Program-made: the position numbers and the translations under genes
In this document: positions 1 through 64,000 of the stretch, piece by piece
How positions within the stretch are numbered: position 1 is the first letter of the stretch
Layout of the letters: each line of letters starts with the position of its first letter
Notes under the pieces: generated by a model
What the model was told of the DNA's origin: nothing
Seen by the model: only the letters and a program-made list of their open reading frames with translations
Databases searched by the model: none
Assembly: GCF_005518135.1 (NCBI RefSeq)
Contig: NZ_SULI01000016.1
Location: 1 to 64,000 of the forward strand
From: Shimia litoralis
Lineage (GTDB): Bacteria; Pseudomonadota; Alphaproteobacteria; Rhodobacterales; Rhodobacteraceae
Length of the DNA: 64,000 nucleotides
Reading direction: 5' to 3'

Positions 1-266
1 TACAAGAAATGTCACTTTTTCTTCAAAAATCACATTTTCCTAATAAAATCACAAACTTAACCAACCCGCATTTCAAAAACATACACCCAAACGCAACTTT
101 ATTACCAAACAACTCTCACCGCCACACTTACCCACAGACTTACCCACAGCACCCAATCCATCCCCCACATAAACAACAGGAATCAATACCCAAAATCAGA
201 CGAAAAAGAGACAACACAAGAACCCATAGAGGCAAATTCTCAGACTCAGACATTAGCAAACGATTC
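1..266. other. AT-rich non-coding edge region with DnaA-box-like tandem repeats
   Basis: No convincing gene is visible in this stretch; the open frame across it has a low-complexity, improbable composition. It is clearly richer in A and T than the genes to its right and contains two tandem copies of CTTACCCACAG at 127-137 and 139-149. Each differs by one base from the DnaA box TTATCCACA. Read on the minus strand they give two CTGTGGGTAAG units, the sort of sequence found upstream of dnaA or in chromosome origins. The neighbouring gene on the left is outside the window, so an origin or dnaA promoter is only an inference. Confidence 0.4.
127..149. repeat. Tandem DnaA-box-like 11-mers
   Basis: CTTACCCACAG occurs twice with a one-base spacer (starts at 127 and 139), so the repeat period is 12 bases. 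The inner TTACCCACA differs from the DnaA consensus TTATNCACA by one base. The repeat is directly visible; DnaA binding is inferred. Confidence 0.5.
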
Positions 267-899
267 TTATCGTGACTTGGAAACTGCTCGCTTGTTCATG
301 CGCGGCAGCCGCAACGCCAAAAGAAAGATAATGACTGCCAGATAGATCAGGGGTTCAAACTGAAACCCTTTTACAAGCATCACAAAATGCAGCCCACCTA
401 GCAGCGCCACAACATACGTCAGCTTGTGCAGACGCCGCCAGCGCGGACCCAGCCGCCGCACCGAATACCCATTGGATGTAAGAGCCAAGGGAATCATCAT
501 CAGAAACGCCCCCATCCCGATCGTGATATAGGGGCGCTTGAGAATATCGGCCCAGACCTGAGACAGTATCTGTACGTCTAAAACCAACCAGACCAAAAGA
601 TGTGCCAGCACATAGAAAAAGGTCAGCACCCCAATTGCCCGACGAAACTTGAGTAGATTCAGGCCGACGTATTTTCGCAGAGGCGTGATCGCCAGCCCCG
701 CCACCAATAACTGAAGCGCGGCCTCGCCCATCGCGTGCTCGAGCGCCTTAACAGGGTCCACACCCAGCCCACCAGTCAACCCGAGCCAGAACAACCATAT
801 GGGATAGAGCGCCCCCAAGGGGTAAATCGGCCAAGCAGGCAATCGTCGCATCAGCCGATTGGCGTGGTCGGTCAGATTTTGGGCCCTGATATCAAGCAC
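267..899 (-). CDS. msrQ: MsrQ, haem-binding membrane subunit of the periplasmic methionine sulfoxide reductase
   Basis: MsrQ passes electrons from the respiratory chain or a flavin reductase to periplasmic MsrP, which repairs oxidised methionine in envelope proteins. The protein is about 210 residues of mostly membrane helices in the ferric-reductase-like arrangement. Conserved segments include GLGVDPVKALEH, FRRAIGVLTFFYVLAH, KRPYITIGM and RRLHKLTYVVALLGGLHF, whose histidines are the likely haem ligands. I chose the GTG at 899 because AAGGCG lies 9 bases upstream and because it overlaps the stop of the preceding gene, as expected for coupling. An in-frame ATG at 944 would be buried in that gene, and an ATG at 851 would trim the N-terminus. 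It is the last gene of a three-gene leftward operon. Confidence 0.88.
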   Translation of the reverse strand: MLDIRAQNLTDHANRLMRRLPAWPIYPLGALYPIWLFWLGLTGGLGVDPVKALEHAMGEAALQLLVAGLAITPLRKYVGLNLLKFRRAIGVLTFFYVLAHLLVWLVLDVQILSQVWADILKRPYITIGMGAFLMMIPLALTSNGYSVRRLGPRWRRLHKLTYVVALLGGLHFVMLVKGFQFEPLIYLAVIIFLLALRLPRMNKRAVSKSR

Positions 900-1098
900 A
901 ACAATTGTCGCCTTGCTGAACAGGGGGACACGCCACCGTTCCATACGAACAAAAGACGCAACAGTCGCCTGACTTGGGTCTCAGAACAATATGACAGTTC
1001 GGACATTCCAAAAACCACTGACACGTTTCAGTCGGCATTTGAAATGTCTCGGCATGGCCGCACTCTGGACATGTCAGAACTGATTCCAAGACCACCAT
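892..1098 (-). CDS. GDCCVxC-domain small cysteine-rich protein
   Basis: This is a 68-residue protein with 11 cysteines: two CxxC pairs (C10/C13 and C32/C35) that look like a zinc ribbon, then the signature GDCCVFC at residues 44-50, a further Cys at 57 and a terminal CC. The signature defines a small family known as GDCCVxC domain (seleno)proteins, some of which carry selenocysteine; here every position is cysteine. Its biochemical role is not established. It sits exactly between msrP and msrQ: its ATG overlaps the msrP stop as TAATG, and its stop overlaps the likely msrQ start. That packing suggests co-expression and perhaps a redox, metal or assembly role connected with methionine sulfoxide repair. 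It has no visible export signal. Confidence 0.8.
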   Translation of the reverse strand: MVVLESVLTCPECGHAETFQMPTETCQWFLECPNCHIVLRPKSGDCCVFCSYGTVACPPVQQGDNCCA

Positions 1099-2003
1099 TA
1101 GAAGTGTTTGCTGAGATCCATGCCCGCATACAGCTTGCCGACATCTCCCTCGTACCCATTCATCATAAGAGTTGGTTTGCGTTTGGCAAACAGCCCCCCG
1201 CCGATCGTGCGCTCTGACGCTTGTGACCAGCGCGGATGGTCCACCTGCGGGTTCACATTACTGTAGAACCCATATTCACGCGCGCCCGCCTTGTTCCAGC
1301 TTGTCGGCGGCTGCGTATCTGTGACGGTGATGCGCACAATAGATTTGATCGACTTAAAGCCGTATTTCCACGGGACAACCAAACGGATAGGAGCGCCATT
1401 TTGATTTGGGATGGGCTTTCCATAAATCCCTGTCGCCATAATCGTCAGAGGGTGCATGGCTTCATCCAAGCGCAGCCCCTCAACATAGGGCCACTCTAGA
1501 ATTGGGTAATTCTGTCCACGCATTTCTTCCGGCCGGTGAAGCGTCTCAAAGGCCACGTATTTCGCATCACCCTTAAGGCCAGCCATTTGCAACAGGTCGG
1601 CCAATTCAAACCCATTCCACGGAACAACCATGGACCATGCTTCGACACAGCGGAACCGATAGATCCGTTCTTCGGTGGTCATCTTGGCCAAGATATCACC
1701 CAAGGCATAGGTTCCCGGGCGCTCGACCAGACCATCAATCTGAATGCTCCACGGATCAGTTGTCAAAGCGCGGGCATAGGTTGCAGGATCAGTCTTGTCG
1801 GTGCCGAACTCGTAGAAGTTATTGTAAGACGTGATCGTGTCCCACGTGTCTGGCTTCAAATCACCTGCTGCCAAGGCCGGAATCGCAGCACCACCCGCTA
1901 GGCCAATGCTGGCCAAACCAGCGATGATCTGCCTGCGATTAAGATAGTGTTCCTCGGGTGTGACATCCGCAGAGGTCAAAGTATTCTTCCAGCGCTTGGC
2001 CAT
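1098..2003 (-). CDS. msrP: MsrP, periplasmic molybdopterin methionine sulfoxide reductase catalytic subunit
   Basis: MsrP reduces protein-bound methionine sulfoxide in the periplasm using a mononuclear molybdenum cofactor, with electrons from MsrQ. The 301-residue product has a twin-arginine signal (LNRRQIIAG, residues 21-29, then a hydrophobic stretch ending ALAA near 46), as needed for folded export. Cys119 in RFRCVEAWSMVVPW is the expected molybdenum ligand, and later segments such as GAPIRLVVPWKYGFKSIKSI are typical of the YedY family. The start has AGGAG 7 bases upstream. It is the first gene of the operon, and its stop TAA shares one base with the next ATG. Confidence 0.93.
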   Translation of the reverse strand: MAKRWKNTLTSADVTPEEHYLNRRQIIAGLASIGLAGGAAIPALAAGDLKPDTWDTITSYNNFYEFGTDKTDPATYARALTTDPWSIQIDGLVERPGTYALGDILAKMTTEERIYRFRCVEAWSMVVPWNGFELADLLQMAGLKGDAKYVAFETLHRPEEMRGQNYPILEWPYVEGLRLDEAMHPLTIMATGIYGKPIPNQNGAPIRLVVPWKYGFKSIKSIVRITVTDTQPPTSWNKAGAREYGFYSNVNPQVDHPRWSQASERTIGGGLFAKRKPTLMMNGYEGDVGKLYAGMDLSKHF

Positions 2004-2072
2004 CTTGTGCTCCTGTCATGGGTTCGATGTCAGAATTAGCCAGTGCAGATGCCCGTGCCAAAGCACAAAGTC

Positions 2073-3578
2073 TCACGAAGGCGTGGTTGTATTGTAACTT
2101 GGGTGAATTTTGTTCATCGGCACCGACCGCCCATTGGGTTGCACGATCCGTACATGGCGACGTCTCATCAGGCGCGGTTCGCTTACACCCACCGAATGGG
2201 CAATCGTTTCGACCTCTTTGATGATCGACTTGGCGTAATTTGCGACACGCTTGTATTTGCGATCCACCACGAGGCCTTTTTGGAACCGTGGATCATGCGT
2301 CGTGATGCCCGTGGGACAGGTGTTTTTGTTACATTTAAGCGCCTGAATGCATCCCAAGCTAAACATAAACCCGCGTGCCGAGGTGATAAAGTCCGCGCCT
2401 GCCGCCAAAGCCCACGCAATATCACCTGGATTCACCAGCTTTCCGCTGGCAATTACACGAATGCGATCCTTGAACCCGAACTCGTCTCGCAGATCCACAA
2501 CCAAGGGAAGCGCCTCTCGCACTGGCATCCCGACCAGATCAATCAGGGGCATCGGCGCCGCACCCGTTCCGCCCTCGCCACCATCAATCGTGATAAAGTC
2601 GGGTGCAGCATCGGACCCACGGCGTTTGATTGTTTCGAAAAAGTTGCGGAATGTATCTTCTGCGCCAACAACTGTTTTGATGCCGACGGGTTTTCCGGTC
2701 ACCTCGCGGATGCGCACAATCATATCGAGCAGGTGGTCGAAATTGTCGATCTCGCGATGACGGTTCGGTGAAATCCCGTCTTGCCCGACCTTCAGGCCAC
2801 GAATGGCGGCGATTTCTTCTGTGACCTTTTCACCAGGCAAAATCCCCCCTTTGCCAGGCTTGGCGCCTTGGGCCATCTTGATTTCAAACATGCGAATGGT
2901 TTCGTGCGCCGCGATGGCTCTGAGTTTGTCATCACACAATCCCCCATGCTCGTCACGCACCCCAAACTTGGCCGTTCCAATCTGATAGACAAGATCGCAC
3001 CCCCCCTCGAGATGAAAGGGCGATACGCCCCCTTCCCCGGTGTTCAGCCAAACACCAGCTTCCTTGGCCCCTTTACTCAGGGCCTGAACTGCGGGTTTCG
3101 AAATCGCGCCATAGCTCATCCCAGAGATATTAAAGATGGATGGCGCAATGAACGGTTGGCGCGCCGATGGCCCAATCTGCAGCGGTTCAGAGCTGGCAAA
3201 CTGATCATCCAGCGGCGGAAACGGGTCATTTACAAAAATGGGAGTGCCCACCACGCTCAGATTGCGCGTTGATCCAAACGCAACCGTGTTTCCCTTGCCG
3301 TCGCCGGAACGCGTGACCCAGTCTCGCTGTGCTCGATTAAAAGGAAGCTCTTCGCGATCCATCGCAAAGAAGTACTGACGAAAAAACTCTCCCAGTTCAC
3401 TAAAGATATGTCGAAACCGCCCGATCAAAGGATAGTTCCGGCGGATGGCGTCTTCGGTCTGAAAACGGTCGATGATGAACAGCACAATTGAAATCGCAAA
3501 CACGACACCAAGGATAACAAGAAACACCAATCCAAGAATTTGTGCGATGTCGAAATCTGCATCCATAGACATATTCAT
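2073..3578 (-). CDS. Membrane-anchored FMN-binding glutamate-synthase-like protein
   Basis: About 501 residues. After a single transmembrane helix (roughly residues 11-37, a run of I, L and V) comes the synthase domain of the large glutamate synthase subunit. It shows GMSYGAISKPAVQALSKGA, the NTGEGG loop, the TIDGGEGGTGAAP flavin-site segment and a C-terminal KCNKNTCPTG cluster resembling the iron-sulfur motif. The glutaminase domain of true GltB is absent, so it is a stand-alone FMN-binding family member of unknown substrate, held at the inner membrane. I start at the ATG at 3578, which has AGGA 8 bases upstream; the open frame continues to 3647. It diverges from the DUF302 gene. Confidence 0.82.
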   Translation of the reverse strand: MNMSMDADFDIAQILGLVFLVILGVVFAISIVLFIIDRFQTEDAIRRNYPLIGRFRHIFSELGEFFRQYFFAMDREELPFNRAQRDWVTRSGDGKGNTVAFGSTRNLSVVGTPIFVNDPFPPLDDQFASSEPLQIGPSARQPFIAPSIFNISGMSYGAISKPAVQALSKGAKEAGVWLNTGEGGVSPFHLEGGCDLVYQIGTAKFGVRDEHGGLCDDKLRAIAAHETIRMFEIKMAQGAKPGKGGILPGEKVTEEIAAIRGLKVGQDGISPNRHREIDNFDHLLDMIVRIREVTGKPVGIKTVVGAEDTFRNFFETIKRRGSDAAPDFITIDGGEGGTGAAPMPLIDLVGMPVREALPLVVDLRDEFGFKDRIRVIASGKLVNPGDIAWALAAGADFITSARGFMFSLGCIQALKCNKNTCPTGITTHDPRFQKGLVVDRKYKRVANYAKSIIKEVETIAHSVGVSEPRLMRRRHVRIVQPNGRSVPMNKIHPSYNTTTPS

Positions 3579-3696
3579 ATGTATCATCCTAATCTGTTGA
3601 CCTGCATCAATGCCGTTCCATGGGCTGGCCTTACAGTGCGATGTCACCGACTGTGTCGCAAGTCACGAATACCCAAATTTTTCGGGAGGAAAAGTT

Positions 3697-4137
3697 ATGA
3701 GAAAGTTTTTGTTGGCCTTGGGGCTTGTCGCATGCGCGAGCATCGCATCCGCAAATGACACCGCCGTTACATATACCGTTGACCAGGACTATGATGACGT
3801 AACCTTTGGCCTTGAAAGTGCCATCACGGACAAGGGGCTGGTGATTGACGCGGTGAACCACGTCAGCGAGATGCTGGAACGCACAAAGGAAGACGTCGGA
3901 GGCACTCAGACCGTATTCCTCAAGGCCGAGGTTTTTAGCTTTTGTTCGGCCACACTGTCGCGCAAGGTTATGGAAGCAGACCCGATGAACCTGCAGTTTT
4001 GCCCCTACGGAATCTTCGTGATGCAAACACCCGACGCACCGGATCAAACCACGATCGGATACCGCATTTTGCCCGAAGGCCCAATGAAAGAGGTTCAAGC
4101 CCTTTTGGATGATATTGTACAAGAAGCCATAAACTAA
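3697..4137 (+). CDS. Secreted DUF302 domain protein
   Basis: A 146-residue protein with an N-terminal signal peptide (MRKFLLALGLVACASIASA) and then a DUF302 fold: a repeat-like HVSEMLERTKEDVGG segment, AEVFSFCSATLSRKVMEADP, then FCPYGIFVM. Members of this family are small alpha/beta proteins of unknown function, often exported. The start is set by GGGAGGA 7 bases upstream of the ATG and by the position of the signal peptide; the frame is open further upstream but implausible. The nearest neighbour is the divergent glutamate-synthase-like gene 118 bases away, so the two may share a regulatory region. No partner function can be read from the sequence. Confidence 0.8.
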   Translation: MRKFLLALGLVACASIASANDTAVTYTVDQDYDDVTFGLESAITDKGLVIDAVNHVSEMLERTKEDVGGTQTVFLKAEVFSFCSATLSRKVMEADPMNLQFCPYGIFVMQTPDAPDQTTIGYRILPEGPMKEVQALLDDIVQEAIN

Positions 4138-4180
4138 ACCAGCCTGCCCGCCCTATATCGCGCGCTATGGAAACAGCAGT

Positions 4181-4678
4181 TTAGACCTCGTCCATTGACC
4201 ACGTTGCCATCAACGCAACCATGGCATGCGACGACGGCGTTTTGACATCATTCAACACCAAATGGGAAAAATAGCTCTGAATGCCGATACCTGCCCCGAG
4301 CAGCGCTTCCATCAACGCCTGATAATCTGGCACATCCCGCGTGATTACTTGGAGAAGGTAATCAACCTGCCCCCCAATTGACCAACATCCGATGACATTC
4401 GGGATGTCTTGAATATGATGTTCGAATGCTTGCTCGGTCGCGGGCTTTTGGTCCACCAAACCAATCGTGACAAACATGGTGACGCTATTAAAGGCTCTGC
4501 CCAACTGCACGGCGGCATGATGGCCGGAAATAACGCCGGCCTGCTCCAACTTCTGGACCCGTTGCCAACACGGTGTCGCAGACAGGTTCACCCTGCGCGC
4601 AAGCTGCGCATTTGACACCCTGCCCTCTTGTGACAGGATCGATAGAATTTGAATATCTCGCGCATCCAATCGAAGCAT
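4181..4678 (-). CDS. Lrp/AsnC family transcriptional regulator (first of a pair)
   Basis: This 165-residue protein has an AsnC-type N-terminal winged helix (LDARDIQILSILSQEGRVSNAQLARRVNLS, recognition helix around residues 25-45) and a RAM ligand-binding domain (FVTIGLVDQKP through VDYLLQVITRDVPDYQALME). Lrp/AsnC proteins sense amino acids and often act as octameric DNA-bending regulators. It lies immediately downstream of a second Lrp gene (4714-5199) on the same strand, 35 bases apart, and both are divergent from a class III aminotransferase, the most likely target. The two paralogues are clearly different in sequence, so this is not a recent duplication. Confidence 0.88.
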   Translation of the reverse strand: MLRLDARDIQILSILSQEGRVSNAQLARRVNLSATPCWQRVQKLEQAGVISGHHAAVQLGRAFNSVTMFVTIGLVDQKPATEQAFEHHIQDIPNVIGCWSIGGQVDYLLQVITRDVPDYQALMEALLGAGIGIQSYFSHLVLNDVKTPSSHAMVALMATWSMDEV

Positions 4679-4713
4679 TATTCTCTCTCGGCGGTCTGCA
4701 ATGTGATTGTGCC

Positions 4714-5199
4714 CTAGATCTGATCCGCAAAGAGCACATTCAGATCGACACTTTGGGATTTGACGTTTTTGGTGACAACATGGGCACTGTATTTCTCGAT
4801 ATGCCCGTTGCGCTCAAGAAATCCGCTCAGGAAATCTTTGTATGCCTCCATTCCTGCAACCACGACTTCCAGAATATAATCAAAACCGCCCCCCACGGCG
4901 ACGCACCTAACGACATGCGCAGATTTCTGGATGTCAGTCTCAAACTTTATGAAGTCATCCGCCCGATGGGTTTTGAGCGTGACCAGAACCATAAAGTTGA
5001 TTGTTCCAGGTAATTTCTCAAGGGCGATCTCTCCAAGGTAGCGCCGGATATAGCCACGCGCCTCAAGCTTTTTGACCCGCTCCCAACACGCAGCAGGAGA
5101 AAGCCCAACACGCTCTGCCAATTGCACATTAGAAATACGCGCCTCATTCTGGAGTACCGACAACACGTTCAAGTCGCGTTTATCCAACTCTTTTTGCAT
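4714..5199 (-). CDS. Lrp/AsnC family transcriptional regulator (second of a pair)
   Basis: 161 residues from the ATG at 5199 (MQKELDKRDLNVLSVLQNEA); the frame is open another 49 codons upstream, but that extension has no family character. Residues 5-55 form the helix-turn-helix (ISNVQLAERVGLSPAACWERVKKLEARGYI), followed by the RAM domain ending HVVTKNVKSQ. It diverges from the aminotransferase at 5499 with a 299-base spacer containing a perfect palindrome at 5415-5431. The context suggests control of amino acid or amine transamination, with an amino acid as the likely effector. Confidence 0.88.
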   Translation of the reverse strand: MQKELDKRDLNVLSVLQNEARISNVQLAERVGLSPAACWERVKKLEARGYIRRYLGEIALEKLPGTINFMVLVTLKTHRADDFIKFETDIQKSAHVVRCVAVGGGFDYILEVVVAGMEAYKDFLSGFLERNGHIEKYSAHVVTKNVKSQSVDLNVLFADQI

Positions 5200-5498
5200 G
5201 TCACATTCCGCCCTGAGCCAACACATATGCGCCCGAAGAACCCGCGCCGTACCAAGTGTTATCAACGCCAAATGGATTTGCAAATTCCAGAGCAGACAAT
5301 TGACCAAAGAATATTCGGTATTGGCCCAATAATGCAGTCGTTTCATCTATCGGATGCGATGCATTCAAGAACTATCACAGGCCGCTTTACGCTAAAACTA
5401 TCTCAGCAAGGAAATGGTGCATCACGCACCAACGCACCTTCCCCTCAAATACCATGCATCCGGCCCACACCGGAGACACGACAGCGGAGAACACTTTG
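5200..5498. promoter_or_regulatory. Divergent lrp / aminotransferase intergenic region with palindrome
   Basis: The 299-base gap between the divergent lrp and aminotransferase starts contains TGGTGC-N5-GCACCA at 5415-5431, a perfect 6-base inverted repeat 67 bases before the aminotransferase ATG. A further ATGCGATGCAT stretch lies near 5354. The palindrome is a reasonable operator candidate for one of the two Lrp proteins; binding is inferred only. No gene is seen in this gap. Confidence 0.4.
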
Positions 5499-6866
5499 AT
5501 GAAAAACGATCAGCTTGATCAATGGGATCGCGAGAATTTTTTCCACCCCTCGACCCATCTCGCCAAACATGCGCGCGGCGAAACGCCTGCACGTGTCGTT
5601 ACGGGCGGTTCGGGTGTCTATATTGAAGATCGCGACGGCACCAAGCTGTTGGATGCATTTGCGGGGCTTTACTGCGTCAACGTAGGGTACGGACGCACCG
5701 AGATCGCGGATGCCATTGCCGCCCAAGCTCATGAACTGGCCTATTACCATTCATATGTGGGCACTGGAACCGAGGCATCGATCACGCTTGCTAAAATGGT
5801 GATCGATCGCGCACCTGCCAACATGTCCAAGGTCTATTTTGGCCTTGGCGGGTCCGATGCCAACGAAACCAATGTGAAGCTGCTTTGGTACTATAATAAC
5901 GTTCTGGGGCGCCCTGAGAAAAAGAAGATCATTTCACGGTGGCGGGGCTACCATGGATCGGGGCTCGTGACTGGATCCCTTACCGGGCTAGAGCTGTTCC
6001 ATAAAAAATTCGACCTGCCCTTGGCGCAGGTGGTCCATACCCAAGCCCCCTATTACTTCCGCCGCGACGATCTTGATATGTCAGAGGCCGACTTTGTACA
6101 GGATTGTGTCGACAAGCTTCAGGCGCTGATCGCCCGCGAGGGTCCAGATACAATTGCGGGTTTCATCGGGGAACCGGTGCTGGGCACTGGCGGTATTGTT
6201 CCTCCACCCCAAGGATATTGGGACGCCATTCAAGCCGTTCTCAAAGAACATGATATCTTGTTGATCGCGGATGAAGTCGTCACAGGGTTTGGCCGCACAG
6301 GGTCAATGATGGGATCGACCCATTATGGCATGGAACCTGATATTATCACGATCGCCAAAGGCCTGACCTCTGCCTATGCGCCGCTCTCGGGGTCGATCGT
6401 GTCGGATAAGGTTTGGCGCGTCCTAGAGCAGGGCACCGACGAATTTGGCCCGATTGGACATGGCTGGACTTATTCTGCCCATCCGATTGGCGCTGCTGCG
6501 GGTGTTGCAAACCTCAAGTTGATTGATGATTTGAACCTGATCGAGAACAACGTTTCAACGGGGGGCTATTTACGCCAACGTCTGAACGAGGAACTCGGGG
6601 ACCACCCGAATGTGGGGGATATTCGCGGTGTCGGCATGCTTGCGGCCATCGAGTTCGTAGAGAAAAAAGACGGTCGCCAGTTTTTCGACCCCAAAACCGC
6701 GGTGGGGCCTGCAGTTGCCACGGGACTTGCCAGTCGCGGTGTCATAGGTCGCGCCATGCCCCAAGGCGACATTTTGGGATTTGCGCCGCCATTCTGCCTC
6801 AGCAAAGATGAAGCAGATATCATTGCAAGCGCCACTGGCGCGGCCGTGCGCGACGTCTTTGCCTAA
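5499..6866 (+). CDS. Class III pyridoxal-phosphate aminotransferase (omega-aminotransferase type)
   Basis: A 455-residue aminotransferase of the class III fold. It shows AGLYCVNVGYGR near the N-terminus, the GGSDANETNVK phosphate-binding loop, ADEVVTGFGRTG with the cofactor-contacting Asp, and TIAKGLTSAYAP, in which Lys forms the internal aldimine. Relatives transfer amino groups from omega-amino acids, taurine-like compounds or amines to pyruvate or another keto acid; the exact substrate cannot be read here. The ATG at 5499 has GGAG 9 bases upstream; an in-frame start at 5454 is less likely. It is divergent from two Lrp/AsnC regulators and convergent with AsmA, separated by two hairpins. Confidence 0.88.
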   Translation: MKNDQLDQWDRENFFHPSTHLAKHARGETPARVVTGGSGVYIEDRDGTKLLDAFAGLYCVNVGYGRTEIADAIAAQAHELAYYHSYVGTGTEASITLAKMVIDRAPANMSKVYFGLGGSDANETNVKLLWYYNNVLGRPEKKKIISRWRGYHGSGLVTGSLTGLELFHKKFDLPLAQVVHTQAPYYFRRDDLDMSEADFVQDCVDKLQALIAREGPDTIAGFIGEPVLGTGGIVPPPQGYWDAIQAVLKEHDILLIADEVVTGFGRTGSMMGSTHYGMEPDIITIAKGLTSAYAPLSGSIVSDKVWRVLEQGTDEFGPIGHGWTYSAHPIGAAAGVANLKLIDDLNLIENNVSTGGYLRQRLNEELGDHPNVGDIRGVGMLAAIEFVEKKDGRQFFDPKTAVGPAVATGLASRGVIGRAMPQGDILGFAPPFCLSKDEADIIASATGAAVRDVFA

Positions 6867-6875
6867 GACAGCATT

Positions 6876-6930
6876 TGCATGGGCCTCAGAAGTAAACCGG
6901 GGCCCATGCAGAATGCGCGCGCAAGCGCGC
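6876..6930. terminator. Two consecutive hairpins between convergent genes
   Basis: TGCATGGGCC (6876-6885) pairs perfectly with GGCCCATGCA (6901-6910) across a 15-base loop. GCGCGC (6915-6920) pairs with GCGCGC (6925-6930) across GCAA. They lie between the convergent aminotransferase and AsmA stop codons. They lack long T tracts, so they may act as bidirectional, partly Rho-assisted terminators or mRNA end protectors. Confidence 0.55.
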
Positions 6931-9593
6931 TATTGCAGTTGCAAGATGTCGGGCACGCAAAGCTTGCGTTTGTCAGGCATCGTCGACGCACCATCTTTCC
7001 GCCGCACACGCTTTGGGCCATCTTTGACTTTGACCTTTGGCTTTGCCAGTGCCCCCGCCAAAGAAAACGGCCACGGGCTGCGAGACAACGGTTTCCCGAT
7101 CCGTCTGGGCTGTCCATGTATATCAAGCGTCTTACCCTTGAGGTCGACATGCCCGTATACGACAACCTGCACGTGGTCGGTTTCCACCACAGTTTCCTTG
7201 GTCGACACCTGCCCGTTCGACACATGAAGCGGCATCCGCGCACAAATGATGGGCGCTGTCGGGCCCCGATCTTTGGTAAACAGCCAGGGTAAAATTCCCA
7301 AACCGGCCAAATCCAATAGCTGCGTATCAATTGTTCCATTGCGCATTGATACCAAGGCAGAGCCATTCATCGTTCCGACAAAATCTTTCACTGTTGCGTG
7401 GCTGCCCGACACATCAAAATTGGCGTTCAATATCCCGCTGGCGCCTTTCTTAAACTTGATCGCATGCATGATTTTGCCAAAATCCCAGCCGCCCGTTGCT
7501 CCAGAGATCGAAATTGTGTCTGGGTTTTTCTCAAGGTCCATCTCGGCGCTTACGTTGAAAAACCCGCCACCGTATTCAAATTCGACCGGGCCAAGCCGAG
7601 CTGTATCGCCCTTTAACTCAAAATTGCTCTTAAGGCTGGTGGTGCCCTTGTCACCTTCGATTTTACGCAGGTCAATTCCAACTTCCATGTCCATACCGGA
7701 CAACAAAATTGCCTGCCCCAAGGGCTGCAGTGTCACATTTCGGATGGGGCCAGTTGGCGTCGGAGGATCATTTGACTGCTCCTCTTCACTTTGCGCTTCC
7801 GCAGCTTGTTCCGTTTTGTTCAACTTACCGAACTGGATGGCAACGGCGGCGATGTCACGCAGGTGATTTACTCGGATGACATCGCTCTCAATTGCCCCGC
7901 GCACCACAGATTCGGGGTCGTCCAAATCAAGATCTGCGTGAATACCCAAAGACGAAGTATCTACGCCAATATTGGCTTTTGCCTGCCATGATGTGCCTTG
8001 GCTTTGGATACTTGTGGTCAATTTGACTTCACCAGTGTCAATCGGTTCGAGATCAAGTGCCGACAACAAGGCAGCCCCGGATGGTACATCAGCCGCAATA
8101 TTCAATTCAATGTCGGCAAATTTCAACGCGTTCTTGACCGATCCGTCGACTTTCAAGTGCCACAAATCCGTCTCGCTCGAGGCGACATCCAGATCATTGA
8201 TACCCAAAGCTTCGAGGTTTCCCTTAACCGTGAAACCTCCGGTGATGCTTCCGAGTGCTGCAGATGTTTGGAATTTTTCCGGTGCCAAAAGGCTAGCCGC
8301 AGGCAAGTCGACTGTGGCGTGCCCGTTTACCCCGTCAAGCTGCAGCACATCTTCGACAGAGGCTTCGAGAACCAAAAAATGTTTTTCGGGTGGCCCAATG
8401 CGCAGCACAACGGCCCCTAAGCGCAGTAATCCATCTGGTGTCCGCGAGATCTCGGCGACCGAGATCGGTGGGGGACCTTCGCCCTCGGTATCCAAGGTAA
8501 AGCCATTCGTTTCAATGACCATGGCACGCTGGGGGATTCCACCCGGATTCGCCATCAACTTCATATCAACCGCAACCAGCTTAAGATCGCGGCGCTGAAG
8601 AGCCGCCGCAGGGCGGTTATCATCGGGATAAAGCTCGATGCGTGTGTCGATCGACATATCCGTCGGATCGCCCAGCTTTCCCATATCTCCGGTCACTTCA
8701 ACACTTTGTCCGGTGTCAAGTTCCGCGCTAACATTTAGATCAGTAATAAAGGTCCCCTCGGAACCTGCCTTCAGGGTCGCGCTGACATATCCCTTGCCCG
8801 AGACTGTTTTGTTCAATTTCAGCACATCCAACAGTTGCCCCAACTCAACGACGTCAAGCGTCACCCCAGCAGTGACGTCGCCTGCCTCAAGCGTGCCTTC
8901 AACCGCGACGTTAATCTGGCCAAAGTCCATCGACAGCTTATACGGATCGGATTTTGGGAAAGTGCCGTTCAACGTGAAGGCCTCGCCGTTCAATGCCCCT
9001 TGCCCGCTTAACACAACGGGCGCTGTCCGAGACTCTTGACTTAAGGCCGTCGTTGCCAGCTCCAGCGACAAATCCAACCCGTTCCGGGCATCAAGATAGG
9101 TGACGCCTGTGTTTGTGAAGCCAAAGCGATGCCCTGCCAGAATGTTTGCCAGATCTGCGGTTGTGGTCTTGCCTTGATCAGATGATCCTTGCTTGGTTCG
9201 GTGCCATGAAGATGTGCCATCATCGGCAACGATTAACGAAATTTCGCTCTGATCGACACTCAGGTCCAACAAATCCAAGTGACCTTTGAGCAAATCCATA
9301 AGATCGACATCAAAATCCAGCTGCCCGATCGACGCCAACGTTTCTTGGGGCATCGCTTGGCTTGGCAAAACGACATCTTCAGCGCGGACATGTAAAACCG
9401 GACCTAGGTCGATTGCGACACCGCCTTGAATTTCGACGATCTGCCCGCCCAAGACATTGGTCAGCATGCGTGCCGTGAGGTGACCGCGTGCGGATGCCAG
9501 AATTGACGACGACAGCAGCAACCAAACAAGGACAATACTTCCCATCAATAGACAAAGAGCCGAAATCAATATTCGCTTAAGCCAAAGTCGCAT
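6930..9593 (-). CDS. AsmA family envelope protein
   Basis: An 887-residue protein with one N-terminal membrane anchor (ILISALCLLMGSIVLVWLLL, residues 8-27) followed by a long, beta-rich periplasmic body. It ends with the AsmA C-terminal signature region: GTTSLKSNFELKGD, AEMDLEKNP, FVGTMNGSALVSMRNGTIDT and KETVVETDHVQVVVYGHVDLKGK. AsmA-like proteins form elongated grooves that move or organise lipids between the inner and outer membranes. GGAGATTTCC precedes the ATG. It stands alone on the minus strand, and its upstream side marks the left limit of the accessory island that follows. Confidence 0.87.
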   Translation of the reverse strand: MRLWLKRILISALCLLMGSIVLVWLLLSSSILASARGHLTARMLTNVLGGQIVEIQGGVAIDLGPVLHVRAEDVVLPSQAMPQETLASIGQLDFDVDLMDLLKGHLDLLDLSVDQSEISLIVADDGTSSWHRTKQGSSDQGKTTTADLANILAGHRFGFTNTGVTYLDARNGLDLSLELATTALSQESRTAPVVLSGQGALNGEAFTLNGTFPKSDPYKLSMDFGQINVAVEGTLEAGDVTAGVTLDVVELGQLLDVLKLNKTVSGKGYVSATLKAGSEGTFITDLNVSAELDTGQSVEVTGDMGKLGDPTDMSIDTRIELYPDDNRPAAALQRRDLKLVAVDMKLMANPGGIPQRAMVIETNGFTLDTEGEGPPPISVAEISRTPDGLLRLGAVVLRIGPPEKHFLVLEASVEDVLQLDGVNGHATVDLPAASLLAPEKFQTSAALGSITGGFTVKGNLEALGINDLDVASSETDLWHLKVDGSVKNALKFADIELNIAADVPSGAALLSALDLEPIDTGEVKLTTSIQSQGTSWQAKANIGVDTSSLGIHADLDLDDPESVVRGAIESDVIRVNHLRDIAAVAIQFGKLNKTEQAAEAQSEEEQSNDPPTPTGPIRNVTLQPLGQAILLSGMDMEVGIDLRKIEGDKGTTSLKSNFELKGDTARLGPVEFEYGGGFFNVSAEMDLEKNPDTISISGATGGWDFGKIMHAIKFKKGASGILNANFDVSGSHATVKDFVGTMNGSALVSMRNGTIDTQLLDLAGLGILPWLFTKDRGPTAPIICARMPLHVSNGQVSTKETVVETDHVQVVVYGHVDLKGKTLDIHGQPRRIGKPLSRSPWPFSLAGALAKPKVKVKDGPKRVRRKDGASTMPDKRKLCVPDILQLQ

Positions 9594-9948
9594 GGAAATC
9601 TCCGCTGGATTGAGTGGCCCAAAATTGGCCCCTTAGCAACACAGCTAGCACACCCAGAAATGCGAAACTAGATTTACTCCAGCTCAACCAAGAAACGACC
9701 AAGACTCAGCAACACTGCAAACGAAAACGCCGCCCCAAAGGGCTGGCGCATTCTGGGTTTTGGGACACAAAAGCAACGCCTGTCGAGTAATCGCTCGGCA
9801 GGCATTTGATTTTCAACAAACTTTTCGACTATTGAACGCCATGCCGTTCGGGAGAAAAGTCCCGGAGACACACAATTTAGAAAAATTCTGATGAGGCTTT
9901 GGTTTTGGGGACTTTGGCCAATATCAGCACTGCCTGCCGGAGGCCCAC
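9594..9948. other. Intergenic region with island-edge repeat and hairpins
   Basis: No gene is supported in this 355-base stretch. It contains a copy of a repeat also found inverted at 18204-18250 (see separate entry), and a hairpin at 9778-9803 in which GCCTGTCGAG pairs with CTCGGCAGGC across TAATCG with one G-T pair. Base composition changes here from the AsmA gene to the AT-richer gene on the right, so this is the probable left edge of acquired DNA. Confidence 0.45.
9727..9772 (+). repeat. Left copy of island-flanking inverted repeat
   Basis: An imperfect hairpin starting CGCCGCCCC (loop AAA) is followed by TGGCGCATTC, a T, GG, a G, then TTTTGGGACACAA. The same order occurs in the opposite orientation at 18204-18250, with only two substitutions in the last 27 bases. 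Together the two copies face inward around 8.5 kb of accessory genes. They could be ends of a mobile island or two members of a dispersed terminator-like repeat. Confidence 0.6.
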
Positions 9949-11605
9949 TTGACGAAACGAAACAGAATGAAAGGCTGTGTCGTGGTGAAATCTGTGCCCA
10001 ATCTATCTCTTTCTCAAATATACCCCGATTTGGGAAAGACAATCAACCTCAACTGCTGCGGTGATCCAGATTGCGGTAACTACGGCGTTGCTCCTGATTT
10101 CATGTATCAGTCCTTCGTAGGTAGAAACGCCCAAGCAAGAAAACAAACGGCTTATGCGGTCAACCAATCAGTGGCCAAAGGACTTGGTAAATACACCATT
10201 ACGGGTGACAAGAAAGCACAGGTCGTTTCAACCGCTCTGGAATATGCGAGTTCTCCTCGTCAATGGGAGGATGGCAAGTCCTTGCTTTGCCATCACCAGC
10301 GAGGAAACCGCGATTGCAACGTTTCTTTCAGCGTTTTATCCAACACGCATTTTGACGAAGAATATGACCGACTGACCACTCAGAATGGCATCCTTGAGGG
10401 ACCTGTTTGCGGACATTGCGGAGCAAGATACCTGGAGCGGACGGAAGAGTTCATTTTCAACGGCACACATGGCAAGATCCCCGCCGGGAGAAATGGTCGA
10501 AAGGCAAAGCCTTCGGGATTTCGTGTCATTCATAAGCCCTGCAAAGGCAAACCTGGCGCCTGCTTTTCAGTGTCGCTTGACCATCAACAACAAGACAAGA
10601 TGCATGATAACGTCAGGCTACTTAGAGCTCTGGTCAACGGTGCGAGCATAACAGCGCTGCGCCGCCTTCTTGCGGACCCGGACACCGGAAAGAAATGTGG
10701 TGTCGAGCGTGTTTATAATCGGATATTCTGGCTTGAGAAAACTCTTCTTGCCTTCGAGCGAGCCAAATTGAAAGAATGGCGTGAGAATAGCGAGGCTAAG
10801 GGTGGCCACGCACATATGCGTATCGCACATGATGACGTCGTCATCAGCGTGAATTGGGAAACAAGTGCAGACCGTCGCTTAACTCCACTACAATGCTCCG
10901 TTAGTGCCAATATCGACACTGGCTATGTTTTCCGCATCGACGCAAATTTCGATACAACTGTCGACCCTGCTCGAACAGTCCAAGATCAATATCTCGACAA
11001 TCAGCTGAACCCGATCAATGTTCGGCGATCTTATTCAAAGAAATCTGGCCACACGTTTACGACACCTTCAATGCACTTCCAAAGGCCAACAGGCCGCTTT
11101 GAGGAAGCCTCCCTTTTTGCCAGTGCTGAGAACCATTGGCGTGTTTTCAGTCAACGTATTGAAAAGGCGTATAAGGCCCAGGATGTAGCGCAGCTTCCAA
11201 GGGATGCATTAGTTGAAATTTCCAATGCTGAGAAGCATCGCAAAGTCATCGACCTTCTGCGCCACCGATATTTCAGCTTTCAGGATGCTGACCGTGACTC
11301 TCGCGGAAGCTTCAATGGTGCTGTGGTTAAGGCGACCTATACCAAAGCCGCCCACTTATCATACCTGCGCGACCTACTGCCAGCGAAGCGTCTTACGATT
11401 GTCGGTGAACAAGAAGCATCAATGGGCCGGGTGGTTCCACATGTTTTCCAAGATTGGATCAATGAAGATCGTTTTGAATGGCACGTCATGAGTTTTGACA
11501 AGAACGCGAGTGATCCGGAGAATTCTCGTAGAGAAAAGCGATATAAGAGGTGGTCCTGCTTTTTAGACCAGTTTACAGCCGACTTAAGATGGATCTGGGT
11601 TTCAA

Positions 11606-12436
11606 TTAGGCTGCTAATTTCATCGGTTCTGTTTTGTTTTCATAGGCCTCATTTGGCGTCAATACCCCGTGGGTGGAATGTGGACGCTCAGAGTTGTAGT
11701 ACGTCAGCCATTTTCCGATCCCCGCACGCATTTCTGAACCCGTCTCAAAGGCATTCAAATAGACGCATTCATACTTCAGGGACCGCCAGAGTCTTTCGAT
11801 CATACGGTTGTCGCGCCAAGCACCTTTGCCGTCCATGCTGATCTTGATTTTTGCATCCATCAGCACGTCGATCCACGCGCCGCTGGTGAATTGGCTACCC
11901 TGGTCACTATTGAAGATTTCTGGCGTGCCGTGGTTGGCCAAAGCCTCTTTCAGGGCCTCGACGCAGAAGTCCGCATCCATGCTGTTTGACAGCCGCCACG
12001 CCAACACCTTTCGGCTGTACCAATCCATGATCGCCACCAAGTACAGAAAGCCACGTCGCATAGGAATGTACGTAATATCTGCGCACCAGACTTGGTTCGG
12101 GCGGTCGATGATCGCGTTTCTAAGCAGATATGGCCAGATCTTGTGCTGCGGGTGCTTCTTGCTGGTGTTGGGTTCCTGATAGATCGGGACCAAACGCATA
12201 AGGCGCATCAAGCGCCGGACACGATGGCGACCACACCGGTGATTATTGCGCTTCATGTAACGCGCCATCTGACGCGACCCATACCAAGGCGTTTCGAGGA
12301 ACTGTTTATCAATTATTTCCATGAAACACAGGTTCTCAGCGCTTTCGCCGACAGGCTGATAGTAAAGCCGTGATCGCGACAACTGCAACAGTTCGCACTG
12401 TTTACGCATGCTTAACTTATGGTCTCGGATCACCAT
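11606..12436 (-). CDS. IS3-family transposase OrfB (DDE integrase core)
   Basis: A 276-residue integrase-core protein. An N-terminal HTH_21-type segment (YGSRQMARYMKRN) is followed by the catalytic domain, with the first Asp in CADITYIPMRRGF, the second Asp in NSDQGSQFTS and the Glu in NRMIERLWRSLKYE. The C-terminus has the typical YYNSERPHSTHG. It normally acts as an OrfAB fusion made by -1 frameshifting at a run of six A just before the orfA stop. Here orfB also has its own ATG overlapping that stop. All catalytic residues are present, so the element looks recently active. Confidence 0.93.
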   Translation of the reverse strand: MVIRDHKLSMRKQCELLQLSRSRLYYQPVGESAENLCFMEIIDKQFLETPWYGSRQMARYMKRNNHRCGRHRVRRLMRLMRLVPIYQEPNTSKKHPQHKIWPYLLRNAIIDRPNQVWCADITYIPMRRGFLYLVAIMDWYSRKVLAWRLSNSMDADFCVEALKEALANHGTPEIFNSDQGSQFTSGAWIDVLMDAKIKISMDGKGAWRDNRMIERLWRSLKYECVYLNAFETGSEMRAGIGKWLTYYNSERPHSTHGVLTPNEAYENKTEPMKLAA

Positions 12437-12738
12437 TTTTTGCCTCGCGTCCCGAGTAACTGATGCGAGGCTTCGGCTAAAAAATCCCGTTCCACGACCA
12501 ACCGGCCAATCTTCGAATGCAGCTTGTCCACATCTGCGGCGCTGACCTGCTCAGGAGCCGCACCACGTCGCGTAAAGGCTGTTGCCATGTTTTCTATCGC
12601 TGCCCGCTTCCAGGTTCCGATTTGCGTGGGATGCACACCGTACTTCTTGGACAGCTCCGCCAGCGTCAGCTCCTCGCGGATTGCTTCAAGAGCAACCTTC
12701 GCTTTGAACTCAGGCGAATGGTTCTTTCGTTTCTTCAT
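12430..12738 (-). CDS. IS3-family transposase OrfA (helix-turn-helix)
   Basis: A 102-residue HTH_8 protein (KNHSPEFKAKVALEAIREE, then LAELSKKYGVHPTQIGTWKRAA) followed by a short heptad-like helix (VDKLHSKIGRLVVERDFL) that mediates dimerisation in this family. It binds the IS ends. The 3' end GGC AAA AAA TGG TGA overlaps the orfB start by 7 bases, and the A6 run is a plausible frameshift site. Confidence 0.92.
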   Translation of the reverse strand: MKKRKNHSPEFKAKVALEAIREELTLAELSKKYGVHPTQIGTWKRAAIENMATAFTRRGAAPEQVSAADVDKLHSKIGRLVVERDFLAEASHQLLGTRGKKW

Positions 12739-13605
12739 TTTGGATCGTCACTTTCATCATGCGATCCACCTTAGCGGCTGGTCCAAATTTTCGCGACCAC
12801 CTCTATAAAGTAGCTTTTGAAGCCTACAAAACAAGCGCACTCACGTCGACGCAGACACAACAGCGTGATTATCAGCACCTAATTCAGTTTTGCGCCCACA
12901 CGATGACCCCAGAAGTGAAGAAAGATTCAGATAACGTCATCACTCCATCTCCAATTAGGAACTTTCTTTCGTCCCAATTCCCGCAGCTTTGGGTTAAGTC
13001 TGGCGTCGAAATTCACGGCGAGACACGTAAGGTTGTCGGCTTTCCAGTCATTCGAAAGGAATACCGGAGAAAGCTAAAAACCAGTTCTTTTGACGTGATG
13101 CCCACGGATCCAGATCTTTGCGAGGCTCTCGCTCGTCGGTATCTCAAGGCAACGATTCATCCGGTCTCATCATTTATGAACTCCATTCGCGAGCGCGTGA
13201 ACCCAACGAAACGTGCGGGTGGTCGATCTGCTCGGAATGGCCCGAGTTACATTAACGGAGCAACATTCAACCCTGCAGTTTTGGTGGCTTTTTTGAACAT
13301 CTACCGCATTTACTTCAATTGGTTTGAGGAGCGCCCTTATTCGAGCGCGTCTGCGCGTTCATCAAATTCCGCCGAAGTTTCCGAAGGGCAGCAGTCGATC
13401 CGTCGTCCCGGCTCAAAACAGAAAGTGAAAGTCCCCAAAATGCGCAAAGTGGCTCCGAAACAAAGCACACCAGCGCTAAGGCTGGGTGTTGACACACGCT
13501 CGATTCATTCGACGACGCGAGCCACTCCAGATCCACGACGCATTTTGTATCGTCCTTGGCTGTATCACGGGACGCCACTCTGGAAAAAGTTTGAAAGCAG
13601 GTGAG

Positions 13606-13640
13606 ATTGTGTGCCGCAGATACAAAGAAGTGCGCACAAT
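13606..13640 (+). terminator. Hairpin after the interrupted transposase-like gene
   Basis: ATTGTGTGC (13606-13614) pairs with GCGCACAAT (13632-13640), with one G-T pair and a 17-base loop, starting two bases after the stop codon of the split gene. There is no T run, so it may be a weak terminator or a structural end of the element. Confidence 0.4.
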
Positions 13641-13736
13641 AACTCAAAAGCCATTTACACCTTGAAATAACCGCAACTGAACTTTTGGCTGTGTGGCCTT
13701 GGCCGCTTTCAAAATTTACTCATTTCAGGAAACTTT

Positions 13737-13850
13737 ATGGATCCGATTTTAATTTTAGTATTGCTTTGGCTGCTCCGCTCCCCCGTTTTTTTGGCGTTGT
13801 GGATGATGGCAAAAAAACAGCTGAAAAAACCAACTCCGAATTGGAACTGA
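13737..13850 (+). CDS. Possible 37-residue small membrane protein
   Basis: ATG at 13737 preceded by AGGAAA gives a 37-residue peptide: a hydrophobic stretch (ILILVLLWLL, then VFLALWMM) and a basic tail (AKKQLKKP). The shape, one helix followed by positive charges, fits a small inner-membrane protein. No homologue is recognised. It lies alone in a 497-base gap between the split gene and lysR, in AT-richer island DNA, so it could equally be chance. Confidence 0.3.
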   Translation: MDPILILVLLWLLRSPVFLALWMMAKKQLKKPTPNWN

Positions 13851-14101
13851 AGAACGATGAACTCGCGAAGTTGAAGAACTACCAGCCGAGATATAATCGC
13901 AGGTGTAGGGTCGGGAAAAACTTTGCACTTGGAGCATAACTTTGCACTCAGGCAGACTGCGTTATCCAATTAGAACGTGCGTGCTTGTAGTGACTTTTGG
14001 CTGCTTGAATGGGGTTTCTAATAGATGGATATAGCTGGCCGCCTACGGTGCAGTTTGGGCGGAGAACCGTCATTCGCCCCAAACCGCGCCAATGTCTTAT
14101 A
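13851..14101. other. Gene-free gap inside the island
   Basis: No gene is supported. Reading frames here are short and of poor composition. A near-palindromic stretch is seen around 14055-14090 (TTTGGGCG facing CGCCCCAAA), next to the lysR stop. Sequence around 14000 may be debris of earlier insertions; nothing specific is recognised. Confidence 0.3.
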
Positions 14102-15001
14102 TCAAGTAGGGTGCGCTCTGATCTGCCTCCGAAGATGATCCAGAAACTGGCCAACCCGGCGGGGTTGGAAGGCTCTGTTGGGGTAGACGGCAAAGATGCC
14201 GACTTGCGGGAATTGCCCCGTGAGATGGATTGGCCGAAGTTGCTCGGTTGCCACCAGATCCGCCGCCATGATGTCGGGCAGCAGACCAATCCCCATCCCG
14301 CGCACCAGCGCTTCGCGGTAGGTGTGGGTTTGGTTCATGACAATTTTCCATGGCTGGTGCAGCTTTTGCAGCCCCTTTTCTGTCATGAGCGGCCAGCTGT
14401 CACCAAAGCGCGAACCGCCAAAGACAAGGCAGCGATGATCGTCCAGATCTTCCACGGTTTCAGGAACTCCATGTGCTTTTAGATAAGCCGGCGCAGCAAA
14501 CAGCGTGAGGCTGGTTTCGGCCAGTTTGCTGACAATCAGGCTGCTGTCTTCCAGCTTGATCGCAAGACGAATGGCCAGATCCATCCCGGAGCTGACAAAA
14601 TCGGTTTGCTCATTCTCAAAACCAAGATCGAACAGAACCTCGGGATGCAGCACCTGAAAGCTCTGCACTGCGTCCAGAAGCATCGGCACGCCGATACCTT
14701 CCGGCGCAGCCACTCGGATCACCCCGGTTAGTTTCGTCCCTTCTTGCGTCGCCACATCCTGTTCCAGCGCCTCCAGCTGTTCGAGCATGGATTTGCAGCC
14801 TTGGTAATATCGGGTTCCCGCCTCGGTCACCTCCATCGACCGCGTGGTGCGGTTGATCAGGCGCAGATCAAGCAGAGCTTCAAGATCGGCCACGTGACGC
14901 CCCACAATAGCCGGTGTCACGTTTAGGTCATTGGCGGCGCGGGCAAAGCTGCCCAGTTCAACCACACGGGCAAACACGGCCATTTTTTTCAACTTATCCA
15001 T
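14102..15001 (-). CDS. LysR family transcriptional regulator
   Basis: A 299-residue LysR protein. The winged helix-turn-helix is at residues 1-60 (MAVFARVVELGSFARAANDLNVTPAIVGRHVADLEA), followed by a periplasmic-binding-like effector domain (GVIRVAAPEGIGVPML through GSRFGDSWP and YREALVRGMGIGLLPD). It is divergent from the metallo-beta-lactamase-fold hydrolase with only 95 bases between, and a perfect TATATCA-N7-TGATATA palindrome lies in that gap. By analogy with the family it probably activates or represses that hydrolase in response to a small molecule. Codon use is GC-richer than that of the split gene beside it. Confidence 0.9.
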   Translation of the reverse strand: MDKLKKMAVFARVVELGSFARAANDLNVTPAIVGRHVADLEALLDLRLINRTTRSMEVTEAGTRYYQGCKSMLEQLEALEQDVATQEGTKLTGVIRVAAPEGIGVPMLLDAVQSFQVLHPEVLFDLGFENEQTDFVSSGMDLAIRLAIKLEDSSLIVSKLAETSLTLFAAPAYLKAHGVPETVEDLDDHRCLVFGGSRFGDSWPLMTEKGLQKLHQPWKIVMNQTHTYREALVRGMGIGLLPDIMAADLVATEQLRPIHLTGQFPQVGIFAVYPNRAFQPRRVGQFLDHLRRQIRAHPT

Positions 15002-15012
15002 TCGATACCTTT

Positions 15013-15033
15013 TATATCATATGAATTGATATA
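15013..15033. promoter_or_regulatory. LysR-box palindrome in the lysR/hydrolase promoter region
   Basis: TATATCA (15013-15019) and TGATATA (15027-15033) form a perfect 7-base inverted repeat with a 7-base centre, containing the T-N11-A form of LysR operators. It lies 12 bases upstream of the lysR start and 63 bases upstream of the hydrolase start, suitable for autoregulation and control of the divergent gene. Confidence 0.6.
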
Positions 15034-15096
15034 TGCGCCGATTATTTTTATTTCCATAAATAGTATCTTGTCTCCTGCGAAAAGGAGGCACCTGCC

Positions 15097-15951
15097 ATGA
15101 AACGCATTTTGACGGCCATCGCCGCAACCATGACCATCGCCGGCACCGCTTACGCGGCTGATGATGAGATGAAACCAGTCATGACCGAACTGAAAGACGG
15201 GATCTATCAGTTTTACATGGCCCATTACTCCAGCCTGGTCGTGATCACCGACGAAGGTGTGCTTGTTGTCGACCCGAACCACGAGTTCCGCGCCGAGGCC
15301 ATGCGCGCCGAGATTGCCAAGCTGACCGATCAGCCGGTTGTCAAGGTGCTCTACTCGCACGACCATTTCGATCACTCCCGCGGGGGGCAGGTCTTCAAGG
15401 TCGAGGGGGCCGAATTCATCGCCCATGAGGGCTGCGTCGAACTGATGAGCCGCGACTTGGAAGGCCGGGTTGTTGTGCCTGACGTCACCTATTCCGACAC
15501 CCACCGCATCGAGCTGGGCAACAAGGTTGTCGAGATGAGACACTTCGGCTCAAGCGACGGCCAGTGCCAGAGCGTGATCCACATGCCCGAAGACAAGGTG
15601 TTGATGGGCGTTGACTGGCACCTGCCACGCTATCTGGTGTCTGACGGCCGCCTGAACACCTATGACTATATCGGCGCGCTGAACACCCTGCGCCGGGTCA
15701 GTGCCGAGCTGGACTATGACACAGTGATCTCCGGTCACCTGCCCGCCTCTTCGCCGGAGCTTCTGGCCGAAGAACTGGCCTTTGTCGAGGCGCTGTATGC
15801 GGCTGTCTGGGGTGGCCTGCAGAACGGCAAGACGGTGGAAGAGTTGAAACAGACGGTCAAGCTGCCCGAATTCAGCGCCTGGCTGTTCTACGAAGAAAAC
15901 CTGCCCGCACATGTCGAACGCATGGCCTATGCCATCTGGCACGGCCACTGA
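15097..15951 (+). CDS. Exported metallo-beta-lactamase-fold hydrolase
   Basis: A 284-residue protein with a signal peptide (MKRILTAIAATMTIAGTAYA) and the metallo-beta-lactamase zinc motif HDHFDH (in LYSHDHFDHSRGG), followed by further ligand candidates in HFGSSDGQCQSVIH, GVDWH and SGHLPAS. The family hydrolyses esters, thioesters or amides; the substrate is not evident and beta-lactamase activity should not be assumed. AAGGAGG 8 bases upstream supports the start. It is divergent from a LysR regulator, and a strong GC hairpin follows the stop. Composition is clearly GC-rich, which with the neighbouring IS suggests transfer. Confidence 0.85.
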   Translation: MKRILTAIAATMTIAGTAYAADDEMKPVMTELKDGIYQFYMAHYSSLVVITDEGVLVVDPNHEFRAEAMRAEIAKLTDQPVVKVLYSHDHFDHSRGGQVFKVEGAEFIAHEGCVELMSRDLEGRVVVPDVTYSDTHRIELGNKVVEMRHFGSSDGQCQSVIHMPEDKVLMGVDWHLPRYLVSDGRLNTYDYIGALNTLRRVSAELDYDTVISGHLPASSPELLAEELAFVEALYAAVWGGLQNGKTVEELKQTVKLPEFSAWLFYEENLPAHVERMAYAIWHGH

Positions 15952-16295
15952 GACCTTGGGCCGGGCTGCCTGTCAGCCCGGCCTACCGGTTCTCGGCAGC
16001 ACTTACCTGTATGGACGGAGTTGAGGAAGCCCTGGCAGAAGCCGGTCGCTAACCGGTTTGCACCGACCCTGACGGCAGCGGTCGCACCGAGATCCAGGGA
16101 AAGATTCTTGATAAACTCTCTACCAAACTCGGACTGTAGTAACCCTGTGACCACGGCTGTTTCTGTTGCGGAAGGCGGCAGAAACAGTCTTCGGTCATGC
16201 CGTTCAACCTTCTTCAAAACAGCCCAAGACGACCCGTGGTGCGCATGAGCTTCGAAGTTGCGCCCCGTTCTCTTCTTTACCTCTGGACCCCTGCA
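15952..16295. other. 344-base gap with two perfect hairpins
   Basis: No gene is supported. Just after the hydrolase stop, GGCCGGGCTG (15959-15968) pairs perfectly with CAGCCCGGCC (15974-15983) across CCTGT. Further on, CTGTTTCTG (16157-16165) pairs with CAGAAACAG (16179-16187) across a 13-base loop. The sequence between them is GC-rich, with several short frames on both strands; it may be the remnant of a gene or an untranslated leader for the glutaredoxin operon. Confidence 0.45.
15959..15983 (+). terminator. GC-rich hairpin after the hydrolase
   Basis: A perfect 10-base stem, GGCCGGGCTG / CAGCCCGGCC, with a 5-base loop begins 8 bases after the stop codon. No T tract follows, so it is at best an unusual or Rho-assisted terminator. 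Confidence 0.5.
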
Positions 16296-16931
16296 ATGAA
16301 TCTCTATGTTTTCGAAACCTGCCCCTACTGCGTCCGCACCCGTGTCATGGCCGGGCTGAAAGGGCTCTCGCCCGAGATCGTCCATGTCGAACCGGGGAAG
16401 ATCCCCGAGGAACTGAAAGGTCGGATCGACAGGTTGACCGTCCCGATCCTGGTGGATGGCGAGACGCTGATCCAAGACAGCACCGAGATCATTCGCCGTT
16501 TTGACAAGATTGGTGCACCGATCTTGTCCTCTTATGATCCAAGTGGCGACCTTGAGGACTGGCGCGCCACCTTCGCCGCAGCTCTGAATGCGCTCTGTTA
16601 TCCGCGCATGCCGCATCTGGGCGTGCCAGAACTCGCATCGCCCCAGTCCAAGGCGTTTTTTGGCCAGATGATGCCGGAACGGATTGGCATGTCATTTCCC
16701 GATGCCCTTGCAAAAACTACAGAGCTTGTGCGCGAAGTCGAGGCCGCCTTGCCCGGGGCCGAGCCCTATTTGTCTGGTGACACCATCAGCTTTGACACGC
16801 TGGCCGCACTTGCGGACTTGCAGAGCCTCACCATGGTGGCAGAGATCGACTTCCCGGTGCAGATTTCCATCCCCTTCACACAGCTGATGGTCCGCGCTGG
16901 CATCCCACCTTTCCAAGCCGTTGCTGCATAA
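16296..16931 (+). CDS. grxB: Glutaredoxin 2 (GrxB type)
   Basis: A 211-residue protein starting MNLYVFETCPYCVRTR, with the redox pair C9-P-Y-C12 in a thioredoxin-like N-terminal domain (TVPILVDGETLIQDSTEIIRRFD supplies the glutathione site). A helical, GST-like C-terminal domain characteristic of glutaredoxin 2 rather than the short glutaredoxins follows. It uses glutathione to reduce protein or mixed disulfides. An in-frame upstream extension to 16197 has no family character and was left out. The MFS exporter starts 24 bases downstream, so they may be co-transcribed. Confidence 0.88.
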   Translation: MNLYVFETCPYCVRTRVMAGLKGLSPEIVHVEPGKIPEELKGRIDRLTVPILVDGETLIQDSTEIIRRFDKIGAPILSSYDPSGDLEDWRATFAAALNALCYPRMPHLGVPELASPQSKAFFGQMMPERIGMSFPDALAKTTELVREVEAALPGAEPYLSGDTISFDTLAALADLQSLTMVAEIDFPVQISIPFTQLMVRAGIPPFQAVAA

Positions 16932-16955
16932 CCCCCATTTTTGAAAGCGCGAACA

Positions 16956-18143
16956 ATGACCCGTAATACGCTTGCCCTAATTGTTGTCTTCTCGCTGATC
17001 CCGCTGGGACCGCTTGCAATCGACATTTACCTGCCTTCGATGCCCGAGATGCAAACCGCTTTTGGCGCAAGCGAGGCCGAGATGCGCCTGACGATCCCGT
17101 TTTACGTCTATGCACTGGGGGTCGCGCAGTTGTTTGGCGGTCCGGTGTCAGACCGTTGGGGGCGGCTTGCCTCGGCAACGCTGGGGCTTGGGGCTTATGT
17201 GGCAGGCAGTGTGGCCGCCGCCTTTGCGCCAGATCTGGTCTGGCTTTATGCCGCACGAATACTGCAAGGGCTTGGCGCGTCTTTCACCATGGTGACCGCC
17301 TTTGCCTGGGTGCGCGACAACTTCGAGGGCGACGAGGCCGGGAAGTGGCTGAGCTATATGAGCGGCCTGACCGGATCTGTCCCGATGATCGCACCAGTCA
17401 TCGGCGGCGTATTGGCAGGGATCTGGGGGTGGCAGGCATCATTTGTCATGATGGCATTGGCCGTTGCGATCATCCTTGCGTTGGCGCCATTTACATTGCG
17501 CAGCGACCGGAGCACCGTCACTGACACGGCGATTGATGCAGAACGGTTAACCTGCAACCTGCGCAGCCTCATGAGCAACCGTCCTTTCCTGGTCTACAGC
17601 CTCGCCAATACCACAACCTTTGGCGCTCTGATGGCCTATGTGTCGATTGCGCCCGAGGTGGCAATGACACGAGGCGGAATGGACGAGATGACGTTCGCCT
17701 TTACGCTGGGCGGCATTGGTCTGTTGCAAATGGTCTTCAGCTTTGCAGCCCCCGTTGTTGTTGCGCGGATCGGCGCACGCAGGACCGTCCTGACCGGATT
17801 GGCAATGTCTGTGGCAAGCGGCGCAGGACTGCTGTTTGTCAACGAGACTGCCACCGCCGCCTTCTTTGCCCTCGCGGCTCTGGGCAGCGGCGGGTTCAGC
17901 CTGATGATTGGCATCTCAACCGGCCTGACCCTGCAACCGTTTCCCCATTGCGCTGGATTGGCCGCATCGGTAGGTGGGTTCCTGCGCATGTTCGGAGGGG
18001 CGTTGGTCGCAACTATCGTTGGGTTGACCGACCTCACTGGCCCCCAAATGCTCGCATTGGCCCTCTTGGTGTCGATGCTCCCGATGGTGTTGATACTGTT
18101 TAGCACGGGTCTTAGGATAGTAGTTTCCGACGCCTTAAAATGA
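16956..18143 (+). CDS. Bcr/CflA-type MFS drug exporter
   Basis: A 395-residue, 12-helix major facilitator of the Bcr/CflA drug-resistance group. It has LIPLGPLAIDIYLPSMPEM in helix 1, the motif GGPVSDRWGRL between helices 2 and 3, and RILQGLGASFTMVTAFAWVRD in helix 4. These proteins export drugs, sulfonamides or amino acids such as cysteine using the proton gradient. The ATG at 16956 is chosen; a TTG at 16941 is also in frame. It lies close downstream of glutaredoxin 2, which makes thiol or cysteine efflux one possible role. It is the last gene before the right island repeat. Confidence 0.88.
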   Translation: MTRNTLALIVVFSLIPLGPLAIDIYLPSMPEMQTAFGASEAEMRLTIPFYVYALGVAQLFGGPVSDRWGRLASATLGLGAYVAGSVAAAFAPDLVWLYAARILQGLGASFTMVTAFAWVRDNFEGDEAGKWLSYMSGLTGSVPMIAPVIGGVLAGIWGWQASFVMMALAVAIILALAPFTLRSDRSTVTDTAIDAERLTCNLRSLMSNRPFLVYSLANTTTFGALMAYVSIAPEVAMTRGGMDEMTFAFTLGGIGLLQMVFSFAAPVVVARIGARRTVLTGLAMSVASGAGLLFVNETATAAFFALAALGSGGFSLMIGISTGLTLQPFPHCAGLAASVGGFLRMFGGALVATIVGLTDLTGPQMLALALLVSMLPMVLILFSTGLRIVVSDALK

Positions 18144-18203
18144 GAAGCGGATCTTGGCTGGTCCAACAAATGAAGGGCCCCAGCAAAAAAAATGCTGAAG
18201 CCC

Positions 18204-18250
18204 AAATTGTGTCCCAAAATCCGGAATGCGCCACCAAAGGGCGGCGCCAA
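18204..18250 (-). repeat. Right copy of island-flanking inverted repeat, with clpB/MFS hairpin
   Basis: Read on the minus strand this begins with the hairpin GCGCCGCC-CTTT-GGTGGCGC (18247 to 18228, 8-base stem) followed by ATTCCGGATTTTGGGACACAA. It matches the left copy at 9727-9772 in inverse orientation, with two substitutions in 27 bases. The hairpin sits between the convergent MFS and clpB stops, and on the plus strand AATCTGTTTTT follows it, so it can also serve as a terminator. Confidence 0.6.
18228..18247. terminator. Bidirectional hairpin between MFS exporter and clpB
   Basis: GCGCCACC and GGCGGCGC form an 8-base stem (one G-T pair) with loop AAAG. On the plus strand a T-rich stretch follows, on the minus strand GGATTTTGGG. 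The location between convergent genes supports termination for both. Confidence 0.6.
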
Positions 18251-18269
18251 TCTGTTTTTCAATGTCAGC

Positions 18270-20885
18270 TTAATGCACAACGGCATCATCTGGCTTTGAG
18301 CGTTCAGAAGTGCCCACGCGGTCCCCAATGATCAGACCTTCGGCTCCCGCTGTGATTGGCACAAGATCACCATCTTTGATGTCGCCAGACAAGAGCCCCT
18401 CTGCCAACGGGTTTTGCAGAGCCCGCTGGATAACACGGTTCAAAGGCCGCGCACCGAACACTGGGTCATACCCCTCATCCGCCAACCAAGTCTTGGCACC
18501 CTCATCCAATTCCAGAATGATTTTGCGGCTGGCAAGACGTTTGCGCAATTGCCCCAACTGAATCTCGACGATCCCATCCATATCTGCCCGCGCCAGGCGA
18601 TCAAAAATAATGGTCTCATCCAACCGGTTCAAGAACTCTGGACGGAAGTGTGCCCGCACCGCATCCATCACATCGCGGCGCGCATCTCCTGCATCCGCCC
18701 CTTCCGGGAGCATCGACAAAGCCTGCGCCCCAAGGTTGGACGTCAGAATGATCAGCGTTTGTTTGAAATCTACGGTCCGGCCCTGACCATCTGTCAGCAC
18801 GCCATCATCAAGGACCTGCAACAAGACGTTAAACACATCTGGATGCGCTTTTTCGACTTCGTCAAACAAGATGACCTGATACGGGCGGCGACGCACCGCT
18901 TCGGTCAACACGCCACCTTCGTCATATCCGACATATCCGGGAGGTGCCCCAATCAGACGCGCAACCGAATGTTTTTCCATGAACTCAGACATATCGATCC
19001 GAACCATCGCGTTTTCATCATCAAACAAGAACTCGGCGACAGCCTTGGTCAGTTCGGTTTTCCCAACACCCGTTGGCCCAAGGAACAGGAACGATCCCAA
19101 GGGGCGGCTCTCGTCATTTAGACCAGCACGCGCACGCCGCACCGCATTAGACACGGCTGTCACCGCACTGTTCTGGCCGATGACACGTGCATGAAGATCA
19201 TCTTCCATGCGCAACAGCTTGTCGCGTTCACCCTCAAGCATTTTGGACGTCGGAATGCCAGTCCAGCGCTCGACAACAAGCGCGATCTGTTCAGGACGGA
19301 CCGCTTCTTCTGCGGCTTTGTCTGATCCGGTTTCTTCAGCGAGTTCCAACTGTTTTTCCAGCTCTGGGATTACGCCGTAAGACAGTTCCCCAGCCTTGGC
19401 CAAATTGCCTTCGCGCTTGGCGATGTCAAGTTCAGCACGGGCTGTATCCAGCCGTTCTTTTAGGTCTCGCGCGGATGCCAGCTTGTCACGGCCAGCCTGC
19501 CACTGCGCTGTCATCTCTGACGAACGTTCTTGCAAATCGGCCAGATCTTTCTCAAGCGTTTCAAGGCGATCTTTGGACGCCACATCATCTTCCAAACGCA
19601 AGGCCTCGGCCTCAATCTGCATTTGCAAAATTTGACGATCAAGCTGATCAAGGTCTTCTGGCTTAGAGTCGACTTCCATGCGCAAACGCGATGCGGCTTC
19701 GTCTACCAGATCGATAGCTTTGTCTGGCAGAAAGCGATCCGTGATGTATCGGTTCGACAAGGTTGATGCCGCGACAAGCGCGCTGTCTGATATGCGCACA
19801 CCATGGTGCAGCTCATATTTTTCCTTGATGCCACGCAAGATCGAAATGGTGTCTTCGACAGTTGGTTCTTCGACGACAATGGGCTGAAACCGCCGCGCAA
19901 GGGCCGCATCTTTTTCAACGTATTTACGGTACTCATCCAGCGTGGTCGCCCCGATGCAATGCAACTCGCCACGCGCGAGCGCAGGTTTGATGAGATTTGC
20001 AGCATCCATCGCGCCATCGGACTTTCCGGCACCCACAAGTGTGTGCATTTCATCGATAAACAAAACGATTTCACCGGCAGCTTCGGTCACTTCAGTCAAA
20101 ACCGCTTTCAGTCGTTCTTCGAACTCACCACGATATTTGGCGCCTGCAATCAACGCGCCCATATCCAACGCCAACAGTTTTTTGTTGCGCAAAGATTCTG
20201 GTACGTCTCCATTGATGATCCGCAAGGCCAAGCCTTCGGCAATCGCAGTTTTACCAACACCGGGTTCACCAATCAAAACCGGATTGTTCTTGGTGCGGCG
20301 CGACAGAACCTGCATTGCGCGGCGAATTTCCTCGTCGCGGCCAATGATAGGGTCGATTTTTCCCTGCTCGGCTGCGTCGGTCAGGTCGTGCGCATATTTC
20401 TTGAGGGCATCATAGCCATCCTCGGCGCTTGCCGTATCGGCAGTGCGCCCCTTGCGAATGTCATTGATCGCCTCATTGAGCGACTGTGCGGACACACCGG
20501 CAGATTGCAGTACCTCTTTGGCTTTAGATTTGACCATGACTAGCGCCATCAAAATGCGCTCGACCGGTACAAAGCTATCGCCAGCTTTCTTGGCGATTGT
20601 TTCAGATTCTGCCAGTACTTTGGCCGTTGCCGAGTCAAGATACACTTGACCAGCATCACCACTCACTTGTGGAATCTTCGAAACCGCCAACTCTACGGCC
20701 TCGCGCACCTGTTCGGACGCGCCCCCCGAACGGGTGATCAAATTGGCTGCAAGCCCCTGATCATCGTCCATCAATGCTTTTAGAATGTGTTCTGGGGCCA
20801 AACGCTGATGGCCTTCCCGTGTAGCGATTGTCTGCGCAGCTTGAATAAAACCGCGAGACCGCTCCGTGAACTTACCTAGGTCCAT
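18270..20885 (-). CDS. clpB: ClpB protein disaggregase
   Basis: An 871-residue Hsp100 chaperone that works with DnaK to pull apart protein aggregates. The N-domain ([23 protein letters not shown]) is followed by AAA+ module 1 with Walker [14 protein letters not shown] and the pore region [13 protein letters not shown] coiled-coil middle domain of about 120 residues comes next ([18 protein letters not shown] onwards), then AAA+ module 2 with [13 protein letters not shown] and [13 protein letters not shown], and a C-terminal domain. Length is normal for the family. The start has AGGAG upstream. A heat-shock-type promoter candidate lies about 85 bases before it. Confidence 0.97.
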
Positions 20886-20967
20886 GGTTACTCTCCTTTT
20901 TTACAAGCGCCCAATAAATATTGTGGTGCCCGCTTGGCGGCACACCCTTGGTCTGGGCCTCGATAGA

Positions 20968-20997
20968 AATGTGGCAATTGCGCAGGCGTCATTCAAG
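20968..20997 (-). promoter_or_regulatory. Candidate RpoH-type promoter of clpB
   Basis: On the minus strand CTTGAA (20997-20992) and CCACATTT (20975-20968) are separated by 16 bases, close to the heat-shock sigma factor pattern CTTGAA...CCCCATTT. It lies 83 bases upstream of the clpB ATG. The fit is imperfect, so this is a candidate. Confidence 0.4.
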
Positions 20998-21109
20998 ATC
21001 ACCACATCACAAAAGCCAGATTTCAGCGTAAAAATTTCGGCCAATTTCCGACATTACAAGACGCGGTTGGAACTGGACAAGTCACGCCATTGCGGAAACA
21101 CTCTTATCT

Positions 21110-21811
21110 ATGACATCCCTTGCTGACATACGCGCCAGATCGAATTGGCGCGACATCTTTGAAGGTCAACTGCAACATCTGGGTTTCACTATCTTACTTG
21201 CTGCGGGTGCCGGTGCCTTGCTTGTTCAAGACAGTGAAAGTGCGCGCCTATTTGGCCTAAGTTCTCGATATTGGGCATTGCTCTCGATGGGTCTTGCAAT
21301 CCTGCACCAATGGCTTGTCGCCGCGGTGTTTCGACTGGAACTTCACCGCAACTTGGTCAGCCGCGTCTTTCGGGGCCGCGACCTTCAAGTATGGACAGCG
21401 ATATTTTTGCCGTTGCTGATTGCGCGCCCCATTACGTTGCTTTTCACTGGATGGGCCGAGAGCCCGCCTATCGGGGGCCCATGGTGGGCACGCTTGATCG
21501 TTGGCATTGTATTCATCGGCATTTCGATTTGGACCCTTCATTCTGTTCTGATCCATTTTACCATTCGTCGAGCCGTCGGAGGTGATCATTTCCGCGACGA
21601 GATCGCACAAATGCCATTGGTGACCCAAGGTGCCTTTCGATGGACCAACAATGCCATGTACGGGCTGGCTTTTTTGGGGCTCTGGGGCATTGCTCTGCTT
21701 TGCAATTCTTGGAACGCGCTTGTGCTCGCACTCTTTCAACACTGCTATATCTGGGTTCACATGTATTGCACTGAAAAGCCGGACATGGACTGGATATACG
21801 GCGATCGCTGA
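21110..21811 (+). CDS. Membrane methyltransferase-like protein (PEMT/isoprenylcysteine methyltransferase type)
   Basis: A 233-residue polytopic membrane protein with about six helices. The C-terminal part resembles the phospholipid/isoprenylcysteine methyltransferase superfamily: TNNAMYGLAFLGLWGIALLCNSW corresponds to the usual NPMY-G helix, and HMYCTEKPDM to the catalytic acid-containing tail. Relatives methylate phosphatidylethanolamine or prenylated cysteine using S-adenosylmethionine; the substrate here is unknown. It precedes pyrF by about 60 bases on the same strand, but a functional link is not obvious. Confidence 0.6.
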   Translation: MTSLADIRARSNWRDIFEGQLQHLGFTILLAAGAGALLVQDSESARLFGLSSRYWALLSMGLAILHQWLVAAVFRLELHRNLVSRVFRGRDLQVWTAIFLPLLIARPITLLFTGWAESPPIGGPWWARLIVGIVFIGISIWTLHSVLIHFTIRRAVGGDHFRDEIAQMPLVTQGAFRWTNNAMYGLAFLGLWGIALLCNSWNALVLALFQHCYIWVHMYCTEKPDMDWIYGDR

Positions 21812-21871
21812 GGCTTGCGGCTCTTTCGTTGCACGGGTAGACAGCACTCGCCCTTATTGCCGGAGAATAAC

Positions 21872-22570
21872 ATGACCTCTGATGACCGCCTGATCGTCGC
21901 CCTTGATGTACCCAACGCATTAGAAGGCCTGAAACTGGCCGAGACGATCTCGGACGCTGCGTCGTTCTATAAGATCGGATTGGGAATGCTGACGGGTGGC
22001 GGGCTAGCCTTGGCCAATGAGCTTAAACAAGAGCATGGCAAGCGCATTTTTCTGGACATGAAGCTGTTTGATATCGGCGCAACTGTCGAAAACGCGGTGC
22101 GTGGCTTGGCTCAGTTTGATCTGGATTTTCTGACCGTACACGGCGACCCGTATGTTGTGCGCGCCGCCAAAGAAGGTGCTGCGGGAAAAGACTTGAAAAT
22201 TCTGGCGGTGACGATTTTGACGTCCTTGGATCGTGCCGATCTGGATGGCGCCTTGATAAAAGACGGCGCGATCAAAGATTTGGTACAGGAACGCGCAGGC
22301 AAAGCCTTTGACGCGGGTGCAGACGGCGTGATTGCATCCCCGCAAGAGGCCGCTCTGATCCGTGCGTTGCCGGAATCAAAAGGGCGTTTGATCGTAACCC
22401 CCGGTGTACGCCCAACGGGTGCGGCCCTTGGTGATCAAAAACGCGTCGCAACGCCGGCCCAAGCGATCAAAGACGGTGCCGATCATATCGTGGTCGGTCG
22501 CCCGATTTGGCAAGCCGCCCAACCCAGAGCCGCCGCACAAGCGATTCAGTCGGAACTCGCAAATCTGTAA
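21872..22570 (+). CDS. pyrF: Orotidine 5'-phosphate decarboxylase
   Basis: A 232-residue enzyme catalysing OMP to UMP, the last step of de novo pyrimidine synthesis in the cytoplasm. The catalytic Asp-Lys-Asp array is seen in FLDMKLFDIG, and the phosphate-binding end in VTPGVRPTGAA and ADHIVVGRPI. GGAG precedes the ATG at 21872 by 6 bases; the longer in-frame reading from a TTG at 21815 lacks support. Length is normal for the short bacterial form. Confidence 0.95.
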   Translation: MTSDDRLIVALDVPNALEGLKLAETISDAASFYKIGLGMLTGGGLALANELKQEHGKRIFLDMKLFDIGATVENAVRGLAQFDLDFLTVHGDPYVVRAAKEGAAGKDLKILAVTILTSLDRADLDGALIKDGAIKDLVQERAGKAFDAGADGVIASPQEAALIRALPESKGRLIVTPGVRPTGAALGDQKRVATPAQAIKDGADHIVVGRPIWQAAQPRAAAQAIQSELANL

Positions 22571-22694
22571 CGAGAATCACCGGCCCGCGTACATCGTGGA
22601 CGTCTCCGCAAGACCTGCATGAATTGCCTATGCACGACTGTGTCGTGTTCTGTTAAGATGTCAGGATCAATCCTGCCGTATTTCTTGAGGTCAC

Positions 22695-23951
22695 ATGCCT
22701 GCATTTTGCCGAGATTGCCTGACCCTCCAGCCGCCGCAGACCCGAAGATGTGTCAAATGTGGCCGGATGCGTATTGCGGAACATCCCGAGCTGTTTGATC
22801 TGTCGATCGCACACATGGATTGCGATTCTTTCTATGCCAGTGTGGAAAAACGCGACAATCCCGACCTGAAAGACAAACCCGTCATTATTGGCGGGGGGCG
22901 GCGCGGCGTTGTCTCCACGGCATGTTACGTCGCGCGCATTCGTGGTGTGAAATCTGCGATGCCAATGTTCCAAGCACTGAAGCTTTGCCCAGACGGGGTG
23001 GTGATCAAGCCGCGTATGTCTGTCTATAGCGACATCTCGCGCAGCATCCGCCAAATGATGGACGAGCTTACGCCAGACGTAGAGCCGTTGTCGTTGGACG
23101 AAGCCTTTATGGACTTATCCGGCACACAAAAACTGCACGGCGTCGCGCCTGCCGTCATGTTGGCGCGGCTGGTCAAACGCATGAAGGACGAACTGGGGCT
23201 GACAGGATCTATCGGACTAAGCCACAACAAATTCCTCGCCAAGGTTGCTTCGGATCTCGAGAAACCCAGAGGGTTTTCTGTCATTGGCCAAGCCGAAACC
23301 GCCACGTTCCTGCGCGACAAACCTGTACGATTAATCTGGGGGATTGGACCCGCGGCACAGGTTTCACTGGAAAATGCCGGCATTCGAAGCTTTGCAGATT
23401 TGCTGAGATGGGACGAGTCAGACTTGAGCGCACGATTTGGAACCATGGGGCACAGGCTATGGTATCTTGCGCGGGGCTTGGATCATCGCCCCGTCTCGTC
23501 CCGCACGCCGATCAAAAGCATCAGCAATGAAACTACGTTTTACGAAGACACAAACGATGCGCACATTCTCGATGGGCATCTATGGCGCATGTCCGAAAAG
23601 GTCTCGGCGCGCGCCAAGGCATCGCGCAAAGCAGGGCGCGTCGTCACCCTTAAGCTAAAACGAGCCAACCACACCTTGATCTCGCGACGCCTTGCGCTGC
23701 GCGACGCGACGCAAATGGCTGATACCATTTATTCCGTGGCTCTGGGGTTATTCAATCAAGTGGGCAAACAAGGCCCCTATCGGCTCCTTGGCGTTGGTTT
23801 GGCAGATTTGGTCCCAGAAGACGCTGCCGATCTGTCAGCTGACATGCTCGACCCGAAGGCTGCTCAACGACGACAAGCCGAGCGCGCGACAGATGCAATC
23901 CGCGCCAGATTCGGCGAAGACGCGATTCGCAAGGGCCGCGCGATGCAGTAG
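22695..23951 (+). CDS. dinB: DNA polymerase IV (DinB) with N-terminal Cys extension
   Basis: A 418-residue Y-family translesion polymerase. After about 35 extra residues with two Cys pairs (FCRDC and RRCVKCGR), which could bind zinc, the palm begins with IAHMDCDSFYASVE, then RGVVSTACYVARIRGVKSAMPM. The catalytic SLDEAFMDLSG, the helix-hairpin-helix WGIGPAAQVSLENAGI and a little-finger domain follow. There is no clear beta-clamp motif at the C-terminus, which ends KGRAMQ. DinB bypasses damaged bases without proofreading. No clear alphaproteobacterial LexA box (GTTC-N7-GTTC) was found in the 124 bases upstream. Confidence 0.93.
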   Translation: MPAFCRDCLTLQPPQTRRCVKCGRMRIAEHPELFDLSIAHMDCDSFYASVEKRDNPDLKDKPVIIGGGRRGVVSTACYVARIRGVKSAMPMFQALKLCPDGVVIKPRMSVYSDISRSIRQMMDELTPDVEPLSLDEAFMDLSGTQKLHGVAPAVMLARLVKRMKDELGLTGSIGLSHNKFLAKVASDLEKPRGFSVIGQAETATFLRDKPVRLIWGIGPAAQVSLENAGIRSFADLLRWDESDLSARFGTMGHRLWYLARGLDHRPVSSRTPIKSISNETTFYEDTNDAHILDGHLWRMSEKVSARAKASRKAGRVVTLKLKRANHTLISRRLALRDATQMADTIYSVALGLFNQVGKQGPYRLLGVGLADLVPEDAADLSADMLDPKAAQRRQAERATDAIRARFGEDAIRKGRAMQ

Positions 23952-23954
23952 CCC

Positions 23955-24812
23955 CTATTCGGCGGCCAGCTGTTGGGAGGTCAATCCAAGTTTCGCGATT
24001 TTGCCAACCACCTCGCGAATCAAACCTTGAAAGTCCGCAAAAGAGTCGTGCGGAGCCACATTTTTTTCATCCATGTACAGAGAGCGATCAATCTCTATCT
24101 GGATGGCATGCTGTTTGCGAGACGGACGACCGTATTGTTGGGTGACGTAAGCCCCCGCAAACGGCGTGTTGCGCGACACTCGAAGGCCCGCATCGACAAA
24201 GGCCGCCTCGATGGCATCTACAATTTCACCATCGGACGATGCGCCAAACCTGTCCCCCAAGACCACCTGGGGTGGTGCGCCAGCGAACGACACATTTTCA
24301 ATCGCTTCATGGGGCATCGAATGGCAGTCCACCAAAACAGCACGTCCGAACTGTTGGCGCGTTTCATCAAGCAGACTTGTCAGTTTAGCATGATACGGGT
24401 GCCAATACCCTGTGATACGCTCCTGTGCCTCTGCAAGTGATAGCTTGCCGCTATAAATAGGTCGACTGTTGGCCACGACACGCGGGATCACCCCAAGCCC
24501 TGAAGCCACCCGAGGATTAAGGGCCATCTTACGCACCCCACGTATAAGGGCAGGATCAAGTTCGTCGGCCGCGCGGTTCAAATCCAGAAAGGCGCGCGGG
24601 GCCCCTGCCAACAATAAGGGTGCTCCGAATTCCGGCGCTGCATCAAACAGTTGGTCGACAAATGCGTCTTCTGAACTACGAATCGTATCGGCGCACAGCA
24701 GAGAGCGACGCACAAACCAATCAGGATAATCATTCCCACTATGCGGCGATGCGAAAACCACAGGAGAGGTTCGCACAAGGGGCATTTTGATCGTATAGGC
24801 GTGCTTTGGCAT
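23955..24812 (-). CDS. N-formylglutamate amidohydrolase family protein
   Basis: A 285-residue zinc hydrolase of the N-formylglutamate deformylase family. It shows FASPHSGNDYPDWF near the N-terminus, DLNRAADELDPALI, VLVDCHSMPHEA with probable metal ligands, and a C-terminal IQIEIDRSLYM. Such enzymes remove the formyl group from N-formylglutamate in histidine breakdown, but many paralogues act on other N-acyl amino acids. No hut genes are nearby, so the substrate is left open. GGAG lies 5 bases before the ATG. It is convergent with dinB, the stops being 3 bases apart. Confidence 0.85.
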   Translation of the reverse strand: MPKHAYTIKMPLVRTSPVVFASPHSGNDYPDWFVRRSLLCADTIRSSEDAFVDQLFDAAPEFGAPLLLAGAPRAFLDLNRAADELDPALIRGVRKMALNPRVASGLGVIPRVVANSRPIYSGKLSLAEAQERITGYWHPYHAKLTSLLDETRQQFGRAVLVDCHSMPHEAIENVSFAGAPPQVVLGDRFGASSDGEIVDAIEAAFVDAGLRVSRNTPFAGAYVTQQYGRPSRKQHAIQIEIDRSLYMDEKNVAPHDSFADFQGLIREVVGKIAKLGLTSQQLAAE

Positions 24813-24960
24813 GGTGTCTCCGCTTAGACAAACTATAGACTAAAAAATATAGTCATCAAAAGCCCTTGATCCCCCCGCCGACTCCTTTTATAGACGCCGC
24901 TACTGGCGCGGAATTTCGCGCCCCCTTTTGTTTAGGGGACGAATTTCCAGTCGGTTTCAT

Positions 24961-25035
24961 GGGCGCTTAGCTCAGCGGTAGAGCACTTCGTTGACATCGA
25001 AGGGGTCACAAGTTCGAACCTTGTAGTGCCCACCA
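24961..25035 (+). tRNA. tRNA-Val (anticodon GAC)
   Basis: A complete cloverleaf: acceptor GGGCGCT pairing with AGTGCCC (one G-T), D-arm with AGCTCAGCGGTAGAGC, and anticodon stem CTTCG/CGAAG enclosing TTGACAT (anticodon GAC at 24993-24995). The T-arm is GTTCGAACC, the discriminator base is A, and the 3' CCA is encoded (25033-25035). It reads valine codons GUC and GUU. Confidence 0.96.
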
Positions 25036-25107
25036 TGAATTCATTGCCCCGTTTACGGGGTGCCCGTTAACCAGGCGCACGTCGCGCCGCGAACTGAGGA
25101 AATGGCC

Positions 25108-25233
25108 ATGAAGGTTAAGAACTCGCTCCGCTCGCTGAAGTCGCGCCACCGTGACTGCCGCATTGTGCGTCGCAAGGGCCGCGTTTATGTGATCAACAAA
25201 ACGCAACCACGCTTTAAGGCTCGTCAAGGTTAA
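25108..25233 (+). CDS. rpmJ: 50S ribosomal protein L36 (type B, Cys-poor)
   Basis: A 41-residue ribosomal protein beginning [18 protein letters not shown] and ending [16 protein letters not shown]. It has a single cysteine, so it is the non-zinc form of L36 usual in alphaproteobacteria. GAGGA lies 7 bases before the ATG at 25108; an ATG two codons earlier would be too close to that site. It follows tRNA-Val by 72 bases and ends before a clear terminator. Confidence 0.95.
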
Positions 25234-25256
25234 TCCTGACGTCTTAAACTAAATAC

Positions 25257-25290
25257 AAAAGCCGCCTCTAGAGGCGGCTTTTGCTTTTTC
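25257..25290. terminator. Rho-independent terminator after rpmJ
   Basis: The perfect palindrome GCCGCCTCTAGAGGCGGC (25261-25278) is flanked by AAAA on the left and TTTTGCTTTTTC on the right. It terminates rpmJ, and being symmetric it also suits the leftward gene ending at 25308. Confidence 0.92.
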
Positions 25291-25307
25291 TGGATGTGCC
25301 TTTGCTC

Positions 25308-26699
25308 TTAACGCATCTCGCTGCGTAAGATTTGATAGGTGTCCGCATCAACATATCCCGTCACGGTTCTTCCCAACTTGCGTTGTAGCGCACGAATCGC
25401 GTCACGCGTCTGCTCATCGATCACGCCATCTATGGGGCCGGGTTGGTATCCCAACTTTCGCAAGCCCTGTTCCATTTGCATACTCAGACTTGGATTCGGT
25501 CCAAGCAATGACTCTTCATACTGCCGCGCACGCTCAATCTGCGCGTTTGTGTGGTCCGGTAACGGTGTCGCCGCTGCCAAGTCCCCTAGACGTGCTCTGG
25601 CGGTGCTCGCATAGCGGCTGTTGGGATAGTGCCGCAAAAACGTTCGATAGCCTTGCAGGGTGTGAATACGGTCGGCGTCGCGCCATGCGGCATCCTCTCT
25701 GGCTGTTCGGGTCTGATACTCGAGATCAGACAAGCGCCGTTCGGCAATCGACACATAAGCACCGTTTGGATTGCGGCGTAGATATTCGCGATACCCAGCT
25801 ATCGTATCCGAACGCTCGGCACGCACCCAATCGGCACCATCACGGCTCGCTCGCTCGACCTCTTCCAACTGACGTCTTGCGGTACCTGCATAGACGCCGT
25901 CGGGATATTCGCGCAAATACCGACGCAGGCCGTCGGCATCCCCGCGGGCCCCTGTGCGTTGCCAGTATGCGCGATCCTCTGCATCTCGTTGTGCTGCCAA
26001 TTGTCGGCGGGCGTCTGCGGCATAAATTCCCTTGGGATATCGGCGAAGATAGTCGTTAAGGCCGCTTACAGACCCGGCCGATCCTGTCGCCCGCCAATAC
26101 GCACGGTCGTCTCGCTCTTGTGCGGCCTGTTGGTCTCTGCGTGCGTTTTCTTCCTGCGCGCTCAGTTGCCGACGGGCATCACGCGCATAAGCCCCATTGG
26201 GATAGCGTTCGAGATATCGGTTTAGCCCCCATGTGGACCCCAACGCGCCTGTCGACTGCCAAAATGCCTTATCTTGCTGTGCACGCTCGCGCTCTTGTGC
26301 TCGATCATCGCGTGCTAGCCTCTCGCGCTCTTCGTCGGCCAACCTTCCAATTTCATACAGCTGATTCCCCGTGATGTATCCTGTGACATCATATCCGCGA
26401 TCATTCTGCCATCGTGCGATAGCTTGCCGCGATCGGCGCCCCAGAACCCCATCTGCAGATCCGGGGCTATAGCCCAAAGTGCTCAGATCGCGTTGCAAAG
26501 CCCGTCGCTTGGAATAGGAAAGAGATAGCCTGTTTTCGACGCGGCGCGCCGCGTCAAGATCGGGCGAGTACTGTACCAGAATGGCCCCATTTGGTTGGAC
26601 CGTGGCAAGTCCATCAATAACCGTACCGCGCGGCGCCCCAATCGCAGGTGTCATCGCCAGAGCGCCAACCCCCAAAATGATACATGCCCTAATATCCAT
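25308..26699 (-). CDS. Exported peptidoglycan-binding protein with five WxxxG...YLrrYPxGxYA repeats
   Basis: A 463-residue protein starting at ATG 26699 (GAGGG 5 bases upstream) with a signal peptide (ACIILGVGALAMTPAIGA). Two PG_binding_1 domains bracket it: one near the N-terminus (LQRDLSTLGYSPGSADGVLG) and one at the C-terminus (MEQGLRKLGYQPGPIDGVID). Between them are about five tandem units of 43-53 residues, with a conserved W at the head and GLxxYLRRYPxGxYAxxARRQL at the tail, joined by charged, coiled-coil-like linkers. This suggests a periplasmic scaffold attached to the cell wall; no catalytic domain is visible. It is transcribed leftward from its own promoter region after the PaaK-type gene. 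Confidence 0.75.
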   Translation of the reverse strand: MDIRACIILGVGALAMTPAIGAPRGTVIDGLATVQPNGAILVQYSPDLDAARRVENRLSLSYSKRRALQRDLSTLGYSPGSADGVLGRRSRQAIARWQNDRGYDVTGYITGNQLYEIGRLADEERERLARDDRAQERERAQQDKAFWQSTGALGSTWGLNRYLERYPNGAYARDARRQLSAQEENARRDQQAAQERDDRAYWRATGSAGSVSGLNDYLRRYPKGIYAADARRQLAAQRDAEDRAYWQRTGARGDADGLRRYLREYPDGVYAGTARRQLEEVERASRDGADWVRAERSDTIAGYREYLRRNPNGAYVSIAERRLSDLEYQTRTAREDAAWRDADRIHTLQGYRTFLRHYPNSRYASTARARLGDLAAATPLPDHTNAQIERARQYEESLLGPNPSLSMQMEQGLRKLGYQPGPIDGVIDEQTRDAIRALQRKLGRTVTGYVDADTYQILRSEMR

Positions 26700-26764
26700 A
26701 TTTCCCTCGCGACGCAAAACAACAACAATCTTAAGCACATACTAGACTGTTGCCTCCACAAGAA

Positions 26765-26817
26765 AAGGCACAAGATAGATCACAAGTGAAGATCACCCGT
26801 TCAATATCTTGTGCCTT
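26765..26817 (-). terminator. 13-base stem terminator of the ABC/CoA-ligase cluster
   Basis: AAGGCACAAGATA (26765-26777) pairs perfectly with TATCTTGTGCCTT (26805-26817) across a 27-base loop, about 30 bases past the stop of the PaaK-like gene. On the minus strand the stem is followed by TTCTTG. It probably ends the long leftward transcript. Confidence 0.65.
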
Positions 26818-26849
26818 CATCTCTCGAGGGGGAGAGAACTTGTACCAGT

Positions 26850-28070
26850 TTAGTCGTATTTGCGTTGATCTTCGATCACGATGCCATCCTTTGGAAGGCT
26901 GCCGACAGAGACAAGCTCGACCTTGCCCTTCAACTTAAGGGTTTCGGCAATCGATTTTGCGTAAGCGTCAGCATCGGTCGAGTCGGTTTCAATCTGAACC
27001 GTCATTACATCCATCTCGCCGGACCGTGTCGCAATGACTCGTGCCTTTTGGATGTCATCGTGTTTCCCGACAAGTGCCGCGACCTGTTCAGGGCGTACAA
27101 ACATGCCCTTAATTTTCGCGGTTTGATCCGCGCGACCCATCCATCCTTTGATCCGCATGTTCGTGCGTCCACACGGGCTTTGGCCTTCCAAAACAGCAGA
27201 CAGATCACCTGTCGCAAACCGGATTAAGGGATAATCAGGATTCAGTGTGGTTACGACAACGTCACCGACTTCGCCCGGAGCCACGGGATTGCCCGTGCCC
27301 GGTGTCACGATCTCGACGATGACGTTTTCATCGACGATCATGCCTTCCATCGAAGGGCTTTCGTAAGCGATATTGCCAAGATCCGCGGTTGCATACGACT
27401 GCAAGCAGGTGATGCCACGATCCGCATACTCTTGACGCAAAGACGGGAACAACGCGCCCCCACCAACTGCGGCCTTAGTGATGTTCAACGTCACGCCCAT
27501 CTCGGCCGCTTTGTCGAGAATGATTTTGAGATAGTCTGGCGTACCCGCATAGGCAGTCACACCAATCGCAGCAGCCGCTTGAACCTGAAGTTCAGTTTGG
27601 CCGATACCCGCGGGCACGACGGCCGCGCCAACAGCTTTGGCAGCGTTTTCAAAGATCATGCCGGCAGGGGTCAGATGGTACGCAAAACAGTTCTGCACGA
27701 TATCATCAGACCCGAATCCCGCCGCATGCATCGCACGTCCCATACGCCACCAATCGTGGCCGTTCCCACCGGGTTCATAGATCGGACCGGGAGATTGGAA
27801 AATATGCGCGAAATCACTGACTGGTATGGCGTTAAACCCGCCAAGCGGGGGGTGTTCGGATTGGGCCTTGCCAAGCTCTGATTTGCGCAGCACGGGCAAT
27901 GATGCCAAATCCGCAACGGTCTTGATCGCGGAAGGGTCTACGTTTGCAAAAGATCTCGCATACCCAGCCAAAGCCTTGGCGCGAGCGATTTGTTCGGGCA
28001 ACGCTTTGGCAAGATCGGACGCACGGGTTTCAGCCGAGCGGGTTTCCAAATCATCAAAATACTGGCTCAT
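26850..28070 (-). CDS. Phenylacetate-CoA-ligase-like adenylate-forming enzyme
   Basis: A 406-residue AMP-forming ligase of the PaaK branch, from the ATG at 28070 (GAGGA 6 bases upstream). The family is recognised from FQSPGPIYEPGGNGHDWWRMGRA, PAGIGQTELQ, TAYAGTPDYLK, TCLQSYATADLGNIAYE, the RFATGDLSAVL segment with the ATP-contacting Asp, and GRADQTAKIKGMFVRPEQVA. PaaK-type enzymes activate phenylacetate or related aromatic acids to CoA thioesters; the canonical SSGTTG loop is replaced here by SPGPIYEPG. It follows the ABC importer genes on the same strand after a 188-base gap and may activate the imported acid. Confidence 0.8.
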   Translation of the reverse strand: MSQYFDDLETRSAETRASDLAKALPEQIARAKALAGYARSFANVDPSAIKTVADLASLPVLRKSELGKAQSEHPPLGGFNAIPVSDFAHIFQSPGPIYEPGGNGHDWWRMGRAMHAAGFGSDDIVQNCFAYHLTPAGMIFENAAKAVGAAVVPAGIGQTELQVQAAAAIGVTAYAGTPDYLKIILDKAAEMGVTLNITKAAVGGGALFPSLRQEYADRGITCLQSYATADLGNIAYESPSMEGMIVDENVIVEIVTPGTGNPVAPGEVGDVVVTTLNPDYPLIRFATGDLSAVLEGQSPCGRTNMRIKGWMGRADQTAKIKGMFVRPEQVAALVGKHDDIQKARVIATRSGEMDVMTVQIETDSTDADAYAKSIAETLKLKGKVELVSVGSLPKDGIVIEDQRKYD

Positions 28071-28258
28071 TCGCCGTCCTCTATATTTGCTCAAGCCGGT
28101 TCGGCTGTTTGACGTCCGGCACTGGGCATCGGACATAAGTTAGCTGTGGACGAGCCAAAGGCATGTCCCTGTTATGATGCGATCATGGTTTATTGTCTGG
28201 TCGCTTTATGAGTGGGACAATTTTAGGCGGCTGTCCCCAACGCCATACCTATAAAGGC

Positions 28259-29083
28259 TTAGCTCAGCCAACGCTTGCGGCGGCGATACGAGCGAACATC
28301 ACGGAAAGACTTGCGGCCGTCATCTGACATACCAAGATAGAATTCTTTCACGTCTGGGTTCTCGCGAAGCTCCGCTGCGGGGCCATCCATCACGACGCGG
28401 CCTGATTCCAGAATATAACCATAGTGTGCATATTTCAGCGCAACATTGGTGTTCTGCTCAGCCAAAAGGAAGGACACGCCTTCTTTTTCATTGATGGATT
28501 TCACGATCTCAAAAATTTGCTCTACGAGCTGCGGGGCAAGACCCATGGAAGGTTCGTCCAGCAAAATTGTTTCTGGGCGGCTCATCAGTGCGCGACCCAT
28601 TGCAACCATTTGCTGTTCACCACCCGAGGTGTATCCAGCCTGTGATTTACGGCGTTCTTTCAGGCGTGGGAAATAGTCATAAACCATTTCAAGATCCCGC
28701 GCGATATTTGCACTGCCGTCTGCACGGGTATACGCGCCCGTAAGCAGGTTTTCTTCGACGGTAAGGTGCTCGAAACAGTGGCGACCTTCCATCACCTGGA
28801 TCACACCGCGCTTTACAAGTGCCGCAGGATCAAGTTCCTGAATGCGATCCCCGCGATAATGGATCGATCCTTTGGTGACTTCGCCACGCTCGGAATGCAG
28901 CAAATTTGATACCGCCTTGAGCGTAGTAGTTTTGCCCGCACCGTTCCCGCCAAGTAGCGCGGTAATACCGCCCTTGGGCACGCTGAGGCTTACACCTTTG
29001 AGAACGAGGATCACGTGATTATAGATCACCTCGATGTTGTTGACCTCTAGTAGGGTCTCGTCAGTGCGACCGGCGTCAAGCAT
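28259..29083 (-). CDS. Branched-chain-type ABC importer ATPase (LivF-like)
   Basis: A 274-residue ATPase with Walker A GGNGAGKTTTLKAVSNLL, signature SGGEQQMVAMGRALMSRP, Walker B TILLDEPSMGLAP and a switch region FLLAEQNTNVALKYAHYGY. The VMEGRHCFEHLTVEENL segment is typical of LivF. It pairs with the LivG-like ATPase at 32889-33704 to energise the permease pair. It is separated from the binding-protein gene by 69 bases containing a strong hairpin. The C-terminal tail ends with a basic RSYRRRKRW stretch, longer than in classical LivF. Confidence 0.9.
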   Translation of the reverse strand: MLDAGRTDETLLEVNNIEVIYNHVILVLKGVSLSVPKGGITALLGGNGAGKTTTLKAVSNLLHSERGEVTKGSIHYRGDRIQELDPAALVKRGVIQVMEGRHCFEHLTVEENLLTGAYTRADGSANIARDLEMVYDYFPRLKERRKSQAGYTSGGEQQMVAMGRALMSRPETILLDEPSMGLAPQLVEQIFEIVKSINEKEGVSFLLAEQNTNVALKYAHYGYILESGRVVMDGPAAELRENPDVKEFYLGMSDDGRKSFRDVRSYRRRKRWLS

Positions 29084-29112
29084 GTGAATCGTCTTTCTTA
29101 ACGTTTAAGGGA

Positions 29113-29141
29113 TTCCCGGCCGAAACCTGTCCGGCCGGGAA
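29113..29141 (-). promoter_or_regulatory. Intercistronic hairpin after the binding-protein gene
   Basis: TTCCCGGCCG (29113-29122) and CGGCCGGGAA (29132-29141) form a perfect 10-base stem with a 9-base loop, 11 bases past the stop of the binding-protein gene and upstream of the LivF-like gene. Such structures often stabilise the abundant binding-protein mRNA and reduce read-through; that role is inferred. Confidence 0.6.
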
Positions 29142-29152
29142 CTGTCAAAAGC

Positions 29153-30436
29153 TTACTTACAGCCTTCGGCAATTTTGTTTTCAGCAGCATATGCGGCAGA
29201 GTCAGCATCGATCAGAGGCTGGATCACTGACATGTCTGATTCAGAGAAATCAGAGATCAGCGACCAAGACTTAGCCGAAGCGTCCCACTGAGCGATTGCG
29301 CCAGTACCCGGACCACCATGGTTTTCACAGCTCACTTTGAAGCTAGGACCAAAGTTTGGCATACCCAGTTCACCCATGCGGGCTTCTGTGATTTCCAAAG
29401 CTTCCATGCCATCACGCATCATCGCTGGTGTGATGTCTGCAGTGCCGTGAATTTTCTGAGCATTGGCTGCAGCTTCTGCTGCGAGCATTGCTGCATACAA
29501 ACCGCGGTTGTACAGAGCTGTACCAATTTGGTCGCCAGCGCCGGCTGCGTTACCTGCATCAACAACATACTTTTGGATGTCGTCGAATACTGGGAAGTCG
29601 GATCCCACATTGTGGAACGTCACAGCTTTATAACCGTTTGCCTTGTCGCCTGCTGGAAGAACGTCGTTCTCAGAGCCAGACCACCATACACCAATGAAGT
29701 TTTCCATTGGGAAACGGATGTTTGCAGCTTCTTGAACAGCAACCTGGTTCATAACGCCCCAGCCGTACATGATCACATTGTCAGGACGCTCGCGGCGGAT
29801 TTGCAGCCACTGCGACTTTTGCTCCTGACCAGGGTGGTCAACGGGGATCAAAGTCAGGTCATAACCGTGCTTTTTAGACAGCTCTTCCAATGTGCGGATC
29901 GGCTCTTTGCCATAGGCAGAGTTGTGATACAGAAGCGCAATTTTCTTGCCCTTAAGATCACCACCATTTTCTTCCAGAAGGTGGTTCACAATCAGCGACG
30001 CACCATTCCAGTAGTTGGCTGGATAGTTAAACACGTTCGAGAAGACTTTGCCGTTTGCGGCAGATGTCCGGCCATAGCCCATTGTGTGCAACGGAATTCC
30101 GTCTGCCGTCACTTTGGGGATCAGCTGGTATGTAATACCTGTGGACAGCGGTTGATAAACCAGTGCGCCTTCGCCCTTGGTCGATTCATAGCATTCCACA
30201 CCTTTTTCGGTGTTATAGCCTGTTTCGCATTCCAAAAGCTTTGTAGGGACGCCGCCGATACCACCATCACGCGCGTTCAGCAGAGTAAAATAGTCTGCAT
30301 AACCATCAGCGAACGGGATGCCACCAGCCGCATAAGGACCAGTCCGGTAAGACAGTGATGGGAATACCAGGTCCGCCATTGCCGGAGCCGCAGCCATCAC
30401 AGCGCCAAGCGCCATAGTTGCCAGTTTCAATTTCAT
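29153..30436 (-). CDS. Periplasmic substrate-binding protein of a branched-chain-type ABC importer
   Basis: A 427-residue exported protein (signal MKLKLATMALGAVMAAAPAMA) of the type I periplasmic binding fold: LSYRTGPYAAGGIPFADGYADYF, GGIGGVPTKLLECETGYNTEKGVECYE, then HNSAYGKEPIRTLEELSKKHGY. It captures the substrate for LivM/LivH-like permeases. Its sequence is diverged from LivJ, so the ligand need not be an amino acid; the flanking CoA ligases point to a carboxylate. GGGAGG precedes the start, and an additional hairpin with an AGGAGGA loop lies further upstream. Confidence 0.88.
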   Translation of the reverse strand: MKLKLATMALGAVMAAAPAMADLVFPSLSYRTGPYAAGGIPFADGYADYFTLLNARDGGIGGVPTKLLECETGYNTEKGVECYESTKGEGALVYQPLSTGITYQLIPKVTADGIPLHTMGYGRTSAANGKVFSNVFNYPANYWNGASLIVNHLLEENGGDLKGKKIALLYHNSAYGKEPIRTLEELSKKHGYDLTLIPVDHPGQEQKSQWLQIRRERPDNVIMYGWGVMNQVAVQEAANIRFPMENFIGVWWSGSENDVLPAGDKANGYKAVTFHNVGSDFPVFDDIQKYVVDAGNAAGAGDQIGTALYNRGLYAAMLAAEAAANAQKIHGTADITPAMMRDGMEALEITEARMGELGMPNFGPSFKVSCENHGGPGTGAIAQWDASAKSWSLISDFSESDMSVIQPLIDADSAAYAAENKIAEGCK

Positions 30437-30470
30437 CGGGTTTTTCCTCCCTTAGGTTTTTCCGATTTAG

Positions 30471-30495
30471 TTCGGGATCTCCTCCTGATCCCGAA
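30471..30495 (-). promoter_or_regulatory. Hairpin presenting a Shine-Dalgarno sequence in its loop
   Basis: TTCGGGATC (30471-30479) and GATCCCGAA (30487-30495) form a perfect 9-base stem; on the transcribed (minus) strand the 7-base loop reads AGGAGGA. It lies between the LivM-like stop (30519) and the binding-protein start (30436). The real ribosome site GGGAGG is further downstream, and no start codon is suitably spaced from the loop. Confidence 0.6.
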
Positions 30496-30518
30496 ATTCT
30501 TTTGGATATGGCCCCGCC

Positions 30519-31595
30519 TTAGTGCGGGAAGGGCCACAGCCGTAGTTTTTCCTTGGTCACACGCCACAGTTGGGCAAGACCATGCGGTTCAGCGATCAGG
30601 AACGTCACGATCAACGCACCAACGATCAGGAATTCCAGGTGTGCCGCAGTGTCAGTTGGCCATCCGAGGCCACCAACAAGCACGTTCTTCAAAAGCACCG
30701 GAAGCAAGACAAGGAATGCTGCGCCCGCAAAAGATCCAAAGATCGAACCCAAGCCACCAATAATGACCATGAACAGCACGAGGAACGATTTGCTAATGCC
30801 GAAGGCTTCGCCAACTTCTACAGCGCCAAGGTACACAGCAAAGAACAGTGCGCCAGAGATACCGATAAAGAACGAGCTCACACCAAAGGCTGTCATTTTA
30901 GCCTTGAGAGGGTTCACACCGATAATTTCAGCCGCAATATCCATGTCGCGAATGGCCATCCATTTACGACCAGCCATTCCGCGGGTCAGGTTGCGTGCAA
31001 CCAAGGCACACAAGACCAGGAAGACCAGACAGAACAGATACGTGGCCCATGCGCTGGTGTTTGCTCCGGTGACAGGCACGCCAAACAACGTACGCTCAGG
31101 GGCACTGATCTGACCAGATGCAGAATAGTTATAGAACCATGGCACACGGTTGAACAACCAGACCAGGAAGAACTGCGCAGCCAGTGTCGCAACCGCAAGG
31201 TAAAACCCTTTGATGCGCAAGCTCGGCAACCCGAACAGAATTCCGACGATGGCTGTAATTCCGCCTGCCAAGATAACGTGGAAGAAGATGTTCACTTCGG
31301 GGAAGGATGTCATCAGCTTGTAGCAGGCGTACGCCCCTACAGCCATGAAACCACCTGTACCCAACGAGACCTGACCACAGTAGCCGACCAGAATGTTAAG
31401 CCCGATCGCCGCAATGGCATAGATCAGGAAAGGTAGGAAGATCGCGTTAACCCAATAGTCGTTGATCATGAATGGAACAACTAGGAACGCAACCAGAAGT
31501 GCAACGTAATACCCAATCCGGTCGAATTTGATCGGGAATGTTTGGTTATCGGCGTCGTAGGACGTTTTGAAATCGCCCGCTTCACGGTAAAACAT
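30519..31595 (-). CDS. Branched-chain-type ABC importer permease (LivM-like)
   Basis: A 358-residue membrane protein with about nine hydrophobic helices and LivM landmarks: AIAAIGLNILVGYCGQVSLGTGGFMAVGAYA, LRIKGFYLAVATLAAQFFLVWLFN, GRKWMAIRDMDIAAEIIGVNPLKAKM and GGLGSIFGSFAGAAFLVLLPVLL. It forms the translocation path with the LivH-like subunit. It follows the 84-residue membrane protein by 3 bases in the same operon. Confidence 0.92.
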   Translation of the reverse strand: MFYREAGDFKTSYDADNQTFPIKFDRIGYYVALLVAFLVVPFMINDYWVNAIFLPFLIYAIAAIGLNILVGYCGQVSLGTGGFMAVGAYACYKLMTSFPEVNIFFHVILAGGITAIVGILFGLPSLRIKGFYLAVATLAAQFFLVWLFNRVPWFYNYSASGQISAPERTLFGVPVTGANTSAWATYLFCLVFLVLCALVARNLTRGMAGRKWMAIRDMDIAAEIIGVNPLKAKMTAFGVSSFFIGISGALFFAVYLGAVEVGEAFGISKSFLVLFMVIIGGLGSIFGSFAGAAFLVLLPVLLKNVLVGGLGWPTDTAAHLEFLIVGALIVTFLIAEPHGLAQLWRVTKEKLRLWPFPH

Positions 31596-31598
31596 ATT

Positions 31599-31853
31599 TT
31601 AGCTCCCTTGCGCTTGCGCGCGGTGGCGCGCCTCGGCGTCAAGTTGATTGGACTTCTTGGCATAACCGCTGACTTCGGCGGCTCGCACAAGTTTGAGATA
31701 GGCCGCTATGCCGGTCATAAGACCCACAAAGGCAAGTATCGCAGCCACTGTCAGTTGCCCGGAGGTCAGATCCTTTGCCGAAATGGCGAGGTATCCAAAG
31801 GCCCAGAAGCCGGACCAGGCAATCACATTGATAATGGCTACGAGTTTGGTCAT
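31599..31853 (-). CDS. 84-residue two-helix membrane protein within the ABC importer operon
   Basis: A small protein with two predicted transmembrane helices (VAIINVIAWSGFWAFGYLAI and LTVAAILAFVGLMTGIAAYL) and a charged C-terminal tail (AKKSNQLDAEARHRAQAQG). It is encoded between the LivH-like gene (6-base gap) and the LivM-like gene (3-base gap), so it is certainly co-transcribed and probably translated coupled to them. I do not recognise a named family. Position and topology suggest an accessory subunit of this particular importer type, which classical Liv systems lack. Confidence 0.72.
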   Translation of the reverse strand: MTKLVAIINVIAWSGFWAFGYLAISAKDLTSGQLTVAAILAFVGLMTGIAAYLKLVRAAEVSGYAKKSNQLDAEARHRAQAQGS

Positions 31854-31859
31854 TGGTCT

Positions 31860-32846
31860 CTAGACCCTCTCGATGATTTTTTCGCCAAACAGGCCTTGCG
31901 GACGGAAGACGAGGAAGATCAGAGCCAGAACGTAAGCGAACCAGTTTTCTGTCGCACCACCGACCATTGGGCCAATCGCGAATTCAAACAGTTTCTCACC
32001 GACACCGATAATCAAGCCACCGACAATCGCACCTGGGATTGACGTAAAGCCACCCAACATCAGAACCGGAAGCGCCTTAAGAGCAATCAGAGACAGCGAG
32101 AACTGAACGCCTGATTTTGTGCCCCACATAATGCCAGCCACCAGAGCAACGAAGCCTGCGACCGACCATACCATAACCCAGATAAAGTTCAGGGAGATGC
32201 CGACCGACAATGCTGCTTGGTGATCATCCGCCACGGCGCGCATCGCACGACCTTGTTTGGTGTACTGCGCAAAGATAACCAGCGCCACAACAAGAAGAGC
32301 CGCAATAACAGTGGCAACGATATCAAGGTTATCGATAAAGAAGCCGTAACCGAAGATGCCGTATGTCACCTCGTCGATGGCCAAGTTCATACCCTGAGGC
32401 AGGCCAACATTCATGGTCTTGATCTCAGATCCCCACATCAGGTCGCCAAACCCTTCGAGGAAGTAAGCCAAACCAATGGTCGCCATGAACAGGATAATAG
32501 GTTCTTGACCAACAAGGTGGCGGAACACAACTTTTTGTACAAGCCACGCCAGAATGACCATGACACCCATCGTCAGCAAGATCGCCACGAACCCGGGGAC
32601 ATGCCAACCAAAGTGGTGAATGTCAGTGCCAAGTGCCGCATTGATCAGGTGGCTAAAGGGAACCTGCCCTTCCATGATGCCCACAAGGGTCAACGCCGCG
32701 AACAACGCCATCACACCCTGAGCATAGTTGAAAATTCCAGAGGCTTTGTAGATCAATACAAACCCCAACGCGACCAGAGCGTACAAAACACCCGCCATCA
32801 AGCCGTTGAGGAAAACCTCCATCGCAAAAATCAGCTGTTCGGGCAT
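31860..32846 (-). CDS. Branched-chain-type ABC importer permease (LivH-like)
   Basis: A 328-residue permease with LivH features: GLMAGVLYALVALGFVLIYKASGIFNYAQGVMALF near the N-terminus, YTKQGRAMRAVADDHQAALSVGI as the cytoplasmic EAA-like loop, and LKALPVLMLGGFTSIPGAIVGGLIIGVGEKL. It partners with the LivM-like protein. A 42-base gap separates it from the LivG-like gene upstream. Confidence 0.92.
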   Translation of the reverse strand: MPEQLIFAMEVFLNGLMAGVLYALVALGFVLIYKASGIFNYAQGVMALFAALTLVGIMEGQVPFSHLINAALGTDIHHFGWHVPGFVAILLTMGVMVILAWLVQKVVFRHLVGQEPIILFMATIGLAYFLEGFGDLMWGSEIKTMNVGLPQGMNLAIDEVTYGIFGYGFFIDNLDIVATVIAALLVVALVIFAQYTKQGRAMRAVADDHQAALSVGISLNFIWVMVWSVAGFVALVAGIMWGTKSGVQFSLSLIALKALPVLMLGGFTSIPGAIVGGLIIGVGEKLFEFAIGPMVGGATENWFAYVLALIFLVFRPQGLFGEKIIERV

Positions 32847-32888
32847 CAGACTACGCCTCCGGTTTTCATGTTGGTTTCAATGGATAGA

Positions 32889-33704
32889 TTAGTCATGTGC
32901 CACCCCCAGATAGGCGTCAATCACCGCCTGGTTGTTGCGTACTTCATCCGGGGTGCCGTCACCGATCTTTTTGCCATAGTCCATCACGACCACGCGATCC
33001 GAAAGGTCCATAACAACGCCCATATCGTGTTCGATAAGCGCAATCGTTGTGCCGAATTCGTCGTTCACGTCCAACACAAAGCGAGACATGTCTTCTTTTT
33101 CTTCGACGTTCATGCCCGCCATCGGTTCATCCAAAAGCAGAATGGATGGTTCGGCAGCCAAAGCACGCGCAAGCTCAACACGCTTTTTTAAACCATAGGG
33201 CAAACGACCAACGGGTGTTTTCCGGATGGCTTGGATTTCAAGGAAATCAATGATTTTCTCGACAACTTCGCGGTTTTCGACTTCTTCCTTCTGCGCCTTA
33301 CCCTTCCAAAGGGCTTGGCTGAGGAGACCCGCATTCATCTGACGAATACGACCTGTCATCACGTTGTCCAGAACCGACATACCTTCGAACAATGCGATGT
33401 TCTGGAAGGTCCGAGCGATGCCCTGCTGTGCCACTTCGTAAGGCTTCATCTGCGGGCGCTTGGCGCCTTTGTACCAAACTTCGCCTTCTTGCGGGACATA
33501 GAACCCCGAAATCACGTTCAGCATCGACGATTTACCGGCGCCGTTCGGACCAATAATGGCACGAATTTCGCCTTCGCGGATATCGAAAGAAATATCGGTG
33601 ATTGCGTTCACACCGCCAAATCGCAGCGTGATGTTCTTCATTTCCATCACTGTCGGGCCGATTGTACGGCCGTCATCGGTGACGTAGCTTTCTTGCGTAC
33701 TCAT
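32889..33704 (-). CDS. Branched-chain-type ABC importer ATPase (LivG-like)
   Basis: A 271-residue ATPase: Walker [20 protein letters not shown]-loop ARTFQNIALFEGMSVLDNVMTGR, LPYGLKKRVELARALAAEP in place of the usual LSGGQ signature, Walker B ILLLDEPMAGMNVEEKEDM, and IEHDMGVVMDLSDRVVVMDYG. The altered signature (GLKKRVELA) is common in LivG-type ATPases. Its ATG overlaps the stop of the acyl-CoA synthetase gene by 4 bases (ATGA), which ties importer and ligase translation together. Confidence 0.92.
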   Translation of the reverse strand: MSTQESYVTDDGRTIGPTVMEMKNITLRFGGVNAITDISFDIREGEIRAIIGPNGAGKSSMLNVISGFYVPQEGEVWYKGAKRPQMKPYEVAQQGIARTFQNIALFEGMSVLDNVMTGRIRQMNAGLLSQALWKGKAQKEEVENREVVEKIIDFLEIQAIRKTPVGRLPYGLKKRVELARALAAEPSILLLDEPMAGMNVEEKEDMSRFVLDVNDEFGTTIALIEHDMGVVMDLSDRVVVMDYGKKIGDGTPDEVRNNQAVIDAYLGVAHD

Positions 33705-35671
33705 TCTGCTGCTACCTTGCTGGCGGTGGACACAATCGCAGCATCACGCAGGTCTAGCGTGGCTTTGATCGCGCCTTTACGGCCGTCTTCATAGGTGACT
33801 TCTGTTTCTGTCGAAACTTGCGGAGACCCGTCATACAAACCTTCGATCAGGTCGCTGAATTTATTTTCAACGATCACACGACGTACTTTACGCGTACGGG
33901 TCATTTCCCCATCATCTGCATCCAGTTCTTTGTGCAGAACAAGGAAACGGTGAATCTGGCAACCTGACAACATCGGATCAGCGGCAACCGATTTGTTTAC
34001 AGCCTCCACGTGCTCTTGAATTGTATCCAGCACCCGCGGATGACCAGCAAGTTCCTGATACGACGCATAGGCCACGTTGTTGCGCTCTGCCCAGTTCCCG
34101 ACAGCCGTCAGATCAATGTTGATAAACGCGACACACCGGTCTTTGCCGTTCCCAAACAGAACCGCCTCGAGGATATCGGGGTAGAACTTGAGTTTGTTCT
34201 CAACAAACTTTGGTGCAAACATCGCCCCATCAGCCATTTTGCCAACGTCTTTTGCACGGTCGATAATCCGCAAGTGGCCTGATTGCTCTTCAAAGAAACC
34301 AGCATCACCTGTCGCGACCCAACCTTCTGCATCTTTGGTCGATGCCGTGGATTCAGGGTTCTTATAGTATTCAACAAACGTACCCGGCGAACGGTAGAAA
34401 ATTTCGCCATTGTCGGCGATTTTGATTTCTACGTCAGGCGCAGGAACGCCAACCGTATCGGCACGCACTTCGCCATCGGGTTGAACCGTGATGAAAACCG
34501 TGGCTTCCGTTTGACCGTAAAGCTGTTTCAGGTTGATGCCCAACGACCGGTAAAATTCGAAAATCTCCGGACCGATTGCTTCGCCAGCGGTGTATCCAAC
34601 ACGCACACGACCAAAGCCAAGCGTATCTTTAAGTGGACCATAAACAAGGAAGTCACCAAGCTTGTATTTGAGACGATCCATGAACCCGACAGGTTTGCCA
34701 TCAAGAATATTGGGGCCAACTCGCTTGGCATGCTCCATAAAGTGATGGAACATTTTATATTTGAATTTTCCAGCGTCTTCCATGCGGATCATCACATTGG
34801 TCAACTGGGTTTCAAATACGCGCGGAGGTGCAAAGTAATATGTCGGACCAATTTCACGCAAATCGGTCATCATTGTCTCTGGGCTTTCTGGACAGTTCAC
34901 ACAGAAACCAGTCCAGTATGCTTGACCCAACGAGAAGATAAAGTCACCGACCCATGCCATCGGCAAATAGGCAAGGATTTCATCGTCAGCGCGTAGATTA
35001 TCAAACTCTGATGCGTTTTTCGCAGATTCAACAATATTCCGGTTGGACAGAACAACGCCCTTGGGCTTGCCCGTGGTACCAGATGTATAAAGCATCACGC
35101 ATGTGCTGTCATATGTCAGCTTGGCGCGGCGCTCTTTCAGGTCCACAATCCATTCATCATAGGCCGCACGACCCTGATCTTGGATGTGGCTATACTCGTG
35201 CAATTGGTGGTGATCGTATTTACGCATTCCGCGCGGATCGACATAGATCATGTGCTCGAACTGGTGCAGCTGATCTTGGATATCGATCACCTTGTCGACT
35301 TGTTCCTGATCTTCGGCGATCACAAAACGCGCCCCACAATGACCCAGAATATAGGCCATCTCTTCGGCCGAGCTGTCATTATAAACAGGTACTGGAACGG
35401 CACCAATCGATTGCGCAGCGACCATAGCCCAATAGAAATATGGGCGGTTGCGACCGATAATGGCAATAAAATCGCCTTCGTTCACACCAACGTTGATCAG
35501 ACCAAGCGCCAACGCCTCGATCTCTTTTTCGGTCTCGGCCCAAGTCCAGCTCTGCCAGATACCGAACTCTTTTTCACGGTACGCGTCTTTTTCCGCAAAA
35601 AGAGTAGCGTTCCGTTGCAAAAGCGCCGGAATGGACGCAAGTCCACCGGTCGCCTGTGACGACTGTGACAA
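33701..35671 (-). CDS. AMP-dependent acyl-CoA synthetase at the head of the ABC importer operon
   Basis: A 656-residue adenylate-forming enzyme with the P-loop YTSGTTGKPKGVVLSN, the GQTEATVF motif A5, ATGDAGFFEEQSGHLRIIDRAKDV and a C-terminal domain. It activates a carboxylic acid to its CoA thioester with ATP. The size and N-terminus resemble long-chain fatty-acid CoA ligases, but operon partners vary. I favour a TTG start at 35671 because GGAGGA lies 7 bases upstream and the following residues (SQSSQATGGLASIPALLQ) fit the family; a GTG at 35731 is also in frame. It overlaps the LivG-like gene by 4 bases. Confidence 0.85.
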   Translation of the reverse strand: MSQSSQATGGLASIPALLQRNATLFAEKDAYREKEFGIWQSWTWAETEKEIEALALGLINVGVNEGDFIAIIGRNRPYFYWAMVAAQSIGAVPVPVYNDSSAEEMAYILGHCGARFVIAEDQEQVDKVIDIQDQLHQFEHMIYVDPRGMRKYDHHQLHEYSHIQDQGRAAYDEWIVDLKERRAKLTYDSTCVMLYTSGTTGKPKGVVLSNRNIVESAKNASEFDNLRADDEILAYLPMAWVGDFIFSLGQAYWTGFCVNCPESPETMMTDLREIGPTYYFAPPRVFETQLTNVMIRMEDAGKFKYKMFHHFMEHAKRVGPNILDGKPVGFMDRLKYKLGDFLVYGPLKDTLGFGRVRVGYTAGEAIGPEIFEFYRSLGINLKQLYGQTEATVFITVQPDGEVRADTVGVPAPDVEIKIADNGEIFYRSPGTFVEYYKNPESTASTKDAEGWVATGDAGFFEEQSGHLRIIDRAKDVGKMADGAMFAPKFVENKLKFYPDILEAVLFGNGKDRCVAFINIDLTAVGNWAERNNVAYASYQELAGHPRVLDTIQEHVEAVNKSVAADPMLSGCQIHRFLVLHKELDADDGEMTRTRKVRRVIVENKFSDLIEGLYDGSPQVSTETEVTYEDGRKGAIKATLDLRDAAIVSTASKVAAE

Positions 35672-35788
35672 ATTCAAATCCTCCCTAAAGCCCGCCTCCA
35701 CGGGCCCAAACCGCAAAAGCGATTCCTTCACCTCATTAGGTGTGCAGTAACCTTGGTCGTCAACTTTTTCTTGAACATTTCCTAATTC

Positions 35789-35801
35789 TTACAAATTGTA
35801 A
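35789..35801. promoter_or_regulatory. Palindrome TTACAAATTGTAA between divergent operons
   Basis: A perfect 6-1-6 inverted repeat lies 118 bases upstream of the acyl-CoA synthetase start and 65 bases upstream of the histidine kinase start. It is a plausible operator for a dimeric repressor of one of these operons; no candidate regulator gene is adjacent apart from the two-component pair. Confidence 0.4.
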
Positions 35802-35866
35802 CAAGACCACTTTCCCACTTTGCCCCCCCTCCTCACAATGTTAGCCATGAGACAGGAGGGACGTAA

Positions 35867-37783
35867 ATGGAGCCGAATTCTTCGACGACACAGGCAATGA
35901 CCGTTGCGGGACTCAACCTGATTCAACAAGCGCTTTCGATATATGATAGTGATCTAAGACTTGTTGTATCTAACTCGCGTTTTCGCGAAATGTTCGAGCT
36001 CCCTAAGGCGCTGGTCACACCTGGCGCGCTGTTTGAAGATACCATTCGTTTCATGGCCGAGCGCGGCGAATATGGTACTTTGGCGGTCCCGGAAGAGCTT
36101 GATGCATTTGTTCAGGATCGCGTTGAACGGGCATTGGCGTTCGAAGCCCATTACCTTGAACGACAGCGCCGCGACGATAGCTGGATTTCTATTGAGGGCT
36201 CGCCGCTTCCCGAAGGCGGGTGGGTGGCTGTTTACACGGACATCACGCGTACAAAGCGACAAGAAGAGTTGTTGCGTGATCACTCGGAAGTCCTCTCCGA
36301 ACAGCTTTTGGCCTATGCCGAAGAACTTTCGGCGACGAACCGCAAACTAGGCAGCACCGTCACCGCACTTGAAGAAGCAAAGCGGCAGCTGACAGAATCC
36401 GAAGCCCGCATGCGGCTAACTGCCGAAATGATGCCCGCGCACATCGCGCACGTCGGCCTTGATCGGATTTACACGTATTCAAACCGACGGCTTTCCTCGG
36501 TGATGACAGGGCGCCCTTCCAACATTATCGGCATGCACATCCGAGATGCGTTAGGCGAAAACGCATATATCGCGATCAAACCGCATCTGGACAAAGCTTT
36601 TCGCGGGGATCCTTCGGTATTTGAATTCACCTATTACCCCAGCACGCGGCGCATCCGCGTGGCGTTCACCCCCGACAGCGACACCAGCCAAAATCGCGGT
36701 GTATACATTCTGTCGATGGATATCACCGAAGAAACGCAAACCCGCGTCGCCCTGCAGCAAACGCGGCGTCGCGAAATTGCCGCACAGATGACCAGTGGCC
36801 TCGCGCATGATTTTTCCAATTTGCTCACCATCATCCTAGGCATGCAAGCCAAGCTACAACGTATGCCAATCGGGGATGACGCCAGCAAACTGGTCGAGGC
36901 GACGTTGAATGCGTCGCGGCGCGGCGGCACATTGCTGAACCGTATTGCGGATATGACGGGCCATCGAGCACCAGAGATGCAACCTACTGATATGGTTGGA
37001 TTTCTTGATGACTTGCGCACACTTGCTAAGTCAACATTGTCTCCAGATATTTCGTTTACGATCAACAACCACATCTCGGAAGGGCCGCTGTTGATCGACC
37101 CGGGTATGGTTCAGGACTCGTTGGTAAATTTGATCCTGAACGCGCGTGACGCCTGCGAAGGACAAGGGGAAATTACACTTGATGCCCAAGTTCTGCACGA
37201 TACCTGGATCGAGCTTAAGGTCTCTGACACGGGTACGGGGTTTTCGCGTGAAGCCCTGAAGCAGGCTCTCAATCCGTTCTTCACCACAAAGGGGAGCGAA
37301 GGGTCCGGCCTTGGGCTTGCAATGGTGTACGACCTTACCAAAATGTCCGGTGGTGAAGTTCGCTTGCAGAATACAGACGTCGGCGGCTCGGTCACCCTGC
37401 GACTGCCTCTCAGACGCGCCCGCCTAGACGCCACCCCGGGTTTGGCTCTGTTGGTGGAAGACAGCACCGACCTTCGCGGATTGATCCGCGATATGCTCAC
37501 CGAATTGGGCTATAGCGTGATCGAAGCCGAAAGCGTTGACGAGGCGCATAGCTTGCTCGCCGAGATTCCAGATATTTCGCTTGTGCTTTCAGACATTTAT
37601 CTTACGGGCGAAGCCACAGGCGTCGACCTTATTCGATCCTTACCCATCGACGGTATGTCTTCATTTTTGATGACGTCTCTGCCCAAATCGCACCCTCTCT
37701 ATGTTGAAGGTGCCGCTCGCGTTCCGATTCTGCCTAAGCCCTTTACAGCAGAGCAACTCTCAGCATTTCTAAACTCGAGGTGA
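35867..37783 (+). CDS. Hybrid sensor histidine kinase with PAS domains and C-terminal receiver
   Basis: A 638-residue soluble protein. A PAS_7-like domain (residues about 15-130, IYDSDLRLVVSNSRFREMF) and a short coiled coil (140-185) precede a second PAS (186-290). The phospho-acceptor helix has His314 in GLAHDFSNLLT, and the ATPase domain shows LVNLILNARDACEG, SDTGTGF and GSEGSGLGLAMV. A receiver domain with the Asp in LVLSDIYL completes it. No membrane segments are seen, so the signal is probably cytoplasmic, such as redox, light or a small molecule. The response regulator gene starts 4 bases after its stop. GGAGGG precedes the ATG. Confidence 0.9.
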   Translation: MEPNSSTTQAMTVAGLNLIQQALSIYDSDLRLVVSNSRFREMFELPKALVTPGALFEDTIRFMAERGEYGTLAVPEELDAFVQDRVERALAFEAHYLERQRRDDSWISIEGSPLPEGGWVAVYTDITRTKRQEELLRDHSEVLSEQLLAYAEELSATNRKLGSTVTALEEAKRQLTESEARMRLTAEMMPAHIAHVGLDRIYTYSNRRLSSVMTGRPSNIIGMHIRDALGENAYIAIKPHLDKAFRGDPSVFEFTYYPSTRRIRVAFTPDSDTSQNRGVYILSMDITEETQTRVALQQTRRREIAAQMTSGLAHDFSNLLTIILGMQAKLQRMPIGDDASKLVEATLNASRRGGTLLNRIADMTGHRAPEMQPTDMVGFLDDLRTLAKSTLSPDISFTINNHISEGPLLIDPGMVQDSLVNLILNARDACEGQGEITLDAQVLHDTWIELKVSDTGTGFSREALKQALNPFFTTKGSEGSGLGLAMVYDLTKMSGGEVRLQNTDVGGSVTLRLPLRRARLDATPGLALLVEDSTDLRGLIRDMLTELGYSVIEAESVDEAHSLLAEIPDISLVLSDIYLTGEATGVDLIRSLPIDGMSSFLMTSLPKSHPLYVEGAARVPILPKPFTAEQLSAFLNSR

Positions 37784-37787
37784 TATC

Positions 37788-38492
37788 ATGACCGCCCCCC
37801 TTGTCACCATTTTGGATGATGAACCCGAAATTCGATCCATCCTATCAGAAGCCCTTGAGGATGCGGGTTTCCGAACCATGGGCTTTGGGCGCGCAACAGA
37901 ATTCGAAGCGGCTCTTAAAACGTTTTCACCAGATGTTTGCTTGGTGGATCTCGGGTTGCCAGACAAAGACGGTCTGACATTGGTGCACCGTCTGGCCTTA
38001 GAGCAGGGCGCCGCGCTTATTATCATTTCCGGACGCGTTCAGGTTCAGGATCGTGTAACCGGGCTGGAACTGGGTGCCGATGATTACATCATTAAACCCT
38101 TTGATCCGGCCGAGGTCGTGGCACGTGTCCGCGCGCGACTGCGCAACGGGCGCTCTGCTGCGAAAACCGTCAGCAATACCGCAAGCTTCAATGGGTGGAC
38201 CGCGTTTTTTGACCGCTATATTCTCAAGGATGATACTGGCATCGAAACACCGTTCAGCCATGCGGAAGGCGAAGTTCTACGCCTGTTTCTGGACAGCCCC
38301 AAACGCTTGATCAGTCGCGCACACATGCAAGAGACACTTGGTGGCACCGCCGGCGAAAGCTTTGATCGCGCGATGGATGTTCGTATCTCAAGACTGCGTA
38401 CCAAGCTTCGCGAGGATCCGAAAAACCCACGCTTGATCAAGACGATCTATGGAGCCGGATACATCTTTCTTGGCGATGTCACGTGGTCCTAG
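37788..38492 (+). CDS. OmpR-family response regulator
   Basis: A 234-residue regulator: the receiver domain has the acidic pair D10-D11, phospho-acceptor D54 (CLVDLGLPDKDG) and K in DYIIKPFDPAE. The C-terminal winged helix shows FSHAEGEVLRLFLDSP and DVRISRLRTKLREDPKNPRLIKTIYGAGYIF. It is the evident partner of the hybrid kinase immediately upstream, and its targets are unknown. Confidence 0.92.
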   Translation: MTAPLVTILDDEPEIRSILSEALEDAGFRTMGFGRATEFEAALKTFSPDVCLVDLGLPDKDGLTLVHRLALEQGAALIIISGRVQVQDRVTGLELGADDYIIKPFDPAEVVARVRARLRNGRSAAKTVSNTASFNGWTAFFDRYILKDDTGIETPFSHAEGEVLRLFLDSPKRLISRAHMQETLGGTAGESFDRAMDVRISRLRTKLREDPKNPRLIKTIYGAGYIFLGDVTWS

Positions 38493-38634
38493 AGCCCGAT
38501 ACGCACACGTGTGTCAAAACCGTGTTTTGCTTGCAAAGCTTGCATAAGAGAACGAGCCACAAGAAACACCAGAGATATTAATGACGACGCTTGCGTCTAT
38601 TGCGCTGCGAATCGCGGTGGCCTAAAGTTTCCGC

Positions 38635-38880
38635 ATGGCGATTTGCATTCTTTACCGGCGCACACGCGCAAGGCACCCACGTTTTTACAGGATTGAAATA
38701 GCGTATAACCTATTCAACGAGATTTCTGTGATGCGAGAATGGGGCATCGCAGGTGGTAAAGGCCGAAGCATGATCTCGATCTATGGCAACCTCAAAGATG
38801 CCTCTGTGGCCGCCGACAAATGGCGCACGCGCGCGCAAAAACGGGGCTATGCACGATCAGATCGCATGCTGATCTCTTAG
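38635..38880 (+). CDS. Small stand-alone WGR-domain protein
   Basis: An 81-residue protein consisting almost entirely of a WGR domain: RFYRIEIAYNLFNEISVMREWGIAGGKGRSM..., ending AADKWRTRAQKRGYA. The hallmark W-G-(R) is present as EWGIAGGKG, with the middle Arg replaced. In larger proteins WGR domains bind nucleic acid or support polymerases and ligases; stand-alone versions are of unknown role. No good ribosome site is visible, so the start is uncertain. It lies between a response regulator and the convergent formate dehydrogenase gene. Confidence 0.65.
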   Translation: MAICILYRRTRARHPRFYRIEIAYNLFNEISVMREWGIAGGKGRSMISIYGNLKDASVAADKWRTRAQKRGYARSDRMLIS

Positions 38881-38922
38881 CCAACAGAACACAGCGTCAG
38901 AAATTTGGTGTCACCTCTGGCA

Positions 38923-38940
38923 GCGGCCCCGAAAGGCCGC
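38923..38940. terminator. Hairpin between WGR gene and formate dehydrogenase
   Basis: GCGGCC (38923-38928) pairs with GGCCGC (38935-38940) across CCGAAA. It lies between convergent stops and may terminate both; no T tract is present. Confidence 0.4.
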
Positions 38941-38967
38941 CGCAGGTCGTGATACAACGAGTGCTGC

Positions 38968-41745
38968 CTACTGGGCGGCGATTTCTGTTTGTGCCTTTTC
39001 AATACGCACCGCAGAAAACTTGAACTCGGGGATTTTGCCATACGGGTCAATCGCCGAGTTCGTCAGAATGTTGGCGGCCGCTTCAACGTAAGCAAAAGGC
39101 ACGAACACCATGTCTTCAGCAATGGCACGATCTGCACGAGCCATGATGTTGATGGACCCCCTGCGCGTGGTCAAACGCACCATTTCCCCAGGTTCCACAC
39201 CCATGCGGCGCAACGTCTTCGGGTGCAACGAACAGTTAGCTTCGGGCTCTACTGCATCCAAAACCAAAGACCGACGTGTCATAGACCCCGTGTGCCAATG
39301 CTCAAGCTGCCGCCCCGTGGTCATAATCATCGGGTACTCTGCATCCGGAACTTCATCAGGCGGGATCACACTTGCGGGCGTAAAGCGTGCACGCCCGTCT
39401 TCACGTGGGAAGCCATCACCGAATACAATGGCCTGACCGGGGTCGGTCGGGGTCAACGACGGATATGTAATGGTTTCGGTTTTCAAACGATCCCATGTGA
39501 TGTTGTTCAACGACTTCATATTGATTTTCATCTCATCAAACACTTGGGACACATCTTCGTACGCCCAGTCGAGGCCGATACGCTGCGCCAGTTCGACGGT
39601 AATTTTCCAATCTTCGCGCGCATCCCCCGGGGGCGTCACGGCGGGACGGACCCGTTGCACCTGACGGTTGGTGTTCGAAACCGTACCATTTTTCTCGTAC
39701 AGGGCAGATGCTGGCAAAATGATGTCTGCAAAGTTCGCGGTTTCGGTCAAGAAAATGTCCTGAACGATCATCAAATCCAGTTTGGCAAACGCATCACGCG
39801 CGTGATCAACATCAGGGTCAGACATGGCAGGGTTTTCACCTTGGATGTACATCCCTTTGATATTGCCCGCATAAACTTGATCCACGATCTCGGTAACTGT
39901 CAGACCTTTTTCATTGCTGAAATCATCGCTGTCCCAGACATCTGTAAACGCTTTGCGGATACCGTCATCTGTCACAGATTGATAATCCGGCAAGAACATC
40001 GGTATCAAACCAGCATCAGATGCGCCTTGCACATTGTTTTGCCCCCGTAGCGGATGAAGCCCCGCCCCGGGTTTCCCAACGTTGCCAGTCATCAAAGCCA
40101 GCGAAATCAGGCACCGCGAATTGTCAGTCCCGTGAATATGTTGTGAAACACCCATACCCCAGAAAATCAAACCAGCCTTGCCATTGGCAAAGGTACGCGC
40201 GACTCGGCGCAGCTGGTCCGGGTCGATGCCGCAAATTTCGCTCATGGCTTCTGGCGAGAACCCCTTGAGATGCGCTTTTTCGGCCTCCCAGTTCTCGGTG
40301 AACTTTTCAATATATGCCTGATCATAGAGTTCTTCTTCGACGATGACATGCATGATCGCATTCAACATCGACACATCTGCTCCCGGACGGAATTGCACCA
40401 TCTCGGTTGCAAAGCGGCGCAAGCCGACGCCACGTGGATCCATCACAATCAGTTTGCCACCACGTTTAGTGAACTGTTTGAAATACGTTGCCGCAACCGG
40501 ATGGTTTTCAATGGGGTTTGACCCGATCACGATCGCCACATCCGCATTTTCAATTTCATTGAAGGTTGCTGTCACAGCCCCAGACCCGACATTCTCGATC
40601 AGGGCCGACACCGAAGACGCGTGGCACAGGCGCGTACAGTGGTCCACGTTATTGTGCTTGAACCCCTGACGGATGAATTTTTGGAACAAATACGCTTCTT
40701 CGTTGGTGCATTTTGCCGACCCGAAGCCAGCAACAGACCGGCCACCGTGCGTATCGCGCAGCTGACTCAGCCGATCACCCGCAAGCGCCATGGCCTCTTC
40801 CCACGTTGCTTCTCTGAAATGCGTGGAAAGATCGCTTGGGTCCACGTTCAAACCTTTTTCCGGCGCATCATCGCGTCGAATCATCGGCGTTGTCAGGCGA
40901 TGGGGGTGATGGATATAGTCAAACCCGAACCGGCCCTTGACGCACAGGCGACCCTCATTGGCAGGGCCATTGATACCTTCGACGTATTTAACTTTGCCAT
41001 CTTTGACCTTGAGCGACACCTTACAGCCGACGCCACAAAACGGGCACACGCTTTCGGTTTCTGAGTCGAAATCATTCAGATCGCCAACTTGCGCGTCATC
41101 CAAAACGGCTGCGGGCATCAATGCGCCCGTCGGACATGCTTGCACGCATTCGCCACATGCCACACAGGTGGATTGCCCCATCGGGTCCATGATGTCGAAC
41201 GTTGGATAGGCATCATGGCCACGTCCGGCCATTCCGATGACGTCGTTCACTTGGACTTCTCGGCAGGCACGCACACAAAGACCGCATGAAATACACGCAT
41301 CAAGGTTCACATTCATTGCAACGTGCGAGTCGTCCAACAGCGGAATGCGCCCGTCTTCCAGCTTGGGAAAGCGGCTTGTGGAGACCCCGTTCAAATCGGC
41401 CATATCCCAAAGGTGGCTGGATTTGTCGTGGGCTTCCTCGCGCGCGGGTTGGTCCGCGACAAGCATCTCGATCACCATATTGCGCGCGGATGTCGCGCGG
41501 GTCGAATCCGTTGTTACGACCATGCCCTCCACGGGTTCGCGAATACAGGACGCGACCAATGTGCGTTCACCTTCGACTTCGACCATGCAGGCCCGACAGT
41601 TGCCGTCCGGACGGTATCCCGGCGCAGGCTTGTGGCACAAATGCGGGATCACAAGGCCACGCCCATTGGCGACTTCCCAAATGGTTTCGCCTTTGCGGGC
41701 CTCGACGGTTTGCCCATCCATGGTAAATTTGATTGTGTCGGACAT
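38968..41745 (-). CDS. fdhF: Formate dehydrogenase alpha subunit (molybdopterin, cytoplasmic type)
   Basis: A 925-residue catalytic subunit with an N-terminal 2Fe-2S ferredoxin domain (CHKPAPGYRPDGNCRACMVEVEGERTLVASC). Two 4Fe-4S clusters follow (CISCGLCVRAC and CVACGECVQACPTGA), then another (CPFCGVGCKVSLKVKDGKVKYVEG). In the molybdopterin domain the catalytic Cys, in the Sec position, lies in CTRLCHASSVSAL. It oxidises formate to CO2 and normally passes electrons to FdsB/FdsG and NAD. Neither those subunits nor fdhD is encoded next to it, which is unusual. The start has AGGAGG. It is a single leftward gene with a plus-strand gene on each side. Confidence 0.9.
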   Translation of the reverse strand: MSDTIKFTMDGQTVEARKGETIWEVANGRGLVIPHLCHKPAPGYRPDGNCRACMVEVEGERTLVASCIREPVEGMVVTTDSTRATSARNMVIEMLVADQPAREEAHDKSSHLWDMADLNGVSTSRFPKLEDGRIPLLDDSHVAMNVNLDACISCGLCVRACREVQVNDVIGMAGRGHDAYPTFDIMDPMGQSTCVACGECVQACPTGALMPAAVLDDAQVGDLNDFDSETESVCPFCGVGCKVSLKVKDGKVKYVEGINGPANEGRLCVKGRFGFDYIHHPHRLTTPMIRRDDAPEKGLNVDPSDLSTHFREATWEEAMALAGDRLSQLRDTHGGRSVAGFGSAKCTNEEAYLFQKFIRQGFKHNNVDHCTRLCHASSVSALIENVGSGAVTATFNEIENADVAIVIGSNPIENHPVAATYFKQFTKRGGKLIVMDPRGVGLRRFATEMVQFRPGADVSMLNAIMHVIVEEELYDQAYIEKFTENWEAEKAHLKGFSPEAMSEICGIDPDQLRRVARTFANGKAGLIFWGMGVSQHIHGTDNSRCLISLALMTGNVGKPGAGLHPLRGQNNVQGASDAGLIPMFLPDYQSVTDDGIRKAFTDVWDSDDFSNEKGLTVTEIVDQVYAGNIKGMYIQGENPAMSDPDVDHARDAFAKLDLMIVQDIFLTETANFADIILPASALYEKNGTVSNTNRQVQRVRPAVTPPGDAREDWKITVELAQRIGLDWAYEDVSQVFDEMKINMKSLNNITWDRLKTETITYPSLTPTDPGQAIVFGDGFPREDGRARFTPASVIPPDEVPDAEYPMIMTTGRQLEHWHTGSMTRRSLVLDAVEPEANCSLHPKTLRRMGVEPGEMVRLTTRRGSINIMARADRAIAEDMVFVPFAYVEAAANILTNSAIDPYGKIPEFKFSAVRIEKAQTEIAAQ

Positions 41746-41949
41746 GCGTGCCTCCCTATTCAGAGCCTACATTACCCCAGACTCGGAATACGTCGAGCCA
41801 CCCAATCCGACAGACCAAACCCATTTTGCGCCAATACCAGCCGTTTACCGGCACAGCGCACCCCGTACATGATATCACGTTCGGGTCGAAAATTCCCTTT
41901 TCGCCGACGCGACAGTGGCATAGGCAGGGCATAACATCAGGAGTTACAT

Positions 41950-42609
41950 ATGCCCCATATCACCCTTGTTCGCCATGGCCAGGCCAACACCGAAGCCCGT
42001 GATGAAGTCAGCTATGATCGTTTGTCAGACCTAGGTCATCAACAAGCCCGCTGGCTGGGGGATCACATGACCAAAACGGGCGATCGGTTCGAACGGGTCT
42101 ATACGGGCACAATGACTCGGCATCTGGAGACGGCGCAAAGTATGGGGGCAACGGATCATGCAACAATAGTTCAAGATCCTCGGCTGAATGAATTTGCGTA
42201 TTTTACATTATCTCACCTGATGGAAGAACAGCATGGCCTAAAGGTTCCACAGGAACGCGAAGGCTTCATCGAGCATCTGCCGCGGGTATTGGGTGCATGG
42301 CAAGATGACGCCATCCAAGGTGCCCCTGAATCATATCAAGACTTTGCCGCACGTGTGAGCGCTGCAATGTCGGACATCGCAGACGGCCAAGGCCGCGCAT
42401 TGGTCGTGACATCGGGGGGCTTAATCGGAACTGTTTTGCGTCAGACGCTAAACTTGGATGTTCAGGGCTGGTCGCAGATGTGCCTTGCGATTATGAACAC
42501 GTCGGTTCACCGCTGGCAGATGGTTCTGGGTAACCCATTGCTGGTGCAATTTAACGCCATTCCGCATTTGGAAGCGCCAGACCGACATACGGCCCAGACT
42601 CATCTGTAA
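41950..42609 (+). CDS. Histidine phosphatase family protein
   Basis: A 219-residue member of the phosphoglycerate-mutase-like superfamily. The catalytic LVRHGQANTEARD is at residues 6-18, the second Arg/Glu region is in ERVYTGTMTRHLETAQ and RLNEF, and the late His site is replaced around VVTSGGLIGTV (TSGG in place of the usual H-G). The loss of the second His suggests altered or weak phosphatase activity. The substrate is unknown. It is followed by a short hairpin at 42610-42625. Confidence 0.83.
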   Translation: MPHITLVRHGQANTEARDEVSYDRLSDLGHQQARWLGDHMTKTGDRFERVYTGTMTRHLETAQSMGATDHATIVQDPRLNEFAYFTLSHLMEEQHGLKVPQEREGFIEHLPRVLGAWQDDAIQGAPESYQDFAARVSAAMSDIADGQGRALVVTSGGLIGTVLRQTLNLDVQGWSQMCLAIMNTSVHRWQMVLGNPLLVQFNAIPHLEAPDRHTAQTHL

Positions 42610-42625
42610 AGGGGCGCACGCCCCT
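42610..42625 (+). terminator. Hairpin after the histidine phosphatase gene
   Basis: AGGGGC (42610-42615) pairs with GCCCCT (42620-42625) across GCAC immediately after the stop codon. No T run follows, so this is a weak terminator candidate. Confidence 0.4.
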
Positions 42626-42659
42626 CCACATACTCAGCCAACATTAAAGATTAATCAGA

Positions 42660-42836
42660 TCAGGCCGCAGCGTCTTGATGATCTTTGTGCACAAACTTGC
42701 AGTCACAATACGGGCACTCCACCCAACCATGTTCGTTTGGGATCTGCAGGTAGACGCGCGGATGCCCGCCTTCGCCGCCGTCACAGGCCACCTTGTAGGT
42801 GTCAACGATCTTGGTTTCTGGCGCTTGCGTAGTCAT
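42660..42836 (-). CDS. Zinc-finger (zf-CHCC) protein, NDUFS6-like
   Basis: A 58-residue protein from ATG 42836 ([21 protein letters not shown]). The zinc ligands are C...GHPRVYL...VECPYC, the CHCC pattern of the 13-kDa accessory subunit (NDUFS6) of mitochondrial complex I and its alphaproteobacterial relatives. In alphaproteobacteria the homologue is associated with NADH dehydrogenase, though the gene is often away from the nuo operon, as here. The frame runs open to 42965 without family character. Confidence 0.82.
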
Positions 42837-42922
42837 CTTGGCGGGGTCCTTTTGGTTGTCGTTCCTGGCCGATTTGGATATGCCGAATATGAGCGATCCA
42901 GAAGCTGGGGGCAAGTGCAGCC

Positions 42923-43855
42923 ATGACGCAGAATGCAATCGAAATTCGCGACCTGCAAAAAACATACGGTGGTGGGCGCAAAGAGCCAGCCAAACATGCC
43001 CTCAAGGGGATTGATCTGGATATTCCAGCCGGCTCAATTTTTGGCCTGTTGGGGCCGAATGGTGCGGGAAAATCCACCATGATCAACATCATGGCCGGCT
43101 TGGTCACCAAAAGCTCTGGCAACGTGAAAATTTGGGGGTTTGATCAAGACAGCAACCCGCGACAATCCCGTGCGGCCATTGGCGTTATGCCCCAAGAGCT
43201 AAATCTTGATCCGTTTTTCACTCCGCGCGGCGCTCTGGAAGTGCAGGCAGGGTTGTATGGCGTCCCTAAATCCCAGAGATACAGTGATGAAATTCTGGAG
43301 ATGGTTGGGCTAACTGACAAAGCCGAAGCCTATGCCCGAACCCTGTCTGGTGGTATGAGACGGCGCCTGTTGCTGGGCAAGGCATTGGTGCATCGCCCGC
43401 AAATTCTTGTCTTGGATGAACCCACCGCGGGCGTCGACATTGAACTCCGCCAGATGCTGTGGAGCAATATTCGCAAGCTTAACAACGATCACGGCACCAC
43501 TATCATCCTAACAACGCATTATCTGGAAGAAGCAGAAGAGATGTGCGACGAAATTGCGATCATCAATCAAGGTACGCTTGTCACGCGCGACAGCACCGCC
43601 AACTTGTTGGGGCAAATTGATGCAAAAACCATGGTGATCGACCCGGCTTCGCCGCCCACACAGCTTCCTCAAGCACAAGGCATCAGCGTCGAACGGCGCA
43701 GCGATGGAACGCTCGCCTTAAGTTATCACGCCCAAGAGACCAGCGCAGAGCAAGTTCTCGAGGCGGTACATGCCGCAGGTATTCTGATACGGGACGTCAA
43801 AACCGAACAAGCAGATCTGGAAGACGTGTTCTTAAAGCTCACCGCTAAGCCATAA
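42923..43855 (+). CDS. ABC-2-type transporter ATPase without adjacent permease
   Basis: A 310-residue ATPase of the drug/polysaccharide export type: Walker [19 protein letters not shown]-loop [23 protein letters not shown], signature [19 protein letters not shown], Walker [17 protein letters not shown], and H-loop [15 protein letters not shown]. The C-terminal extension ([33 protein letters not shown], then LEDVFLKLT) is typical of this group. An ABC-2 permease normally follows, but here the next gene is on the opposite strand, so the partner is elsewhere. Confidence 0.88.
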
Positions 43856-43857
43856 AT

Positions 43858-45435
43858 TTAGTCTGCAAAAAGATGATCTGTTTCTGCGATCTTTTGGGAT
43901 ACTTCAGAAGTTTCAGACAAAAATGCCTGCACCGCAGCAATGTGGCTTTCCGGGGTTCCCGATTGCCGCAAGCGTACATGGTTCGCAAAATTCGCATCCC
44001 GAATACGATCCGCTTCCAAAACCATATCTTGCTGGATGGTCGGCAACAGTCGTTCCAAGGTTTCGCGCGGTGTCTGAGGGCCTGCCAACCCAATACGTGC
44101 AGCATGCCCCACAAGATATTCGTCAGAGAAATCGCACTGAATTTCCAATAACCGCGTCATGGAGCGGTCCCCGAAAAAGTCATGCAGCAAATCCAACGAC
44201 GATGGATCAAGACACATCACCAAACGGTTGGTGTCATAATAATCGAATAGCATACGCATCAACGCGCGGCGGTGGCGGGTACGTTTGCCAAGGGTGGCTT
44301 GAATCCCCCCCAAGTCAGGGAGAGGTGTAGATTCTTCGTTGAACAAATAGGCAACCGTCGGAATGTTTGTTTCCTGTCGAACCATTTCCAACAATCGCTT
44401 AGCAACGTGCCACTTCTTGCACACAATGATCATGAGTTCGCGATCACGCCCCAATGTGGATTCGGTTTCCCAAAAACGGCTAGCGAACCGCCGACCAATA
44501 CGGCCACGGCCCGTCAGAAATGTGAACAGGCTCGGCCCTTCGGCAGAGATTTGAAATTCTACGTCGTGTTCCGCATATAGCTTACCCAGGCGTTCTTTGA
44601 GTTCTTTGGCCTCAGGGCTGATCTTGCGCGCAAACAGATAATCCTGACTCAGCAACAGATCATAATGGTCGTTATAGAACGTCAAAGGCATTCCATAATC
44701 TGTGAACATCAAGAACGTCAGCGTACGTGTACGGATGTCTTTTTCCGGAATGAGATGGCGTACAATCGTTTGAAAAAACGTTTCGTCGGGAATCCACGTT
44801 GTCCGGAAAAACCGCATAACATCTTTACGTTCATGCGTGAATTCCAGAACAGCCTCGATGGTTTGGCGACGCAGGCACCACCACTGTGATCCAATTTGAA
44901 TTTGCACATCATGTGGTATCTCGCGCGTCAATCCGAACCGTTTTTGCAGGTTAAATGACGTATAAAAACGCCACTTCTGAGTGCGCTCATTGAAGAAGTG
45001 GCGATAGATAAGCCGCTCTTCTTTCATGCCTGTCTTGATCCAATCGCTGTCGAAATAGTCAAAGCTCTCGATGAAATCGCAATCATTATTATCGAGATAG
45101 TCATGAATATAGTCGGCGGTTTTGATCGGCTGGCAGTCACCAGACAACATATAAAAATGAGTGGCACGTGGAAACGTATCAACTGCAGCCTGCACCGCAT
45201 ACAGCGTCGCCTGAACAAGAGACCATTCCCCCCAACCACATTTGATACGTTTTACGGCAAAGGCCACGTTTGGATTATCTGCCAATGCGTTACGAATAGT
45301 GCGGTAATGATCTTGCTTGGCGCTCGCATCAAAGTGAATCGCGATGTAATCGCCAGCTGCAGTAAGCCTCTCTGCCTGCTGCACAATGGCCTCGGGATCC
45401 TTGTGGCAGAGCAAAATGAAAGCGATTTTTGCCAT
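43858..45435 (-). CDS. Branch-type glycosyltransferase with DUF5928 domain
   Basis: A 525-residue cytoplasmic enzyme. The first 290 residues match the core-2/I-branching (beta-1,6-N-acetylglucosaminyltransferase) family: FILLCHKDPEAIVQQAERL, WGEWSLVQATLYAVQAA, HFYMLSGDCQPIKTADYI and TTWIPDETFFQTI. The remainder is a DUF5928-like extension of unknown role (GRDRELMIIVCKKWHVAKRLLEM...). It may add sugars to a surface polysaccharide. It diverges from a sulfotransferase 153 bases away. The ATG at 45435 starts the typical MAKIAFILL. Confidence 0.82.
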   Translation of the reverse strand: MAKIAFILLCHKDPEAIVQQAERLTAAGDYIAIHFDASAKQDHYRTIRNALADNPNVAFAVKRIKCGWGEWSLVQATLYAVQAAVDTFPRATHFYMLSGDCQPIKTADYIHDYLDNNDCDFIESFDYFDSDWIKTGMKEERLIYRHFFNERTQKWRFYTSFNLQKRFGLTREIPHDVQIQIGSQWWCLRRQTIEAVLEFTHERKDVMRFFRTTWIPDETFFQTIVRHLIPEKDIRTRTLTFLMFTDYGMPLTFYNDHYDLLLSQDYLFARKISPEAKELKERLGKLYAEHDVEFQISAEGPSLFTFLTGRGRIGRRFASRFWETESTLGRDRELMIIVCKKWHVAKRLLEMVRQETNIPTVAYLFNEESTPLPDLGGIQATLGKRTRHRRALMRMLFDYYDTNRLVMCLDPSSLDLLHDFFGDRSMTRLLEIQCDFSDEYLVGHAARIGLAGPQTPRETLERLLPTIQQDMVLEADRIRDANFANHVRLRQSGTPESHIAAVQAFLSETSEVSQKIAETDHLFAD

Positions 45436-45588
45436 ATTGGAAACCAATACCTCGTTTTTACATTGATTGTTTACCTAGATAATGATGAACGGGCGTTGAA
45501 TAAACCGACTTTCTTTGCTTTTTTGTAAGCAATACAAACTGTGGCCAATTTGCTAAGAAACCACAGACCAACTGGAGGCAAAGTAATT

Positions 45589-46407
45589 ATGGGGTTTCCC
45601 GGCACCTGGATGACCGAAAGCGAAAGCGTTGTGTACCGCGTTGTACCCAAATGCGCCTGTTCGACAATCGGCCAGATCATGTATTATTCAGATCACGGCG
45701 AGTTTTTTGATGGCGACATTCATGACGCGGTCGGCGGAATGCACAAATGGGCGCTCGAAGAGAGCCAAGACGCGATTACGCGTAATGTGCAAGGGCACGA
45801 ATCCTACGCCTTTACCTGTGTGCGCAACCCGTATACCCGCATCTTGTCGTCGTTCTTTGACAAAATTTGCGGCATTCAACGTAACGGACGCCGATACCGC
45901 GGAAACCTTGTCCCTCTTTTGATCCAGAAATATGGCATCGAAGTCGGTGGTGACGACGGCAAGCAAGACTTTGACCAGATCAAGAGCTTTCGTCGGTTTT
46001 TGCTTTTTGCGCGCGACACCATTCGTTGGCGGCGCCCTATGGATCCCGATATCCACTGGTCCGCAATGTCTGGCCATGTGTCGACATATATTGTCAACGG
46101 CGGGCGCTATGATAACATTTTTTGGACCGAGCAATTCAATGACGGCATGCAATCTGTCTTGGACAATATCGAAACGCCGCACAGCGTAGATCTCGCCAAC
46201 ATTCCAAGATTCAACGAATCTGAAGGACATGGCCCAAAACGCGCGCATCCGGTCGAAGATTACTTTGATGATCTCTCGATGCATCTCATCTATGAAATAT
46301 TCAAACGGGATTTTGATCTGTTCAAGTACGATTTCAAAGACCCGTCCAACAAGATGCCCATCGGGGAAATCGATCTGGATGAGGTTCACGCGAAACTGGG
46401 GCAATAG
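45589..46407 (+). CDS. Family-2 carbohydrate sulfotransferase
   Basis: A 272-residue sulfotransferase. The 5'-phosphosulfate loop is VVPKCACSTIGQI and the 3'-phosphate motif is CVRNPYTRILSSFFDK, both for PAPS binding. Further on, WSAMSGHVSTYIV and FNESEGHGPKRAHPVEDYF fit the chondroitin/HNK-1-type family. It transfers sulfate to a sugar acceptor, most likely the polysaccharide built by the divergent glycosyltransferase. GGAGG lies 10 bases before the ATG at 45589; a GTG at 45541 could add 16 residues. Confidence 0.82.
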   Translation: MGFPGTWMTESESVVYRVVPKCACSTIGQIMYYSDHGEFFDGDIHDAVGGMHKWALEESQDAITRNVQGHESYAFTCVRNPYTRILSSFFDKICGIQRNGRRYRGNLVPLLIQKYGIEVGGDDGKQDFDQIKSFRRFLLFARDTIRWRRPMDPDIHWSAMSGHVSTYIVNGGRYDNIFWTEQFNDGMQSVLDNIETPHSVDLANIPRFNESEGHGPKRAHPVEDYFDDLSMHLIYEIFKRDFDLFKYDFKDPSNKMPIGEIDLDEVHAKLGQ

Positions 46408-46680
46408 CGCCAAGCGCCACGATCCGAAATGCTCAACCCTCTCTGACGCGCGCCGCTAAACAGCCTGACGCGCGCCAATACACGTCGCAATCGTTACGCC
46501 AGTGGAACGCAGGTCATCGGCAAAGCGCGTCAGGAGTGGTTATTACCATCTGTGGCACACGCATGCCCAGCACGGGCACAAATGCGTCCAAATGATCAGC
46601 GCGAGCACTGGACACAGGAAGTGCCCCATAGTTGTGCGTGCTATTGGTATGCACTGCGCCGTTCACGACGCCAATTCATG
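46408..46680. other. Gene-free gap with repeated TGACGCGC units
   Basis: No gene is seen. TGACGCGCGCC occurs at 46444-46454 and 46466-46476. CCTGACGCGC (46464-46473) is the exact reverse complement of GCGCGTCAGG at 46525-46534, giving alternative hairpins. The stretch lies between convergent sulfotransferase and tetR stops and may hold a terminator or a small RNA. Confidence 0.4.
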
Positions 46681-47292
46681 CTATAGAAATTGTGCCAGAA
46701 GTGCCCCAAATACGGATTTCAGATCCCGTCGTGGCATCGGGTGGCCCATTATCTGGTGCTGCATCATCTGACGAAACACCCCATCCAACAGCGCATAATG
46801 AATTGCGACATCCCCAACGGGGTCTTTCCCGGCCTTCTCGAATGCCAATTGGACGATCCCAATAAGTTTGGCCTCGATTTCGGCGACGACCGGCCGAAAG
46901 GCCACATCAAATAGGGCCTGATTTCGGATGTCGTACCAAAGCCGATGTGTCATCTCGTCGTCAATGATCGAGGTCACCAGCGCTTCGGAGAACGCTTCGA
47001 CAACCTGATCACGACCAGACACACCTTCCAATGCTTGAAACAGATCATTCACGAACTGTTCTTTGTAAATCTCAACGCAATAGATGATCAGCTCAGCGCG
47101 ATCCTCGAAATAATAATGCAACATCCCCAACGACTGATCGCTGTGGGCCGCAATATCGCGCAGGCTGGTATTGGCATACCCCAACTCCTTGAGCGCCTCG
47201 ATTGCGCTTTCTGCAATCCTGCGTTTTTTTTCGTCGCGCTTGGCGGTCTTGCGCTGAGCGCGCGCCTGTAATTTGGATGGCATTTCATTCAT
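46681..47292 (-). CDS. TetR/BetI-family transcriptional regulator
   Basis: A 203-residue TetR protein: the DNA-binding domain RRIAESAIEALKELGYANTSLRDIAAHSDQSLGMLHYYFEDRAELI (residues 24-69) is followed by a BetI-like all-helical ligand domain. It is the last gene of the alcohol-oxidation operon, 55 bases after the aldehyde dehydrogenase, and probably represses that operon, with a substrate or acyl-CoA as inducer. A 7-base-arm palindrome upstream of the first gene is a good operator candidate. Confidence 0.87.
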   Translation of the reverse strand: MNEMPSKLQARAQRKTAKRDEKKRRIAESAIEALKELGYANTSLRDIAAHSDQSLGMLHYYFEDRAELIIYCVEIYKEQFVNDLFQALEGVSGRDQVVEAFSEALVTSIIDDEMTHRLWYDIRNQALFDVAFRPVVAEIEAKLIGIVQLAFEKAGKDPVGDVAIHYALLDGVFRQMMQHQIMGHPMPRRDLKSVFGALLAQFL

Positions 47293-47347
47293 TGCTCAAA
47301 CCTCCGCGTCCGCACCGAACTACTTTAATCCAGTGCGGGCATGATCG

Positions 47348-49087
47348 TCACCCCAGAAGCGCATGGAGAAAGATGCGTGGCAACTTAAACCAACTGGGGC
47401 TGTGCTGGAATTTGGTCAGCGCTTTGCCAATTTTATGCTGGCGTGTGTTCGTGATAAAAAACGGCGGTCGCGGCAAGAGTGAAAACTGGCCAGACAAAAG
47501 ACCGCGCGGAAAAGGTCGCCAAGGGGCCTGTACGACCACCTTTTCAGTATTTTCCAACATGAAAGCATTGTGAACCGTGCCAATTCCCGACCCGATGTCA
47601 TCAAGCGTATGCCCGGGATACGCACCCCAAGGGCAGGCCGAGATCAGAAAACCCAACCCACACCAGCCATTCACCCCAATGGTGCCATACCGCAGGTCCG
47701 CAAGGATTTCTTCGAACCGTTTTTTACCGATTGCACGGATCGTGCGAGGGTGAATCAAAATGTTTGCTCCCAACGTCCCCCACAGTTCCGTATTGGCATA
47801 TTCAACCGCCGCAATCAAAAACGTTTCGGCGTCGGTCCCATCCAGTTCTTTGATGCCCAGCGCGGGGCCAAAGACCTCGCAAGACCGATTATATGTATCT
47901 TCGGTTATCTCACCAATCACCACAGCGGGCGCAAGGCGACCCCGATCAATTTTTTCAACTGTCCCACCGTGTTCAGCATAGCTGTCCAGCCGTTGTGTTG
48001 CTCCTGGATACCATGTCGGGCGGGTTGAGTGACTGATGACTTGCTTCACTTCCTCAAGCAACGCGGCGCCTTTTTCCCACCCTTTGGGCATCACCAGCGC
48101 TTGGGTCGCAATACAGTTGTGGCCGGAATTATGCAGTTTCATCGTCGCAATGTTTTCGGCCTGAAACCGAATATCGGCGGATGTCCACGGCCCCGGCACG
48201 ACAATTGTCGGACTGACTGAGCCAAGCTCGGACGTAAACCGTTTGTTATTCTTAGGCGTCCCTGCCTTTTTGTTTGCGCGTCCCTCATCCCCAACGCCCC
48301 AGACGATTGCATCGTGTGTCGCATCCGAACCCGTGATGTGCAGTTCTTCAACAATGGGGTGTTCACACAGGTATGCCCCGCCTTTTGCGTCGCCTTTGAC
48401 GATCCGCAAGAAACCACCGTCAATGAACGGTTTCATGGCGATCTTGTAGTACTCGGTCAGATAGTCATTGATTGGATTCATTTTGAGGATCACGACCTGA
48501 TCTTCGAGGACCAGTTTTTGCAATACATCCAATGGGGTGATCGCCGCGACATTCCCCGCCCCCAGAACCAGCGCCACTTTGCCAACACGCTGGTTCGCGG
48601 GGACATCATAGGCAACCGCTGCGTGTTTCTTAAGGTTTGACGCATTTACGCCCTTTTGCATCCACACCTCGGCAGACACACCTGACAACAGCAGACGATC
48701 CCAAATCGAGTGCGGCAACACCTTGACGCCCAGTTGCCCCGTGCACAATTCGCGTGTCGGAAGGTGGTCAACAAAAGCTTTGCCATCCATCTGCGAAAGC
48801 GTAGCCATCAAGGCGTTGACACCCGCGATTGTTGCATACGGCCCGGCGATCCATTCTTCTCCTGCCGTTGGTGTGTTCGGCGTCAGGCCTTTCTTGCGTG
48901 CAGATATGTCGGCCCACCCTTCGGCGACCTTCATGATCCCGTCTTTCATGCCCGACAACAACGTAATCCGATCGGCGACAGACACCTGCACCCATTTGTC
49001 TTTGCCGATGTTCAGATCAGCCAGAGCAATGTCATATTCTTCAAACAGGGCTTCTTGCCCCGCAAAGCTTAGTTGCGCGCCATCCAT
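47348..49087 (-). CDS. Aldehyde dehydrogenase family protein (long form)
   Basis: A 579-residue NAD(P)-dependent aldehyde dehydrogenase: LVLGAGNVAAITPLDVLQKLVLEDQVVILKMNP in the cofactor-binding domain, general base Glu in TSELGSVSPTIVVPG and nucleophile Cys in LHNSGHNCIATQALV. It is 80 or so residues longer than typical enzymes, mostly at the C-terminus (a Phe/Pro-rich tail, PRPPFFITNTRQHKIGKAL). It starts at ATG 49087, one base after the stop of the acyl-CoA ligase. In this operon it likely oxidises the aldehyde made by the GMC enzyme. Confidence 0.87.
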   Translation of the reverse strand: MDGAQLSFAGQEALFEEYDIALADLNIGKDKWVQVSVADRITLLSGMKDGIMKVAEGWADISARKKGLTPNTPTAGEEWIAGPYATIAGVNALMATLSQMDGKAFVDHLPTRELCTGQLGVKVLPHSIWDRLLLSGVSAEVWMQKGVNASNLKKHAAVAYDVPANQRVGKVALVLGAGNVAAITPLDVLQKLVLEDQVVILKMNPINDYLTEYYKIAMKPFIDGGFLRIVKGDAKGGAYLCEHPIVEELHITGSDATHDAIVWGVGDEGRANKKAGTPKNNKRFTSELGSVSPTIVVPGPWTSADIRFQAENIATMKLHNSGHNCIATQALVMPKGWEKGAALLEEVKQVISHSTRPTWYPGATQRLDSYAEHGGTVEKIDRGRLAPAVVIGEITEDTYNRSCEVFGPALGIKELDGTDAETFLIAAVEYANTELWGTLGANILIHPRTIRAIGKKRFEEILADLRYGTIGVNGWCGLGFLISACPWGAYPGHTLDDIGSGIGTVHNAFMLENTEKVVVQAPWRPFPRGLLSGQFSLLPRPPFFITNTRQHKIGKALTKFQHSPSWFKLPRIFLHALLG

Positions 49088-49088
49088 A

Positions 49089-50717
49089 TCAGAGTCCTCT
49101 CTCAATCAGAGTATTGCCGAATTGCTCGCGGAGTTTGTTCTTGAGCATTTTTCCCGTGCCGTTCAGCGGAATTGCACCCGTAAACACCACTGCATCTGGG
49201 GTTTGCCATTTGGCTATTTTGCCTTCGAACATCGCGATAATGTCTTCTTCGCTTGGGTTCGCGCCGTCGGCCTTGACCGCTACAATGATCGGGCGCTCGT
49301 CCCATTTGGGATGTTTGGCACCAATGGCAGCAGCCATCGCCACCCCCGGATGCGACACCGCGATCCCTTCCAAATCCACAGAAGAAATCCATTCACCGCC
49401 GGATTTGATAATATCTTTGGTGCGATCCCGAATGACCATAAATCCGTCTACATCAATCGTGGATACATCTCCTGTATCGAACCAGCCGTCTTGAGTTAGA
49501 GTGCTGTCTTCATTGCCAAAATAGGTGTCGACCACCCAATGCCCTCGACATTGGAGCGCACCTTCGGTTTTGCCATCGTGAGGCAAAGCAACACCGTCTT
49601 CGTCGACAATGCGAATATCAATCCCGAACGGCGGGCGGCCTTGCCCCAACCGAAGCTCTGCAAGCGCATCCACATCCAAATCCGCGTGTTTGCCCTTGAT
49701 TTGATTGGCCGTACCCAGCGGAGATGTTTCGGTCATCCCCCACGCATGGATGGTTTCGCAATCATATGCATCGCGGAAGGTGGCGATCATCGACGGGGCT
49801 GCGGCTGATCCGCCGATCACATTCCGCCGCAACGAAGGCATCGTGGAGCCGGATTTCTCCGCTGAGGCCAACAACATCATCCAAATTGTGGGAACACCAA
49901 GTGCCAACGTTACCTTTTGCTCGTCGATCAAGCCAAGCAGGCTATCTCCATCAAGCCCGGGTCCGGGCATCACCAGCTTGGCCCCGGTCATGGCCGCAGC
50001 ATAGGGAATTCCCCATGCGTTGGCATGAAACATCGGAACCACAGGCAAGATAGTTTCACGCGACGATAGGGAAAGCGCATCCGGCAACGAAATCGAGAAG
50101 GTATGCAGCATCGTCGAGCGGTTGTTATACAAAACCCCCTTTGGATGGCCCGTTGTGCCAGACGTGTAGCAAAGCGAACATGGCGTTTCCTCCGAAAGCT
50201 CGGGCCACTCGTACCCGACATCCCCGGTCTCGATCAGATCATCGAAAAACAACACCCCCGGAACTGCGGCGGCGACCTCTTCATCATGGGCACCCATGTA
50301 AATGAAGTGTTCAACCGTCTTGAGGTGGGCACGTGTCCCCACAATCAGCGGCATAAACGTCTTGTCAAAAAACATGGCTTTGTCAGCCGCGTCATTACAG
50401 ATAAAAATGAATTGTTCTGGGAACAGGCGCGGGTTGAGCGTGTGGCAAATCATGCCCCCACCTGACACCGCAAACCAAATCTTGAGATGACGGTGATTGT
50501 TCCACGCCAAGGTTGCGACGCGATCCCCCATACCAAGCCCTAGCGTCCCAAGCGCCGACGCCAGTCTGCGCGAGTCAGCAGCGACATCGCGCCAGTTTGT
50601 GGTGCTCATGGCCCCAGAGGTTTCTCGCGACACGATCTCGGTGTCGGCGTGATATTTTCCTGCGTGCTCGATCAGATCGCTGATCAACAGGTTTTGTGTC
50701 ATCATAGAACCCAGCAT
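49089..50717 (-). CDS. AMP-dependent (fatty) acyl-CoA ligase
   Basis: A 542-residue adenylate-forming ligase with LCYTSGTTGHPKGVLYNNRS, the LPVVPMFHANAWGIPYAA segment typical of medium/long-chain ligases of the AlkK type, WGMTETSPLG, DGWFDTGDVSTID and the catalytic Lys in PLNGTGKMLKNKLRE. It makes the CoA thioester of the acid released by the aldehyde dehydrogenase. The gap to the preceding GMC gene is 37 bases and to the following ALDH gene one base. Confidence 0.9.
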   Translation of the reverse strand: MLGSMMTQNLLISDLIEHAGKYHADTEIVSRETSGAMSTTNWRDVAADSRRLASALGTLGLGMGDRVATLAWNNHRHLKIWFAVSGGGMICHTLNPRLFPEQFIFICNDAADKAMFFDKTFMPLIVGTRAHLKTVEHFIYMGAHDEEVAAAVPGVLFFDDLIETGDVGYEWPELSEETPCSLCYTSGTTGHPKGVLYNNRSTMLHTFSISLPDALSLSSRETILPVVPMFHANAWGIPYAAAMTGAKLVMPGPGLDGDSLLGLIDEQKVTLALGVPTIWMMLLASAEKSGSTMPSLRRNVIGGSAAAPSMIATFRDAYDCETIHAWGMTETSPLGTANQIKGKHADLDVDALAELRLGQGRPPFGIDIRIVDEDGVALPHDGKTEGALQCRGHWVVDTYFGNEDSTLTQDGWFDTGDVSTIDVDGFMVIRDRTKDIIKSGGEWISSVDLEGIAVSHPGVAMAAAIGAKHPKWDERPIIVAVKADGANPSEEDIIAMFEGKIAKWQTPDAVVFTGAIPLNGTGKMLKNKLREQFGNTLIERGL

Positions 50718-50754
50718 GGTTCGTCTCCCGTTCGTTTAAGATGCCAGCTACCGG

Positions 50755-52374
50755 TTAAGCCGCGTAGTCAGCTTTGATCAGATCGGCACATTTTTCGGCA
50801 ATCATGATGGTCGGCGCATTGGTATTTCCCGACACAAGCAAAGGCATGATCGACGCATCCACCACGCGCAACCCGTCAAGCCCGTGCACCTTTAGGTCCG
50901 CGTCCACGACGGCCATGTCATCATGGCCCATCTTACAGGTCCCCACCGGATGATATACTGTATCGGCTCGGTTGCGGATTTGATCTTCCCAATCGGCGTC
51001 GGTCATTGCGTCATGAACGCCAAACAGTTCTTTGTGTTTGTATTTTTCCAATGCCGGAGATTCGAGTGTGGCACGGGTGATTTTCGCACCCTTGATCAAG
51101 GTCTGCAGATCACGCTCGTCTGACAGGAACCGTGGATCGATCCCCGGAGCGGCCATCGGATCAGAACTCTGCAAGAATACTTCCCCACGTGAATGCGGGC
51201 GCAAAATACACACATGGCACGAATACCCATGGCCGTAATGCAGTTTACGTGCATGATCATCGACCACCGAAATCACAAAATGCGTTTGCAGGTCAGGGCG
51301 CGTGACAGAAGGATCGCTTTTGAAAAAACTCCCACTTTCAGTGATCGTCGACGCAAACATAGAGTTGCCGTCTTTCATCCACTTAAAGAACTCGGGAACC
51401 ATTTTTAGGCCCGCTCGCAATCCTATCCCAAGATTGTCACGATCTTTGGTCTTATATGCCAAAACGAAATCAAGATGATCTTGCAAGTTTTGCCCGACAC
51501 CCGCCAATTCGTGAGTCATTTCAATGCCAAGCGGCGCAAGATCCTGTGACCGACCCACCCCGGACAACATCAACAGTTGCGGAGACTGAAACGCGCCCCC
51601 GCTCAGGATGACTTCTTTGCCCGCACGTACTTCCTTGTTTTGGTTGTCTTGCCGATAGGTCACACCCACAGCCCGCTTGCCGTCAAAAATAATCTTGGTC
51701 GCATGCGCCTTGGTAATGACTGTCAGGTTGGGGCGTTGGTCCATGACCGGATGCAGATAGGCTGCTGCCGCCGAACATCTCTCGCCATTTTTTTCTGGTG
51801 TATGGAACAAGGTGCTTTGCCACATGCCGGCACCTTCATTGTCCCCATCGTTAAAGTCCGCCTTGCTGCGCAACTGCATCTGGTTGCTGGCTTCGACGAA
51901 GTCCTTTGAAATCTGGCGCGGAGCCTTTTGATCAGACACTTGCAATGGGCCGTCGGCGCCATGCGCGATATCCGCGCCACGCACATTGTTTTCCGCTTTG
52001 CGGAAATATGGCAACACGTCATCCCAGCTCCAGCCTTGGTTCCCAAGCTCGGCCCAGCTGTCGTAATCTTCTTTTTGTCCGCGAATATAGACCATGGCGT
52101 TGATCGCACTGGAGCCGCCAAGCGCCTTGCCACGCGGCTGGTATCCCTTGCGGCCATTCAGTCCAGGCTGAGGAGTTGTATGAAAGGCCCAGTTGTTGAT
52201 TTTGGGGCGCCCAGGCAACATCGCTACAACGGCCATCGGCGTACGCACCAGCGCACCATCCCCCTTACCGCCTGCTTCAAGCAAGCAGACATTTACATTC
52301 GGATCTTCCGTCAAACGAGACGCAAGCGTCGCCCCAGCAGACCCTCCACCAACAATCACAAAATCATAAACCAT
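50755..52374 (-). CDS. GMC-family flavoprotein alcohol dehydrogenase (choline dehydrogenase/AlkJ type)
   Basis: A 539-residue FAD enzyme: the dinucleotide fold [20 protein letters not shown] at the N-terminus, GMC signature 1 in [20 protein letters not shown], signature 2 in [19 protein letters not shown] and the catalytic His region [11 protein letters not shown], ending [25 protein letters not shown]. It oxidises a primary alcohol to an aldehyde, passing electrons to quinone. The neighbours resemble AlkJ-H-K-type steps rather than betaine synthesis. The start is ATG 52374, with GAGGG 6 bases upstream. Confidence 0.88.
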
Positions 52375-52449
52375 TCTCATCCCTCTTTCACGATAGGTCA
52401 CGTCAGTGCCCATAACCGTGACTGCATTTGATGCAGCCCCTCCTCGGTG

Positions 52450-52477
52450 AAATTATTCAAACACATAATTCGGTCAA
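52450..52477 (-). promoter_or_regulatory. Sigma-70-like promoter of the alcohol-oxidation operon
   Basis: On the minus strand TTGACC (52477-52472) and TAATTT (52455-52450) are 16 bases apart, 76 bases upstream of the GMC start. The -35 overlaps one arm of the palindrome at 52473-52494, and the spacer contains the first TTCAAACACATAA repeat. Confidence 0.5.
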
Positions 52478-52565
52478 TTGTCCAAATAATTGACATGACG
52501 TTACGTCTGCGAAAATGGGATGGCCCAAAAATGGAAGTTATTATAATTTAATTTCAAACACATAA
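52456..52565. repeat. Direct repeat TTCAAACACATAA, two copies
   Basis: The 13-mer occurs at 52456-52468 and 52553-52565 in the same orientation, 97 bases apart, bracketing the palindrome. It may be a second regulator's site or mark a promoter duplication. Confidence 0.55.
52473..52494. promoter_or_regulatory. Palindromic operator candidate upstream of the GMC operon
   Basis: GTCAATT (52473-52479) and AATTGAC (52488-52494) form a perfect inverted repeat around an 8-base centre. It overlaps the -35 of the likely promoter, the classic position for TetR repression; the operon's own TetR gene is the obvious candidate. Confidence 0.6.
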
Positions 52566-52808
52566 CTAAGTATCGAGTCATACACGACACTCTGCACGAA
52601 TCCTGACCTTAAGGCTGTTATTCCGATCACACACAGGTGAATCGCCCCGCTGGCGGGATAGGTCGCGCCACGTGTGCGCTCTTCAGCTTTGCATGAAATT
52701 CAGATTAGGGAGAGGAAACACGCGTGGGAGCTTGCCCTCGGATTGCGTCATCGGAATGAACCGCAGCCCTGCATTCCCAATCAAGAAAAGCAGGGCCGTA
52801 TAGCTTGG
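52566..52808. other. Gene-free gap between GMC operon promoter and adenosine kinase
   Basis: No gene is seen. Near its right end GCCCTGC (52766-52772) pairs with GCAGGGC (52790-52796) across a 17-base loop, a possible terminator for the leftward adenosine kinase gene. The rest shows no recognisable element. Confidence 0.4.
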
Positions 52809-53795
52809 TTATGCAATAAGCCCGTTTTGGCGGAACAGCTCTTGCATGTCTGTCTCTGGTCGTGCGCCAAAGTGGCCAATGACTTCTGCGGCAGAGACAC
52901 ATCCCATGCGGCCCGCCACGTCCAGAGATTGACCAGTCGCAATTCCGTAAAGGAATCCGGCCGCGAATTGATCGCCGGCCCCTGTGGCGTCCACGGGTAC
53001 AATTTCCGTCACCGGAACAACTGCCTCGTCGTTGCCCTGAACCAAAACAACATCCTGACCGGATCGCGTACACACAATCAGACCGCTTTCGGCTGCAGCT
53101 TGTTCCAACGCAGAAGACAGATCGGTTTGGTACAACGCCTGCCACTCGTGTTCGTTGCCGATCACATAGTCCAGTTCTTTTACCAAACGGCGGAAATCAT
53201 CGCGGTGACGCTCTACACAGAATGGGTCAGACAGGGCGATACCAGCCTTACCACCACCTTGACGGCAGAGCCGTGCAGCGGTTTCAAAAGCCTCTTTGCC
53301 TTTGGGTTTGTCGTATAGATAGCCTTCCAAGAACAAGAGCTCTGCCATTCCAGCCACATCTGTAGGGACGTCATCAGGCCCAAGCTCTGCAGAAATACCC
53401 AAATAGGTATTCATGGAGCGTTCGCCATCAGGCGACACAAAAATCATCGAACGCGATGTCGGAAGCTCACCACCCGTGATGGGGGCATTCACAAAATCGG
53501 TACCGCCGGCTTGGGTTTCACTGGCGTAAAACTGGCCCAGCGCATCGTCATGTACACGCCCAATAAAGGCTGTGGACAGCCCCAGATTTCCAAGCCCCGC
53601 GATGGTATTGGCAACCGATCCGCCGGGGGCCTGTGTGCGCTCTTTCATGCCAGCATAGAGCAATTCACCACGCTCGCGTTCAACCAGTTGCATAACACCT
53701 TTCTGGATACCCATCAGGTCCAGAAACGCGTCATCTGACTGGGTGATCACATCCACAACGGCGTTGCCGATGCCAACAACTTGATACTTGCTCAT
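52809..53795 (-). CDS. Adenosine kinase-like PfkB-family kinase
   Basis: A 328-residue sugar/nucleoside kinase with the PfkB signatures: GGSVANTIAGLGNLGLSTAFIGRVHDD near the N-terminus and PVDATGAGDQFAAGFLYGI at the C-terminus, where the Asp of GAGD is the catalytic base. The N-terminal VVGIGNAVVDVI and insertion pattern fit the adenosine kinase branch, which salvages adenosine to AMP. It overlaps the nth gene by 4 bases (ATGA), so the two are translated together. Confidence 0.87.
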   Translation of the reverse strand: MSKYQVVGIGNAVVDVITQSDDAFLDLMGIQKGVMQLVERERGELLYAGMKERTQAPGGSVANTIAGLGNLGLSTAFIGRVHDDALGQFYASETQAGGTDFVNAPITGGELPTSRSMIFVSPDGERSMNTYLGISAELGPDDVPTDVAGMAELLFLEGYLYDKPKGKEAFETAARLCRQGGGKAGIALSDPFCVERHRDDFRRLVKELDYVIGNEHEWQALYQTDLSSALEQAAAESGLIVCTRSGQDVVLVQGNDEAVVPVTEIVPVDATGAGDQFAAGFLYGIATGQSLDVAGRMGCVSAAEVIGHFGARPETDMQELFRQNGLIA

Positions 53796-54436
53796 AGGTT
53801 CTTGTCCTCAAAATCACAGAGATCACGGATGATGCAGGTACCACAGAGGGGCTTGCGTGCCTTGCAGGTATATCGCCCGTGCAAGATCATCCAATGGTGG
53901 GCATGTTGCTGAAAATCAGCGGGAATATTGTCTTCGATTGCGCGCTCAACGGCGACCACGTCTTTGCCGGGGCATACACCCGAGCGATTGCCGAACCGAT
54001 AGATATGAGTATCAACTGCCTGTGCTGGGACATGCCACCACATATTCAGAACGACATTGGCGGTTTTGCGCCCGACACCAGGAAGGCTCTCTAGGGCAGC
54101 GCGCGAATTCGGCACCTCGCCACGATAGTCATCGACCAGCATGCGGGACATCTTGATCACGTTTTTGGCCTTGTTGCGATATAGGCCAATCGTCTTGATA
54201 TGCTCGATCAATTGGGCCTCGCCCAAGTCCAACATCTTTTGCGGTGTATCCGCAATTTTGAACAGCTCTCGCGTGGCTTTGTTGACACCGACATCTGTTG
54301 CTTGTGCAGACAGCGCCACAGCGACCACCAACGTATACGCATTCACATGATCCAGCTCGCCCTTGGGTTCGGGTTCGGCCTCATGAAAGCGCGCGAATAT
54401 CTCGCGAATTTGATGGTATCCAAGCTGTTTTGCCAT
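53792..54436 (-). CDS. nth: Endonuclease III
   Basis: A 214-residue base-excision repair glycosylase/AP lyase acting on oxidised pyrimidines. The helix-hairpin-helix with the catalytic Lys is LPGVGRKTANVVL, the catalytic Asp is in AVDTHIYR, and the 4Fe-4S cluster motif C-x6-C-x2-C-x5-C is in CKARKPLCGTCIIRDLC. It is upstream of and overlapping the adenosine kinase gene. Confidence 0.96.
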   Translation of the reverse strand: MAKQLGYHQIREIFARFHEAEPEPKGELDHVNAYTLVVAVALSAQATDVGVNKATRELFKIADTPQKMLDLGEAQLIEHIKTIGLYRNKAKNVIKMSRMLVDDYRGEVPNSRAALESLPGVGRKTANVVLNMWWHVPAQAVDTHIYRFGNRSGVCPGKDVVAVERAIEDNIPADFQQHAHHWMILHGRYTCKARKPLCGTCIIRDLCDFEDKNL

Positions 54437-54616
54437 TCTGCTCTAATGCACGCGACATTGCGTGCAGGCAAGCCCCCAAGGCAGTATTCATCAAGATTTG
54501 GCGGAGCTGTGACACATTCTATAAATCCCAACGGCCATGATATCTTTGCGCAAAAAACGGGTCGTTCTAACCGCCGTCAGGCTCTATCTATGGAGAACAC
54601 TCTTGCGGAGACACCC

Positions 54617-55507
54617 ATGACCGAAATGGAACAAGCCTATCATTACCAAGTCATGCGTCGCGCTATCGACTTTGTCGATCAGAGCGATCAAAACCTGAAG
54701 CTCGAAGACTTGGCCGCGGCAATGGATATGAGCCCCACGCATTTTCAACGTCTGTTTTCACGGTGGGCCGGGGTGTCCCCGAAAAAGCTTCAACAATATT
54801 TGGCCTTGGGCCACGCCAAGGCGTTGCTTCATGACCGCTTTACCACATTGGAGACATCAAATTCGGTTGGGCTGTCCGGCAGCGGGCGCCTGCATGATCT
54901 GTTCCTAAAATGGGAGGCAATGAGCCCCGGCGAGTATGCAAGACGTTGCGCAGGCCTGACGATATATTGGGGCTGGTTCGACAGCCCCTTCGGGCTTTCA
55001 TTGGTGATGGGAACGGACAAAGGTATTTGTGGCATCGGTTTTGCAGCAGAAACCGGAACCCACGAGGCGATGCAAGACTTGGTGTCACGCTGGCCACAAG
55101 CCACATTCGTCGAAGATCCGATGCGGCTGCGCCCGTGGGTTTTATCGGCCTATAGCGCCTCAAGCCGCGATCTAGAGAAGACCCCTGTCTATATGATCGG
55201 AAGCCCGTTGCAGATCAAAGTATGGGAAGCCTTGATGCGCATCCCCTCCGGGCATGTCAGTACGTATTCCGAGATCGCGGGCCACATCGGCGCACCGCGC
55301 GCTGTTCGGGCTGTCGGTACAGCTGTGGGGCGCAACCCGGTCAGTTGGCTCATCCCATGTCACCGTGCTCTTCGAAAATCAGGGGCATTGGGCGGATATC
55401 ATTGGGGATTGCCAGTCAAACGGGCGTTGTTGGCTTACGAGTCTGCACGTGCGGACGCCGATGAAGAAGACAACCAAGCGCAGAAACCCGCCGAAGAATC
55501 AGCCTGA
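54617..55507 (+). CDS. Ada-like fusion: AraC helix-turn-helix plus methylated-DNA cysteine methyltransferase
   Basis: A 296-residue protein. Residues about 15-110 are an AraC-type DNA-binding domain (LKLEDLAAAMDMSPTHFQRLFSRWAGVSPKKL). The C-terminal half is an O6-alkylguanine methyltransferase with the acceptor motif IPCHRALRKSGALGGYHWG preceded by the helical RAVGTAVGRNPVSW. The zinc-dependent N-terminal phosphotriester domain of E. coli Ada is missing, so methyl sensing for activation must work differently or be lost. GGAG lies 7 bases before the ATG at 54617; ATG 54590 is an alternative. It is divergent from nth, another repair gene. Confidence 0.88.
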   Translation: MTEMEQAYHYQVMRRAIDFVDQSDQNLKLEDLAAAMDMSPTHFQRLFSRWAGVSPKKLQQYLALGHAKALLHDRFTTLETSNSVGLSGSGRLHDLFLKWEAMSPGEYARRCAGLTIYWGWFDSPFGLSLVMGTDKGICGIGFAAETGTHEAMQDLVSRWPQATFVEDPMRLRPWVLSAYSASSRDLEKTPVYMIGSPLQIKVWEALMRIPSGHVSTYSEIAGHIGAPRAVRAVGTAVGRNPVSWLIPCHRALRKSGALGGYHWGLPVKRALLAYESARADADEEDNQAQKPAEESA

Positions 55508-55590
55508 TTCATTTGGGACTTGGCGCGAGATCGCGTATAGCTCAAGCCAGAGCCGGACAAACTGGCCACAGAACCAAAGGCACGAGCATT

Positions 55591-56241
55591 ATGACCCGAC
55601 TGACACTTTCCCTTGTTGCGCTTTCCGTCGCAGGCCTAAGCGCATGTACTGACCCGGCATATGTGACCGGTGATTATGAATCCCGCGATAAGAACCGAAA
55701 TGCGAAAACCGGTGCAATCTTTGGCGGTATTCTAGGCGCAGGCGCCACGAAAATTGCGGGCGGAAATGCCGTCGCAGGCGCGGTCATCGGTGCCGGAGCT
55801 GGCGCCCTGATTGGCAACCAACTTGACAAACAAGAGGCAGAACTGCGCGGGACGCTGGATAGCGATGTAAAAATTGAAAATACCGGGGATCGGCTGATTG
55901 TCACGCTTCCTCAGGATATTCTGTTCGACAGCGATAGCTTTGCTGTGCGCGCGAGCTTGACCGACGATCTGAGAAAAGTTGCAGACAGCCTTACAAAATA
56001 TCCCGACTCTGTTGTGCAGGTGCTTGGCCACACAGACAACACCGGCTCGGCCGAACACAATCAGCGTCTCTCCGAGCAACGAGCAAATGCCGTCGCAGAT
56101 AAATTGATGGATGCAGGCGTTGCCTTTGAGCGGATCGAAACCATCGGTCGCGGCGAAGACCAACCTGTCGCGTCCAATCTGAACGAAGAAGGCAAGGCAC
56201 AAAACCGGCGTGTTGAAATTGTCATTCTACCCAACGGCTAA
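55591..56241 (+). CDS. OmpA-family lipoprotein with glycine-zipper segment
   Basis: A 216-residue lipoprotein: signal peptide with lipobox LSAC (Cys near residue 19) and a glycine-rich zipper, GAIFGGILGAGATKIAGGNA to GAGAGALIGNQ. An OmpA C-terminal domain binds peptidoglycan (ILFDSDSFAVRASLTDDL, then VLGHTDNTGSAEHNQRLSEQRANAV and IETIGRGEDQPVASN). It resembles YiaD and anchors the outer membrane to the wall. It starts 83 bases after the ada-like gene on the same strand. Confidence 0.9.
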   Translation: MTRLTLSLVALSVAGLSACTDPAYVTGDYESRDKNRNAKTGAIFGGILGAGATKIAGGNAVAGAVIGAGAGALIGNQLDKQEAELRGTLDSDVKIENTGDRLIVTLPQDILFDSDSFAVRASLTDDLRKVADSLTKYPDSVVQVLGHTDNTGSAEHNQRLSEQRANAVADKLMDAGVAFERIETIGRGEDQPVASNLNEEGKAQNRRVEIVILPNG

Positions 56242-56350
56242 GATAGTCATCGATACATTGATCTCTGGTGCACACCCCCTGTGCGTCAGAGATTGTTGCG
56301 TTCTGCGCCTGTCAACTTAAGGTCTTTCTCATGCACCTGAGGATATTGCC

Positions 56351-56896
56351 ATGACCATGATGACGTTACTGGGCCTGTCTGGCTCGCTTCGCAAAGACTC
56401 GACGAATACACAGCTCTTGCAAGAAGCCGCACGCATCTTTGGCGATGCCACGTATATCCAGGCCGACTTGAATCTGCCCCTGTATGACGGTGATCTAGAA
56501 AACCGCGCAGGTTTGCCCCAAGCGGCACAAACACTGGTTACGCAAATCGCCCAAGCTGACGGTGTTCTGATGTCCACGCCCGAATACAATAGCGGCATCT
56601 CTGGTGTGCTAAAGAATGCCTTGGACTGGATAAGCCGCTCGGATGGGTCCCCTTGGCTTGGCAAGCCCGTCGCGGTCATGAGCGCAGCAGCAGGACGCGC
56701 AGGCGGCGCACGCGCTCAAACCATGCTGCGCAGTTGCATGGTGCCATTCCGACCCCGTATCGCCCATGGACCAGAGATTTTGGTCGCCGACGCCAGCGCC
56801 CAATTCGATGATATCGGTCGCCTGAATCCACGGTATGAAAAATCTCTGGGGGCGCTGATGCAAGCCTTGCGCGCAGACATCGTGCAGACCCGATAA
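56351..56896 (+). CDS. NADPH-dependent FMN reductase
   Basis: A 181-residue flavodoxin-like reductase: GLSGSLRKDSTNTQLLQEA is the FMN phosphate loop, LPLYDGDLE and TPEYNSGISGVLKNALDW are the flavin-contacting segments typical of the ArsH/ChrR/SsuE-like group. It reduces FMN, quinones or metal oxyanions with NADPH. GAGGA lies 7 bases before the ATG. It is convergent with the VOC gene. Confidence 0.88.
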   Translation: MTMMTLLGLSGSLRKDSTNTQLLQEAARIFGDATYIQADLNLPLYDGDLENRAGLPQAAQTLVTQIAQADGVLMSTPEYNSGISGVLKNALDWISRSDGSPWLGKPVAVMSAAAGRAGGARAQTMLRSCMVPFRPRIAHGPEILVADASAQFDDIGRLNPRYEKSLGALMQALRADIVQTR

Positions 56897-56928
56897 CGCA
56901 CGGGGCAAGCTATCTGGATCGCCCCAAT

Positions 56929-57351
56929 TTAGCGGGCAACACCCAAGTTGCTGATTTCAATAAGATTGCCGTCAGGATCTCTTAGATAAATCGACCTAAG
57001 CGGTCCCGTTGCGCCCGTGCGCGTTACGGGGCCTTCTTCGATTGTGACGTCACACGTCTTGAGGTGCTGTTGCCATGTGTCCAGCGACACATCACTCAAG
57101 AAACAAATATCCGCCGACCCAGCGCGTGCATCGCGTGCTTTGGGATCAAATTCGGCACCGCGTTGATGCAAATTTATTTTCTGATTACCGAACTTCAGCG
57201 CCCAGCGAATGCTGCCATCCGCGGGACGGAATTCTTGCGCACCCATACCCAACACACCCTGATAAAATGCAAGGGTTGTGTCGATATCCGCAACCGTCAG
57301 AACAATATGATCTATGCCAGAGACCGTTGGCTTCATGTCAGGATAATCCAT
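56929..57351 (-). CDS. VOC superfamily (glyoxalase/extradiol dioxygenase-like) protein
   Basis: A 140-residue single-unit VOC protein: GIDHIVLTVADIDTTLAFYQGVLGM with the first metal His, NLHQRGAEFDP, and SIYLRDPDGNLIEISNL with the final Glu ligand. Small VOC proteins may be virulence-type biphenyl-diol-like dioxygenases, lyases or resistance proteins; the substrate is unknown. A short gap separates it from the convergent FMN reductase gene. Confidence 0.87.
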   Translation of the reverse strand: MDYPDMKPTVSGIDHIVLTVADIDTTLAFYQGVLGMGAQEFRPADGSIRWALKFGNQKINLHQRGAEFDPKARDARAGSADICFLSDVSLDTWQQHLKTCDVTIEEGPVTRTGATGPLRSIYLRDPDGNLIEISNLGVAR

Positions 57352-57420
57352 TTACACGCCTATACATTCGTTAGGCACCTCTCGGCGCTTGTACCCTAAG
57401 TTCGGACAACTGGTCAGCCT

Positions 57421-58470
57421 TCAACGATCAAACAGTGCTGCATCCGGCTTGAATGGCTCGGGAATAGCGTCACGCCCCTCTAGAACAAGGTCAGCCATGA
57501 GTTCGGCAACTTTCGGAGCAATACCGAAGCCAATTTTAAACCCGCCATTTGCAATGAACTGACCATCTCGGACTGGATGGAGCCCCAACACGGGCGCACG
57601 GCTTTTGGTACGCGGTCGCACGCCTGCCCAGCGCTCGATAACTTTTGCTCCGGCCAACTCTGGCACAACCCTACAGACACGCGCCACGACATCATCAATT
57701 TGAGAGTCCGTGGTCGCAGGATCATCAAAATATCGCTCGGTCGTTGATCCGATCGCGATTGTTCCATCCGCATGTGGCACAATATGCACCGAATCCGCAT
57801 AGATTTGCGGCGCATCGGGACGCGCATGCTCAAGCAAAGCCGCCTGTCCCTTTTCTCCGCCACCGATCACTTGGCCAATTTTCTGCGACAAGGCCTCTAG
57901 GCCACGCCATCCAGTGGCCCACACCACTTGGCCCTGCTCTGGCCCGCTTGATGTGATGTCGCCTCCCTTGGCCCGTATCGCCGCCGCAAGCGCGGCACAG
58001 GCTTGGCGTGGATGCATCCGCGCAGTCAAAGTGTCCAAGATATACATACCTGTGGGCGATACAGGTGCCCAAGACCCCATCTGGCCTTGGGGGATCACAC
58101 TCCAATGCGCCTGACCTTGCCAGACCTCTTTGGCGCATTCCGCACGCGCATGGGCCAGCTCGAGACCACGATCAGTCACAATCGGTTGTAACCGACCTGT
58201 CCGACCATATCCCGCGGTAAGGCCACCGGCCGTTTCAACATCCGCCCAAAACGATTGGGCCATTATGAGGCTTTGAAATTGGAACTCTTTTTTTGCGGTC
58301 CACCTTTCAGGTGCATGTGGTGCCAAAGCTCCGACAACCCCGCCGGACGCGCCCGCACCGACCCCATTGGGATCTATCACGCGGACAGAGGCGCCGCGCG
58401 ACGCACAGGCCCACGCCACAGAAAGACCAAAGGCCCCTGCCCCCATCACGGTCACATCAACCATTGCCAA
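57421..58470 (-). CDS. FAD-dependent amino acid/glycine oxidase-like oxidoreductase
   Basis: A 349-residue protein of the DAO family: N-terminal VTVMGAGAFGLSVAWACASRG dinucleotide fold, GAGASGGVVGALAPHAPERW, and C-terminal RWAGVRPRTKSRAPVLGLHPV, then NGGFKIGFGIAPKVAELM. It could be a glycine oxidase (ThiO) or D-amino acid dehydrogenase. Alternatively, because it is divergent from mnmD 53 bases away, it could be the separate oxidase partner that corresponds to the C-terminal half of fused MnmC. The sequence around GAGASGG is closer to ThiO. Start ATG 58470 or 58464. Confidence 0.8.
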   Translation of the reverse strand: MAMVDVTVMGAGAFGLSVAWACASRGASVRVIDPNGVGAGASGGVVGALAPHAPERWTAKKEFQFQSLIMAQSFWADVETAGGLTAGYGRTGRLQPIVTDRGLELAHARAECAKEVWQGQAHWSVIPQGQMGSWAPVSPTGMYILDTLTARMHPRQACAALAAAIRAKGGDITSSGPEQGQVVWATGWRGLEALSQKIGQVIGGGEKGQAALLEHARPDAPQIYADSVHIVPHADGTIAIGSTTERYFDDPATTDSQIDDVVARVCRVVPELAGAKVIERWAGVRPRTKSRAPVLGLHPVRDGQFIANGGFKIGFGIAPKVAELMADLVLEGRDAIPEPFKPDAALFDR

Positions 58471-58523
58471 ATCACCTGTCTTTGCCCAAAGATTTTCCTA
58501 CGTTTCCTCTAAGGCATCTTAAC

Positions 58524-59198
58524 ATGAGCGACCAGCAGGCAAATCTGGAATGGCGTGATGGCGCCATCCCTGTTTCAACACAGTTTGACGACCCGTATTT
58601 CAGCTTGGAAGACGGGTTGGCCGAAACCACGCATGTCTTCTTGCAGGGCAATCATCTGCCTGACCGATTTAGAGACGGTTTTCATATTGCAGAGCTGGGC
58701 TTTGGGACAGGGCTAAACTTATTGACGGCATGGGCCGCGTGGGATCAGGCCGATATGTCTACCCCCCTAACGTTTACCAGCTTCGAGGCTTTCCCGATCT
58801 CTGCCGACGAAATGGCCCGCGCCCTTGATGCATTCCCCGCACTGGCGCCTTACGCCACGCGCTTGGTGAATGCTTGGGCCCAAGATCACACACTCTCGAC
58901 ACTCGACGGGATCAATGCGCAGGTCGTGATCGGTGATGCGCGCAGAACGTTACCGCTCCAAGAGTTTCAAGCGGATGCTTGGTTTCTCGACGGTTTCTCT
59001 CCCGCCAAAAACCCCGAACTCTGGGATGCGGACCTGATGAAACATGTTGGCACACATACTGTCAGCACTGGAACCTTGGCCACCTATACAGCGGCCGGTT
59101 TTGTACGACGCAACTTGGCCGACGCCGGGTTCGAGATCACACGCGTGCCGGGATTCGGGCGCAAACGTCATATGACCATAGCGCGAAAAATCCCATGA
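58524..59198 (+). CDS. mnmD: tRNA (5-methylaminomethyl-2-thiouridine) methyltransferase MnmD
   Basis: A 224-residue methyltransferase, corresponding to the N-terminal domain of MnmC: LEWRDGAIPVSTQFDDPYFS at the start, AELGFGTGLNLLTAWAAW as the S-adenosylmethionine site and DAWFLDGFSPAKNPELWDADL as the conserved later motif. It methylates the aminomethyl group at wobble uridine 34 of certain tRNAs. The start is ATG 58524; an in-frame upstream extension is rejected. Its stop overlaps the start of the transporter gene by 4 bases (ATGA). Confidence 0.9.
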   Translation: MSDQQANLEWRDGAIPVSTQFDDPYFSLEDGLAETTHVFLQGNHLPDRFRDGFHIAELGFGTGLNLLTAWAAWDQADMSTPLTFTSFEAFPISADEMARALDAFPALAPYATRLVNAWAQDHTLSTLDGINAQVVIGDARRTLPLQEFQADAWFLDGFSPAKNPELWDADLMKHVGTHTVSTGTLATYTAAGFVRRNLADAGFEITRVPGFGRKRHMTIARKIP

Positions 59199-60061
59199 CA
59201 CAGAACAACACACGTCTTGGCATCATCCTAATGTGTTTGACCACATTTGTGTTTGCCATGCAGGATGGAATTTCAAGGCACCTTGCCAGCGAATACAACG
59301 TCTATCTGGTTGTCATGATCCGATACTGGTTTTTTGCGGCCTTTGTCATCGCCATTTCAGCCCGCCGCCCCGGGGGGTTGCGTAAGATCATACAAACCAA
59401 ACATCTCGCTCTACAGATTATTCGCGGCGCATTGCTGGCCCTTGAAATCATAGTCACCGTTGTGTCTTTTACCATTCTCGGCCTTACCGAAACACACGCG
59501 ATCTTTATCTGTTATCCACTGATTATCGCGGCCTTGTCTGGCCCGATCCTTGGTGAACGCGTCGGTTGGAGACGCTGGGCCGCAATCGGCATCGGCATGA
59601 TTGGTGTTCTGATCATCTTGCAACCGGGATTTGGGGTCTTTTCTCCGGCTGCAATCATACCTCTTGTGGGGGCGTTGATGTTTGCCGTCTATGGCCTCTT
59701 GACCAGATATGTCGCATCAAGCGACGGGTCCGCCGTAAGCTTCTTTTATACGGGAACCGTGGGCATGGTCACCATGACCGCCATCGGGATTTGGTATTGG
59801 GAACCAATCAATCCTCAAAACTGGATTTGGATGGGTATTCTGTGCATCTCAGGTGTCTTGGGGCATTGGTTGCTGATCAAAACCTATGACCACGCCGAAG
59901 CCAGCGCAGTACAGCCCTTTGCGTATCTACAGCTCCCTTTTGCCGCCGCTCTTGGGATGCTGGCCTTTGGCGAGACCCTGCGCGTGAACGTCGCCATTGG
60001 GGCCGTCATCGTGGTCGGCGCAGGGCTGTTCACCTTGTGGCGCGAAAGGAACGCCACTTAG
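59195..60061 (+). CDS. EamA/DMT-family transporter
   Basis: A 288-residue protein with ten membrane helices in two EamA repeats: LGIILMCLTTFVFAMQDGISRHLA begins the first, and IIPLVGALMFAVYGLLTRYVA begins the second, ending with the typical LAFGETLRVNVAIGAVIVVGAGLFTLWRE. These carriers export metabolites or take up amines and amino acids. It overlaps mnmD by 4 bases, and its stop lies 6 bases from the convergent lytic transglycosylase. Confidence 0.88.
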   Translation: MTQNNTRLGIILMCLTTFVFAMQDGISRHLASEYNVYLVVMIRYWFFAAFVIAISARRPGGLRKIIQTKHLALQIIRGALLALEIIVTVVSFTILGLTETHAIFICYPLIIAALSGPILGERVGWRRWAAIGIGMIGVLIILQPGFGVFSPAAIIPLVGALMFAVYGLLTRYVASSDGSAVSFFYTGTVGMVTMTAIGIWYWEPINPQNWIWMGILCISGVLGHWLLIKTYDHAEASAVQPFAYLQLPFAAALGMLAFGETLRVNVAIGAVIVVGAGLFTLWRERNAT

Positions 60062-60067
60062 GCGCAC

Positions 60068-62023
60068 CTATTTGATTTCGCGGACAGTGGACCCAACCAG
60101 CTCTTTGCTAAAGGGCACCGGATGAGGCTTTTGCCCCAACCGTGCGCGATAAACAGGAAGGCTCTCTGAGACGCGCATGACGTAGTTGCGCGTTTCATTG
60201 AACGGGATGTGCTCGATCCAATCAACCATATCCATACCACCACGGCGGCGCGGGTCACCGCGATCCTTCATCCAACGCACCGGACGGCTGGGTCCGGCGT
60301 TATATCCGGCGGCCATCATAATCACATTGCCATCGAACTGTCGCGCCAATCCCGCAAGATAAGCCGAGCCCAAGGTCACATTATACTCCGGCTTGGCCGT
60401 TAACCACGCATGGCTATAGGGCTCACCGACAGCCGCCGCAACTTGGCGCGCCGTATTTGGCATCACCTGCATCAACCCTCGCGCACCAGCGCCGCTGACC
60501 ACCACGGGATCAAATTCGCTTTCGCGCCGCGCAATTGCCAACGCCATTTCGGTCGGGACAGGCAGCTTGCGATTCACAATCATTGGGTGCAGCGGATAGT
60601 AAGGACCGGGCAAAGTCACACCACGACGCACCATCTTTTTCCCAAGCATCACTGCAACATGGGGCACATTCATTTCTTGCGCCATCGTGCCCATTTGGCC
60701 CAGCGTATGCCGATCTTGGGTTTCCGACAAATGCACCCAGAAACGTTCAGCCAAAGACAGTTCTCCTGCCTTGAGATATAGCGCTGCGGCCTGATGCACG
60801 GATGTTTTGGTATACGGCGCGTTTCGCCAATTTGCGAACGCCTCATCCCCTCTCAGAGAACGATCCCACTTGAGACCCGCCTTTTCTGCAGCAAGCAGGC
60901 CATAGAAACTTGTCTGATGGGCTCCCCCGCGTTGATAGGCCGCCTGTGCGCGCGTCGTTTCACCCATGGCATCATAAGCGCGCCCAATCCAGTACCCTCC
61001 GCGACCCAGTGAAATCGGCGTTTCCACAACCGCTTCGAACCGTTTGAAGTGCCCCAAAGCAACACCGGGTTTGTTCAGAAATCTAAGGGCGACATATCCA
61101 GACAGCCACTCGCAATCTGCATAGGCATATCCATCCTTTGCCGACATCCCGTGTGTCGAGGCAATGGCATAAGCGGTTTTATAGTTCTTGGCTCGCATCT
61201 GTTCACGCGCCAAGCCTCTGCGACGGCGCGACCAGTCCTTGGGCTGACCAAGCGTTTGCGCCCGGCTTCGTTCAAGTAGCAATTCAATCGCAGACGCGTC
61301 CCGATCTTTACGCGCACGCCAGACAAACCGCTCATACGCCAACCCCGGATCGTTTTGCAGATTGCGCGGCACCGCCGAAATCAGGCTATCGACATTCTTG
61401 ACCCGCGCACGCAACCCCAAACGGGCATCGGCCAGAGCGCCCCAGCCGTTAGACACCAGCGGTTTCATACGGTTGGCATTATTTTTCCAACTTTTCCAAA
61501 GCACCATATCCATACGCGCGGAGTGGTGCGGTTTAAGCAACTTGCCATATCGGTCCAGAAAAATAGCGTGTGATTGGGGCCCAACCTCCATCGAGCGCCA
61601 TGCGTTCACCACCAGAGTATTGGCCTCGGTTGACCGTCCCGTTTTGGACAGCGCCCGCGCCTGAAGCAGAACACCTTGGGCCGTTTGCGCATCCCCATAA
61701 CTAAAGAACTTGAGCTGCTGATCGCGCGTGGCATCCTGAAATGCCTCTTCTGATTGTTTGCGCAAATATGGCAATCCGGGCCAATCGGGTCTGCGTGCTA
61801 GGAATGCCAGCACCTGTTTGGGTGTCCCCTCGCCCGCTCTTAGGCGATGCCACTCAATGGTGTCCCGCGTAATGGGGCCATTTCCACTGACTGCACGGGT
61901 GGCACTGGCCCAATCTTTGGCTCTGACGGCCTCCATTCCGCGTGCGACATCGGGGGCTGATTGTGCCAATGCTGCAAAAACCCAAAAAAACGATAGCAAC
62001 ACTGCCAGACAAATACGCAACAT
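60068..62023 (-). CDS. Soluble lytic murein transglycosylase (Slt-like)
   Basis: A 651-residue exported enzyme with a signal peptide (MLRICLAVLLSFFWVFAALAQS). It has a long alpha-superhelical region of tetratricopeptide-like units and a C-terminal goose-lysozyme-type SLT domain: AIARRESEFDPVVVSGAGARGLMQVMP holds the catalytic Glu in ARRESEF, then YNVTLGSAYLAGL and AAGYNAGPSR. It cleaves peptidoglycan glycan strands to 1,6-anhydro ends. The start is ATG 62023; the frame is open another 30 codons upstream without a signal. Confidence 0.9.
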   Translation of the reverse strand: MLRICLAVLLSFFWVFAALAQSAPDVARGMEAVRAKDWASATRAVSGNGPITRDTIEWHRLRAGEGTPKQVLAFLARRPDWPGLPYLRKQSEEAFQDATRDQQLKFFSYGDAQTAQGVLLQARALSKTGRSTEANTLVVNAWRSMEVGPQSHAIFLDRYGKLLKPHHSARMDMVLWKSWKNNANRMKPLVSNGWGALADARLGLRARVKNVDSLISAVPRNLQNDPGLAYERFVWRARKDRDASAIELLLERSRAQTLGQPKDWSRRRRGLAREQMRAKNYKTAYAIASTHGMSAKDGYAYADCEWLSGYVALRFLNKPGVALGHFKRFEAVVETPISLGRGGYWIGRAYDAMGETTRAQAAYQRGGAHQTSFYGLLAAEKAGLKWDRSLRGDEAFANWRNAPYTKTSVHQAAALYLKAGELSLAERFWVHLSETQDRHTLGQMGTMAQEMNVPHVAVMLGKKMVRRGVTLPGPYYPLHPMIVNRKLPVPTEMALAIARRESEFDPVVVSGAGARGLMQVMPNTARQVAAAVGEPYSHAWLTAKPEYNVTLGSAYLAGLARQFDGNVIMMAAGYNAGPSRPVRWMKDRGDPRRRGGMDMVDWIEHIPFNETRNYVMRVSESLPVYRARLGQKPHPVPFSKELVGSTVREIK

Positions 62024-62186
62024 CTCTTGCAATTTCCAATGCGACAAAGGATAGAACCCAACCATAAATGTGCGGCACCGTGCCTTCAAATCACAAACTT
62101 GGCAAGGCGGCATCTTCCCGCTAGGGTCCGCGCGTTTAACAAATTTGGGCGTTTCGCCCAGCTACGCAATAAAAAAGGAGCGTGTC

Positions 62187-63059
62187 ATGTTTAAAGGGTC
62201 CATTCCCGCACTCGTCACGCCGTTTACGAACGGCGAGCTGGATCTGGAAACGCTCAAGAAGCTGGTCGAATGGCACATCGGTGAAGGCACCAACGGATTC
62301 GTTCCGGTCGGGACCACAGGTGAAAGCCCCACATTGACCCACCGCGAGCACGAACAGGTTGTCGAAGAAGTCGTCAAAGCCGCGGCTGGGCGCGTGCCGG
62401 TCATTGCTGGTGCCGGCTCGAACAACACACTCGAATCGATCCGGTTGGCACAGCACGCTGAAAAAGTCGGCGCCGATGCGATTCTTGTTGTGACACCGTA
62501 TTACAACAAACCTACCCAGCGTGGACTGATCGCACATTTCACAGCCGTTCATGATTGCTGTACGTTGCCGATCGTTATCTACAACATCCCCGGACGTTCG
62601 ATTGTGGATATGACACCTGAAACGATGGGTGAACTGGCCAAGCTACCGCGGATCGTCGGCGTCAAAGATGCCACCGGTGATCTGTCACGCGTTCCACAAC
62701 AGCGTATCACCTGTGGGGCTGACTTTATCCAACTGTCGGGCGAAGACGCGACAGCGCTGGGGTACAACGCGCATGGGGGTGTCGGCTGTATTTCGGTGAC
62801 AGCAAACGTCGCACCAAAACTTTGCGCCACATTCCAAGCAGCCACGCTGGAAGGCGATTATGCCACCGCGCTCAAGCTTCTGGATCAACTCATGCCGCTG
62901 CATATGGCCATCTTTGCCGAACCCGGCGTCGTCGGTGCGAAATATGCGATGTCAAAACTTGGGTTGTGCAATGACGAGGTCCGGTTACCCCTGACAGGTC
63001 TATCCAACGACACGATGGCTCAAATTGATGCTGCACTCGCGCACGCGGGCCTGCTCTAA
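62187..63059 (+). CDS. dapA: 4-hydroxy-tetrahydrodipicolinate synthase
   Basis: A 290-residue enzyme condensing pyruvate with aspartate semialdehyde in lysine and diaminopimelate synthesis. The Schiff-base Lys is in [13 protein letters not shown], the catalytic Tyr is in [11 protein letters not shown], and the pyruvate-binding GTTGES is present. AAGGAG lies 7 bases before ATG 62187. It is followed by a clear terminator. It is transcribed away from the transglycosylase gene, which acts on the cell-wall polymer that uses diaminopimelate. Confidence 0.96.
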
Positions 63060-63083
63060 CATTTTCCATTTCCGAAAAAATTA

Positions 63084-63111
63084 GCCTCGACCATTCGGTC
63101 GAGGCTTTTTT
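63084..63111 (+). terminator. Rho-independent terminator after dapA
   Basis: GCCTCGACC (63084-63092) pairs perfectly with GGTCGAGGC (63097-63105) across ATTC and is followed by TTTTTT. A-rich bases precede it, so it can also serve the convergent ubiB gene. Confidence 0.93.
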
Positions 63112-63144
63112 GTTGGGCAGCTCCCGTCAAGAGCGCGCGCCTCT

Positions 63145-64000
63145 CTAGGTCATCGCGTTGAACACCAGAACAGCCCCAATGCCACAGGCCACGCCGACCG
63201 CACCGCCTAGGAACATCATCGGACATCCTTTACGGATATCTTCATCCTGAGTGTCCGACTGGCGCGTCAAAAGATCTTCGACCAGTCCTGGCAATCGCGG
63301 TCCGAACCGCCCCAACACACGCGCAGTCTTCATCAGGTCTTTGGCCAAAGCTTTGGGGCCCAGGCTTTGCTTGATGTAGTCCTCGACAACCGGATGCGCG
63401 ACATTCCAAATATTCACCTCAGGGTCTAGCGAGCGTGACACGCCCTCGACCACGACCATGGTCCGCTGAAGCAAAATAAGTTCTGTCCGCGTTTCCATAC
63501 CAAAACGCTCTGTCACCTCAAAGAGATAGCTTAGCAACCGCCCCATTGAGATGCGCGTCGCATCCATGCCAAAAATCGGCTCACCTACGGCACGCAACGC
63601 CCGGGCAAATTCATCGACGTTGCGATCTGCTGGGACATAGCCAGCTTCGAAATGGACCTCGGCAACGCGGCGATAGTCTCGCTGGATAAATCCAAACAAA
63701 ATTTCTGCGTACACGCGCCGAGTATATTCATCAATTTGGCCCATGATGCCGAAATCATAAGCAATGATATCCCCGTTGGCCGCAACCTTCAGATTTCCTT
63801 GGTGCATATCCGCATGGAAAAACCCATCTCTAAGCGCATGGCTCAAGAATAGCTCGAGCACCCGACTGCCCAGCGCATGACGATCATGTCCCGCTGCATC
63901 CAGCGCCTCGTTGTCGCCCAGCGACACGCCTTCGGCCCATCCAAGCGTCATCACACGCTTGCCAGAGTACATCCAGTTTACAGTCGGAAGCTGAAAGCCA
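63145..64000 (-). CDS. ubiB: UbiB/ABC1 atypical kinase, C-terminal part, running off the window
   Basis: About 285 codons are present; the frame continues to the window edge upstream of the in-frame ATG at 63972 (preceded by ...QLPTVNW), so the true start is outside. The segment has the UbiB kinase-like motifs FFHADMHQGNLKV and AYDFGIMG, a Met/Leu-rich helical region, and a C-terminal membrane segment (MMFLGGAVGVACGIGAVLVF). UbiB supports ubiquinone synthesis through ATPase activity at the inner membrane. It is convergent with dapA. Confidence 0.9.
   Translation of the reverse strand, partial: GFQLPTVNWMYSGKRVMTLGWAEGVSLGDNEALDAAGHDRHALGSRVLELFLSHALRDGFFHADMHQGNLKVAANGDIIAYDFGIMGQIDEYTRRVYAEILFGFIQRDYRRVAEVHFEAGYVPADRNVDEFARALRAVGEPIFGMDATRISMGRLLSYLFEVTERFGMETRTELILLQRTMVVVEGVSRSLDPEVNIWNVAHPVVEDYIKQSLGPKALAKDLMKTARVLGRFGPRLPGLVEDLLTRQSDTQDEDIRKGCPMMFLGGAVGVACGIGAVLVFNAMT

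Follow-up and report, generated by a model that had tools for sequence, protein, structure and literature searches.

MsrPQ has been studied mainly as a defence against reactive chlorine. In E. coli, copper induces it via CusSR, and it maintains the copper efflux pump CusF (PMC9302797); the methionine sulfoxides of the C. sphaeroides copper chaperone PcuC can be reduced by MsrP (PMC12860648). The copper induction in E. coli and the reduction of PcuC provide a precedent for a link between MsrPQ and metals. Our literature search found no description of a third gene in msrPQ, and the family name GDCCVxC was not found there.

The locus described here, from Shimia litoralis, has a small cysteine-rich gene between msrP and msrQ. 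The features below lie in the window (the whole 64,000-nt stretch that was analysed).

892..1098, minus strand: GDCCVxC-domain protein gene, 68 aa with 11 Cys (NF041374, 100.9 bits, cut-off 40)
1098..2003, minus strand: msrP, periplasmic methionine sulfoxide reductase catalytic subunit (NF003767, 446.3 bits, cut-off 207), with a twin-arginine leader, NRRQIIAG, read from the sequence
267..899, minus strand: msrQ, heme-binding membrane subunit (NF003831, 161.9 bits, cut-off 130), with GTG 899 as the proposed start
1096..1100, minus strand: TAATG, msrP stop overlapping the GDCCVxC start, read from the sequence; the spacing is equally close in most linked relatives
892..899, minus strand: GTGCTTGA, msrQ start overlapping the GDCCVxC stop, read from the sequence; a -8 GTG also occurs in L261 and L267, and a -4 ATG in many others

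MsrP and MsrQ form an adjoining pair of equivalogs, both over their NCBIfam cut-offs, and MsrP has an export leader. The preliminary description had placed a 68-residue, 11-cysteine protein of the GDCCVxC family between them with overlaps on both sides, and the profile match and both overlaps bear this out; the locus was right, and the span it gave, 892-1100, is corrected to 892-1098. The overlap with msrP is 1 nt (TAATG), and that with msrQ is 8 nt if GTG 899 is used. The longest open reading frame would start msrQ at ATG 944, with a 53-nt overlap with the GDCCVxC gene. The 8-nt overlap GTGCTTGA and the AGGGGG upstream of the start point to GTG 899 as the probable msrQ start. Upstream of msrP lies an FMN-binding glutamate synthase gene (window 2073-3647). 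Positions 1-266 of the window are the contig end; relatives with longer contigs (L273, L289, L298, L300) have a 16S rRNA gene beside msrPQ, which is probably the reason that the window starts there.

The small protein (MVVLESVLTCPECGHAETFQMPTETCQWFLECPNCHIVLRPKSGDCCVFCSYGTVACPPVQQGDNCCA) matches NF041374 with E 3.2e-29, its residues 6-62 aligning with positions 1-57 of the 58-position model, and Pfam has no family for it. Its cysteines are C10, C13, C26, C32, C35, C46, C47, C50, C57, C66 and C67, its motif is GDCCVFC, and all nine conserved cysteines of the family are present. These nine are conserved to at least 99% over 163 distinct members, and the CC tail is found in 86-87%. The protein begins straight at the CPEC region, with no evident export signal when read from the sequence. 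The AlphaFold model is a confident small beta fold (pLDDT 90.8). Structure searches with Foldseek and VIA-align gave no clear homologue, the weak matches being zinc-ribbon-like (Foldseek E 0.38 or worse; best VIA-align Z 3.5). In such a fold, C10, C13, C32 and C35 would hold a zinc ion.

The statement that the family includes selenoproteins also stood: the Cys26 position is an in-frame TGA in two members, L219 (genome G445) and L224 (G355), and both genomes have SelB over the cut-off. The replacement of Cys26 by selenocysteine suggests that this residue is a reactive thiol. The window copy has no in-frame stop, and a selenocysteine-type TGA at Cys26 was seen only in L219 and L224. SECIS hairpins downstream of these two codons were not stronger than in shuffled sequences (z -1.1 and -0.6). 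A further candidate, selenocysteine at the second cysteine of GDCC in L227 (GDC-TGA-VFC), is doubtful, as its genome (G270) has no SelB over the cut-off, and it is probably a broken gene.

To survey the family in msrPQ operons, as the preliminary description had proposed, we used 394 genomes sampled at genus level from the taxonomic family to which the window belongs, taking NF041374 matches over the cut-off and then locating MsrP. The GDCCVxC gene was found in 73 of the 394 genomes (82 loci). It was considered linked when it shared the strand of msrP and was separated from it by less than 700 nt, and this was so in 30 of the 73, or 30 of the 66 genomes that have both genes; in these 30, the small gene lies 15-480 nt behind the msrP match. 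A contig scan added a linked gammaproteobacterium, Thiohalobacter (L089); it also returned a Rhodobacteraceae MAG (L137), whose contig is already counted among the 30. Both genes were also sought in the remaining positive Alphaproteobacteria and in sampled genomes of other Pseudomonadota, where their coordinates showed no adjacency. By estimate, far less than one such case would be expected if the gene were placed at random among about 4,000, so the linkage is not chance, the 30 genomes being related rather than independent events. An order unique to the S. litoralis genome, a possibility that the preliminary description had raised, is ruled out by the 30 linked genera and Thiohalobacter.

Tight coupling is the rule among the linked relatives. 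In most loci the small gene starts -4 to +13 nt from the msrP stop, and the msrQ start overlaps or lies near the stop of the small gene, often as a 4-nt ATGA; in a few (L165, L260) the contig stops before msrQ or no msrQ was found. Where the genes are unlinked in this clade, msrP and msrQ are closely coupled to each other, and many such msrPQ operons are joined directly, with no GDCCVxC gene in them. Because the unlinked pair is also closely coupled, the gene appears to have been inserted at the junction with the coupling unbroken. The upstream FMN-binding glutamate synthase gene is common to linked and unlinked loci (22 cases), which indicates a single ancestral locus at which the small gene was gained or lost.

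The conserved position and two-sided coupling in 30 genera could mean that MsrPQ has in the small protein a dedicated partner in the cytosol, one that either passes electrons to MsrQ on its cytosolic face or shields the Mo-ligand cysteine of the MsrP precursor ahead of Tat export. The lack of adjacency in other lineages, as if the gene were bound to the MsrPQ of this clade, and the selenocysteine at Cys26, which suggests redox chemistry, fit this explanation. However, the many same-clade msrPQ operons without the gene are themselves tightly coupled and rule out GDCCVxC as a universal part of MsrPQ, the linked state is scattered over the MsrP tree (about 15 changes), mer modules and plasmids that carry no msrPQ have the same protein, and no MsrPQ system that we found described in the literature includes it. 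We consider a dedicated partner distinctly improbable. The proposal that the protein takes part in redox delivery to MsrPQ or in its assembly fares poorly on the same operons and tree, and the small protein has no evident signal peptide, in contrast to the twin-arginine MsrP. It is possible that the protein acts in the cytosol before MsrP export or at the cytosolic side of MsrQ.

At least four of the changes on the MsrP tree are forced by well-supported branches, and such change counts cannot distinguish gains from losses. In the small-protein tree, the msr-linked copies require 14 changes compared with a shuffled mean of 24.8, so they are clustered beyond chance, and they do not form one clade. 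Constraining them to one clade was not rejected (p-AU 0.142), on a poorly resolved tree of 68-aa proteins. A single origin with many losses and several insertions are both possible.

Outside msrPQ, the commonest home of the family is a mercury-type module of MerR and MerT, MerF and MerP. On plasmids and chromosomes, the GDCCVxC gene follows genes for MerR and MerT/MerF/MerP or MerTP, and Mer transporter genes adjoin 27 of the 37 same-family copies with known context outside msrPQ. Some loci adjoin a gene for the arsenite exporter ACR3 or for a metal P-type ATPase, and in about half of the loci of the family no metal or redox neighbour of these kinds was recognised. Plasmid loci including L139, L140, L141 and L146 are MerR-MerT(P)-GDCCVxC cassettes that have no annotated merA in the vicinity; one of them lies beside a Tn3-family transposase. 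No phage record contained a GDCCVxC protein. The msr-linked and mer-linked copies have equal cysteine counts and a CC tail in 90% of each, and differ at surface-type positions, e.g., 15, 28 and 30.

Redox genes are also found beside the family, namely those for glutaredoxin, 1-Cys peroxiredoxin, a DsbD-type membrane protein and rhodanese. In five loci (L067, L108, L111, L131 and L181), the neighbour is a glutathione-reductase-like flavoprotein disulfide reductase with the motif GGTCALRGCDPK; occurring in several distant lineages, this flavoprotein is a possible redox partner of GDCCVxC. Together with the selenocysteine variants, these neighbours would suit a protein of general redox or thiol-repair function in the cytosol, either a small reductase or a carrier of thiols, that has no part in metal handling and sits among oxidant-defence genes. 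Such a function is very doubtful, as metal transport is the dominant context of the family and merF is kept within some msr operons.

The latter operons belong to three genera with the order msrP-merF-GDCCVxC-msrQ (L159, L252, L256), in which merF occupies a gap of roughly 200 nt. Against the MerF cut-off of 50, the proteins in the gap of L159 and L252 score 93.7 and 76.1 bits; that of L256 scores 40 bits, below the cut-off, and also matches Pfam Transport_MerF with E 6.4e-5. In L252 and L256, merF starts at the msrP stop (TGATG). The position of merF in the gap between msrP and the small gene means that a merF-GDCCVxC unit exists within msrPQ. The merF-carrying msr operon is new and absent from the preliminary description, and it favours metal handling among the three roles suggested there. 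Metal handling is the part of the proposed MsrPQ role that held up, on the MerT/MerF/MerP, ACR3 and P-type ATPase contexts and on merF in three msr operons. In another linked locus (L171), a gene for a protein of 127 aa lies between msrP and the GDCCVxC gene; the protein probably carries a signal peptide and has no match in Pfam.

The merF still held in these three operons would also be expected if a merF-GDCCVxC cassette had landed in msrPQ by chance and found a convenient promoter, with merF usually lost and with no functional link to MsrPQ. The single origin of the msr-linked copies that the constrained tree did not reject agrees with such hitch-hiking, as does the loss of Cys50 and the CC tail in the linked GDCCVxC copy of L171. 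Against it, 31 linked copies keep the cysteine set and the coupling across divergent genera, and the Thiohalobacter case lies outside the family. Retention over so long a time suggests that selection has acted on the pairing or, at a minimum, on joint expression, and we regard hitch-hiking as unlikely.

The genome-wide search of the window's genome (G000) covered MerF and MerA: it found no MerF match, and none of the five flavoprotein matches was over the MerA cut-off. With no MerF or MerA over the cut-off, no mercury route is visible in this genome. The operon in the window contains no merR and no Mer transporter gene, its members beside the small gene being msrP and msrQ, and 26 of the 30 linked genomes have no MerA over the cut-off. 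This leaves a metal other than mercury, a benefit from binding by itself, or a broader thiol role for the protein.

In summary, we give about an even chance to the reading, drawn from sequence and gene context, that GDCCVxC is a cytosolic, zinc-ribbon-like thiol protein of mercury-type (soft-metal) modules that is co-expressed with MsrPQ as a metal and oxidant stress unit and is accessory, not required for MsrPQ catalysis. Coupling on both sides would ensure that the small protein is made whenever MsrPQ is made. Its CxxC/CxxC pair would hold zinc, and in the cytosol Cys26 and the GDCCVxC cysteines may bind either an oxidised thiol adduct or ions of a soft metal (Hg, perhaps also Cu). The protein would thus protect the cytosol, while MsrPQ would repair oxidised methionines outside. 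A bolder proposal makes the MsrPQ of this clade part of a soft-metal (mercury or copper) stress system. GDCCVxC, alone or together with MerF, would be a functional third component there, connecting metal or thiol chemistry in the cytosol with methionine repair in the periplasm, perhaps by an action on MsrQ or on MsrP before its export; we think this unlikely. The three-gene form, present in about 30 genera and with a mercury transporter in a few, would tie periplasmic protein repair to soft-metal handling, and it offers an accessible route to the function of the widespread, uncharacterised GDCCVxC family.

Compared with known systems, the three-gene form is a new operon variant of known parts. 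The E. coli hiuH-msrPQ operon is similar in having msrP and msrQ in one stress-linked operon; the descriptions of it that we found mention no GDCCVxC gene, and the operon described here has no hiuH. The small protein may resemble zinc ribbons such as LysW and the ZitP zinc finger in having two CxxC-type knuckles in a short beta fold (weak structural matches), but it has no significant sequence or structure match to them, and the GDCCVxC half and the CC tail are extra. With NCBIfam NF041374 it shares a full-length match, GDCCVFC and the nine invariant cysteines, whereas the usual neighbours of that family are Mer transporters and the window copy lies within msrPQ. The plasmid merR-merT/merF-merP-GDCCVxC cassettes (e.g., L142, L144 and L146) likewise have the small protein downstream of a membrane gene; unlike them, the operon in the window lacks merR and a mer transporter and adds msrP and msrQ. 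In the msrPQ loci L159, L252 and L256, merF itself precedes GDCCVxC.
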